From Chitinophagaceae bacterium (GTDB lineage: Bacteria > Bacteroidota > Bacteroidia > Chitinophagales > Chitinophagaceae), in assembly GCA_027486835.1 (NCBI GenBank), contig JAIXOJ010000066.1, positions 1 to 39,817 on the forward strand: a stretch of DNA of 39,817 nt, read 5' to 3'. Every line of letters begins with the position of its first letter. Position 1 is the first letter of the stretch. Position numbers and translations under genes: made by a program. This document shows, in pieces, positions 1 through 39,817 of the stretch. Under the pieces are notes generated by a model. That model searched no databases, was not told the DNA's origin, and saw only the letters and a program-made list of their open reading frames with translations.

Positions 1-297
1 AAAAGTCTTTTTAACCTCGTTTTCAATTTTGAAATACACTAAAAAAATTATTTCAAGCGCATTCGTACTGCAAAATGAACCAAAAAAGTCTTTTTAACCT
101 CGTTTTCAATTTTGAAATGCACTAAAAAAATTATTTCAAGCGCATTCGTACTGCAAAATGAACCAAAAAAGTCTTTTTAACCTCGTTTTCAATTTTGAAA
201 TACACTAAAAAAATTATTTCAAGTGCATTCGTACTGTAAAATGAACCAAAAAAGTCTTTTTAACCTCGTTTTCAATTTTGAAATACCCTGAAAAATA
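1..297. repeat. 83-bp tandem repeat, about 3.5 copies
   Basis: The motif AAAAGTCTTTTTAACC recurs at 1, 84, 167 and 250, so the period is exactly 83 bp. Three copies are complete and the fourth breaks down near 287-297. Copies differ at only a few bases, such as TACACT versus TGCACT and AAGCGC versus AAGTGC, so the duplications are recent or homogenised. Each unit holds a small palindrome, TTTCAA-TT-TTGAAA. The array starts at the window edge and probably continues upstream. Positions 298-486 are AT-rich, and I see nothing else there beyond possible upstream sequence of the next gene. Confidence 0.95.
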
Positions 298-486
298 ATT
301 ACACGGTCAATTTATTTCCAAATCGATATTTGAAACACTGTTTTTCTTAGGAAATCACTTACAAACGACAAGAAAAACATGAACTAGCCATTTATTCCAA
401 ATAATGGCCAAAAATTAACACAACTGAAACAAGATATTTTCCAAGATAATTACAAAAACTTTTTTTCTTGTAACAAACAATATACC

Positions 487-1268
487 ATGGTAGTGATATT
501 AAGAAAGTTAAGCCCTGCGCCAGAAAGCGCGGGAGGCGGCGATACCAAAACATCCTCACCGACTAAAGACCCTGTGGTGACGGAATCAACAGCCCCCGCT
601 GACACCGAGGAAACGGTAGAAGTGAAACACAAAAACATCATGCCTACCAAAGAGGCTGATATATTATCTACTGCACAGCGTGCATCGGCAAAATGGCAGA
701 CAAACACTGACCTTAAATTGCGCTGGACAACGCAAGCAACTTTTGATGGCGTTGTGAAAAGCTATGCAGATAAAGTAGGTCGAACGCTTTCGGTAAAGGG
801 GATGAAAAAAACCCACAATGACAATCTAAAAGGGACGCTTAAAAACATCAAAACTGGTACAGTTGAAGTAAGAGCTTACATCAGAAAAAAATTTAAAAGT
901 CACGGAGAAAAAGCCCAATATGGACGCTATGGCATCGTGAAAATAGGGGGGGCTTATTCGTTGCCAAAAGATATGGATCAATTAAAGTTGGCATTGCCGC
1001 TTATGCTCGCCGCAGTTAAAGCTGACGGTTTTGATAAAGAAGAATACGGCGAAACATTTTGGACAGATGCACTGCTGCTTTCTTGTCGGCATTAGAGAAC
1101 GTAGAATCATCGGACACTTCAATAGCCACCGACGTAGCGGCAAAAGCTTTGCTGAAGAAAAATGTAGAAAAGCACTTGAGGGCATTGATATATTTAATTA
1201 TAAGCAACATGCCCGATTCTTGGCAGGCCGAGTTGAGGGCTTGGGGTTATGACAAAGTGAGGAGCTAA
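487..1268 (+). pseudogene. Hypothetical protein, frameshifted near its C-terminus
   Basis: I cannot assign a function. The first frame runs 487-1095 (202 aa) and ends abruptly after EEYGETFWTD. From about 1059 the -1 frame stays open to 1268 and supplies a plausible C-terminal part (SALENVESSD, KKNVEKHLRAL, SWQAELRAWGYDKVRS). Together they make one charged, soluble protein of about 260 aa with no signal peptide or membrane segment. A single-base deletion around 1065-1090, or a sequencing error, would explain the break. ATG 487 gives a low-complexity Pro/Thr/Glu-rich leader of 51 residues. ATG 640 (MPTKEADIL) is an equally plausible start and may be the true one. A strong terminator follows at 1353. 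The gene sits beside a tandem repeat, and a similarly small unassigned gene (38467-39093) sits beside another repeat at the far end of the window. Confidence 0.6.
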
Positions 1269-1352
1269 CTACTTTGAAATAAACAAAGCGATGGGTTTAC
1301 GACAACTAAAATACTAGTTTCATTTGAATATTTCGTGCTGTTATTAAGGCAT

Positions 1353-1385
1353 AAAAAAGGCTTGTAATTGTTGCAAGCCTTTTTT
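1353..1385 (+). terminator. Rho-independent terminator after the frameshifted gene
   Basis: The arms AAAAAAGGCTTG (1353-1364) and CAAGCCTTTTTT (1374-1385) are perfect complements around a 9-nt loop. The stem ends in a T run, so it should terminate + strand transcription, and the A run on the left makes it work in either direction. It lies 84 bp after the stop at 1268. The rest of the 1269-1608 gap is AT-rich, with nothing further that I recognise. Confidence 0.85.
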
Positions 1386-1608
1386 GTTTACATGGTTTTC
1401 TGTTTCAGCAATTGTAAAAACAATCTTTTCCCAAATAGTATATTCTTAATGCCAATAATTAAAAAATTGGAGTAAATAATACATACGCCGTTGAAGTATT
1501 TTGATTCTTGAATTATTTCCAATTCCAGAATAATCCAAGATAAAAAAGGAGACCTTTAAAGAAATGATTTTGAAGTTTTTAAGTATTTTTGAGTTCAAAT
1601 GAAAAAAA

Positions 1609-1836
1609 ATGCCAGCAACATTAGAAAAGTTTGATTTATTGGAAGATTTTGAAAAAAGGGAAGTATCTGATTTTATTGATTTTTTATTATCAAGAAAGAA
1701 AAATAAAAATCTTACGCTGCCAATTAGCGATTTCCCAGAATCACTTCAGTCCGTATCTGTTTGGAATGAGGAAGACTTACAAGTATTTGAACAGTCAAGG
1801 TATGATTTCAATAAAATACAATCATTAGAATGGTAG
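1609..1836 (+). CDS. VapB-type antitoxin (DUF2281-like)
   Basis: This 75-residue protein looks like the small antitoxins paired with PIN-domain toxins in Bacteroidota. An amphipathic N-terminal helix (LLEDFEKREVSDFIDFLL) is followed by a basic stretch, and the C-terminal half (VWNEEDLQVFE...FNKIQSLEW) ends in the tryptophan-containing tail usual for this group. In characterised VapBC pairs the antitoxin wraps the toxin's active site and represses the shared promoter. The stop codon overlaps the ATG of the downstream toxin frame (1830-1836), which implies translational coupling. The assignment rests on size, layout and sequence resemblance. Because the partner toxin has an in-frame stop, this antitoxin may now have no live toxin from this locus. 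Confidence 0.75.
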   Translation: MPATLEKFDLLEDFEKREVSDFIDFLLSRKKNKNLTLPISDFPESLQSVSVWNEEDLQVFEQSRYDFNKIQSLEW

Positions 1837-2201
1837 TCGATAGCACAATATTTATTGACCATTTAAGAAGCATTGATAAAAGCTAAACAATCTTAACGGA
1901 AATCGTCGGCAAAAATGAATTGTACGTTTCTGTTATTAATGTATATGAGCTATACATTGGTGCAACAACTGAGCAAAAACAAAAGGATGTAAATATAATT
2001 TTACAAAGTTTCAAATGCTTGCCAATGACAGAGGCAATTGCAATTCGTTCTTCAGAAATATATCTAACGCTAAAGAAATCCCACCAATTAATTGACATTC
2101 GTGATATTTTCATTGCAGCTACTTGTTTAGTGTATCAACTTCCCTTAAAAACTTTAAACAAAAAACACTTCACCCGCATTGATGGCTTAATTGTATTGTA
2201 A
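1830..2201 (+). pseudogene. vapC: VapC-type PIN-domain toxin, interrupted by a nonsense codon
   Basis: The frame opens with MVVDSTIFIDHLRS, the typical PIN-domain start with catalytic Asp4. It meets TAA at codon 19 (1884-1886) and then continues open in the same frame to 2201. Read through the stop it encodes 123 residues, normal for VapC, with all expected acidic residues: D4, E40 (NVYELYIG), and D89/D92 (IDIRDIFIAATC). VapC enzymes are Mg-dependent RNases, many cutting tRNA or rRNA. Only one base separates the sequence from an intact gene; TAA could derive from AAA or CAA. Reinitiation at TTG 1920 would give a 93-residue fragment without D4, so it should be inactive. It overlaps the antitoxin gene by 7 nt. 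Confidence 0.8.
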
Positions 2202-2266
2202 AATAAAGACCCATTTCTTGTTTATTGGTACTCATTATGCCAATTAACAAATGAAAAAGACGCTTT

Positions 2267-2309
2267 AAGAAAGCTTACTGTTCCTTCATTATTGTACAGA
2301 AGCTTTCTT
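2267..2309. terminator. Hairpin between convergent genes
   Basis: The arms AAGAAAGCTT (2267-2276) and AAGCTTTCTT (2300-2309) are perfect 10-bp complements with a 23-nt loop. The hairpin lies between the end of the vapC remnant and the end of the minus-strand gene at 2361. There is no T run directly after the stem, so termination activity is only a guess from position and structure. Confidence 0.4.
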
Positions 2310-2360
2310 CGTTTGATATTTATTGGGTGTTCATTTTTGCTGCGTAATCAACTAATTTTC

Positions 2361-2687
2361 TCATTCCCCACAGCCCGACTTCCACGCATCGCAACGGTTG
2401 CGCCAATCTTGCTTGAATTGTTCTTTCTCTTCTTCGGTCATGTTTTTCCAGCGCGCTTTCCAGCCCTGCTGGGTGCCGCAACTGTTTCCACGCGTTCTAA
2501 ATCCGCCAAACAATATTTTGCTCAATACAAAGATCCCCAAAGCTTGTGTGTAATCAATTGGCTTTACGGCAACCACTTCCACTAAAATTTGATTCCACAG
2601 GTTCATTACCACATACCCTAACAAGCCAATACATGCAATTGCAAAGAGGGTGTACCCAATTATTTTTTTAATCCAAAAATGTTTCAT
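2361..2687 (-). CDS. Small single-pass membrane protein downstream of an ECF sigma gene
   Basis: This is a 108-residue protein. The N-terminus has a hydrophobic helix (about residues 9-30, IGYTLFAIACIGLLGYVV). A second moderately hydrophobic stretch (TQALGIFVLSKILFGGF) follows, and then a charged cytoplasmic-looking tail (WKNMTEEEKEQFKQDWRNRC). I know similar small proteins from Bacteroidota by pattern, but they have no named function. The start codon lies 14 bp after the stop of the sigma factor gene, so the two are almost certainly co-transcribed. That placement makes a regulatory role toward the sigma factor possible, for example anti-sigma or sensing, but there is no recognised anti-sigma domain. 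The region 2202-2360 before it holds only the hairpin described separately. Confidence 0.75.
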   Translation of the reverse strand: MKHFWIKKIIGYTLFAIACIGLLGYVVMNLWNQILVEVVAVKPIDYTQALGIFVLSKILFGGFRTRGNSCGTQQGWKARWKNMTEEEKEQFKQDWRNRCDAWKSGCGE

Positions 2688-2701
2688 CGGTCTTTCTTTA
2701 A

Positions 2702-3292
2702 TTAATAATTCACAATTTCATTATACAGCACTTGCAATCTTTTGCGCAGATGCAACACAGCATAACGCTTTCGAGAAATAAGGGTATTTACGGTTTCTTT
2801 GGTTTGCAGGGCAATGTCTTTAAACGATACACCATCTAGTTCGTGGAGAATAAACACTTGCTTTTGTTCTTCCGGTAGTTCATTCAGTGCTACATGAAGG
2901 GTTTCCCAAAAGAGGTTGCGCAGGTAAGTGGTTTCGGGGGTGTTACCCAAATCGGTGAGCATATCGGCCCAACCAAATAATCCGTTGTCATCATCCTCGG
3001 TGGTGTCGTCGCCAAAAACATCGTTCAATAATTCGGGCTTGTGCTTTCGTTTTACATCCACAATTCTATTGCGTGCTACCCTGAAAAGCCATGCCGTAAT
3101 TTGTTCAATGGGCTGTGTATTGCCAATGAACTGATAAAATACATCTTGCAAAATATCCTCCGCATCTGCTTCATTTTCTACCCGTTTCCGAATAAAACCG
3201 AGCAACCTTTTTCCATATGCAGCCACTACCGATGCAATATTTTGCCGCTGATTTTCTATCATGATAGCTTCTGCCGTTACTGCCAAACTCAT
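2702..3292 (-). CDS. ECF-type RNA polymerase sigma factor
   Basis: This 196-residue protein has the two-domain layout of ECF sigma-70 factors. Region 2 lies at about residues 25-80 (FIRKRVENEADAEDILQDVF, then AWLFRVARNRIVDVKRK), which contacts core polymerase and the -10-like element. Region 4 lies at about residues 135-190 (LPEEQKQVFILHELDGVSF, KDIALQTKETVNTLISRKRYA) as a helix-turn-helix for the upstream element. An acidic linker (DDTTEDDDNG) separates them. ATG 3292 is used here. An internal Met at codon 11 (MIENQRQ) is an alternative, because the first ten residues are not part of region 2. No FecR-type anti-sigma gene is adjacent. The only operon partner is the small membrane protein 14 bp downstream. 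Confidence 0.92.
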   Translation of the reverse strand: MSLAVTAEAIMIENQRQNIASVVAAYGKRLLGFIRKRVENEADAEDILQDVFYQFIGNTQPIEQITAWLFRVARNRIVDVKRKHKPELLNDVFGDDTTEDDDNGLFGWADMLTDLGNTPETTYLRNLFWETLHVALNELPEEQKQVFILHELDGVSFKDIALQTKETVNTLISRKRYAVLHLRKRLQVLYNEIVNY

Positions 3293-3940
3293 AGTACTTT
3301 CGTTGAGACGATTGGCTGAATCGAATATTGTAGGGTTAAAAAAATAAGTTTTCTTTTGAGCATGGTATTCCTGTTTACTTTATTGGTGATGGGGGGTTCG
3401 ATTTGTAATTGATTATGTATAAACATGAAAATGGAAAAAATTAGACCGTGGGGGGTTAATTATTTATCCCCCATAAAACCAAGCAATATTGGTAAACCTA
3501 TTGAAACAATTTCAAAAAGCCATTCTTGTTCAGAACATTTCAATAGCCATTTTTACTCGACCTCTTTTAAAATACACTTCATCTCTACTTTATTCGAAAG
3601 TCAGTTGTTCATTCATTGATTCAAAAAATCGCATTAAAACTGACAATCCTTCATGTAAGCGAAGCTATTAGTGACATTTTGTTTTTGCAATACATACGTA
3701 CACGAAAAGCCCAATAAATCAACATAATCCGTAACCAAAGTATCCTAACTAAACTCATTTTTGAAGCATTTTTTGGTAAAGAAACTTTGCCAACCTGTCA
3801 GTAAACAACCCAATGGTATTGTGTTTGATAGCGGCAAGCGCATTGTTGTCCATTTGCTAGTGTAGCAAAACAGGACTATAAAAGTTTCATTCCTGCTTAT
3901 TTTATAAATTAACTAACAGATTAACTCAACTGAACCAATT
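3293..3940. other. 648-bp intergenic region between divergent genes
   Basis: This separates the sigma factor gene (minus) from htpG (plus) and should hold both promoters. Two copies of TGGGGGGTT occur at 3390-3398 and 3449-3457, and the second can fold with CCCCC at 3468-3472. Short open frames here (for example 3425-3619) have no family resemblance and unnatural composition, so I do not call them. I did not find a full TTG-N17-23-TAnnTTTG promoter or a CIRCE-type inverted repeat upstream of htpG. Confidence 0.6.
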
Positions 3941-5818
3941 ATGCAAAAAGGTCAAATAAGGGTACAAACGGAAAACATCTTTCCGATTATTAAAAAGTTT
4001 TTGTACAGCGATCACGAGATTTTTTTACGCGAATTAGTAAGTAATGCTATTGATGCTACGCAAAAAGTGAAAACACTTTCTGGCATTGGCGAAGCAAAAG
4101 GCGAATTAGGCGATTTGCGTGTAGATGTAATTTTAGACACCAAAGAAAAAACCATCACCGTTCAAGATAGGGGCGTAGGTATGACATCCGAAGAGGTGGA
4201 TAAATACCTTAACCAAGTTGCTTTTAGTGGTGCGGAAGAATTTTTATCTAAGTATAAAGATGCCAACATTATTGGCCATTTCGGTTTAGGTTTTTACAGC
4301 TCTTTCATGGTGAGCGAAAAGGTGGAAGTATTGACCCAGTCTTTTAAAGAAGAGGCTGCTACCGTGTTTTGGAGTTGCGATGGTAGCCCCGAATTCGAAT
4401 TGTACGAGGTAGAAAAGAAAGATCGTGGTACCAAGATTATCATGTACGTTAACGCAGAAAGCGAAGAGTTTTTAGATGCTGACCGCATTAAAAAAATTCT
4501 TGAAAAATTCTGCAAATTCTTGCCGGTACCTATTTTCTTCAGCGAGGCTGGTGCGAAAGAAGAAGACATCAAGCAAATCAACAATCCTAACCCTATTTGG
4601 GTAAAAAAACCAAGCGAACTTACCGATGAAGATTACCAATCGTTCTATCGTGAGTTATACCCTTATGGCGAAACACCTTTGTTCTGGATTCATTTGAATG
4701 TTGATTATCCTTTTAACCTCACGGGTATTTTATACTTCCCTAAGATTAAACAGAGCTATGAAATTCAAAAGGATAAAATACAGCTATACTCTAACCAAGT
4801 ATTTGTAACCGATGAGGTAAAAGATATTGTACCAGAGTTTTTAATGCTATTGCATGGTGTGATTGATAGCCCAGATATTCCTTTGAACGTTAGCCGTAGC
4901 TATTTACAGGGCGATCCTAATGTGCGCAAAATCAATAACCACATTACCAAGAAAGTAGCAGATAAACTAGAAGAAATCTTTAGAAACGATCGTGTTTCTT
5001 TCGAAAACAAATGGGAAAGCTTAGGATTGTTTGTTAAGTACGGTATGATGACCGATGACAAATTCCTAGAAAAGGGCAATAAATTCCTCATTATGGAAGA
5101 TGTCACTTCGCCCAAAGAAGTAACTGGCGAGGATGGTCAAGTAACCACCCAAAAACAGTTTTACACCTTAGACGAATACAAAACCGCTACAGAAGCTACC
5201 CAAAAAAATAAAGACGGCAAAACCGTTATTCTCTACACAACCGATCCGGTACAACAGGATGCTTATACCCAAGCTTGCGTTGCAAAAGGTTATATCGTAG
5301 TAAAAGCAGAAACCTTGGTAGATGCCGCATTCATCAACCACATGGAAATGAAATGGGAGAATGTTGCCTTTGTACGCGTTGATTCCGATATTGTAGATAA
5401 CCTCATTGATAAACAAGAAAGCAACGAAAGCGTTTTGAGCGCAGAAGATGCAGAAACGTTGAAAAAAATGTTTGATTTACCAGTTAATAACCTACACCTA
5501 ACGGTAGAAGTGAAAGGCTTGGTAAACAATCCTGCACCAGTTGTGGCAACTCGCCCAGAATTTATGCGTCGTATGAAAGATATGGGTGCAGTTGGTGGCG
5601 GTATGGCAGCTTTCTATGCCAACATGCCTGATGAAGTTACTTTAACAGTAAACGGCAATCACCCAATTTACCAATCATTGCTGAAAGAAGCAGATATTGA
5701 TAAGCAAAACAAACAAGTTCGCAATTTGGCAGACTTAGCTTTGCTTTCTCAAGGGTTACTAAAAGGAAATGAATTAACCAACTTTATTAATAGAAGTGTT
5801 GAATTAATGAATGTATAG
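3941..5818 (+). CDS. htpG: Molecular chaperone HtpG (bacterial Hsp90)
   Basis: HtpG is the cytosolic ATP-dependent Hsp90 chaperone that helps client proteins fold, particularly under stress. The 625-residue length fits the family. The N-terminal GHKL ATPase domain (about residues 1-220) shows FLRELVSNAIDA with the catalytic Glu and Mg-binding Asn, DRGVGM (ATP-binding Asp), and the lid and glycine motif GHFGLGFYSSFMV. The middle domain (about 225-500) contains the segment RGTKIIMYV before it and the conserved DIPLNVSRSYLQ, whose Arg contacts the ATP gamma-phosphate. The C-terminal dimerisation domain ends in a Bacteroidota-like tail (GMAAFYANMPDE, NGNHPIYQSLL). It stands alone, followed by a strong terminator. 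Nothing looks damaged. Confidence 0.98.
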   Translation: MQKGQIRVQTENIFPIIKKFLYSDHEIFLRELVSNAIDATQKVKTLSGIGEAKGELGDLRVDVILDTKEKTITVQDRGVGMTSEEVDKYLNQVAFSGAEEFLSKYKDANIIGHFGLGFYSSFMVSEKVEVLTQSFKEEAATVFWSCDGSPEFELYEVEKKDRGTKIIMYVNAESEEFLDADRIKKILEKFCKFLPVPIFFSEAGAKEEDIKQINNPNPIWVKKPSELTDEDYQSFYRELYPYGETPLFWIHLNVDYPFNLTGILYFPKIKQSYEIQKDKIQLYSNQVFVTDEVKDIVPEFLMLLHGVIDSPDIPLNVSRSYLQGDPNVRKINNHITKKVADKLEEIFRNDRVSFENKWESLGLFVKYGMMTDDKFLEKGNKFLIMEDVTSPKEVTGEDGQVTTQKQFYTLDEYKTATEATQKNKDGKTVILYTTDPVQQDAYTQACVAKGYIVVKAETLVDAAFINHMEMKWENVAFVRVDSDIVDNLIDKQESNESVLSAEDAETLKKMFDLPVNNLHLTVEVKGLVNNPAPVVATRPEFMRRMKDMGAVGGGMAAFYANMPDEVTLTVNGNHPIYQSLLKEADIDKQNKQVRNLADLALLSQGLLKGNELTNFINRSVELMNV

Positions 5819-5856
5819 GAGTTAAAGATTGTCATAGGAGTGTTTTTTATTGGATT

Positions 5857-5888
5857 AGCCGGCCCCTTTTTAGGGGCTGGCTTTTTTT
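5857..5888 (+). terminator. Terminator of htpG
   Basis: AGCCGGCCCC (5857-5866) pairs with GGGGCTGGCT (5873-5882) around the loop TTTTTA, with one G-T wobble, followed by a run of T. It lies 39 bp after the htpG stop. The rest of the 5819-6145 gap is ordinary AT-rich intergenic DNA leading to the kinase gene, and I see no further element in it. Confidence 0.9.
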
Positions 5889-6145
5889 ATTTGGGGTAGA
5901 ATGTTTTTATCAACCCTTTCTGAAAACACGCTGCCTTAAATTTTGTCCCACCCCCTTGTTTGCGTAGCAATTTGATTAAAGTGTTTGTAGTTCTTTTGCA
6001 TCTAAAGCCGCTTAAGTATTGATGAAATTGTCCAAAAAATTCTTTTTAGCATTCCTAGCCCTCAATAAATTATACAACTATTAAGAAATCGGGCTATTTT
6101 CATTTTTCATCCAAAACTGAATCACTTTATTTATTCATTATTATT

Positions 6146-7351
6146 ATGCTTACACCCCCCATTCTTACCAGCGAACAAGAACGTATCTTAGAACTGTACA
6201 ACTATGAAATACTAGATACTTCTCCAGAAGAAGAATTTGAGGAAATTGTTCAGTTAGCTACTCAAATCTGTAAAGTGCCTATTTCCCTCATTTCACTTGT
6301 GGAAACTGGTCGTCAGTGGTTCAAAGCTAAAGTTGGCCTGGAACCTTACGAAACAAGTAAAGAAGTTTCCTTTTGTGCACATGCACTTGCTTGCGAAAAC
6401 GAATTGTTTGAAGTATGTGACGCATCTAAGGACTACCGTTTTTTCGACAACCCACTGGTAACCTCCAATCCTAATATCCGCTTTTATGCAGGCGTACCGT
6501 TGGTAAGTAAAAATGGATATAAACTCGGCACGCTTTGCGTTATTAATTCCGAACCTCAGCAATTATCTGAAGAACAGTCTTTTGCATTAAAGGTATTGGC
6601 TAGGCAGGTGATGAAGCTATTTGATTTGAGGCTCAACAATAAATTACTAGATGCACAAAAACATCGTTTAAAACAACAGGCCGAAATGCAGAACCGCATT
6701 ATCTCCATCATTGCGCATGATGTAAGAAGCCCGGTTGCATCACTTAAACAAATAGTTGACTTTAATAACAGCTTCCCGCTTTCAGATAATGATATAAAAG
6801 ACTTATTGAGCCTAGCTGGAAATCATCTTGACAGTACCTTATCGCTGCTTTCTGATTTACTTGACTGGGGTAGGCTACAAATGCAAGTGCATACTTCAGA
6901 GAATACTTCTTTTAACTTACATAAATTGGTGGTAGAAAAGGCGCATAATTTTCACGCTGCTATTTCCTTGAAAAATAATAAAATCGTCAATTTAATTGAT
7001 AAAGATTTGGTGATTTGCTCAGACTTAAACGCCATCAAGTTCATTCTTCGCAACTTAATCAGCAACGCTAATAAGTACACAGAAAACGGCTTAATTACGG
7101 TTTATGGCCAGAGAGAAAAAGAAAGAGTCCTAATAACTGTAAGCGATACTGGCATTGGGATGGATGAAAAAACCAAAAATGATTTGTTTCAAGGTGCTAG
7201 TAATATTTCCAAGTTGGGAACAAGGCGCGAGAAAGGTACAGGCCTTGGCCTTATGTTTACCAAAGATTTTATAGACATGATGCAGGCTACTATTTCTATC
7301 AACAGCGAAGTAGGTAAGGGTACTACCTTTTACATAGAAATGAAAGCTTAA
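6146..7351 (+). CDS. GAF-domain sensor histidine kinase (orphan)
   Basis: This 401-residue soluble kinase has an N-terminal GAF domain (about residues 25-165, with VSFCAHAL and FYAGVPLV, typical of GAF domains in hybrid sensors) that should bind a small ligand or chromophore. A coiled linker follows, then a HisKA dimerisation domain with H-box IIAHDVRSPVA. The phospho-acceptor is His191. The HATPase_c domain shows the N box NLISNANKYT, G1 DTGIGM and G2 GTGLGL, so it should be catalytically complete. No transmembrane segment is present, so sensing is cytoplasmic. No response regulator lies nearby and no receiver domain is fused, so its output partner is encoded elsewhere. The ligand cannot be inferred. 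Confidence 0.93.
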   Translation: MLTPPILTSEQERILELYNYEILDTSPEEEFEEIVQLATQICKVPISLISLVETGRQWFKAKVGLEPYETSKEVSFCAHALACENELFEVCDASKDYRFFDNPLVTSNPNIRFYAGVPLVSKNGYKLGTLCVINSEPQQLSEEQSFALKVLARQVMKLFDLRLNNKLLDAQKHRLKQQAEMQNRIISIIAHDVRSPVASLKQIVDFNNSFPLSDNDIKDLLSLAGNHLDSTLSLLSDLLDWGRLQMQVHTSENTSFNLHKLVVEKAHNFHAAISLKNNKIVNLIDKDLVICSDLNAIKFILRNLISNANKYTENGLITVYGQREKERVLITVSDTGIGMDEKTKNDLFQGASNISKLGTRREKGTGLGLMFTKDFIDMMQATISINSEVGKGTTFYIEMKA

Positions 7352-7357
7352 ATAAGG

Positions 7358-7454
7358 GTTAGGGATTGATTGTAAATATATTTTCCACCCCGTTACTGCC
7401 AATCTCAAGTAGCAAGTAATCATTTATTTAACAGGTTTGTCCCGAATCCCTAAC
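7358..7454. other. Long-loop inverted repeat between convergent genes
   Basis: GTTAGGGATT (7358-7367) and AATCCCTAAC (7445-7454) are perfect 10-bp complements 77 nt apart. They sit between the convergent ends of the kinase and glucosidase genes. The element could help end transcription in both directions, but there is no T run, so the role is uncertain. Confidence 0.4.
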
Positions 7455-7481
7455 TCGAATAACTAAACCCCAAACAAAACA

Positions 7482-10142
7482 TCAATCTTCATCTTCAAAT
7501 ACAATTGGTGTTTTTACTGGTTTCTCTTTTTTCCGATTCATTTGGTTGATTAAATCAGCCACAACGGCTGTCCAGCCTGTTTGATGGCTGGCGCCTAATC
7601 CCTTACCGGTATCTCCATTAAAGTATTCGTAAAACAATACCAAGTCTTCGTTTTCTTTATGCCGATAAAACGGGTTATATTCTGCATTAGACCTCCTGTT
7701 GCCCGATTCATCCTTTTGAAATAAACTAATCACCCTCAACGTTAGTTCGTCTGCCACTTGTTCTAAAGTCATCATGTTGCCAGAGTTGGTGGGGCATTCT
7801 ATGAGTAGCGTATCTTCATAAAAACTGGCATACTTGCGAATAGAACGAATAATGAGGTAGTTTATTGGCAACCAAACAGGGCCACGCCAATTGGAATTTC
7901 CACCAAACAAATTAGAGGTAGAGTCACCCGGATCGTAAGCAATATCGTAATGCTTTCCGTCTATGTTTACGCTATAAGGATGTTGCTCATGGTATTTAGA
8001 CAAAGCCCGAACGCCTCCCTCCGACAAAAACTCTTCTTCATTTAGCATCCGTTTTAATAGTGCTATCAATTTGTCTTTAGGTACAAGCGATAATAAAATT
8101 TTATCGCTATCGCTGCGCTCTTCATTGGGCCAAAATCGATTGTTCTTTTTTCGGTATTGCTCAAACCAACTAATGCGTTTTTTAAAGTCGGTCAATTTGG
8201 TTAACGTGCTTTTACCAATTACAGACACCGCCAAAATAGGGATTAGCCCAACAATAGAATGAATTTTCAGTGGAATATTGGCACCCCCTTTTATGCTTAG
8301 GCTATCGTAAAAAAACTTATCCTCTGCATTCCATAACAATTGCTCATTAATGGCTTCGGCTATCAATACAAAATGTTCAAAAAACTTAGTAGCCGTGTCT
8401 TCAAAAGCTGGGTCGTACATCGATATTTCTAGGGCTATGTCCATCATGTTCAAGGCATACTTGCCCATCCAGCTAGTGCCATCAGCTTGCTCTAAGTGCA
8501 TGTTAGCCCCCACGCCATAGCTTCTATCAAATACACCAATATTATCTAAGCCCAAAAACCCTCCTTGAAACATGTTGTTTCCATTCTCGTCTTTCCGGTT
8601 AATCCACCATGTAAAGTTGATAATGAGTTTTTGGAAAATCCGCTTTAGGAATGTGAGATCACCTTTTCCTGTAGCTTCTTTTTCTATTTTATACACCTGC
8701 AAGGCAGCCCAAGCATGCACAGGTGGGTTTACATCGCCAAAGTTCCATTCGTAAGCGGGCAACTGACCATCGGGCTTCATGTACCATTCGCGCATGATGA
8801 GGATCAATTGGTGTTTGGCAAACGTTGGGTCTATCATAGCCATGGGAATACAATGGAAGGCTAAATCCCAAGCAGCATACCAAGGATATTCCCATTTGTC
8901 TGGCATTAAGATAATGTCTTGATTCTTGAGGTGCTTCCAATCTTTATTCCGCCCATTTTTTTTCCCCTCATTTGCTGGCGTAATACCATCGCTGGTCTTC
9001 AGCCATCTTTCCACATCGTAATGATAATATTGTTTGCTCCAAAGTAGTCCAGCAAAAGCCTGCCGCTGTATGTTGAGCAAATCGGGGTGTGTTTCGGGGT
9101 GTAAAAAAGACCCATAAAAATCATCGGCCTGTTTTTTCCGTTGTTCAAACACTTTTTCGAAGCCTACCCCAAAAGCATTTTCATACGATTTATTGCTAAG
9201 GCGGCAATAAATGGTTTTGGTAGCACCGCCTTTTATATTAAGATGATAAACGGGAGAAAACTTGGTTCCCGATTTCCTTTCCCTTAGCTCCTCAATATGC
9301 TCCCCAGTAATGATGGCCGAATGAAAAGCGTCTTTTACAAACGGCGTTTCATTGGGAATGCCCATTATTTTTTGTTTGTTCGTTTCGTTATCTGTATAAA
9401 GTTCGTCATCGGGTTTTTGAAAATGAAAATAGTATTTACCCAGTCGTTCTTGCTCTGCCCTTACCGAATGTTTGGTGGCAGGTGCAATATTTCCTTTCTT
9501 TTCGTCATTCCCATTTTTCCATCGGTTGTAAAACCAGAGCGTGGGCAATAAAGTAATGGGTGCTGGCAGGTGATATCGATTAGTTACGTCTATTTTAATG
9601 AATATATCCTGCGCACTTTGTTTGGCATAGGTAATTTTTACATCGAAATATTCATTGTTGTCAAAAACCCCTGTATCCAATATTTCAAATTCGGGCTGTA
9701 GTTTGCTGCGATGCCTGTTTGTTTCCACCAATTGTTTGTACGGAAAAGCCTGCTGGGGATACTTGTAGAGGTATTCCATATAATAATGCGTGGGTACATT
9801 ATCTAGGTAATAATACAATTCTTTTACATCCTCGCCATGGTTTCCTTCGCTATTGCCGAGGCCAAACAAGCGTTCTTTTAATATGGGGTCTTTGCCGTTC
9901 CATAAGGCCACAGCAAAACATAGGTTTTGAAAATAGTCTGTAATGCCGCCCAAGCCATCTTCGCCCCAGCGATAAGCGCGAGAGGGTGCATGATGATGGG
10001 GAAAATAATTCCACGCATCACCGTGTGGGCCATAGTCTTCCCGCACGGTTCCCCACTGGCGTTCACTCAAATAAGGCCCCCATTGCTCTAACGGGATCGG
10101 TTTTTTAGCATTTACGCTCAATCGTTGATGTTCTGCGGTCAT
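7482..10142 (-). CDS. GH63-like glucosidase (MGH1-like glycoside hydrolase)
   Basis: This 886-residue protein resembles bacterial proteins annotated as glucosidases of glycoside hydrolase family 63. That family includes eukaryotic processing alpha-glucosidase I, E. coli YgjK and bacterial mannosylglycerate hydrolases. The N-terminal beta-rich part carries WGPYLSERQWGTVREDYG and WNYFPHHHAPSRAYRWGEDG. The C-terminal (alpha/alpha)6 barrel carries WEYPWYAAWDLAFHCIPMA (its Trp-Asp being a plausible general-acid motif) and DSTSNLFGGNSNWRGPVW. No signal peptide is visible, so it is probably cytoplasmic and acts on an imported or internal alpha-glucoside. The substrate cannot be read from sequence; mannosylglycerate, glucosylglycerate or oligosaccharides are all possible. 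It is a single gene with no sugar transporter or SusCD pair beside it. Confidence 0.85.
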   Translation of the reverse strand: MTAEHQRLSVNAKKPIPLEQWGPYLSERQWGTVREDYGPHGDAWNYFPHHHAPSRAYRWGEDGLGGITDYFQNLCFAVALWNGKDPILKERLFGLGNSEGNHGEDVKELYYYLDNVPTHYYMEYLYKYPQQAFPYKQLVETNRHRSKLQPEFEILDTGVFDNNEYFDVKITYAKQSAQDIFIKIDVTNRYHLPAPITLLPTLWFYNRWKNGNDEKKGNIAPATKHSVRAEQERLGKYYFHFQKPDDELYTDNETNKQKIMGIPNETPFVKDAFHSAIITGEHIEELRERKSGTKFSPVYHLNIKGGATKTIYCRLSNKSYENAFGVGFEKVFEQRKKQADDFYGSFLHPETHPDLLNIQRQAFAGLLWSKQYYHYDVERWLKTSDGITPANEGKKNGRNKDWKHLKNQDIILMPDKWEYPWYAAWDLAFHCIPMAMIDPTFAKHQLILIMREWYMKPDGQLPAYEWNFGDVNPPVHAWAALQVYKIEKEATGKGDLTFLKRIFQKLIINFTWWINRKDENGNNMFQGGFLGLDNIGVFDRSYGVGANMHLEQADGTSWMGKYALNMMDIALEISMYDPAFEDTATKFFEHFVLIAEAINEQLLWNAEDKFFYDSLSIKGGANIPLKIHSIVGLIPILAVSVIGKSTLTKLTDFKKRISWFEQYRKKNNRFWPNEERSDSDKILLSLVPKDKLIALLKRMLNEEEFLSEGGVRALSKYHEQHPYSVNIDGKHYDIAYDPGDSTSNLFGGNSNWRGPVWLPINYLIIRSIRKYASFYEDTLLIECPTNSGNMMTLEQVADELTLRVISLFQKDESGNRRSNAEYNPFYRHKENEDLVLFYEYFNGDTGKGLGASHQTGWTAVVADLINQMNRKKEKPVKTPIVFEDED

Positions 10143-10308
10143 AGCATTTATTAATATAAACCCTTTTACAGGTACTCACGGATGTTTACCTTGGGCGAAT
10201 GAATAATGAAGCAAGCGTTGTTAATGCTTTCACTAATTTGAAACAAGAATAACGCATCTTGTCTTATGTGGGCAAGATGGTTGATATTAAACTTGGGTAA
10301 ACAAAAGG

Positions 10309-10725
10309 TTATCTACAATTTTTGCAGATGCCTTTGATGACCACTGCCGCTTCTTTTGGCTCGAAACCTTCAGGCAATTTTACTTCTGGAATGGTGATAT
10401 TATCTAAACAATACGCTACCGAACATTGGTTGCAAACAAAGTGTACATGATTGTCGTGGTGATGGCCTGTAATGGCGCATTCATCTTTGCACAAGGCGTA
10501 CAACACACTATTATCTGCTGTGGGTATCGAATGAATAATGCCTTTTTCCAAAAATGTTTGAAGTGTGCGGTAAATGGTTACTCGATCGAAATTGGCAGAT
10601 GATTTTTTCTCAATGTCTGCATGTGCCAATGCGCCTTCGCTAGCTTTAAAAAGCTCAAGTATTTGTTTACGGCTTTCCGTTATTGCTAAGCCATATTTTT
10701 TCAGTATTAGTGTAACGCCATCCAT
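10309..10725 (-). CDS. Fur-family metal-dependent regulator (Zur-like)
   Basis: This 138-residue protein has the Fur layout. An N-terminal winged helix (about residues 1-80; ESRKQILELFKASEGALAHAD, then FDRVTIYRTLQTFLEKG as recognition helix and wing) precedes a metal-binding dimerisation domain with HHHDNHVHFVC, CNQC and a C-terminal CKNC. The two CxxC pairs form the structural zinc site, and the His cluster resembles the regulatory site of Zur/Fur proteins. It binds metal and represses operators as a dimer. Its neighbours are a SCO copper chaperone upstream on the same strand (98-bp gap) and a divergent MerC protein, which suggests control of transition-metal handling. The palindrome at 11562-11576 is a candidate target. 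I favour Zur over Fur or PerR on context only. Confidence 0.88.
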   Translation of the reverse strand: MDGVTLILKKYGLAITESRKQILELFKASEGALAHADIEKKSSANFDRVTIYRTLQTFLEKGIIHSIPTADNSVLYALCKDECAITGHHHDNHVHFVCNQCSVAYCLDNITIPEVKLPEGFEPKEAAVVIKGICKNCR

Positions 10726-10823
10726 TTTTGAGTTGTTAGGGGTTGGGGGGGTTAGTGATTTTTACACGATAAATTCAGTAGTTAAATATTTCTAACAACT
10801 AACCATTTATAACAAAACACTCA

Positions 10824-11489
10824 CTAAGGGTTGTTGCCAAAAATGCTATTGACAAAATTGCCTCTACTGCTTTTTTCTTTTAGTAATTTCTTAATGTCAA
10901 TGGATAATTTTTCCAGCTCGTCCTGCTTTAATCCATCATAAATCTGTCCCCTTACCTGACCGTCTTTGTCTATCAGGGCAAAAAACTGGGTATGGATAAA
11001 CTGATCTTCTATCTTTTCCAATGAATTTTTAGGGTCATCAAGCAAATAGCTATTGCGGGCAGCATAATACAGGCTATCTTTTTTGCCCGTTAAAAAAATC
11101 CACTTTTTGGTATCTACCCCAAGGCTATCGGAATATTGTTTCAGCCTAGGCACACTGTCGCGCTCAGGGTCGCAACTGTGGGATAAAATAACAAATTCAG
11201 GTTCGCTTTTAAACTCGTTGTATATGCCTTTCATGTTTTGGTTCATGCGGGGGCAAATGCCTTTGCAGGTGGTAAAAAAATATTCAACCACCGCCACTTT
11301 GCCCAAAATATCTTTTTCAGTCACGGCCACATTGTCTTGGTTGGTGAAAGAAAAAGGTTTTACATAGTTTAGTAATGCCAATTTAGGCTTCCACAAATCG
11401 GTTCCTTGAAATAGGAAGAACCAAAAGCACAATACCAAAACCAAAAAGAAACCCAAATAAACAACCCATTTTTTACGCATAAGAATCAT
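10824..11489 (-). CDS. SCO1/SenC-family copper chaperone
   Basis: This is a thioredoxin-fold protein anchored by one N-terminal helix (VVYLGFFLVLVLCFWFFLF) and facing the periplasm. The copper-binding CxxxC is present as FTTCKGICPRM, and the third ligand His lies in DQFIHTQFFALID, so the site looks complete. SCO proteins deliver copper to the CuA centre of cytochrome oxidase or act as redox sensors. A longer frame reaches 11510 from a TTG, but that start falls inside a -7 promoter box, so ATG 11489 (MILMRKKW, 221 aa) or ATG 11480 (MRKKW) is preferred. It shares a short divergent control region with the MerC gene, unlike the second SCO gene at 20779-21585, which belongs to the oxidase locus. 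Confidence 0.92.
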   Translation of the reverse strand: MILMRKKWVVYLGFFLVLVLCFWFFLFQGTDLWKPKLALLNYVKPFSFTNQDNVAVTEKDILGKVAVVEYFFTTCKGICPRMNQNMKGIYNEFKSEPEFVILSHSCDPERDSVPRLKQYSDSLGVDTKKWIFLTGKKDSLYYAARNSYLLDDPKNSLEKIEDQFIHTQFFALIDKDGQVRGQIYDGLKQDELEKLSIDIKKLLKEKSSRGNFVNSIFGNNP

Positions 11490-11507
11490 TAATGGTGAGG
11501 AATGAAA

Positions 11508-11515
11508 CAAATGTA
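11508..11515 (-). promoter_or_regulatory. -7 promoter box of the SCO gene
   Basis: On the minus strand this reads TACATTTG, an exact match to the Bacteroidota -7 consensus TAnnTTTG. It lies about 19 bp before ATG 11489. I found no TTG at the usual 17-23 bp upstream, so only half of the promoter is convincing. The same octamer serves the divergent MerC gene. Confidence 0.55.
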
Positions 11516-11560
11516 GCGGCTGTACCCCACTGTATTGTCATGCTCGTTCCAACAAAAAGT

Positions 11561-11590
11561 TTGCAACTAAGTTGCAGCAGGCTACATTTG
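11561..11590 (+). promoter_or_regulatory. Promoter of the MerC gene, TTG-N19-TACATTTG
   Basis: TTG at 11561-11563 and TACATTTG at 11583-11590 are 19 bp apart, an exact fit to the Bacteroidota housekeeping promoter (TTG, 17-23 bp, TAnnTTTG). The ATG at 11598 is only 7 bp after the box, so the transcript should have almost no leader. Confidence 0.75.
11562..11576. promoter_or_regulatory. Palindromic operator candidate TGCAAC-TAA-GTTGCA
   Basis: This is a perfect 6-3-6 inverted repeat located between the -33 and -7 boxes of the MerC promoter, where a bound repressor would block polymerase. A Fur/Zur-like regulator is encoded about 0.9 kb away. Size and symmetry suit a winged-helix dimer such as Fur/Zur, but I cannot confirm which protein binds. 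Confidence 0.6.
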
Positions 11591-11597
11591 TGCCTTC

Positions 11598-11981
11598 ATG
11601 GGTAAAAAAATCAACTGGGATGCTGTGGGGGTTACTACATCGGTGCTGTGTGCCATACACTGTGCGTTGCTGCCCTTGTTTTTGTCCAGCCTCCCCTTGT
11701 TTGGCATGAACATCGTGGACAATGAAGGTTTTGAATTTGGTATGATTGCCCTAGCTTTTGCAGTGGGTATTTATTCATTGTACCACGGCTTTAAACACCA
11801 TCATCACCAATGGACACCGTTTATTTTGTTTGCCATAGGGTTTCTTTTTTTATTGGCTAAGCAACATTGGCACCAAGCACAATTTTACTTATTGCCCCCT
11901 GCCCTCTTGTTTATTGTTTACGCCCACTACCGCAATTTTAATTTAACCAACCAATACAACAAGAACCACAAGAATTGTTGA
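11598..11981 (+). CDS. MerC-domain integral membrane protein
   Basis: This 127-residue protein has four predicted membrane helices and the MerC-type motif in the first helix (TSVLCAIHCALLPLFL), where the Cys and His residues could bind a metal. A His-rich loop (GFKHHHHQW) and a late His pair (KQHWHQAQ) add further possible metal ligands. MerC of mercury-resistance operons is a mercury transporter. In Bacteroidota, MerC-domain genes often sit beside Fur/Zur regulators and metal-handling genes with no mercury genes present, as here. I therefore infer uptake or efflux of a transition metal such as zinc or copper. The promoter overlaps a palindrome and the predicted transcript is nearly leaderless. 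Confidence 0.85.
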   Translation: MGKKINWDAVGVTTSVLCAIHCALLPLFLSSLPLFGMNIVDNEGFEFGMIALAFAVGIYSLYHGFKHHHHQWTPFILFAIGFLFLLAKQHWHQAQFYLLPPALLFIVYAHYRNFNLTNQYNKNHKNC

Positions 11982-12175
11982 GGGATTCAACAATCCTTGC
12001 CCTTCCGTTCTGATTATTCCATTATTTCATACACATTCCCCTCTAAATTCAGGAGCAAAAATCAACCTCATTCAACGATAACAAGTTGACAACCTAAAGC
12101 GCATAAAGGTGAAACCTGATTGGTACGACCCCAATGGGATTGAATGTAATGTTCGTGTTCTTTGCTATAAACATT

Positions 12176-12666
12176 TGAGCCCTATCAATTACAAATAGAG
12201 GGCTATCAGTTACAAATAGAGGGCTATCAGTTACAAACAGAGCGCTATCAATTACAAACAGAGCCCACTCAGTTACAAATAGAGGGCTATCAGTTACAAA
12301 CAGAGCCCTCTCAGTTACAAATAGAGCCCTCTCAGTTACAAATAGAGCCCTCTCAGTTACAAATAGAGGGCTATCAGTTACAAATAGAGCCCTCTCAGTT
12401 ACAAACAGAGGGCTATCAGTTACAAATAGAGCCCTCTCAGTTACAAATAGAGGGCTATTAGTTACAAACAGAGCCCTCTCAGTTACAAATAGAGGGCTTT
12501 CAGTTACAAATAGAGCCCTCTCAGTTACAAATAGAGGGCTATCAGTTACAAATAGAGCCCTCTCAGTTACAAACAGAGCCCTCTCAGTTACAAACAGAGC
12601 CCTCTCAGTTACAAATAGAGCCCTCTCAGTTACAAACAGTGGGCTATCGGTTACAAACAGAGGGTT
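12176..12666. repeat. 21-bp tandem array A, 23 units
   Basis: The core TTACAAA recurs every 21 bp from 12189 to 12651 with no insertion or deletion, giving 23 units. Each unit is TTACAAA, then T or C, then AGAG, then a GC block. The GC block is AGGGCT followed by ATCAG, or AGCCCT followed by CTCAG, with one AGCGCT variant (unit 3). AGAGGGCT and AGCCCTCT are perfect 8-bp reverse complements, so neighbouring units of opposite type can pair. Because 21 is a multiple of three, long open frames appear by accident on the minus strand (12094-12738); I do not treat them as genes. It is not CRISPR, as there are no unique spacers. The gaps 11982-12175 and 12667-12802 show nothing else recognisable. Confidence 0.97.
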
Positions 12667-12802
12667 ATTTTTCATTTCCACCCTCATAACATTCCAGCAA
12701 AAACTAGAGCTTACTGAATTTAACCCAAGACCCATCATGATAATTAAGGTACATTTTTCTCTATTATACTTGAAAACATGATTTGCGAAGTATTCGGGGA
12801 TA

Positions 12803-13009
12803 GTTCATTTGCCGTAGGCGAAAATAAAATTCGGAGATATGTTACTAGCTAGGTCGCAACTGGATTTGAAATAAGGGTTGATGCCTCCTGCAGTTCATTT
12901 GCCGTAGGCGAAAATAAAATTCGGAGATACGTTACAAGCTAGGTCGCAACGGGAATTGAAATAAGGGTTGATGCCTCCTGCGGTTCATTTGCCGTAGGCG
13001 AAAATAAAA
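12803..13009. repeat. 90-bp tandem repeat, 2.3 copies
   Basis: GTTCATTTGCCGTAGGCG recurs at 12803, 12893 and 12983, a 90-bp period. Copies one and two are nearly identical (differences such as GATATGTTACTAGC versus GATACGTTACAAGC), and the third stops after about 27 bp. Each unit contains TTTGCC-GTA-GGCGAA, a near-perfect small hairpin. It lies between array A and the beta-helix gene. Positions 13010-13289 hold no further element that I can identify apart from the expected promoter of the next gene. Confidence 0.93.
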
Positions 13010-13289
13010 ACCTAATTGTAGTACGGCTACTCGCAATGTTTTTATAAGCCATGATTGATAAATCGTTGAATCAATCGTTGTTTGTGCAATATTGCTTGTG
13101 TCAAAACCTGTTACAAATGTTGCTTTTTGGTTACATTCTGTGCTATGGAGGGTGTTGGTCTTCCTACTATGGTTATATCTGTACCTAATTGGGATATTTT
13201 TACGCTGATTGTTTTTAATTACACTAATAATGCCTAAAGGGACTACGACCCTTAACTGTATTATTGTAAATGCTTAGTTGCTTTTGCCC

Positions 13290-16200
13290 ATGAAAAAAGA
13301 AATTGTCTTATTACTGTGTTTATTGGCCATTGCCTGTTGTACCGTTTTGCAAGCACAGGTGGTGGTAAATGTGTATGTTTCACCCAGTGGAAGCAATACT
13401 GGTAGCGGATCCAGCACTGCCAGCCCAGTATCGCTGGCTAGGGCAAGAACCCTTGTGAAATCAACCGCTAACAAGGCAAATGTTTGCCGAGTGTGGTTGA
13501 TGGACGGTGTTTACAGTACTTTTTCGCTCGACACAACGGATAGCCGATTGGCAACTGCTCCTGTTACCTATAGCGCAGTCAACCCAAAGAAGGCCATATT
13601 TAGCCCCATTACGCCAATTAATCCTGCGGATTTACAATCAATTCCCGACTCTATTAAGGACAGAATTGTAGATTCTGTGGCTAAAACAAAGGTGAAGCAG
13701 GTGAGCCTAGCGGCCTATAATCTTAGCAATATGAATCCTTGGCCAAAGCTTTTTGGCTACCCGGTGAACATAACTGCTACCACTTCTACTCGGCTTCAAT
13801 GGCCCAAGATTTACCAAAACACCACCCCGCTGCCAATGGCGCAATATCCTAACAACGATGTAATGCGGATGAAATCTGTGGTTACCAACGGCGCTGCTAA
13901 TTCAGTTCCAGGGGGTAGCTTTAAGTATCGTGACGATAGGGCGAAATACTGGAAGCAGGCAATAAAAGATGGTTTATGGTTGAGGGGCAACTGGCGGGTA
14001 GATTGGCAAATGGATTTTGTGAAAACAGATTCTGTGTCGTTGAAGGATTCTATCATTTACCAAACTATTGGAGTACAGTTGGGCATTGGCAATAAATACA
14101 CCAGGCCAGCCGGCAATGGCAAAGAACCTTATGTAGCTGTGAATTTAGTGGAGGAGATAGATACTGTGGGCGAATGGAGCATCAATTTTAATACGAAAAT
14201 GCTGTATATCTATCCACCAGATAGCGGCACGCTTAACATGAGTAGCAACAGCAGTACCCCGAGCTTGAAGCTTGACCGTGTGAACAATACCCATTTTGAA
14301 GGTATTCTTTTTGATGGCGGTGCTGGGGATGGCATACGATTAAACAAGTGCAACAACATCCAAATTGCTGGAAATGAAATTGCGCATGTGGCGGGCTATG
14401 GTGTTTTTGTGGCAGATGGAACTAATTGTACTATTCGTAGTAATGATTTGCACGACTTGGGCGAAGGGGGGGTGTTTATCATCAATAGCAACTTTACTAA
14501 CGACCAAAAAAACCTAGTGCCCTGCAATCACAAAGTGGTGAACAACCATATTTACAACTATGCAAACGATGTGTTTTTATACGCTGCAGCTATTGATACC
14601 AGAAGTGCAATTGGCACTTATTCTGCCTTCAATACCATTCACGGTTGCGAGCATGTAGGCGTATTGTTTGGTGGCAACAATAATGTGTTTGAATACAATG
14701 ATATTTCCGATGTGGTAAAAACTTACACGGACATGGGTGCCTTTTACACCTCCGAAGCTATGACTGAGCGGGGCAACATCATTAGGCATAATTATATTCA
14801 CGCAATGGGTTATAAAGGCAGTGGTTTGTATGCTGACAATTCTGCATCGGGACAACAGTATAACAACAACATTAGCGCACAATGCTTATTGGGTTCGCAA
14901 AATAATTTTGGTTATTTCAACACTTTCAACAGCAATATTTATTTTGATAACTCCATGGCTCATCATACAAATGCTACTAATAAAGTACCCGATACCAGTG
15001 CGGCCAATACCAATTTTACCAGGCTGAAAACCCTTTACAATAGCAGCGCAGCCTACCGTGCTGCCTACCCAGATTTGGCAAAATTTTTTCCTACACTAGA
15101 TTCTAGTTATGCTTCGCAAATGTGGCCGCAACTGAGTGGAAATGTTTTTCTAGGTACATCACTAGGAGGAAGTTGCATCAGATCCATTGTAGATAATAGT
15201 CTCTTCAATACTAATGGCACGACCAAGTTGGCTTATTCCAAAACGATTCCTTTTACCCAGTATGGATTGATATGCCCCGATAATTTTTTGGCTAAAAAAA
15301 CGTTGCTCGTTAGTGCTCAGCCAAGCTTAATGGATAGTTTAAAAAACATTAGCTTGTTTACTAAAACCATAAACAATAATTGGCACATTAGCAGAATAGG
15401 ATTGCACAAAGATTCTATCTATCGGCCAGATGTAACTACCACCCAAACCCATGGAATTGTTCCAAATTTTGCATTAAAAGTGACTAGCAAACATGGATTT
15501 GTGGCAAAAGACACCCTCACCATTTCCGTCACCATCAAAAACCCGAACATGAGTAAAAGCTACAGCTCTGTTCTGCTTTATGACAATCAAGCCAAAACCA
15601 ATATTCCCTTTGTACTAAAAACGGCCAAGTTTGATTCTATTGTATTATCCGCACAATGGAATAACCCACCAGTTGGCACTCATTCCGTTACCGCGCATCT
15701 GTTTGATAGTACAATTTGGGAATTTGCTTCCGATAGTTTTGCCTTTAGCATTGGCACTCCACTACCCTTGAGCATCCTTCAATTTTCTGCCCGTTCGGTA
15801 AATTGTGCGGCACAATTAGATGGACAGTTCACTCCTGATGAAGCGTTACCACAGAATATTTTTTTAGAACGAAGTATTTTCAATGGCCCATTTGAAGCAG
15901 TATTCGCAATTAATCCAGAAGCATCCAATCATTCTTTTTCTATTAGACTGCCACAAGAAAACCCAACAGCACTTTATCGGGTGAAGTTTTTTGATGGGTT
16001 GAAAGTTGGGTACAGTCAAACACTGGCAGTAAGTACGCTTTGCAGCAACAAAGAATCATTAGCTATTTCCCCCAACCCTGTTATTTTAGGAAAGGAGGCT
16101 CAGGTACAATATACGATGGGCAGCAACCAACAGCCGCTCCATAGATCTTTGGCATTATTAGATGCCTCAGGAAAAATAGTATTAACGCAAAGCCTCACCC

Positions 16201-16319
16201 TTCATGAAGGATTGAATCGAATAAACCTCCAACTGGGTAGTCATTTGAAACCTGGGGTTTATACGCTTCGATTATCACAATCTTCATTAACTGCTCAATT
16301 GATGGTGGTAAACAAATAG
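13290..16319 (+). CDS. Secreted right-handed beta-helix protein with T9SS sorting domain
   Basis: This 1009-residue secreted protein begins with a clear signal peptide (MKKEIVLLLCLLAIACC, ending TVLQAQ). Its N-terminus (VYVSPSGSNTGSGSSTASP) is typical of DUF1565/pectate-lyase-like proteins. A right-handed beta-helix core (about residues 330-560) has repeating turns such as HFEGILFDGGAGDGIRL, NIQIAGNEIAHVAGYGVFV and CTIRSNDLHDLGEGGVFI. A beta-sandwich region (about 725-830) and a final type A T9SS sorting domain (from about 921, SPNPVILGKEAQ..., PGVYTLRL) follow. It should be exported by type IX secretion and attached to the surface or released. The beta-helix suggests polysaccharide binding or cleavage, but I see no catalytic set that fixes a family. 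TTG 13278 is an alternative start but would spoil the signal peptide. Confidence 0.92.
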   Translation: MKKEIVLLLCLLAIACCTVLQAQVVVNVYVSPSGSNTGSGSSTASPVSLARARTLVKSTANKANVCRVWLMDGVYSTFSLDTTDSRLATAPVTYSAVNPKKAIFSPITPINPADLQSIPDSIKDRIVDSVAKTKVKQVSLAAYNLSNMNPWPKLFGYPVNITATTSTRLQWPKIYQNTTPLPMAQYPNNDVMRMKSVVTNGAANSVPGGSFKYRDDRAKYWKQAIKDGLWLRGNWRVDWQMDFVKTDSVSLKDSIIYQTIGVQLGIGNKYTRPAGNGKEPYVAVNLVEEIDTVGEWSINFNTKMLYIYPPDSGTLNMSSNSSTPSLKLDRVNNTHFEGILFDGGAGDGIRLNKCNNIQIAGNEIAHVAGYGVFVADGTNCTIRSNDLHDLGEGGVFIINSNFTNDQKNLVPCNHKVVNNHIYNYANDVFLYAAAIDTRSAIGTYSAFNTIHGCEHVGVLFGGNNNVFEYNDISDVVKTYTDMGAFYTSEAMTERGNIIRHNYIHAMGYKGSGLYADNSASGQQYNNNISAQCLLGSQNNFGYFNTFNSNIYFDNSMAHHTNATNKVPDTSAANTNFTRLKTLYNSSAAYRAAYPDLAKFFPTLDSSYASQMWPQLSGNVFLGTSLGGSCIRSIVDNSLFNTNGTTKLAYSKTIPFTQYGLICPDNFLAKKTLLVSAQPSLMDSLKNISLFTKTINNNWHISRIGLHKDSIYRPDVTTTQTHGIVPNFALKVTSKHGFVAKDTLTISVTIKNPNMSKSYSSVLLYDNQAKTNIPFVLKTAKFDSIVLSAQWNNPPVGTHSVTAHLFDSTIWEFASDSFAFSIGTPLPLSILQFSARSVNCAAQLDGQFTPDEALPQNIFLERSIFNGPFEAVFAINPEASNHSFSIRLPQENPTALYRVKFFDGLKVGYSQTLAVSTLCSNKESLAISPNPVILGKEAQVQYTMGSNQQPLHRSLALLDASGKIVLTQSLTLHEGLNRINLQLGSHLKPGVYTLRLSQSSLTAQLMVVNK

Positions 16320-16523
16320 GCTCGCCTTTGGATGAAGTGATTAGATGATGAGTTTAGAATGATTACAAGTTTCTTGTAAATACCATTATCAACAACTGCT
16401 TGTTTTAATATGATTCGAGTTGATACCCATGTTTATTAAAAAAATTGATCGGGGTAGCGAATTTTGTAAAAAAAATATCAGTGCTTGATTAAGTGTTTAT
16501 TTGCAACACATTATTTACATCGT

Positions 16524-17150
16524 ATGCTACCCTTAACCATCATTATTGTTGCCATTACCTGCATTACCTCATACATTGCCCTAAACAATCAAAAGGTAAT
16601 GAGCGATTTTATTTTCAATCCATCTTACATTACAAATGATAGTCAATGGTATCGGTTTTTAAGTGCTGGGTTTATTCATGCTGATTTGCAACACTTAGCA
16701 TTCAACATGTTTACGCTTTATTTCTTTGGTACATCTTGGGAGCAAGCATATATCGACTACCTAGAAGTTCATCCAAGCTGGTACATTATTATGTATTTAT
16801 CGGCAATAGTTGTAAGCTCTATACCCACTTATCTCAAACAAAAAAACAATTATCATTATTATAGTCTTGGGGCATCTGGAGCCGTATCAGCCATTGTTTT
16901 TTCCATGATTTTACTAATGCCTTGGAGTACACTTTATGTATTCGTCCTTCCTGTGCCAGCAATTATTTATGCATTTCTCTATTTGGGCTATACCTTTTAC
17001 ATGAGCAAAAAAGGAGGAGATTCTATTAATCATGACGCACACCTTTGGGGAGCTATTTATGGTATTGTGTTTTCTCTTGTGCTTAGGCCATCTGTTGCTA
17101 GCATTTTTCTTACCCAGATTTTACATCCGAAATTTAGTGTTGGCCATTAA
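16524..17150 (+). CDS. Rhomboid-family intramembrane serine protease
   Basis: This 208-residue polytopic membrane protein cleaves substrate proteins inside the membrane. The catalytic dyad is visible: Ser118 in LGASGAVSAIVF and His173 in DAHLWGAIYG. The conserved loop after helix 1 (WYRFLSAGFIHADLQHLAFNMFTLYFFG) carries the typical HxxxxHxxxN pattern. About six membrane helices are expected, as in the basic bacterial rhomboid. A longer frame begins at TTG 16485, but ATG 16524 (MLPLTIIIVA) matches where homologues start. The interval from the preceding gene (204 bp) has no clear promoter. Substrates cannot be inferred. Confidence 0.92.
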   Translation: MLPLTIIIVAITCITSYIALNNQKVMSDFIFNPSYITNDSQWYRFLSAGFIHADLQHLAFNMFTLYFFGTSWEQAYIDYLEVHPSWYIIMYLSAIVVSSIPTYLKQKNNYHYYSLGASGAVSAIVFSMILLMPWSTLYVFVLPVPAIIYAFLYLGYTFYMSKKGGDSINHDAHLWGAIYGIVFSLVLRPSVASIFLTQILHPKFSVGH

Positions 17151-17247
17151 ATGATTGTAATTGCCAACAAAGTTTTGTGTTTTAAGCTTAAAAAAGGACA
17201 ATACTAATAGAACGATTTAGGTAATCCTATTTTAAATTCTTGCAAAT

Positions 17248-17287
17248 AGAAAACAAAAGCCCGATGTTATAAATACGCACCGGGCTT
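17248..17287 (-). terminator. Terminator of hsp20
   Basis: On the minus strand AAGCCCG (17287-17281) pairs with CGGGCTT (17263-17257) around a 17-nt loop, followed by TTGTTTT. It lies 28 bp after the hsp20 stop. The T-rich tail is on the minus side, so it serves hsp20 rather than the rhomboid gene. Confidence 0.75.
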
Positions 17288-17314
17288 CAAGCCTAGACTA
17301 TCTAACTCTTAGAA

Positions 17315-17746
17315 TTAAAGAATAGCAATTTCTTTTGGAAGCACTTTTACCTCTTCTTTTTTGGGTAAGGTAATTTTTAGGATTCCATTTTCGTATTTGG
17401 CTTGAATAGCTTCCACATTCACTTTATCGTCTAAGCTAAATGTACGTTTGAAACTATTTTGCCTAAACTCAGTCCTCAACACTTTCACATCATTCGTTTC
17501 AGTGGTTTCCTTCTTCTCATAACTGATGGTTAACAATCCATTCTCTGCACTTACTTTAAAATCCTCCTTGGTTAAACCCGCCGCATTCAATTCAACATGG
17601 TAACCATCCTTAGACTCTAAAATGTTCACTGCTGGCACTGTGAATTCTTGTTGATAATCCCTACCCCAAGCAGAAGGAAAGCCATGAAAAAACTCATTGA
17701 AAACACTGTTAACACTTCTTGGATTGGTTTGCTTAACTACTAACAT
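17315..17746 (-). CDS. Small heat-shock protein, Hsp20/alpha-crystallin family
   Basis: This 143-residue ATP-independent holdase binds unfolding proteins and forms large oligomers. A short N-terminal arm (SVFNEFFHGFPSAWGRD) precedes the alpha-crystallin beta-sandwich (about residues 35-130). The domain includes ELNAAGLTKEDFKVSAENG, KTFSL-like strand FKRTFSLDD and the signature YENGILKITLPKKEE. The C-terminal tail holds a loose IxI-type motif (PKEIAIL), which usually mediates oligomer contacts. It is a single gene with its own terminator. Its 5' region contains a GC-rich hairpin (17826-17853) that might matter for heat control. Confidence 0.95.
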   Translation of the reverse strand: MLVVKQTNPRSVNSVFNEFFHGFPSAWGRDYQQEFTVPAVNILESKDGYHVELNAAGLTKEDFKVSAENGLLTISYEKKETTETNDVKVLRTEFRQNSFKRTFSLDDKVNVEAIQAKYENGILKITLPKKEEVKVLPKEIAIL

Positions 17747-17825
17747 AATTGTACTATTTAATTGTTTTTAAAATTTTTGATTTGCCTTCCATTTAGCAAA
17801 CCTTATTCCAAAGCCAAAAACAATT

Positions 17826-17853
17826 AAAAAAGTGCGCCATTCTGGCGCTTTTT
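17826..17853. terminator. Terminator-like hairpin upstream of hsp20
   Basis: GCGCCA (17834-17839) and TGGCGC (17843-17848) pair around TTC, flanked by an A run on the left and a T run on the right, so it looks like a bidirectional terminator. No gene ends here: hsp20 starts 80 bp to the left and the transpeptidase gene starts 205 bp to the right. It may be a leader element of hsp20 or a leftover of a lost gene. The rest of the 17747-18057 gap shows nothing else. Confidence 0.55.
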
Positions 17854-18057
17854 CCTAAAAAACAATGCCACATTGTCATTTTTAAAGTGTTTTAAGTGTC
17901 TAAATGGCTACAAGCGGCAAAATTGAAGAAAGGGAATTAAGCAAACATGATTACCAAAAGCATCTAAATACTAGTATAGACCATACGGAGAAAAGCTTTA
18001 AGTTCATTTTATGAAATAAGAAAGGTTACCGATACGGAATAGTGGGAATAAATTGCC

Positions 18058-18759
18058 ATGCAACAGAAATTGGCCCTGGTTTTCTATTTATTTATACTGT
18101 CGTTAACATTATCAGCATTTTCTCCTAAAAAAACGACAAATATCAAGCTCTCTTCAGATGCTATTTACAAAGAAAAGGAAAGCATATACAACGAACTTGG
18201 CCTAAGCGAGCTTGGCCTAAGCAAATCAGTGTTTAATAAAGCCATCAATGGTTGGCATCGTCTTATGCTAGGCAACCAATTGAGTAACACTACAATACTC
18301 ACGATTGCTGATTTATCACAATCCTCAAACGCTAAAAGACTCTACATAATTGACCTAATGTCAAAGTCTGTCATTTTCAATACCTATGTTGCACATGGCA
18401 AAAAATCTGGAGAAGAATACGCTTGTGCCTTTAGCAATAAACTGAATTCTTATAAGTCAAGCTTAGGATTTTATGTGACTAGCAACACCTACCAAGGGTC
18501 ACATGGTTTATCGCTCAGGTTAAAAGGAATTGAACATGGAATAAACGACAAGGCCGAAACAAGGGGTATAGTTATGCACGGTGCTGATTATGTCAGTGAA
18601 GCATTTATACACCAAAGTGGGAGATTGGGCAGAAGCGAAGGTTGCCCTGCAATTCCAACTGAACTTTCCGCACCAATAATTAGTCTAATTAAAGAGGGTT
18701 CCTGCTTGTTTGTATATTCTAATGAGAAAAAATATTTTAGGAGAACTAGTTTATTATAG
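18058..18759 (+). CDS. L,D-transpeptidase-like murein protein (YkuD_2 type)
   Basis: This 233-residue exported protein has an N-terminal signal peptide (LALVFYLFILSLTLSAFS). Its catalytic region resembles the murein L,D-transpeptidase catalytic domain family of Gram-negatives. The likely active-site residues are His174 (GIVMHGADY) and Cys196 (GRSEGCPAIP), and SLGFYVTSNTYQGSHGLSL is the expected preceding strand pair. Such enzymes form or edit 3-3 cross-links in peptidoglycan or attach proteins to it. An exact in-frame 15-nt duplication (18193-18222, one silent mismatch) repeats ELGLS. An 8-bp hairpin overlaps the stop (18755-18762 with 18785-18792) but lacks a T tail. It is a lone gene, convergent with the GGGP synthase. 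Confidence 0.85.
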   Translation: MQQKLALVFYLFILSLTLSAFSPKKTTNIKLSSDAIYKEKESIYNELGLSELGLSKSVFNKAINGWHRLMLGNQLSNTTILTIADLSQSSNAKRLYIIDLMSKSVIFNTYVAHGKKSGEEYACAFSNKLNSYKSSLGFYVTSNTYQGSHGLSLRLKGIEHGINDKAETRGIVMHGADYVSEAFIHQSGRLGRSEGCPAIPTELSAPIISLIKEGSCLFVYSNEKKYFRRTSLL

Positions 18760-18894
18760 TCTTACAAACTATAAAAATAAAATCAGACTATAGAAATAAT
18801 TAATTAAGCCATAGAAATTTTATGAAACGCTACTAATAACTGAAGCAATAAGAAACGATAAGCATGCGGCCCCCACTGTACACAGCAATTATCA

Positions 18895-19653
18895 TTAGGC
18901 TATTGTAGAAGAGGCTTGTTGTATAGCATCACTCATTTCTAAAATTAAGTTTACATTTTTTTCAATCGCGTTGCCAATAACTATAACATCGGCACCAGCT
19001 TGGCAATTCTGAAAAGCCTTTTCGGGAGTAGTGATCCCTCCACCAACAATTAAAGGACTTTCAATATGCTTAGCAACGGTGCGAATCATGCCCTCGCTAA
19101 TAGGGTTTTTGGCACCACTTCCTGCATCCATATAAATTAGCTTCATTCCCAACATTTCGGCAGCCATGGCAGTACACATAGCAATTTCGTTTTTATCCGC
19201 CGGAATTGGATTAGCATTCGAAATGTAAGAAACGGTTGTCGGTGCGCCACCGTCGATAACCATGTAACCAGTAGGCATTATTTCAAGACCACTTTTTTTA
19301 ACTAACGGAGCGGAAATGACATGTTGACCAATTAATAATTCAGGATTTCTTCCAGAAATCAAAGACAAATACAATAAAGCATCAGCATATATAGAAACCT
19401 GAGAAGGAGAACCTGGAAATAATACCACTGGAATATTGCTACCACTTTTAATTTCTTGAATACATTCATCCAAATGATTAGAAATAACTAAACTGCCCCC
19501 CACAAAAAAATAATCAACTTTAGCCATAACAGCAGTATCAATAAGCTTATGTAGGTTACTAGGTGTAACCTTATCAGGATCAATTAATACAGCAAACGAT
19601 TTTTTTCCAAGCTGTTTTTTATCAATAAAAGTATTATACAATTCTTGCCTCAT
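18895..19653 (-). CDS. Geranylgeranylglyceryl phosphate synthase family (GGGPS/PcrB)
   Basis: This TIM-barrel prenyltransferase couples sn-glycerol-1-phosphate to a polyprenyl diphosphate, forming an ether bond. It is the first committed step of archaeal lipids, and the enzyme also exists in some Bacteroidota and Firmicutes. Motifs in order are FAVLIDPDK, YFFVGGSLV, VVLFPGSPSQVS, GYMVIDGGAPTTV, YMDAGSGA, IVGGGITTPEKA and GADVIVIGNAIE; these form the phosphate and diphosphate sites. The sequence looks like the group II enzymes described from Flavobacteria. ATG 19653 (MRQELYN, 252 aa) is preferred over TTG 19686. No digeranylgeranylglyceryl phosphate synthase or G1P dehydrogenase gene is nearby, so the final product is unknown. 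Confidence 0.9.
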   Translation of the reverse strand: MRQELYNTFIDKKQLGKKSFAVLIDPDKVTPSNLHKLIDTAVMAKVDYFFVGGSLVISNHLDECIQEIKSGSNIPVVLFPGSPSQVSIYADALLYLSLISGRNPELLIGQHVISAPLVKKSGLEIMPTGYMVIDGGAPTTVSYISNANPIPADKNEIAMCTAMAAEMLGMKLIYMDAGSGAKNPISEGMIRTVAKHIESPLIVGGGITTPEKAFQNCQAGADVIVIGNAIEKNVNLILEMSDAIQQASSTIA

Positions 19654-20181
19654 GCAGAGTTTTATGTGGTTGACGCAAAAATGCAAAAAAGTTGGCTGTT
19701 TTCAAGCTTTATTTTAATGATTGAAATCAAAAGGAGTCATTATTATAGAAAATATTGAAGTTGAGGAATAAATTCATGATAATAAATACCAATAATACAG
19801 TTAATTTCTAAATGACAGAATAAAGAATAAGATTGTAATGAAAAAAAATTTGCTGCCTAAAGAAAAAAGATTCTAAAATAATACGAAAATTATAAATTGT
19901 TTTATTTCATAGAATTTATACAAATAAATATAAAAACCGTCTTCTAAATAAAATACCGATAATTATAGATTAACTTGGAGAAATAAAAAATAATATCGAA
20001 AATTTGCAGGCAATAGAAATAATTGAAAATAACTTATAAAAACAAATATTGGATACGCTTATGTATTCAATTAAAAAACTTGAAGTCTAAAACAATATTT
20101 TATTGAACTAAATTGGCAATGAAGAACGCCTGAATCTGGTTTAATATTTACTCGATCTAAAAAGGGGAAAAACACAAACTT
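19654..20181. other. 528-bp very AT-rich intergenic region
   Basis: This separates the GGGP synthase start from the end of the respiratory block. It is extremely poor in G and C and has stops in all frames; the longest possible peptide starting with ATG is about a dozen residues. I see no terminator hairpin for the DUF420 gene, no repeat and no RNA gene. It may be a decayed gene or simple upstream sequence. Confidence 0.6.
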
Positions 20182-20769
20182 TTATCTATAGTATGGGCTA
20201 ATCATATAATAAACAATGGGTCCAGTGATGGTAACATAAAACCATAAAGGCCAAGTATATTTTGCAATTCTTTTATGCTTATCGAAATCACCAATTAGTG
20301 CTGCATAGGAAGTAAATAGAATAAATGGAAGAATTAAAGTTGCCAAAAAGATATGGGTAATTAACAGAAATAAATAGGCAAAACGTAAACCGCCAATTGC
20401 CTTTAACTCTGAAATAGAAAGTAATCCATCTCCGTCAATATCACCAAATTTTGACTCGTTACTCAATAAATGATGTGCCACATATGATAACAAGAAGAGT
20501 AGAGATAAAAAGAGTGCAAAAAACATTAATGCACGATGTAAGGAATAATTTTTTACAACTAGCACTGCATATAATGCAAAACAAAGAACTAAGCTGGTTA
20601 ATAAATTTACAAAACAATTAAACTTTGCAAATAAATGCACATTAAATCCTAGGTCTAAATTGAGTTTAAATTTATTAAGAAAAACAATAAGACAAAATAC
20701 AATAAGAGAGAAGAAGCCAATTATGAATCTAGCTAGACTATCATTCTTCTTTAATAGAGGTTTAAGCAT
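20182..20769 (-). CDS. DUF420 membrane protein with an EF-hand-like loop
   Basis: This 195-residue protein has about five membrane helices (for example RFIIGFFSLIVFCLIVFL and LLTSLVLCFALYAVLVV) and matches the DUF420 family, found beside cytochrome oxidase and SCO genes and thought to help oxidase assembly. The conserved helix-associated histidines (SLHRALMFF, YVAHHLL, LITHIFLA, DKHKRIAKYTWPLWFY) could bind heme or copper. Between helices lies GDIDGDGLLSISELKAIGG, whose loop DIDGDGLLSISE matches the 12-residue EF-hand calcium pattern. It starts 9 bp after the SCO stop, so the two form a pair. The function is inferred from the neighbourhood, not demonstrated. Confidence 0.88.
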   Translation of the reverse strand: MLKPLLKKNDSLARFIIGFFSLIVFCLIVFLNKFKLNLDLGFNVHLFAKFNCFVNLLTSLVLCFALYAVLVVKNYSLHRALMFFALFLSLLFLLSYVAHHLLSNESKFGDIDGDGLLSISELKAIGGLRFAYLFLLITHIFLATLILPFILFTSYAALIGDFDKHKRIAKYTWPLWFYVTITGPIVYYMISPYYR

Positions 20770-20778
20770 TTAAATAAA

Positions 20779-21585
20779 TTAGGATCTTGACTTATTTTTA
20801 AACATAAATAACATAAAAACAACAAAACAGAAAACAATTAAAATTAATAACCAGGAAATTTTGCCAATTTCTTTAAAAACTGTTCCCTTTTTTGCTTTAT
20901 CTTTTTCCAACATCAACAAACCAATGTCACGTGCTAAAAGACCGACAGAAGCCGTATCTAAACCATTATAAAAACCACGAACAATATAATTTCTGTCAAG
21001 TAGTACAAATTTATTAGTGTGTACAAAATCAGAATCAAGGGGCTGTCCATTAAACTGATCAACCTTGAGTTCTTCAAAAGCAAATTGAGATATCTTTTTT
21101 GAATCCCCAGTTAAAAACCACCAATTATCGTGATTAACATTAAATCTATCAGCATAATTTTTTAAAGATTGAAATGAATCTCTTTTGGAATCAATTGTAA
21201 AAGATACAAACTGTACTAATGATGTATCAATCTTCTGCTTTAAATTACCCTGAGTTAAAAAGGAATGCTGTAAAGTAGACATATTTCTAGTTAATACAGG
21301 ACAAATACTTCTACAATGTGTAAAAATAAAATCGATTACAAATACTTTACCCTTACAATCATATAAACTAATAGTATCACCAAGTTGACTTACTAAAGAG
21401 ATATTTTTAGATTGATGCCAAATTGTATCTTGTAAATCAGGGTTATTTCTATTAGTCAAAATAGAATCGTAAAAAAACTTTTTTGGCATTAGTATAGAAC
21501 TGTCACTAGAACTTTTTAGAATATAGTAACAAGTAAGTGGCAATAATATAACAATCAAAAAAGAAACGATTCCTTTTTTTTTCAT
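20779..21585 (-). CDS. SCO1/SenC-family protein of the oxidase locus
   Basis: This is a copper chaperone or thiol reductase for the CuA site of cytochrome oxidase. The CxxxC is present (FTHCRSICPVL) and the distal His lies in DSDFVHTNKFVLLD, so all three copper ligands are there. It is anchored by an N-terminal helix and, unusually, also has a hydrophobic C-terminal helix (SWLLILIVFCFVVFMLFMF), absent from the other SCO in this window. A longer frame starts at ATG 21609, but that codon lies inside a terminator hairpin; ATG 21585 (MKKKGIVSFL, 268 aa) is preferred. The terminator upstream means this gene depends on readthrough from coxIV or its own promoter. Confidence 0.92.
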   Translation of the reverse strand: MKKKGIVSFLIVILLPLTCYYILKSSSDSSILMPKKFFYDSILTNRNNPDLQDTIWHQSKNISLVSQLGDTISLYDCKGKVFVIDFIFTHCRSICPVLTRNMSTLQHSFLTQGNLKQKIDTSLVQFVSFTIDSKRDSFQSLKNYADRFNVNHDNWWFLTGDSKKISQFAFEELKVDQFNGQPLDSDFVHTNKFVLLDRNYIVRGFYNGLDTASVGLLARDIGLLMLEKDKAKKGTVFKEIGKISWLLILIVFCFVVFMLFMFKNKSRS

Positions 21586-21598
21586 AGAAAATATAAAT

Positions 21599-21624
21599 AA
21601 AAAAACCATCCTTTGGATGGTTTT
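21599..21624 (-). terminator. Terminator between coxIV and SCO genes
   Basis: On the minus strand AAAACCATCC (21624-21615) pairs with GGATGGTTTT (21611-21602) around AAA and is followed by a T run. It ends the long act/cta transcript 20 bp after the coxIV stop and before the SCO and DUF420 genes. Confidence 0.85.
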
Positions 21625-21644
21625 AAAAAAGTAAATATAAAAAA

Positions 21645-22061
21645 CTATTCAGAATGAACCTTATGTTCAGAAGACTCCGAATTGGAAACCTTAATTGAAG
21701 ATTGAGCTTTTTTATAAGGGTCATAAGTATTCCTAAGATTCTTGTAAGAATTTCCTTCGTACAAAAAAGCTGTTATAAACCAGACGAAAAGAAATAGTGG
21801 GACTATAATTGTCATAATTAAATTTCTAACTTCATGTTTTAAATGCATGAAATAAGCTACAATATAGAATGCTTTTGCAATCATTAAAATAACAATTACA
21901 CCTTTAACAGTAAAACGAGCAGAATCACTATTAAGACCCATCATCCAAAAACCCAAAGCCAATTCAATAATTGTTAAAATACTCAAATAGGCAGTTATTT
22001 TCCAAATTTCTTTGGTAGTACTATTATCATGAGCTTCAGCTAAAGCAGTTGTATTAGACAT
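21645..22061 (-). CDS. Cytochrome c oxidase subunit IV family protein
   Basis: This 138-residue protein has three membrane helices (AYLSILTIIELALGFWMMGL, VILMIAKAFYIVAYFMHL, LIMTIIVPLFLFVWFITAFL) and matches the prokaryotic subunit IV (COX4_pro/CtaF) family, a small accessory subunit that stabilises the core oxidase. The motif FYIVAYFMHLKHE is typical. A charged C-terminal tail ends in SEHKVHSE. It follows subunit III by 11 bp and is the last gene before a strong terminator. Confidence 0.92.
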   Translation of the reverse strand: MSNTTALAEAHDNSTTKEIWKITAYLSILTIIELALGFWMMGLNSDSARFTVKGVIVILMIAKAFYIVAYFMHLKHEVRNLIMTIIVPLFLFVWFITAFLYEGNSYKNLRNTYDPYKKAQSSIKVSNSESSEHKVHSE

Positions 22062-22072
22062 AAATTAGTATT

Positions 22073-22756
22073 TTAAATTAAATAAAAACACGTGAAAACA
22101 AAAACCCAAACTAAATCAACAAAATGCCAATATAAACCAGCTTTCTCTATCATTAAGTAATGGCCCCTCTGTTCAAACTTATCAAGCAAAGTCATTATTA
22201 ACATCACAATATTAATCACAACGCCACTTAAAACATGAAAACCATGAAAACCAGTAATAGTGAAAAAGTAATTTGTAAAATTTGTTGAGGATTGTGAACC
22301 ATCTGCATTTAAGAAAGGATTAGAACCCCACCAAGCTCCTTCGGAATACAAATGAGACCATTCCCAAGCTTGGCAACTAAGAAATGCAATACCACCAATT
22401 ATTGTTAAAATTAAATTATTTACTACACCAGATTTATTCATTTTATGACCCTCGTGAACAGCTAAAACCATTGTAACTGAACTAATAATGAGGATAAATG
22501 TCATAATACTGACAAATACTAGAGGGGCATGTATTCCTTCAGGAGCTAAAGGGAAACTTCTAAAAACCTCATTAGGATCTGGCCATCCATTTGAAGAAAA
22601 TCTAATGGTACCATATGAAATGAGAAAAGCACCAAAGGTGAAAGCATCGCTCATCAAGAAATACCACATCATTAATTTACCGTACTCAACATTGAAGGGA
22701 CTCTTACCTCCAGTCCAAAGTTTTTCTGAGGGTAAAGTGGTAGAAATTACAGCCAT
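22073..22756 (-). CDS. ctaE: Cytochrome c oxidase subunit III
   Basis: This 227-residue heme-copper oxidase subunit III lacks redox centres and supports proton uptake and stability of subunit I. About six helices are seen, with KLMMWYFLMSDAFTFGAFL at the N-terminus. Further family motifs are CQAWEWSHLYSEG, FTITGFHGFHVLSGVV (His-rich helix) and the C-terminal WHFVDLVWVFVFTCFYL. It begins 19 bp after a shorter paralogue at 22776-23339. Two adjacent subunit III genes are normal for Bacteroidota oxidase loci. The symbol follows Bacillus usage and is only a convenience. Confidence 0.93.
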   Translation of the reverse strand: MAVISTTLPSEKLWTGGKSPFNVEYGKLMMWYFLMSDAFTFGAFLISYGTIRFSSNGWPDPNEVFRSFPLAPEGIHAPLVFVSIMTFILIISSVTMVLAVHEGHKMNKSGVVNNLILTIIGGIAFLSCQAWEWSHLYSEGAWWGSNPFLNADGSQSSTNFTNYFFTITGFHGFHVLSGVVINIVMLIMTLLDKFEQRGHYLMIEKAGLYWHFVDLVWVFVFTCFYLI

Positions 22757-22775
22757 AACAAATAAAATTTAGACC

Positions 22776-23339
22776 CTAAATAAAAAGAAAAAAAAGAAAT
22801 AAATAAACCCATAAAATATCCACAAAATGCCAATACGTTGATAAGATATTTATCCTACTATTAGAATAAGTCTTAACTGAACTATAATAGGCTTTGAAGA
22901 CCATAATAGACAAGGCAACTACTCCACCAAGAACGTGTAAAATATGAAGTAATGCGGTTACACCAAGAAAAGATAAAAAACCATTACTATTTCTTCCAAA
23001 TACATGCAAATTATTGTTCTCAAATACTGAAAAGGCGTAAAATTGATTAACAATAAAAAAAAACGAAAGTAAAATAGTAATTAAAGATAGCATTCTAAAA
23101 TAATGCATATTTCTTAAATTGAAAAACCTTTTTGCTAAATAAATAGTACCACTACTAGATAATAAAATTATAGTACTAAAATAAAACTGATAGGGAATTT
23201 CAATATTAATCCATGCAGATTGGTTTTTTTTTACAATTAGCGCACTAGTAAGTCCAGCAAACATCATAATGACACTACCCATAGATACCCAAAGTGTAAA
23301 CATATGGGGATGAATCCTCTCTTTTGAATTTATTAACAT
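22776..23339 (-). CDS. Short cytochrome c oxidase subunit III paralogue
   Basis: This 187-residue protein has five likely helices. It shares with the downstream paralogue the HVLGGVVALSIMV helix (ALLHILHVLGGV) and the C-terminal WHFVDILWVYLFLFF, but lacks much of the N-terminal part. It opens with HPHMFTLWVSMGSVIMMFAGL, typical of the heme-copper oxidase subunit III-like protein next to ctaB in Bacteroidota. The gene starts 2 bp after the ctaB stop, so translation is probably coupled. The composition is strongly AT-rich, more so than the genes at 4-10 kb. Whether both paralogues sit in the same enzyme cannot be told from sequence. Confidence 0.9.
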   Translation of the reverse strand: MLINSKERIHPHMFTLWVSMGSVIMMFAGLTSALIVKKNQSAWINIEIPYQFYFSTIILLSSSGTIYLAKRFFNLRNMHYFRMLSLITILLSFFFIVNQFYAFSVFENNNLHVFGRNSNGFLSFLGVTALLHILHVLGGVVALSIMVFKAYYSSVKTYSNSRINILSTYWHFVDILWVYLFLFFLFI

Positions 23340-23341
23340 AT

Positions 23342-24244
23342 TTAATGTATTTTATCGAAAATTAGAGAAAGATAAACGATAGGTAGATAAATATAACTTG
23401 AGAACATAACAACTTTAGCAGAATATAAATCCATCTTCAAGTACAATCGTAAGGATAAAAAAACCATTATAATATTTGCAAACAAACAAATACACAAACT
23501 CACAATTCCACAAATTCCATAAAGAGTAGGCAAAATGCCTATTGGAATCATTAGGAAACTGTACATAACGCATTGTAAAGCAGTAAATTTGGTTGGACCC
23601 GAATTACTTGGAAGCAATTTAAACCCAGCAGATGTATAATCTTTATGGGCTACCCAAGCAATTGCCCAAAAATGGGGAAACTGCCAAATGAATTGTATTA
23701 AAAAAAGAATCCAACCAAATATTGAAAAGCTATTTGTAGCTGCGACCCAACCAATTAAACAAGGTAAAGCTCCAGGGAAAGCACCAACCAATACGGCAAT
23801 AGAATTAACTTTTTTTAAAGGTGTATAAATAAAAGAATATAAAATTAAGCTAACTAAAGAAAGATATGCAGAATATGAATTGAAATGAAAAAATAAAATG
23901 GAAAACCCAATTAAAAAAGAAACTATAGCAAATGTGTAACCCTCGATGGGTGACATTCTTCCGTCAGCAATTGGTCTAAGTTTAGTCCTAGACATTAATC
24001 CATCAGTCTTTCTTTCCAAGACTTGATTAAAAGCATTAGCACTGCCAGTAACAAGTAGACCAGAAATAGTAAGAACGAGAACATCAAACAAAGGGTTAAC
24101 ACTTGAATTATAACCCAAAAGGAAACAAATAACTGTAGAGAATACTACAGTGAAACTGAGCGTAAATTTGATTAACTGTAAATAATCCCGAATTTTTAAT
24201 GCTAACTTTAAAGAGAAAGAAGGAACTATATCTAAATTTTGCAT
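23342..24244 (-). CDS. ctaB: Protoheme IX farnesyltransferase (heme O synthase)
   Basis: This UbiA-family membrane prenyltransferase adds a farnesyl group to heme B, giving heme O, the precursor of heme A used by the oxidase encoded beside it. The 300 residues form about nine helices. The first aspartate-rich motif appears as NQVLERKTDGLMSRTKLRP and the second conserved loop as AHKDYTSAGFKLLP. FPHFWAIAWVAHKDY is diagnostic for the family. It sits between ctaD (18-bp gap) and the short subunit III gene (2-bp gap). No heme A synthase (ctaA) gene is present in the window, so that step must be encoded elsewhere if heme A is made. Confidence 0.95.
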   Translation of the reverse strand: MQNLDIVPSFSLKLALKIRDYLQLIKFTLSFTVVFSTVICFLLGYNSSVNPLFDVLVLTISGLLVTGSANAFNQVLERKTDGLMSRTKLRPIADGRMSPIEGYTFAIVSFLIGFSILFFHFNSYSAYLSLVSLILYSFIYTPLKKVNSIAVLVGAFPGALPCLIGWVAATNSFSIFGWILFLIQFIWQFPHFWAIAWVAHKDYTSAGFKLLPSNSGPTKFTALQCVMYSFLMIPIGILPTLYGICGIVSLCICLFANIIMVFLSLRLYLKMDLYSAKVVMFSSYIYLPIVYLSLIFDKIH

Positions 24245-24262
24245 TAAAAAGAGGGATAAAAA

Positions 24263-26077
24263 TTAGTGTGTAGATTCAGATGATCCAATTGGTGTAACCT
24301 GACTAATAAATTCAGTACCATCTTTTCCATAATCATATGCCCAACGGTAAACTTCTGGTATATCTCCTTCCCAATTACCATGACCAGGATTTATTGGTGT
24401 GGTCCATTCAAGTGTATTTGAATTCCAAGGATTTTGAGTTAATAATTTTCGACCTTTAAACATTGAATAAAAAAAGTTAGCAATAAAAAGTAATTGAACA
24501 GCAAAGACAATCATGGCAACTGTACTTATAAATCTGTTTAAATCTGAAAATTGTTTAAAACTTTCCCAGATACTATAATCATAGTATCTACGTGGCATCC
24601 CAGCTAAACCTTCATAATGCATGGGCCAGAAAATAAGATACGCACCAAGGAAAGTGATCCAAAAATGAATATAAGCAAGTGTATTATTAAGATATCGACC
24701 AAACATTTTAGGATACCAATGATAAATTCCAGCAAACATTCCAAACATGCTAGCTACACCCATTACTATATGAAAATGGGCAATTACAAAATATGTATCA
24801 TGAAGATGTATATCAAGTGCAGAATTACCTAACCATATCCCAGTAAGTCCACCAGAAATAAACAAACTAACAAATCCAATCGAAAACAGCATTCCAGGAG
24901 TAAATCTTATATTACCACGCCACAACGTTGTTAACCAATTAAACACTTTTATAGCAGAAGGTACAGCAATTAAAAGTGTTAAAAGAACAAATATTGAACC
25001 TAAGAAAGGATTCAATCCTGTAACAAACATGTGATGTGCCCAAACAAGGAAAGCAAGGATTGCAATTGCAAACATAGAACCAATCATAGCCATGTAGCCA
25101 AATATTGGTTTACGGGCATTGGTACTTAATATTTCAGATACCATACCCATTGCTGGTAAAAGTATTATATAAACTTCAGGGTGACCTAAGAACCAAAATA
25201 AATGTTGATAAAGAATGGCACTACCGCCTTCATTAGGTAAAGCACCTACACCATTTACATATATGTCAGATAAATAGAAACTTGTTCCAAAGTTTCTGTC
25301 AAAAATCAACAATATAAAACCAGAAAAAAGAACAGGAAAAGATAAAACACCTAGAACAGCCGTGAAAAATAAAGCCCAAATTGTAAGCGGAAGTCTAGTC
25401 ATGCTCATACCTTTAGTACGCATGTTTAATACAGTAGCGATATAATTTAATCCTCCCAATAATGAAGAAACTACAAATAAGGCCATACTAATTATCCATA
25501 AATCCATTCCAGATTTAGATCCAGGGGAAGCTTCTCTTAATGCACTTAAAGGTGGATATGCAGTCCATCCACCACTGAAAGGACCAGTTTCAACAAAAAT
25601 TGAGGATAACATTACAAGCCCAGCTAAAAAGAAAAACCAAAAACTTAACATGTTCATGAAGGGGGATGCCATATCTCTAGCTCCAATTTGAAGTGGAATT
25701 AAAAAATTAGCAAAAGTACCACTGAGTCCCGCAGTTAACACAAAAAATACTAAAACAGTACCATGTGTAGTGACTAAGGCATAATAAGCTTCAGGGGTTA
25801 TGTGCCCTCCTTTGGCCCATTTTCCTAAAATATCTTCAAGCCACGGAAATGAAGCATCAGGATAACCAAGTTGTAGGCGGAAAAGCACACTCATCAAGCC
25901 GCCAAGTACAGCCCAAAAAATTCCGGTAACAAGGAATTGTTTGGCTATCATTTTGTGATCCATACTAAATACATACTTAGATATGAAAGTTTCGTGGTGA
26001 TGTTCATGATGAGTATCATCAAGTAAATGTGGTGCAACTAAAGTAGCAGAGGAATGATCTGAAAATGTTGAACTCAT
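24263..26077 (-). CDS. ctaD: Cytochrome c oxidase subunit I
   Basis: This is the catalytic subunit, which reduces oxygen at heme a3-CuB and pumps protons. The 604-residue protein has twelve or more helices. Visible ligands are an N-terminal heme a His (VTTHGTVLVFFV), the CuB site with the His-Tyr pair (WFLGHPEVYIILLP, about residue 297), the two CuB His (WAHHMFVTG, about 347) and the a3/a His pair (FVIAHFHIVMG, about 432). HPEVYI places it in the A-type family. Its N-terminus is His-rich (DDTHHEHHHETF), which is common in Bacteroidota. It lies 21 bp after subunit II. Confidence 0.97.
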   Translation of the reverse strand: MSSTFSDHSSATLVAPHLLDDTHHEHHHETFISKYVFSMDHKMIAKQFLVTGIFWAVLGGLMSVLFRLQLGYPDASFPWLEDILGKWAKGGHITPEAYYALVTTHGTVLVFFVLTAGLSGTFANFLIPLQIGARDMASPFMNMLSFWFFFLAGLVMLSSIFVETGPFSGGWTAYPPLSALREASPGSKSGMDLWIISMALFVVSSLLGGLNYIATVLNMRTKGMSMTRLPLTIWALFFTAVLGVLSFPVLFSGFILLIFDRNFGTSFYLSDIYVNGVGALPNEGGSAILYQHLFWFLGHPEVYIILLPAMGMVSEILSTNARKPIFGYMAMIGSMFAIAILAFLVWAHHMFVTGLNPFLGSIFVLLTLLIAVPSAIKVFNWLTTLWRGNIRFTPGMLFSIGFVSLFISGGLTGIWLGNSALDIHLHDTYFVIAHFHIVMGVASMFGMFAGIYHWYPKMFGRYLNNTLAYIHFWITFLGAYLIFWPMHYEGLAGMPRRYYDYSIWESFKQFSDLNRFISTVAMIVFAVQLLFIANFFYSMFKGRKLLTQNPWNSNTLEWTTPINPGHGNWEGDIPEVYRWAYDYGKDGTEFISQVTPIGSSESTH

Positions 26078-26098
26078 ATATAGTAATTTAATTAAAAA

Positions 26099-27175
26099 TT
26101 AAATTTTATGATTGTTATAATTTGTAGTAATGTTACTAGAAGTTGATGATTTTGAGGAATCAGAAACCGGTAATTTAGTTTGCCCTGGATTCTTATCAGG
26201 AAAGGCAGCGAAATAATAAGGTGATTGTTTATCTATCCATGATTGGTATTCACTTTCTGATACTACTTCAATAATTCCTTTCATTGAGTAATGACCATTT
26301 CCACACATTTGATCACATGAAATTTCGTATTGAAAATTAGGATTTTTAGTAATCTCTTTCATTTCTTTAGTGGTATATTTAGGAGTAAACCACATGGTAG
26401 TAGGAATGCCCGGTACAGCATCCATTTTCATCCTAAAATGAACCAATCCAACATCATGAATAACATCCCTACTTCCAATTATTAATTTCACAGGTCTATT
26501 TTTAACAACGTAGAATGTTTGTTCAGTAACAATGTCATCTTGGGCTGATTTATCATCCCAGACCAAACCAACGGAATTTGTGGCATTGTCAATGTTTTTA
26601 TAATATTTTTTTCCTAGCACGTTATCTTTACCCGGATAACGGAAAATCCATCCAAATTGTTTACCAGTAACCTCAACAGTAAGTGCATCCTTAGGTGCCT
26701 CCGAAGTAAAAGAAAACCAGTTACGTAAACCAATTACAACTAAAATAGTAAGCACAATTGCAGGCACTACTGTCCACAATAATTCCAAATTTGTATTATG
26801 AGGAAAATAATAAACTTTAGCATTGTCGGAATCTTGATATCTATAAGAAAACCAAAATAATAATATCTGGGTAGCAATGAAAACAATTCCTGTTACTAAT
26901 AAGGTAAGCTTCAACATTGAATCAACTTTCTCGCCTTGGATACTTGCAGAACCTTGTACGAATAAAGTTTTAGAATAGTATAAATCATTACAGTACCAAA
27001 CACCAAAGAGACCAACAACTAAAAAAACCAACATCAAAAAAGCATTGATTTTATTATTTTGCTTTTTTGCTAAGTTTTCACCTTTAAGTACAGAAACATA
27101 CTCACTAGCTTTTGCAATTTGAAAAATTACAATAAAAAAGAGGAAAAGAACGGCTACGATAAATATAGAATTCAT
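26099..27175 (-). CDS. ctaC: Cytochrome c oxidase subunit II, CuA site, no fused cytochrome c
   Basis: This subunit receives electrons at the binuclear CuA centre and passes them to subunit I. The 358-residue protein has a hydrophobic N-terminus, two more helices, then a periplasmic cupredoxin domain. CuA ligands are visible: His in DVIHDVGLVHF, then CDQMCGNGHYSM with both Cys, His and Met in the canonical C-x3-C-x3-H-x2-M pattern. No CxxCH is present, so this is an aa3 rather than a caa3 subunit. The C-terminus is a Ser/Thr/Asn-rich tail. It follows actF by 20 bp, tying ACIII and the oxidase into one transcription unit. Confidence 0.96.
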   Translation of the reverse strand: MNSIFIVAVLFLFFIVIFQIAKASEYVSVLKGENLAKKQNNKINAFLMLVFLVVGLFGVWYCNDLYYSKTLFVQGSASIQGEKVDSMLKLTLLVTGIVFIATQILLFWFSYRYQDSDNAKVYYFPHNTNLELLWTVVPAIVLTILVVIGLRNWFSFTSEAPKDALTVEVTGKQFGWIFRYPGKDNVLGKKYYKNIDNATNSVGLVWDDKSAQDDIVTEQTFYVVKNRPVKLIIGSRDVIHDVGLVHFRMKMDAVPGIPTTMWFTPKYTTKEMKEITKNPNFQYEISCDQMCGNGHYSMKGIIEVVSESEYQSWIDKQSPYYFAAFPDKNPGQTKLPVSDSSKSSTSSNITTNYNNHKI

Positions 27176-27195
27176 AATATTATAGTAAGGATGAA

Positions 27196-28425
27196 CTAAG
27201 TGTGATGGATAATGCTTTCTTTAAGGAAAGGGTGGTATAATGGAATAAGGGATTTTTTTGATAGTGCATTAGAAACTCCAAAAATCATAACACCAACAAA
27301 AAAAGAAAGAATTCCAAAATCTAACCAACCAAGTGTTACTGCATTCCTTGATACACTTCCAATAACCATTTGGTAAAAATCAATCCAATGACCAAAAATT
27401 ATTAAAACCGCCATAAAAGTTACTATAGTATAATTTCGTTTTGCAGCACGTTTCATTAATATTAGAAGAGGGCAAAGAAAATTGACAATTAGATTAAAAA
27501 AGAAAATTCCTTTAAAGGCACCTTGTACTCGGGTCTTGAAATAAACGGTTTCTTCTGGAATATTTGCGTACCAAATTAACATGTATTGAGAAAACCACAG
27601 ATAAGTCCAAAAAATAGAAAATGCAAACATGAATTTACCAATATCATGTAAATGTTCTTGACTAGTTAGCTCTAAATAACCTTTATTCTTTAAATAAATA
27701 AGCCAAAGTGCAATTAAACTTATTCCACTAACAAATGAACTTGCAAATGTGTACCAACTGTACATTGTACTGTACCAGTGTGGGTCAATACTCATCATCC
27801 AAAGCCAAGGAATTGTAGAACCTACTGTTAAACCAAACCAAGCCAAGAACATAGAAGCTCTTACTGTATTTTGAAAAATAAAACGTGAACCAGAGATAGA
27901 ATCCATCACAGCTAAATTGGCTTCATTACTTAATTGTCTCATCCTATAACCCAAAAAACTCCAAAGACCGATAGCAAGAGTTGTCCAGATAACAAAAAAC
28001 TTGACATTCAAGAAACCAGACTTACCCTTTAAAATAGTATCGTGTAAAACAGCCTCATCATCTAGCCAATGGTAGATGGCGTGCTTGTGTGTTAAAACTA
28101 CAAATAACAAAACAGAAAGAGTAATTGTTCCGAAAACGGGAACTAAAGTTGAAATTGCTTCTGGAATTCTACGAAAACTTTGCTGCCAACCACCCATAGC
28201 CAAAGTAGTTACACAGATGAAGAACATACTCGCATTACAAACAAGTGTCCAAAAAATTGTATTGTACATTATTGTAGCAATAAAAACAGCTTGTTCTTCT
28301 TCATTTTTACTAAACCCTTTTAAGAACAGGCCAGTAAAAAAAGCAACCAGACCAATTGCTATCAAAACATAAGACCACGTCTTTAATTTTTGTGGTACAA
28401 CAAACTGTTCTTTAATAGATGACAT
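27196..28425 (-). CDS. actF: Alternative Complex III subunit ActF
   Basis: This 409-residue quinol:cytochrome c oxidoreductase membrane subunit belongs to the NrfD-like branch, as ActC does, but carries no cofactors of its own. About ten helices are visible. Characteristic stretches include GFLNVKFFVIWTTLAIGLW, STIPWLWMMSIDPHWYSTMY and FSQYMLIWYANIPEETVYF. In the known ACIII structures ActF packs against ActC in the membrane arm and may contribute to proton transfer. It starts 30 bp after actE and ends 20 bp before the oxidase subunit II gene. Confidence 0.94.
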   Translation of the reverse strand: MSSIKEQFVVPQKLKTWSYVLIAIGLVAFFTGLFLKGFSKNEEEQAVFIATIMYNTIFWTLVCNASMFFICVTTLAMGGWQQSFRRIPEAISTLVPVFGTITLSVLLFVVLTHKHAIYHWLDDEAVLHDTILKGKSGFLNVKFFVIWTTLAIGLWSFLGYRMRQLSNEANLAVMDSISGSRFIFQNTVRASMFLAWFGLTVGSTIPWLWMMSIDPHWYSTMYSWYTFASSFVSGISLIALWLIYLKNKGYLELTSQEHLHDIGKFMFAFSIFWTYLWFSQYMLIWYANIPEETVYFKTRVQGAFKGIFFFNLIVNFLCPLLILMKRAAKRNYTIVTFMAVLIIFGHWIDFYQMVIGSVSRNAVTLGWLDFGILSFFVGVMIFGVSNALSKKSLIPLYHPFLKESIIHHT

Positions 28426-28455
28426 TATTTGATAAGATTTTTTAAATAATTGTAA

Positions 28456-29085
28456 TTATTTCTTGGCAATTGATTTTGTTGAATCAGACACTATAGTTGG
28501 TGTGCCAACCTTAACCTGTTTGGATTTTATAAATTTTATTACAGCCCACCGCTGTGTTTTTGATAATTGAGAAGCATAACTTCCCATCAAATTTTTACCA
28601 TAAGTAACTGAATAATACATTTGTCCTTCAGGCATTGACTCATATTTTACATCACCAACCAGTGTTGCCGGTTTAGCAGGATAAGGTCCGTCTCCACCTT
28701 TATATAGAGGTCCATTACCATCCAATTTAGCACCATGACAAATTGCACAATTAATTAAATACAGTCGCTCTGCTTCATTTAAATCCAATGCTTTAGAACT
28801 ATCATCGTTGTATTTATAAGTTTTGGAGGCAACATAATTTGTTGTATCACCAGCTATATCCTTAGATAAATGAAAAGGCAACTCCTCATCACGTGCAATA
28901 GAGCCAGTAACAGGTTGATTATTATAGTTAATACCAGAATCAGCTAGAAAAGAATGATCAGCGTACGATTCATATGCTCTACTATAAGCCATATCTGGCA
29001 TATAAATTTTACCAGGCTTTCTTTGAATATCGTCGCAACCAATTAAAAGAAAGAAAGAAAGCAATACAAGAAATGAAAATTTCAT
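28456..29085 (-). CDS. actE: Alternative Complex III subunit ActE, monoheme c lipoprotein
   Basis: This 209-residue lipoprotein has a signal ending in the lipobox LLIGCDD, so it is probably anchored through Cys. A single heme-binding CAICHG lies near residue 115, and a Met ligand is probably supplied by SMPEGQMYYSVTYG. ActE is thought to take electrons from the multiheme ActA and hand them to the oxidase or a soluble carrier. The proximal part (YESYADHSFLADSG) is typical of Bacteroidota ActE. It follows actD by 13 bp. Confidence 0.93.
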   Translation of the reverse strand: MKFSFLVLLSFFLLIGCDDIQRKPGKIYMPDMAYSRAYESYADHSFLADSGINYNNQPVTGSIARDEELPFHLSKDIAGDTTNYVASKTYKYNDDSSKALDLNEAERLYLINCAICHGAKLDGNGPLYKGGDGPYPAKPATLVGDVKYESMPEGQMYYSVTYGKNLMGSYASQLSKTQRWAVIKFIKSKQVKVGTPTIVSDSTKSIAKK

Positions 29086-29098
29086 TTTTCGGTTAATT

Positions 29099-29689
29099 TT
29101 AGTAAGCTAAGTTGTTAGACAATTCAAATGGATGTTCAATTTTATCGTAACGTCCTACCCACCAATCAGACTCAGCAACCTGGACATTCGTTTCTAATGC
29201 TCCATATTTTTGAAGGAAACCTTGTAAGTCATCAGTATTGGTTGAAGAACTACATTCAATTACCATAACAAACAAATCATCAGTTGCCCTTGAGTGGAAA
29301 TGGTGCTTTTTTACGAATGGAGCAAGCTGACACAAATAACAGAAAGTCAGAACCATGCCAACTGCAGCAAATAATACAGTTAGTTCAAAAGTTATAGGTA
29401 TCCAAGCAGGCAACGCAAAATGTGGTTTTCCACCAATGTTTAATGGCCAATCTTTCGTAAAAATCCAACTTATGCAACTCAATGCAGTAGTAGTACCAGT
29501 AATACCATATATAAAACCAGCAGTATGCAAACTAGTTTCACGTAAACCCATAGCATGGTCTAAACCATGCACGGCAAAGGGTGTATATATATCATGTATT
29601 TTATAACCAGCTGTTCTGACTTTCTTCAATGCAGGAAATAACACTGCCTCATCATCAAAACAACCAACAACAAATTTCTTTTGAGCCAT
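29099..29689 (-). CDS. actD: Alternative Complex III subunit ActD (DUF3341)
   Basis: This 196-residue membrane protein of the DUF3341 family has a cytosolic N-terminal domain (FVVGCFDDEAVLFPALKKVR, then IHDIYTPFAVHGLDHAMG). Two helices (TAGFIYGITGTTTALSCISW; FELTVLFAAVGMVLTFCYL) and a C-terminal ferredoxin-like part (DLFVMVIECSS) follow. It has no cofactor and helps hold the membrane subunits together. It starts 40 bp after actC. Confidence 0.93.
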   Translation of the reverse strand: MAQKKFVVGCFDDEAVLFPALKKVRTAGYKIHDIYTPFAVHGLDHAMGLRETSLHTAGFIYGITGTTTALSCISWIFTKDWPLNIGGKPHFALPAWIPITFELTVLFAAVGMVLTFCYLCQLAPFVKKHHFHSRATDDLFVMVIECSSSTNTDDLQGFLQKYGALETNVQVAESDWWVGRYDKIEHPFELSNNLAY

Positions 29690-29729
29690 AATTGAGGGTT
29701 AAATATTATCAAACATCAAGAGATTGATA

Positions 29730-31169
29730 CTAATGTAGGTTTTCATGTACAAATGATTCGAGTGGTTGACCTTCAACTTGTGCCATGTCACGTTTATAAT
29801 TATCACCAGTTATTTTAAGAACATACTTAATTTCAGCTACAGCAATAACAGGAAAATATTTAGCAAAAAGGAAGAAACAAGTGAAAAACAAACCAAAAGT
29901 TCCTAAGTAAAATCCTATTTCATAGGTACTAGGGCTGTAGTATACACTCCACGAAGATGGCAGATAATCTCTATATAAAGAGGTAACAATGATTACGAAA
30001 CGTTCAAACCACATACCAATGTTAACTATAACACTCATGAAAAACGTAACGAATAAATTCCTACGCATTTTTCTAAACCAGAATATTTGAGGACTAATAA
30101 CGTTACATGCCATCATACCCCAATAACTCCAACCATAAGGACTGAATAGATATGCACGACTGTACCAAAAAGTGTATCCTTCATACTTATTCTGGCTATA
30201 CCAACCCATAAATAGTTCTGTCAAATATGCGATACCTACAATAGAACCTGTTAATACAATAACTTTATTCATTGCTTCAATGTGTCCTAAGGTTATGTAG
30301 TCTTGTAAAGCAAAAACTTTTCGTACAATTAGCATTAAAGATTGAACCATTGCAAACCCTGAAAAAATTGCACCAGCTACGAAATAAGGTGGGAATATGG
30401 TTGTATGCCAACCAGGAATTACCGACGTTGCGAAGTCAAATGATACGATTGTGTGTACAGAAAGTACAAGTGGTGTAGAAAGTCCTGCAAGTACTAATGA
30501 AAGACTTTCATGTCTTTGCCAATGTTTTGTACTTCCAGTCCAACCGAAAGCAGCAGTGCCATACAACTTTTGACGTAATTTAGTTTTAGCTCTATCCCTA
30601 ACAGTAGCAAAATCTGGAATCAAACCACTGTACCAGAATAAAAGAGATACAGTAAAATAAGTAGAAATTGCAAATACATCCCATAGTAGTGGGGAATTAA
30701 AATTAACCCATAAAGGACCCCTAGAATTTGCATAAGGTAGTACGAAAAAGGCCATCCATACACGACCCATGTGAAATATAGGGAACTGTCCTGCACACAT
30801 TACTGCAAAAATGGTCATGGCTTCAGCAGCTCTATTAACACCTGTTCTCCAACCTTGCCTAAATAATAAAAGGATGGCAGAAATGAGGGTACCAGCATGC
30901 CCAATACCAACCCACCAAACGAAATTTGTGATATCCCAACCCCATCCAATAGTCTTATTCAAGTTCCACTGGCCGATACCATAGGTTACTTCACGGTACA
31001 CACTGTATACACCAAACATTAATAATGCAACAGCAATGTAAAAACCAACATACCAAAGCTTGGAGGGTTTGGCCTCAATTGGGCTTATGATATCCTCCGT
31101 AACCTGATGGTAAGTTTTATTACCAGTTACAAGCGGTTCCCTGAGTTGTGACTCGTATTTTAAGTGCAT
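29730..31169 (-). CDS. actC: Alternative Complex III subunit ActC, NrfD-like quinol-binding
   Basis: This NrfD/PsrC-family integral membrane subunit of 479 residues has about ten helices and is the proposed site of menaquinol oxidation. WWVGIGHAGTLISAILLLFR, AGQFPIFHMGRVW and GYTFWYSRAYLFSPYGWSYW are strongly conserved family motifs that include His and Arg residues near the quinol pocket. It is followed by actD after 40 bp and preceded by actB after 71 bp. Nothing appears damaged. Confidence 0.95.
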   Translation of the reverse strand: MHLKYESQLREPLVTGNKTYHQVTEDIISPIEAKPSKLWYVGFYIAVALLMFGVYSVYREVTYGIGQWNLNKTIGWGWDITNFVWWVGIGHAGTLISAILLLFRQGWRTGVNRAAEAMTIFAVMCAGQFPIFHMGRVWMAFFVLPYANSRGPLWVNFNSPLLWDVFAISTYFTVSLLFWYSGLIPDFATVRDRAKTKLRQKLYGTAAFGWTGSTKHWQRHESLSLVLAGLSTPLVLSVHTIVSFDFATSVIPGWHTTIFPPYFVAGAIFSGFAMVQSLMLIVRKVFALQDYITLGHIEAMNKVIVLTGSIVGIAYLTELFMGWYSQNKYEGYTFWYSRAYLFSPYGWSYWGMMACNVISPQIFWFRKMRRNLFVTFFMSVIVNIGMWFERFVIIVTSLYRDYLPSSWSVYYSPSTYEIGFYLGTFGLFFTCFFLFAKYFPVIAVAEIKYVLKITGDNYKRDMAQVEGQPLESFVHENLH

Positions 31170-31240
31170 TTTTAAATAATTTAACTAATCAATGCCAAGA
31201 GGCAGTATCAATATTCAATTAAAAAGAAAAAGAGAATCGG

Positions 31241-34200
31241 TTATCCTTCTTTATGCTCATGCTTAGATTCAGCACCATGCACAGCTTCCCCTTCTTCAGC
31301 TACATTTCTAACTTTAGCGAGGTATGAAACACTTGGTAAAACATGGAGCTGCTCAAGAGAATAGAAAATTCGATTTGGATTTTCAACTCGATTAATTGTA
31401 ATAGCACTATGTTTATCATTAGCGTTTCCAAACACAATTGCGTTTGTAGGACAAGATTGTTGACAAGCAACCTTGATATCAGCATCAACTAATGGCCTAC
31501 TTTCTTTCTTAGCAGTTAATTTGGCTGCTTGTAAACGTTGAACACAGAAAGAACATTTCTCAATAACTCCTCTAGCTCTAACAGTTACGTCTGGATTTAA
31601 TACCATCCGGGTTAAATCGTCATTCATGTTAAGAACAACATCATTTAACACCTCTTTTTGATTATTAGGAAAACTATCAGAACCTGAATAATCAGCCCAA
31701 TTAAACCTACGAACTTTATATGGACAGTTGTTTGCACAATACCTAGTACCGATGCAACGATTATAGGTCATCTGATTTAAACCCTCACTACTGTGATTTG
31801 TAGCTGCAACAGGACAAACATTCTCACAAGGAGCATTGTCGCAATGTTGACACATTAATGGTTGGAAAACAACCTTTGGATTATCTAAGTCATTTCCGCT
31901 GTAATATCTGTCAATACGCATCCAATGCATCTCATGTCCGCGAAGTACTTCTGGCTTTCCAACCACGGAAACATTATTCTCTGCATTACAAGCTATAACA
32001 CACGCTCCACAACCAGTACAAGAATTTAAGTCAACACTTAAGCCCCATTTAACGCCTGGTCGTTCGTTAATAGCCGAGGGATAAATAGTTCCTTGCTCTT
32101 TAAATTTAGAAAGACCCCCATATGGCTTTGCTTCTGCCTCCCGCTCTTCAAGAATTTCCTTTGGTGCTTTTATATATTCAGCCAAAGTGAGTTCTTTCAT
32201 TATTTCAGTCCTGTTACCCTGATTGGTATTGTAAATATTGTGGGTTTGCGTTAAAGCAACTTCATATTTAGTACCTGTATCAGCAAGGGTTACTGCTTCA
32301 TTACATAAATGAAGCGTTTTGTTTTTGTAAGAAGCAAATACAAAAGCATTTGCCCCGTTTGGCTCACCATTATCATTTACAACCGCTTTACCTAAAGATT
32401 TGATTCGACCATACCCTAAAGCAATACCCACCGTATTAGGGTGTACGCCAGGAATTATAAGGGTCGGTAATTTAACACTAACACCATTTATTTTGATTTC
32501 AACCACATGCTTAGGGGGCTTTACTTCATAAGCATCCGCCTGACCATTGTTTGTTAAATCAATATTTAGTAAAGACTTCGCCATAGTCGGTGATACGACT
32601 AAATAGTTATCCCAAGTTGCTTTTGTAATTGGGTCCGGCATTTCTTGCAACCATGGATTACTAGTACCCTCACCAGCTCCGATTGCAACTTTTTGGTACA
32701 AGAAAATTTCCGTTCCGGTAACTTTTTTGTATCCTCCTATTGCGCTTGATGCGGTGGAAACAGTAGCTAGAATGAATACAGGTGCCGATGCTAGGGTAGA
32801 AGCTGCTTGATAAATTCCAATTTGTAGTGCTTTATCAAACGCAGTTTCACTGCCTGTTTTCCCTATAAAGTATTGTTTGAAGAAAGCCAAATAGTCAATA
32901 GAAGACGAAGACCACTTTAATAAGCTGTCTTGCCATTGTCTAGTTTTGAATAGCGGGTAAATTGTTGGCTGTAAAAAAGAATAAAAACCTGTTTTTATTT
33001 CAGCATCACCCCAACTTTCTAAATAATGATGATCTGGAATGTTATACTTACACAACAGGGTTGTTTCATCCGCTTTCGGATTAAATGAAACAGCAAATTT
33101 TACTTTTTTGAGACCATCAACGAATTTCTTACTGTCATACCAAGTATAAGCTGGATTTGCACCATAGATGAACAAACCACCAACCTTTCCATCATTTAAA
33201 TCAGCTACTAAAGTTGCAAACTCTGCATCTATTCCTTGCTTGATATTAAATGTAGAAGACCAATCTATTGTTTTTCCATTGGACTGCAAAGCTTCGTTAA
33301 TAGCATTTACAATCACTTGTACGTGTAAATCATTGCTTCCGGCAACTACTAAAGATTCACCTTTATGTTCAACCAATTCTTTAGCAGTAGCCTCAATACT
33401 TTTCTTTAGCTTATCATCAATACCTACAACGGGCTGACCATTAATTGCATTTAAAAGAGAAAGAACTAAGAAAGGAGTTTCAGATGGGCGATGTAAGAAT
33501 CTTTCATCAGCATTACTACCTGTTAAGCTAGCTACACTTTCGAAGTGTATATGCTTACTCATTTCTGGTTTCTTTTCATCTATCTTCTTTCCCAATGCGT
33601 ATTGTTTGGAAAATTCAACCGGACTTAACCAAGTACCTAAGAAATCAGCAGAAAAGCTAACAATAACTTTTGCTTTATCAAACCTATAAGAAGGAATTGA
33701 TTTTTTACCGTAAGAAGCCTCATTTGCCAAAAGTAAACCGCTATAAGAAACAGCATCGTAAGTAACGTGCTTACTCCCTAGATTTTTAGCTAAGAATTGT
33801 GTAATTACTTCTTTTGTTGAAGCAGAAACTATAGTATTGGTAAGAATTACAATTGGTGCCCCACCTAGATTAGCAATTTCTTGAGCAATCGCTTTGTCAA
33901 TTTTTTCAAAGGTTACTTCATTCTTATCAATTGAAGGGAACCGAAGTCTAGCTGTATCATATAAATCAAGCACTGAAGCTTGAACACGAGCAGATGTACC
34001 TCCAGCAGTCAAAGGACTTAAATCATTGCCCTCAATTTTAATTGGCCGACCATCTCTCACCTTAGCTAGGATGCTCACCGCATCCCCATCTTGTACGTAG
34101 GTTGTTGCGTAATATTTAGATATGCCTGGAACAACATCCTCTGGTTTATTGGCAAAAGGAATCGCTTTTTTTACTGGCATTTCGCAACTAGCCGCAACAG

Positions 34201-34381
34201 CAGCAGCAGCAGTACTAAAACCCAAATATTTTAAGAAATCTCTTCTTGGAGCTTTAGTTTCAAGAAAGCCTTTATTGTCGTCTTCAACAATAAGCTCTTC
34301 TTTAAATTCATTATCCACTGATTGCTTAAAGGCATCAGTATTATTTAATTCGCCAAAGCTTTGCCAATGCTGTTTCCTCAT
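31241..34381 (-). CDS. actB: Alternative Complex III subunit ActB, iron-sulfur molybdopterin-like
   Basis: This 1046-residue periplasmic subunit fuses a molybdopterin-oxidoreductase-like domain that has lost its cofactor with a ferredoxin domain. A Tat-like signal appears after a 45-residue leader (APRRDFLKYLGFSTAAAA), the usual form for this family. The C-terminal part carries four cysteine groups: CTGCGACVIAC (about 789), CQHCDNAPCENVC (about 842), CIGTRYCANNCP (about 877) and CSFC with ACQQSCP (about 940-972). These hold three [4Fe-4S] clusters and one [3Fe-4S] cluster in studied complexes. It passes electrons from ActC to ActA. The gene starts 84 bp after actA. Confidence 0.96.
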   Translation of the reverse strand: MRKQHWQSFGELNNTDAFKQSVDNEFKEELIVEDDNKGFLETKAPRRDFLKYLGFSTAAAAVAASCEMPVKKAIPFANKPEDVVPGISKYYATTYVQDGDAVSILAKVRDGRPIKIEGNDLSPLTAGGTSARVQASVLDLYDTARLRFPSIDKNEVTFEKIDKAIAQEIANLGGAPIVILTNTIVSASTKEVITQFLAKNLGSKHVTYDAVSYSGLLLANEASYGKKSIPSYRFDKAKVIVSFSADFLGTWLSPVEFSKQYALGKKIDEKKPEMSKHIHFESVASLTGSNADERFLHRPSETPFLVLSLLNAINGQPVVGIDDKLKKSIEATAKELVEHKGESLVVAGSNDLHVQVIVNAINEALQSNGKTIDWSSTFNIKQGIDAEFATLVADLNDGKVGGLFIYGANPAYTWYDSKKFVDGLKKVKFAVSFNPKADETTLLCKYNIPDHHYLESWGDAEIKTGFYSFLQPTIYPLFKTRQWQDSLLKWSSSSIDYLAFFKQYFIGKTGSETAFDKALQIGIYQAASTLASAPVFILATVSTASSAIGGYKKVTGTEIFLYQKVAIGAGEGTSNPWLQEMPDPITKATWDNYLVVSPTMAKSLLNIDLTNNGQADAYEVKPPKHVVEIKINGVSVKLPTLIIPGVHPNTVGIALGYGRIKSLGKAVVNDNGEPNGANAFVFASYKNKTLHLCNEAVTLADTGTKYEVALTQTHNIYNTNQGNRTEIMKELTLAEYIKAPKEILEEREAEAKPYGGLSKFKEQGTIYPSAINERPGVKWGLSVDLNSCTGCGACVIACNAENNVSVVGKPEVLRGHEMHWMRIDRYYSGNDLDNPKVVFQPLMCQHCDNAPCENVCPVAATNHSSEGLNQMTYNRCIGTRYCANNCPYKVRRFNWADYSGSDSFPNNQKEVLNDVVLNMNDDLTRMVLNPDVTVRARGVIEKCSFCVQRLQAAKLTAKKESRPLVDADIKVACQQSCPTNAIVFGNANDKHSAITINRVENPNRIFYSLEQLHVLPSVSYLAKVRNVAEEGEAVHGAESKHEHKEG

Positions 34382-34465
34382 AATGTATTAATTCGTCAAT
34401 GTATAAGTAAACCTATTCTAAATGATAGCTAACTTCTACATCAGCATGATGCTAATAAAATTTTA

Positions 34466-35722
34466 TTAATAATGACATTTTTGACACTCTGTACCACCAA
34501 TCATCTCCACCGTTACACCCTTAGTGCTATCCAGTTTCCCGTTCTTTAAATCAGCATGATATTTTTCGTAGATGCTGTAGAACCCGTTATCCTTAAACTG
34601 CACTTTAGTTTCTCTATGACAATTGATGCACCATCCCATACTCAAGTCTGCAAATTGCTTTACCTCACCCATTTTTTGGATTTCTCCGTGGCAAGTTTGA
34701 CACGCAACCTGACCAACTTTTACGTGTTGAGCGTGATTGAAATATACGTGATCTGGTAGGTTATGAATTCTCACCCATTGTATTGGCTTTGCTTTGCTAG
34801 CATCCCAAGGTTTACCTTCCTCATAACCTGCATATTTGTATAGTTCTTTGATTTGAGCTGTACCATTGATCTCAACACCTTCTTCTGTAACTATTTTTTC
34901 ACCCTTGTATTCATTAATAGCAAGGTGACAATTCATACATACATTAACTGAAGGGATGGTTGCTTGTTTTCCTTGATAAACTCCAATGTGGCAGTATTGA
35001 CAGTTAATTTGATTTACACCTGCGTGTACTTTATGTGAGTAATATATTGGCTGTACAGGTTGGTAGTCTTTACTTCTACCTAATCCAATTGCTCCTTTAG
35101 TTGTGTAGTATCCTCCTACTAAGAAGAGTATTACCACTACCATTGCTATATAGGACTTATTTTTCCAAAAAGCTACTGGCTCAGGTGTTTTGAAACCTTC
35201 TTTCTGGTCAGCTAGTTTTTTTAAGTTACTATTTACTTGCAATAATACCAAGGCAATAACTGCTAGAACAAGCGTTAAAATACCAAACAACAATGAATTG
35301 TCTGCGTCTTCACCTTTTGCAGCGGTATCACCATCACTTGGTTTTGTTGTGGTTGGTTCTTTAGCTGCAGTATTAACATACCCTATAATGGCATCTATTT
35401 CCTTATCAGTTAGTTGTGGAAAAAGATTCATCGCTACTTTATTGTACTCATTGTACAAGTTATTAGCGTATGCATCACCTGTCTTTAGAAATGCTGCACT
35501 GTTTTTGATCCAAGCATGCAATTTGGTTTTGTCAGGCCAACGATCTTCAACACCGGCCAATGCAGGGCCTGTTAGTTTTTTGTTTACAGCATGACAAGAG
35601 GCACAATTCTGAGAGAACAATGCTTTACCATCCTGAGCTACCACCTCAAAGGTTGTTGCTACCGAAAATAGCAGTACCAATGATAAAAAAAGTGATTTGG
35701 AGAACCTTTTAAGAAATGCCAT
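34466..35722 (-). CDS. actA: Alternative Complex III subunit ActA, six CxxCH motifs
   Basis: This first gene of the ACIII operon encodes 418 residues. A signal peptide (SLFLSLVLLFSVATTF) precedes a class I cytochrome c domain with CASCHA and a probable Met ligand in KVAMNLFPQL. One membrane helix follows, then a second helix (SYIAMVVVILFLVGGYYT) and a multiheme part with CQYCHI, CMNCHL, CQTCHG, CINCHR and CQKCHY. The six motifs make it a monoheme-pentaheme fusion; ActA of Rhodothermus marinus is described as pentaheme. It relays electrons from the ActB clusters. ATG 35722 is chosen because the longer frame to 35797 starts at TTG and lacks a proper signal. Confidence 0.95.
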   Translation of the reverse strand: MAFLKRFSKSLFLSLVLLFSVATTFEVVAQDGKALFSQNCASCHAVNKKLTGPALAGVEDRWPDKTKLHAWIKNSAAFLKTGDAYANNLYNEYNKVAMNLFPQLTDKEIDAIIGYVNTAAKEPTTTKPSDGDTAAKGEDADNSLLFGILTLVLAVIALVLLQVNSNLKKLADQKEGFKTPEPVAFWKNKSYIAMVVVILFLVGGYYTTKGAIGLGRSKDYQPVQPIYYSHKVHAGVNQINCQYCHIGVYQGKQATIPSVNVCMNCHLAINEYKGEKIVTEEGVEINGTAQIKELYKYAGYEEGKPWDASKAKPIQWVRIHNLPDHVYFNHAQHVKVGQVACQTCHGEIQKMGEVKQFADLSMGWCINCHRETKVQFKDNGFYSIYEKYHADLKNGKLDSTKGVTVEMIGGTECQKCHY

Positions 35723-35917
35723 ATTCACAATCTGATTGTTTCCGTTAGGACGATATATCCTTTCGACGGCTGCGAAAATATGACACAGACTTGACAATTC
35801 ATCAAAAATTCCAAAATTTTTTTTTCTGTGTAGTCTCTACGAACGATTTTAAATGGTAGATTAAACACATCAATTTCTTTTTTACAGTTCCACCCATTTG
35901 CAAAATCCTTGAATTAT

Positions 35918-35946
35918 TTATCCACAAACTAAGCGGTTTATCCACA
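35918..35946 (+). promoter_or_regulatory. Two perfect DnaA boxes, 20 bp apart
   Basis: TTATCCACA occurs at 35918-35926 and again at 35938-35946 in the same orientation. Both match the strict DnaA consensus, and the 20-bp spacing places them on about the same face of the helix. They could mark DnaA-controlled transcription or part of an origin. The sequence match is certain; the role is inferred. Confidence 0.7.
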
Positions 35947-36033
35947 GAAAAAACAAGCTTCATTAACCCCTTTTTCTTATTGCCTATCTACCAATTCTTG
36001 GCAAATTATCCGCTATTCTAATCGTTATGTAGA

Positions 36034-36041
36034 TATGTTTG
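36034..36041 (+). promoter_or_regulatory. Possible -7 box of purN
   Basis: TATGTTTG matches TAnnTTTG and lies 40 bp before the purN ATG. No TTG is found at the right distance upstream (the nearest is 33 bp away), so the promoter is only half supported. Confidence 0.35.
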
Positions 36042-36081
36042 AAGCCCATTTTCAACCCTTAATTGTTTTATTTCTCAACTT

Positions 36082-36717
36082 ATGGTTACCGCTAACAATC
36101 ATTTCTTGGATTCCGTTTCTGATTCAGCACCAAAAAAACTCAAGCTCTTGGCCATTTTTGCTTCCGGCGCAGGTAGCAATGCTAATAGATTACTGCACTA
36201 CTTTAAAGCACATCCTTCCATACAGGTTTCGCTCATCGTTTGCAATCTGCCTACTGCTGGTGTGCTATCGGTTGCTGATGAGCATAAAACCCCTTACCTA
36301 TTGATAGAAAAGGAACGTTTTTTTCGGGGGGACGCTTATTTGGAAGTCTTGAAGGCTCATAGTATCGACTTTATTGTGTTAGCTGGTTTTTTATGGAAAA
36401 TACCTGCTATTTTAATTCAGCAGTTTCCTAATGCCATCGTAAATATTCACCCGTCACTCTTACCTAAGTATGGTGGAAAGGGTATGTATGGAAGTCGTGT
36501 ACACCAAGCAGTACTAGACCACCAGGAGGAAGAAAGTGGTATTACCATTCATTATGTGAATGAGCGGTTTGACGAAGGCGAAACAATCCTTCAAGCAAAT
36601 TGCCCAGTATTGCCTACCGATGATGCGGCCTCTTTGGCCGCCCGTATCCATGAATTGGAATACGAACATTTTGCCCCTACCATCGAACGCATTATTGCGC
36701 CGCATGGTGCGGTTTAA
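36082..36717 (+). CDS. purN: Phosphoribosylglycinamide formyltransferase (GART)
   Basis: PurN transfers a formyl group from 10-formyltetrahydrofolate to GAR, the third step of purine synthesis, in the cytoplasm. The 211-residue length fits. After a 20-residue leader come the phosphate-binding loop FASGAGSNANRLL, the folate-side loop VLAGFLWKIP and the catalytic segment NIHPSLLPKYGGKGMYG with Asn and His. The catalytic Asp is in the DEGETIL segment (ERFDEGETI). The first ATG is used, though MVTANNHFL is poorly conserved and the true start may lie nearer KKLKLLAIF. It stands alone on the plus strand, divergent from actA. Confidence 0.95.
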   Translation: MVTANNHFLDSVSDSAPKKLKLLAIFASGAGSNANRLLHYFKAHPSIQVSLIVCNLPTAGVLSVADEHKTPYLLIEKERFFRGDAYLEVLKAHSIDFIVLAGFLWKIPAILIQQFPNAIVNIHPSLLPKYGGKGMYGSRVHQAVLDHQEEESGITIHYVNERFDEGETILQANCPVLPTDDAASLAARIHELEYEHFAPTIERIIAPHGAV

Positions 36718-36736
36718 GGGAATGCTACAGCTTTTG

Positions 36737-37081
36737 CTAGATTTTTTTGGTTTGCTTATAGCCCTTCGTTTCCAAGTATTTAAGCACTTTATCTCGCTGA
36801 TCACCCTGCACAATTATTTCCCCGTCCTTGGATGAACCACCTGTGCCGCAATGATTTCGTAAAAGCTTGCCCAAAATTTCTAAGTCTTCCTCAGTACCTA
36901 TAAACCCTGTAATTAAGGTTACCGCTTTGCCCGCACGATGTTTGGTTTCTAGTTTGATGCGTAATTTTTGTGCTGCGGGAGCCAGCGTTTCTATTTTTTC
37001 TTCTTCTTCGGATGGCAATTTGAAATTTGGGTCGGTGCTGTACACCAATCCACTTAGGCCAGTATTTATTTTTTTACTCAT
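36737..37081 (-). CDS. SUI1/eIF1-like translation factor (YciH family)
   Basis: This 114-residue protein has the SUI1 fold of eukaryotic eIF1 and bacterial YciH. The N-terminal half is a variable linker (LVYSTDPNFKLPSEEEEKIE). The C-terminal half has RIKLETKHRAGKAVTLITGF, the conserved LLRNHCGTGGSSKDGEI loop and IIVQGDQRDKVLKYLETKGY. Bacterial members probably monitor start-codon choice during initiation, although the role outside E. coli is not well defined. ATG 37081 (MSKKINTGL) is chosen over the TTG-started longer frame. It lies 81 bp downstream of nadC on the same strand. Confidence 0.92.
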   Translation of the reverse strand: MSKKINTGLSGLVYSTDPNFKLPSEEEEKIETLAPAAQKLRIKLETKHRAGKAVTLITGFIGTEEDLEILGKLLRNHCGTGGSSKDGEIIVQGDQRDKVLKYLETKGYKQTKKI

Positions 37082-37162
37082 GATTTGATGGTTGTATGGG
37101 GTTAGTAATCGGCGATTTAAATTGGTCAGCAAGCAATAAATGGCAAATAATCATCCAATATT

Positions 37163-38017
37163 TTATGCTAACACTGCTTTTAAACTTAAATCTACACTCT
37201 GCGCCTGGTGAATTAGCCCGCCTACACTCACATAATCTACCCCAGTTTTAGCATAATCGATAATGGTGTGCTGGTTAATGCCTCCGCTGGCCTCTGTTTC
37301 AAATTGGTGATTAATTAGTTGTAAGGCTTCCGTTAGTTGGCTGGGGGAGAAATTATCTAGCATAATTCTAAAAACCTTGCCTTTTCCTATTTCGCAGACC
37401 ACCGCTACATCCGCTAAGGTTCTGGTTTCTACCTCTATTTTCAGTTGGGGATTTTGCTGTAAGGCATAATTGTGTGCCAATTCAATGGCATTTACAATTC
37501 CCCCAGCGTAATCGATATGATTGTCTTTCAACATCATCATATCGTACAATCCGAAACGATGGTTGGTGCCTCCGCCAATGCGAACGGCTTCTTTTTCCAG
37601 TAGTCTGAAATTAGGGGTGGTTTTTCGGGTATCTAACAACTTGGTGGAATAGCCTTCTAGCAATTGTACATAGCTGTTGGTAAGTGTAGCAATACCACTC
37701 ATGCGCTGCATACAATTGAGTACCAATCGCTCACAGGTTAAAATGGTATGGATGGTGGCTTCTACCTCAAAAGCATTTTCGCCCACTTGCATTAGTTCTC
37801 CATCTTGCTTAAAGGCTTTAAAAACAGCATTGGGTTCCACTAATTCAAAAATTTTCCTTGCCACATCCATGCCTGCTAGCATACCTGCTTGCTTAATTTT
37901 TAGCACGGCCTTTCCTTTTTTGTGGGCTGGAATGGTGGCCAAGCTACTGTGGTCGCCCGAACCAATGTCTTCTTTTAGGGCTGTGATGATGAGGGTTTCA
38001 AGGCTTCTTGTGTCCAT
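37163..38017 (-). CDS. nadC: Nicotinate-nucleotide pyrophosphorylase (carboxylating)
   Basis: NadC converts quinolinate and PRPP to nicotinate mononucleotide in de novo NAD synthesis, releasing CO2 and pyrophosphate. The 284-residue length is normal. Motifs are the N-terminal EDIGSGDHSSLATIP, CERLVLNCMQRMSGIAT, DTRKTTPNFRLLEKEAV with the basic quinolinate-binding residues, GGGTNHRFGLYDMMMLKDNH, and the C-terminal EASGGINQHTI and GVDYVSVGGLIHQA. Two successive genes (nadC and the SUI1-like gene) form a loose pair. No nadA or nadB is nearby. Confidence 0.97.
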   Translation of the reverse strand: MDTRSLETLIITALKEDIGSGDHSSLATIPAHKKGKAVLKIKQAGMLAGMDVARKIFELVEPNAVFKAFKQDGELMQVGENAFEVEATIHTILTCERLVLNCMQRMSGIATLTNSYVQLLEGYSTKLLDTRKTTPNFRLLEKEAVRIGGGTNHRFGLYDMMMLKDNHIDYAGGIVNAIELAHNYALQQNPQLKIEVETRTLADVAVVCEIGKGKVFRIMLDNFSPSQLTEALQLINHQFETEASGGINQHTIIDYAKTGVDYVSVGGLIHQAQSVDLSLKAVLA

Positions 38018-38023
38018 AAGTAA

Positions 38024-38065
38024 GTGGTAAGTAGTAAGTGGTAAGTAGTAAGTGGTAGGTAGTAA
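38024..38065. repeat. 14-bp tandem repeat, three copies
   Basis: GTGGTAAGTAGTAA is repeated at 38024-38037 and 38038-38051, with a third copy differing by one base at 38052-38065. It sits right upstream of the nadC start codon and could place repeats in its leader or promoter. Further degenerate GGTAAATGGTGAATGG-like sequence follows near 38140. The rest of the 38018-38466 gap contains a terminator and a short repeat shared with 12071, described separately. Confidence 0.9.
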
Positions 38066-38344
38066 TTAAGAAAGGGTATGGAAACCAACTCAATATTGTG
38101 TTAACTATTCTAATATCGAGCCTTGGTATTTAAGAGCTGATGGTAAATGGTGAATGGTAGGTGTGAGTGTGTCCCCAACGATTAGCTACATAAAAACCAG
38201 CCATTTAGGTACACTAAGTTCTCAATTGTATCACCAATCAATGATGAACAACAGTCGAGCACTTTCAACGATAACAAGCTGGCAAATTAATAGGAAAATA
38301 GCTTGATTATACCTACTGAACGGTTGTTTCTGTTTAAATCGGGC

Positions 38345-38387
38345 AAAAAAATCCCCTAGAAAATTGAATCTCTAGGGGCATTTTTTT
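38345..38387 (-). terminator. Bidirectional terminator
   Basis: CCCCTAGA (38353-38360) and TCTAGGGG (38371-38378) pair perfectly around a 10-nt loop, with an A run before and a T run after. On the minus strand it follows the hypothetical gene ending at 38467, which is its likely user. Confidence 0.85.
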
Positions 38388-38466
38388 ATATTAATTTGAT
38401 TGACCTTCGATTATTAGTCAACTACTTATTATTCAATAATCATCATTGCTCGGAAGTAAACCATCA

Positions 38467-39093
38467 TTACTGAACTTTACTAATTGCTTCGCTCCAATCA
38501 CCAATGCCTAACGAATTGATACCACAGTAGCGATAAAAATACCGAACACCAGACTTAACATCATCATCCACAATTTTTGCTTTACGCACTGTTCTTAAAT
38601 GGCTAAATACTGGAATTGTATTCGTATCCTCCGCTTTTCCTTCTCCTCTTTGCCATTCATAAGTAAGTATATCATCCAATGGTTCTCCTTCTACAATGAA
38701 ACCCACACCGTCGTAGTCATCTTTAATGGAACGAATCACCCCTTTTGATGGAATGTCCTTAGTACTGGTTGTATCCGTGTCCTCACCACCTTCAACACCA
38801 AATTCAGCCCATTTACTTTTGTTGTTGGCATATTTGCCTTTTACTTTCAAAATTAATGCTTGGGCAAAAGCATTTTCCGCTTTAACAGTGGCCTTTAACT
38901 TGACCCTACTTTGACCTAATTCAATGTTTAAATCTCTAACATTTTTGTCCCCTGCTTCCAGCGTGTCGATGCTTTTTTGTACATCGGCAGGTGTTTCGCC
39001 TGCTGTTTTCCAGTCATCGGGATTTTTTTCCATCCCTCCTTTTAGTTTGGACAAGTCGCTGATACTTTCTTGTACGTACCCTAATTCCGCCAT
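38467..39093 (-). CDS. Hypothetical protein with fibronectin-III-like C-terminus
   Basis: This 208-residue soluble protein has no recognised family. The first 70 residues are acidic and helical (SISDLSKLKGGMEKNPDDW, SIDTLEAGDKNVRDLNIELG), followed by a helix with AENAFAQALILKVKGKYAN. The C-terminal 90 residues look like a fibronectin type III domain: SIKDDYDGVGFIVEGEP, ILTYEWQRGEG and YFYRYCGINSLGIGDWSEAI, the last close to the usual FN3 strands F-G. ATG 39093 (MAELGYVQ) is preferred over the TTG-started frame to 39138, which has unnatural leader composition. No signal peptide is visible. It sits 270 bp from the second 21-bp array and ends before a strong terminator, so it appears to be a standalone gene. 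Confidence 0.75.
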   Translation of the reverse strand: MAELGYVQESISDLSKLKGGMEKNPDDWKTAGETPADVQKSIDTLEAGDKNVRDLNIELGQSRVKLKATVKAENAFAQALILKVKGKYANNKSKWAEFGVEGGEDTDTTSTKDIPSKGVIRSIKDDYDGVGFIVEGEPLDDILTYEWQRGEGKAEDTNTIPVFSHLRTVRKAKIVDDDVKSGVRYFYRYCGINSLGIGDWSEAISKVQ

Positions 39094-39357
39094 AAAAATT
39101 GATTTTAAAAAATGATTGAAATATTGAGATGGACACAAAACTAGGGGGGAAATTTTTCGCTTGGAAACCCACTCATTTAAAACAATTGTTAATTTTTTAA
39201 TCGCCTTTATTAGCTATTTATTCCTTACTGCAAAAAAATAAATAAGGCAACCTCAACAAGCAATTCTACAACAGAAAATCAATTAACAAGTACCCTTTTA
39301 AAAGTCTAAAATCAGGTGTACTTGGGGGAAACAGCCCTTTGAAAAAAATTTAGGGTT

Positions 39358-39817
39358 AACAGTTACATGTATTGTAAAGTCATTGAAAATCAGAGCCCTA
39401 TCAGTTACAAACAGAGGGTTATCAGTTACAATCAAAGCGCAATCAGTTACAAACAGAGGATTATCAGTTACAAACAGTGCCCTATCAGTTACAATCAGAG
39501 CCCTATCAGTTACAATCAAAGCGCTATCAGTTACAAACAGAGGGCTATCAGTTACAAACAGAGCCCTATCAGTTACAAACAAAGCCCTATCAATTACAAA
39601 CAGAGGGCTATCAGTTACAATCAGAGCCCTATCAGTTACAAACAGAGGGCGATCAGTTACAAACAGAGGGCGATCAGTTACAAACAGAGGGCGATCAGTT
39701 ACAAACAGAGCCCTATCAGTTACAATTAGAGGGCTATCAGTTACAAACAGAGCCCTATCAGTTACAATTAGAGGGCTATCAGTTACAAACAGAGCCCTAT
39801 CAGTTACAATTAGAGGG
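39358..39817. repeat. 21-bp tandem array B, at least 20 units, runs off the edge
   Basis: The core TTACAA recurs every 21 bp from 39405 to 39804 without any gap (20 units), and degenerate units begin near 39358. GC blocks are AGGGCT, AGCCCT, AGCGCT or AGGGCG, all followed by ATCAG. From 39699 the units alternate strictly as a 42-bp higher-order repeat (ACAG-AGCCCT, then TTAG-AGGGCT). It has the same period and orientation as array A 27 kb away but a different sub-variant spectrum. Open frames across it on either strand are accidental. Positions 39094-39357 hold nothing that I recognise beyond the upstream region of the preceding gene. Confidence 0.97.

Follow-up and report, generated by a model that had tools for sequence, protein, structure and literature searches.

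Intergenic tandem arrays with a period near two helical turns and mostly unrelated units in a genus of the Chitinophagaceae

Tandem arrays and open frames of the contig

The window, that is, the whole stretch of 39,817 nucleotides that was analysed, is contig C117 of a Chitinophagaceae assembly of 6.4 Mb in 219 contigs, and it carries the arrays and array-borne open frames collected in Table 1. The focal array lies 3' of merC. TRF placed it at 12177-12662 with a period of 21 bp, 23.1 copies, 86% matches and 0% indels, bearing out the exact period and the number of units given in the initial annotation, and as a tandem array it clearly exceeds chance. TRF also returned a second solution with a period of 42 bp and 11.7 copies at 89%, and the array is therefore described as a 42-bp higher-order repeat. 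Directly past it, at 12802-13009, lies a 90-bp direct repeat of 2.3 copies that contains TTTGCCGTAGGCGAAA.

Table 1. Repeat arrays of the window and the open frames that run across them
Feature	Position	Strand	Description
Focal array	12177..12668	.	About 23 units of 21 bp, GG and CC types, 42-bp higher-order repeat, non-coding
Sister array	39391..39817	.	Same unit family as the focal array; reaches the contig end
Array with a period of 83 bp	1..301	.	Sub-period 41 bp; contig start; A+T-rich inverted repeats
Open frame created by the focal array	12094-12738	-	Candidate false heptapeptide-repeat protein
Open frame created by the sister array	39367-39729	+	Candidate false heptapeptide-repeat protein
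Open frame created by the sister array	39298-39582	-	Candidate false heptapeptide-repeat protein

The sister array is missing from the initial annotation. Further members of its unit family occur in the same assembly at C46:1-231 and C67:20039-20277, and since C46 starts with the array that ends C117, the two are probably one array split by the assembly. The array at the contig start is a possible member of the 21-bp class described below, as its period of 83 bp amounts to four units of some 21 bp; its fold test gave z = -1.64 (p = 0.08). The focal unit, allowing up to three mismatches, was found in none of 59 genomes of a family sample and none of 295 of a phylum sample. At the focal site 3' of merC, a class array was seen at one of 12 congeneric loci, within flanks of at most about 1.5 kb; this lone case (genome G002) lies some 400 bp downstream, beyond another ORF, and has an unrelated unit.

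A frame of 214 aa is open across the focal array, which might suggest that its repeats encode heptapeptides within a protein gene. Pfam BHD_1 scored 38.5 bits on this frame, a value reached only by summing over fragments because the fragment is repeated, and every single stretch failed. Class-wide, coding was rejected: of 52 arrays, 46 had open frames where 46.5 were expected, and codon-position bias was absent in 43 arrays. Since periods of 40 and 41 bp occur as well, we regard a coding array as the least credible of the readings considered here; the arrays do generate false repeat-protein frames in annotation.

The focal array was cut into 24 slices of 21 bp, the first starting at 12168, ahead of the TRF start. 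By core dinucleotide, 10 slices are of the GG, 13 of the CC and one of the CG type; the second base past the block, here called the linked base, is A in 9/10 GG slices and C in 12/13 CC slices. The two linked unit types that had been reported from this array thus stand, at 21 of the 23 GG and CC slices; the slices at 12168, 12231, 12252, 12441, 12483, 12630 and 12651 are exceptional. The order of the types alternates only weakly more than a random order, with 14 opposite neighbours against 10.8 expected (p = 0.12), and the opening 126 nt of the array have a fold energy that does not stand out (z = -1.20, p = 0.12).

It had been proposed that this linkage reflects maintained pairing between neighbouring units of opposite type. 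In the focal array, an 8-bp complementary block is present in 11 of 23 neighbour pairs in addition to the linkage, and the complementarity of neighbours is borderline (6.0 against 4.33 in column-permuted units, p = 0.053). The sister stretches, however, argue strongly against the proposal, as the linked base occurs in none of their 20 CC or CA units (0/9 CC units at 39391-39817, 0/4 CC units in C46 and 0/7 CA units in C67, where CA units occupy the place of CC units), and their pairing was no better than that of column-permuted units (p = 0.40, 0.23 and 0.97 for the sister array, C46 and C67). In C67 one block now reads AGCACT with the other still AGGGCT, so that complementarity was broken without compensation. 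The initial annotation had named pairing no better than in shuffled units, or other arrays lacking the linked bases, as the outcome on which its idea would fall, and the sisters give both; maintained pairing is in our estimate barely credible. Its alternative, in which two founder units were copied, suits the data better than pairing and accounts most simply for both unit types. Because the frame AG..CT is a palindrome, a change at two bases suffices to turn the GG form into its reverse complement, the CC form, and a CG intermediate was found in both the focal and the sister array. The dyads read off units of this family (AGAG-CC-CTCT and ATAG-AGGG-CTAT), which lie within single units, could also explain the linked bases.

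A class of 21-bp arrays in the genus

Tandem arrays with a period of 9-90 bp and at least 2.8 copies were counted in 40 contig-start stretches of the same genome (606,917 b), namely the starts of C1-C44 minus C13, C16, C18 and C23, contigs already selected for their arrays. In the counts across arrays, those inside ORFs, with a mean column variability above 0.33 or with fewer than five units were left out, the minimum being lowered to four units in a replicate set of 10 arrays and to three for 40-42-bp arrays. Of the 44 intergenic arrays, 29 had a period of 20-22 bp, 11 of 40-42 bp and four another period, so that 40/44 repeat at a multiple of the helical turn. This gives class-level support to the suggestion, made for the focal array alone, that 21 bp matters as two helical turns. 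In the autocorrelation of 54 arrays, peaks were found at 21 and 42 only, and lags 7 and 14 were under expectation. Indels were absent from 37 of 52 21-bp arrays, and end units diverge more than inner ones (0.183 against about 0.12). Fourteen of the 40 class arrays of the census are no more than 100 bp away from the end of their contig, and thus the class probably breaks short-read assemblies.

The units share little sequence. Compared all against all, 51 units resembled shuffled units except for a few families, and over 65 motif-independent units, a set including 24 congeneric units with two loci entered twice, no convincing common k-mer was found; GTTACAA and TAACTGA were each present in none of them. 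A-rich 5-mers were frequent in the 41 units of the own genome (TCAAA 12, AAAAT 12 and CAAAA 11, against a 95% bound on the shuffled maximum of 10), and no 5-mer exceeded the corresponding bound of 14 across all 65. A loose pattern recovered further 21-bp arrays with other spacers in the own genome. Of the 12 other members of the genus, 10 contained matches, in counts that are unspecific, since the pattern read backwards also often matched.

Applied to seven congeners (20 stretches, 373 kb), the same method yielded 12 intergenic arrays with a period of 20-22 bp and four with one of 41-42 bp, and eight stretches inside long congeneric contigs (160 kb) held nine arrays of 21 bp, one of 42 and one of 62. 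A further 20 genera from the family (352 kb) contained no intergenic 20-22-bp array, the nearest finds being one 21-bp array in an ORF and one intergenic 23-bp array, and none was found in 20 genomes taken from order to phylum level (381 kb); with 1-20 kb read per genome outside the genus, these absences hold per sample. The HtpG protein of the own genome is 73% identical to that of Niastella vici; with two congeners the identity rises to 88%.

Single 21-bp arrays are nonetheless widespread across bacterial phyla. A scan of the genome collection for GTTACAA occurring three times at 21-bp spacing matched at least 115 stretches from several phyla, and among the matches listed the array had a period of 21 bp in 79 cases and of 7 bp in 26. 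Apart from the match itself, nine of the 115 listed loci contained a further intergenic array, with a period of 20-22 or 40-42 bp, and six stretches (12-15 kb) of other Bacteroidota among the matches contained one 22-bp array and no 21-bp array. Long 21-bp arrays were seen in Bacillus (L120:5512-6116, 28.8 copies) and in an Oscillospiraceae genome (L168:7167-8000, 39.2 copies).

The arrays turn over among congeners. At uvrA loci of the own type, a 21-bp array lies within 500 bp downstream in 4/12 loci (3/11 genomes), in a comparison that includes one locus (G009) with a flank of just 321 b. The units found there differ, being GACTATATGGGTTGTTACAGC in the genome G000 and ATAAACCTCACGAGAGTAACC in G010, with TTCGTTACTTGCACGAGATGA and ATTATTGATTCTTCGGCAAGC downstream of the two uvrA copies of G002. 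Since GTTAC is present in three of these four units, it is possible that the arrays are related by descent with sequence replacement instead of having arisen independently. At a conserved gene pair, the intergenic region spans 245 b with a 21-bp array in G010, of which TRF covers 110 b and degenerate units extend further by eye, and 72 b with no array in G000. In a congeneric intergenic region (L263:8029-8273), the palindrome GGACGTCC recurs by eye at 21-bp spacing between varying spacers, and one occurrence of GGAGCTCC, likewise palindromic, replaces it.

Placement was assessed with 52 arrays of the own genome and its congeners, motif-chosen arrays included. No preference for gene orientation or for the stop side was found. 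Arrays were rarer than expected within 150 bp of start codons (15/58 against 22.3, p = 0.0025), a depletion that gave p = 0.10 at 200 bp, and were neutral at stops. Their scarcity by start codons means that placement is not wholly neutral.

Inverted repeats and the origin of the arrays

Variation within the arrays is not spread evenly over the unit. Variability is lower in the columns covered by the consensus unit's best inverted repeat than in the remaining columns, with a relative difference of -0.46 and the lower value in 41 of 55 arrays, GTTACAA-chosen arrays being set aside. Two nulls were applied, one rotating the dyad and the other permuting columns with base and variability kept together, and this value was reached in none of 5,000 runs under either. 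Under rotation, the effect holds separately for the own genome (19 lower of 25 arrays, p = 0.0007) and for the congeners (14 of 21, p = 0.0003). With arms of at least 4, it was found in 20/23 arrays at 20-22 bp and was absent at 40-42 bp (10/18). The replicate of 10 arrays gave a non-significant difference of -0.24 (p = 0.12). Once the motif was masked, the difference was -0.24 in 20 motif-chosen arrays (p = 0.09) and -0.25 in 35 arrays from other lineages (p = 0.056), 25 of which had arms of at least 4 and showed -0.41 (p = 0.017). Hence, of the structural element suggested earlier for the focal array, the pairing between units did not hold, and what stands is that inverted-repeat columns inside units are less variable across the class.

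The dyads themselves are only modestly stronger than the intergenic background. Arms of at least 6 were present in 2/26, 2/17 and 3/19 units, against 3.9-5.0% of intergenic 21-mers, and the total symmetry of 26 motif-independent units of the own genome was not above that of shuffles (p = 0.36). The gaps separating the arms range from 0 to 7 with no fixed value. Folding against permuted columns gave a mean z of -1.07 over 73 arrays, and dinucleotide-preserving shuffles gave -0.86 in the own genome (66 arrays), -1.44 in congeners (21) and -1.37 in other lineages (73). A class-wide folding excess was dropped, as 100 ordinary intergenic windows, taken from the own genome only, had a z of -0.96, which the own arrays do not exceed. 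In the own 21-bp arrays, the longest perfect stem had z = 0.46 (standard error 0.16).

Taken together, these observations lead us to favour, at a probability of about 0.45, the view that local amplification in steps of two helical turns has produced a class of intergenic, non-coding arrays throughout the genus. The amplification step would be two turns of B-DNA, or about 21 bp, and would act on any sequence present at the site, seeding on short inverted repeats or preserving them, and repeats of 40-42 bp would arise where two diverged units together form the repeat. Inner units would be homogenised and end units would decay, and the greater divergence of end units was counted in favour of slippage or unequal exchange. 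The alternation of GG and CC in the focal array would then be a 42-bp higher-order repeat from two founder units and not a maintained hairpin between units. It is the clustering of periods, with no signal at 7 or 14, the freedom of sequence, the restriction to one lineage (12 congeneric arrays at 20-22 bp against none intergenic in the samples from elsewhere), the turnover at uvrA and the gene pair, and the near-neutral placement that favour amplification with a two-turn ruler. We infer that one process with a physical ruler makes all the arrays, and that hairpin-templated copying or correction may cause the dyad bias; the dyad constraint fits both such copying or correction and selection on binding sites.

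Several results weigh against amplification. No generator was found, and RAYT-type Y1 transposase genes are not expanded in the genus, where 11 genomes had 1-7 matches each against 0-7 in 19 genomes of other genera. The dyads exceed background modestly and the own arrays have the fold potential of ordinary intergenic windows. The dyad-column effect is missing at 40-42 bp and not significant in the replicate, arrays are depleted near start codons, the shared GTTAC allows descent with sequence replacement at uvrA, and isolated 21-bp arrays occur in other phyla.

The main rival, which we hold to be on the unlikely side, is a phased architecture in which a dimeric protein of the nucleoid type binds cooperatively to dyad sites that recur every two turns and so face the same way on the helix. 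Such a protein would read dyad or shape over exact sequence and might compact or insulate the DNA or anchor loops. The two-turn and four-turn periods, the lower variability of dyad columns and the many indel-free arrays are all consistent with this, as is a weak excess of predicted curvature over permuted columns in the own 21-bp arrays (z = 0.52, standard error 0.19). Against it stand the missing shared motif, the scattered arm gaps, the turnover of array positions among congeners and the lack of any orientation or stop-side preference. A reading that joins the two, and which we consider doubtful, is that a sequence-independent machine carried by this lineage, with a two-turn ruler, repeatedly writes 21-bp arrays made of short inverted repeats into intergenic DNA in the manner of eukaryotic satellites, and that these arrays then serve as phase-locked sites organising the chromosome.

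It is improbable that the arrays are transcribed and that their dyads act as RNA stems, for example at the 3' ends of messages or in small RNAs. The quieter dyad columns would suit such a role, and strong hairpins do occur in some 42-bp units, as in a congener (L340:11461-11677) in which nested inverted repeats place 8-bp arms around 5-bp arms. Compensatory changes were at chance, however, with seven of 195 changed pair cells against 5.7 expected (26 arrays, motif-chosen included), and Rfam gave no match at the gathering threshold in 123,826 bases from six sources. RNA would also leave the two-turn period unexplained, and the dyad-column effect is absent at 40-42 bp. Spread by a MITE-like mobile element, to which the few unit families with several loci might point (the focal family occurs on three contigs), is very improbable given that the units are mostly unrelated.

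Arrays of mostly unrelated units, nearly all with a two-turn period, present in one genus and absent from the samples of its neighbours, point to a ruler, which may be an enzyme copying two turns at a time or selection for helical phase. Either kind is testable, and would tell how non-coding satellites arise in bacteria.

Comparison with known repeat systems

By title and abstract, in literature covered mostly outside subscription journals and preprints, we found no report of arrays locked to 21 bp with unrelated sequences. Eukaryotic minisatellites and satellites are local tandem arrays with a homogenised centre and decayed ends that occur at many periods; the present arrays share the homogenised centre and decayed ends, whereas they keep almost the same period from one unrelated locus to the next. 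REP and BIME palindromic repeats are generally described as one family per genome with its own RAYT transposase. They resemble the present class in being intergenic and dyad-symmetric, and differ from it in that the units described here are unrelated and the Y1 transposase counts are not raised.

Among bacterial tandem repeats, one survey describes widespread intergenic arrays whose function is left open (PMC6344855). According to a second report, direct repeats of the heptamer TAACTGA form long intergenic arrays, and the corresponding regions of close relatives are shorter and repeat-free (PMC4679880). As described in these sources, prokaryotic heptamer repeats are like the present class in being tandem, intergenic and patchy, including in some Bacteroidetes, and in having no known function (PMC4679880, PMC6344855). 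The 40 class arrays likewise lie outside ORFs; the heptamer repeats, however, recur every 7 bp and, in the case of TAACTGA, always with one sequence, whereas the present class has a period of 21 and mostly unrelated units. An origin of the class from heptamers was rejected, as the lag-7 signal was absent in 54 arrays. The intergenic tandem repeats of Planctomycetota are similar in their setting and are reported to be linked to copy-number change (PMC9426551). The BrickBuilt MITE minisatellite of Porphyromonas gingivalis is reported to be intergenic in a member of the Bacteroidota and to have 23-nt units, near two helical turns (PMC4596501). BrickBuilt consists of one unit family within a leader-tail element, whereas the class described here comprises many unrelated units.
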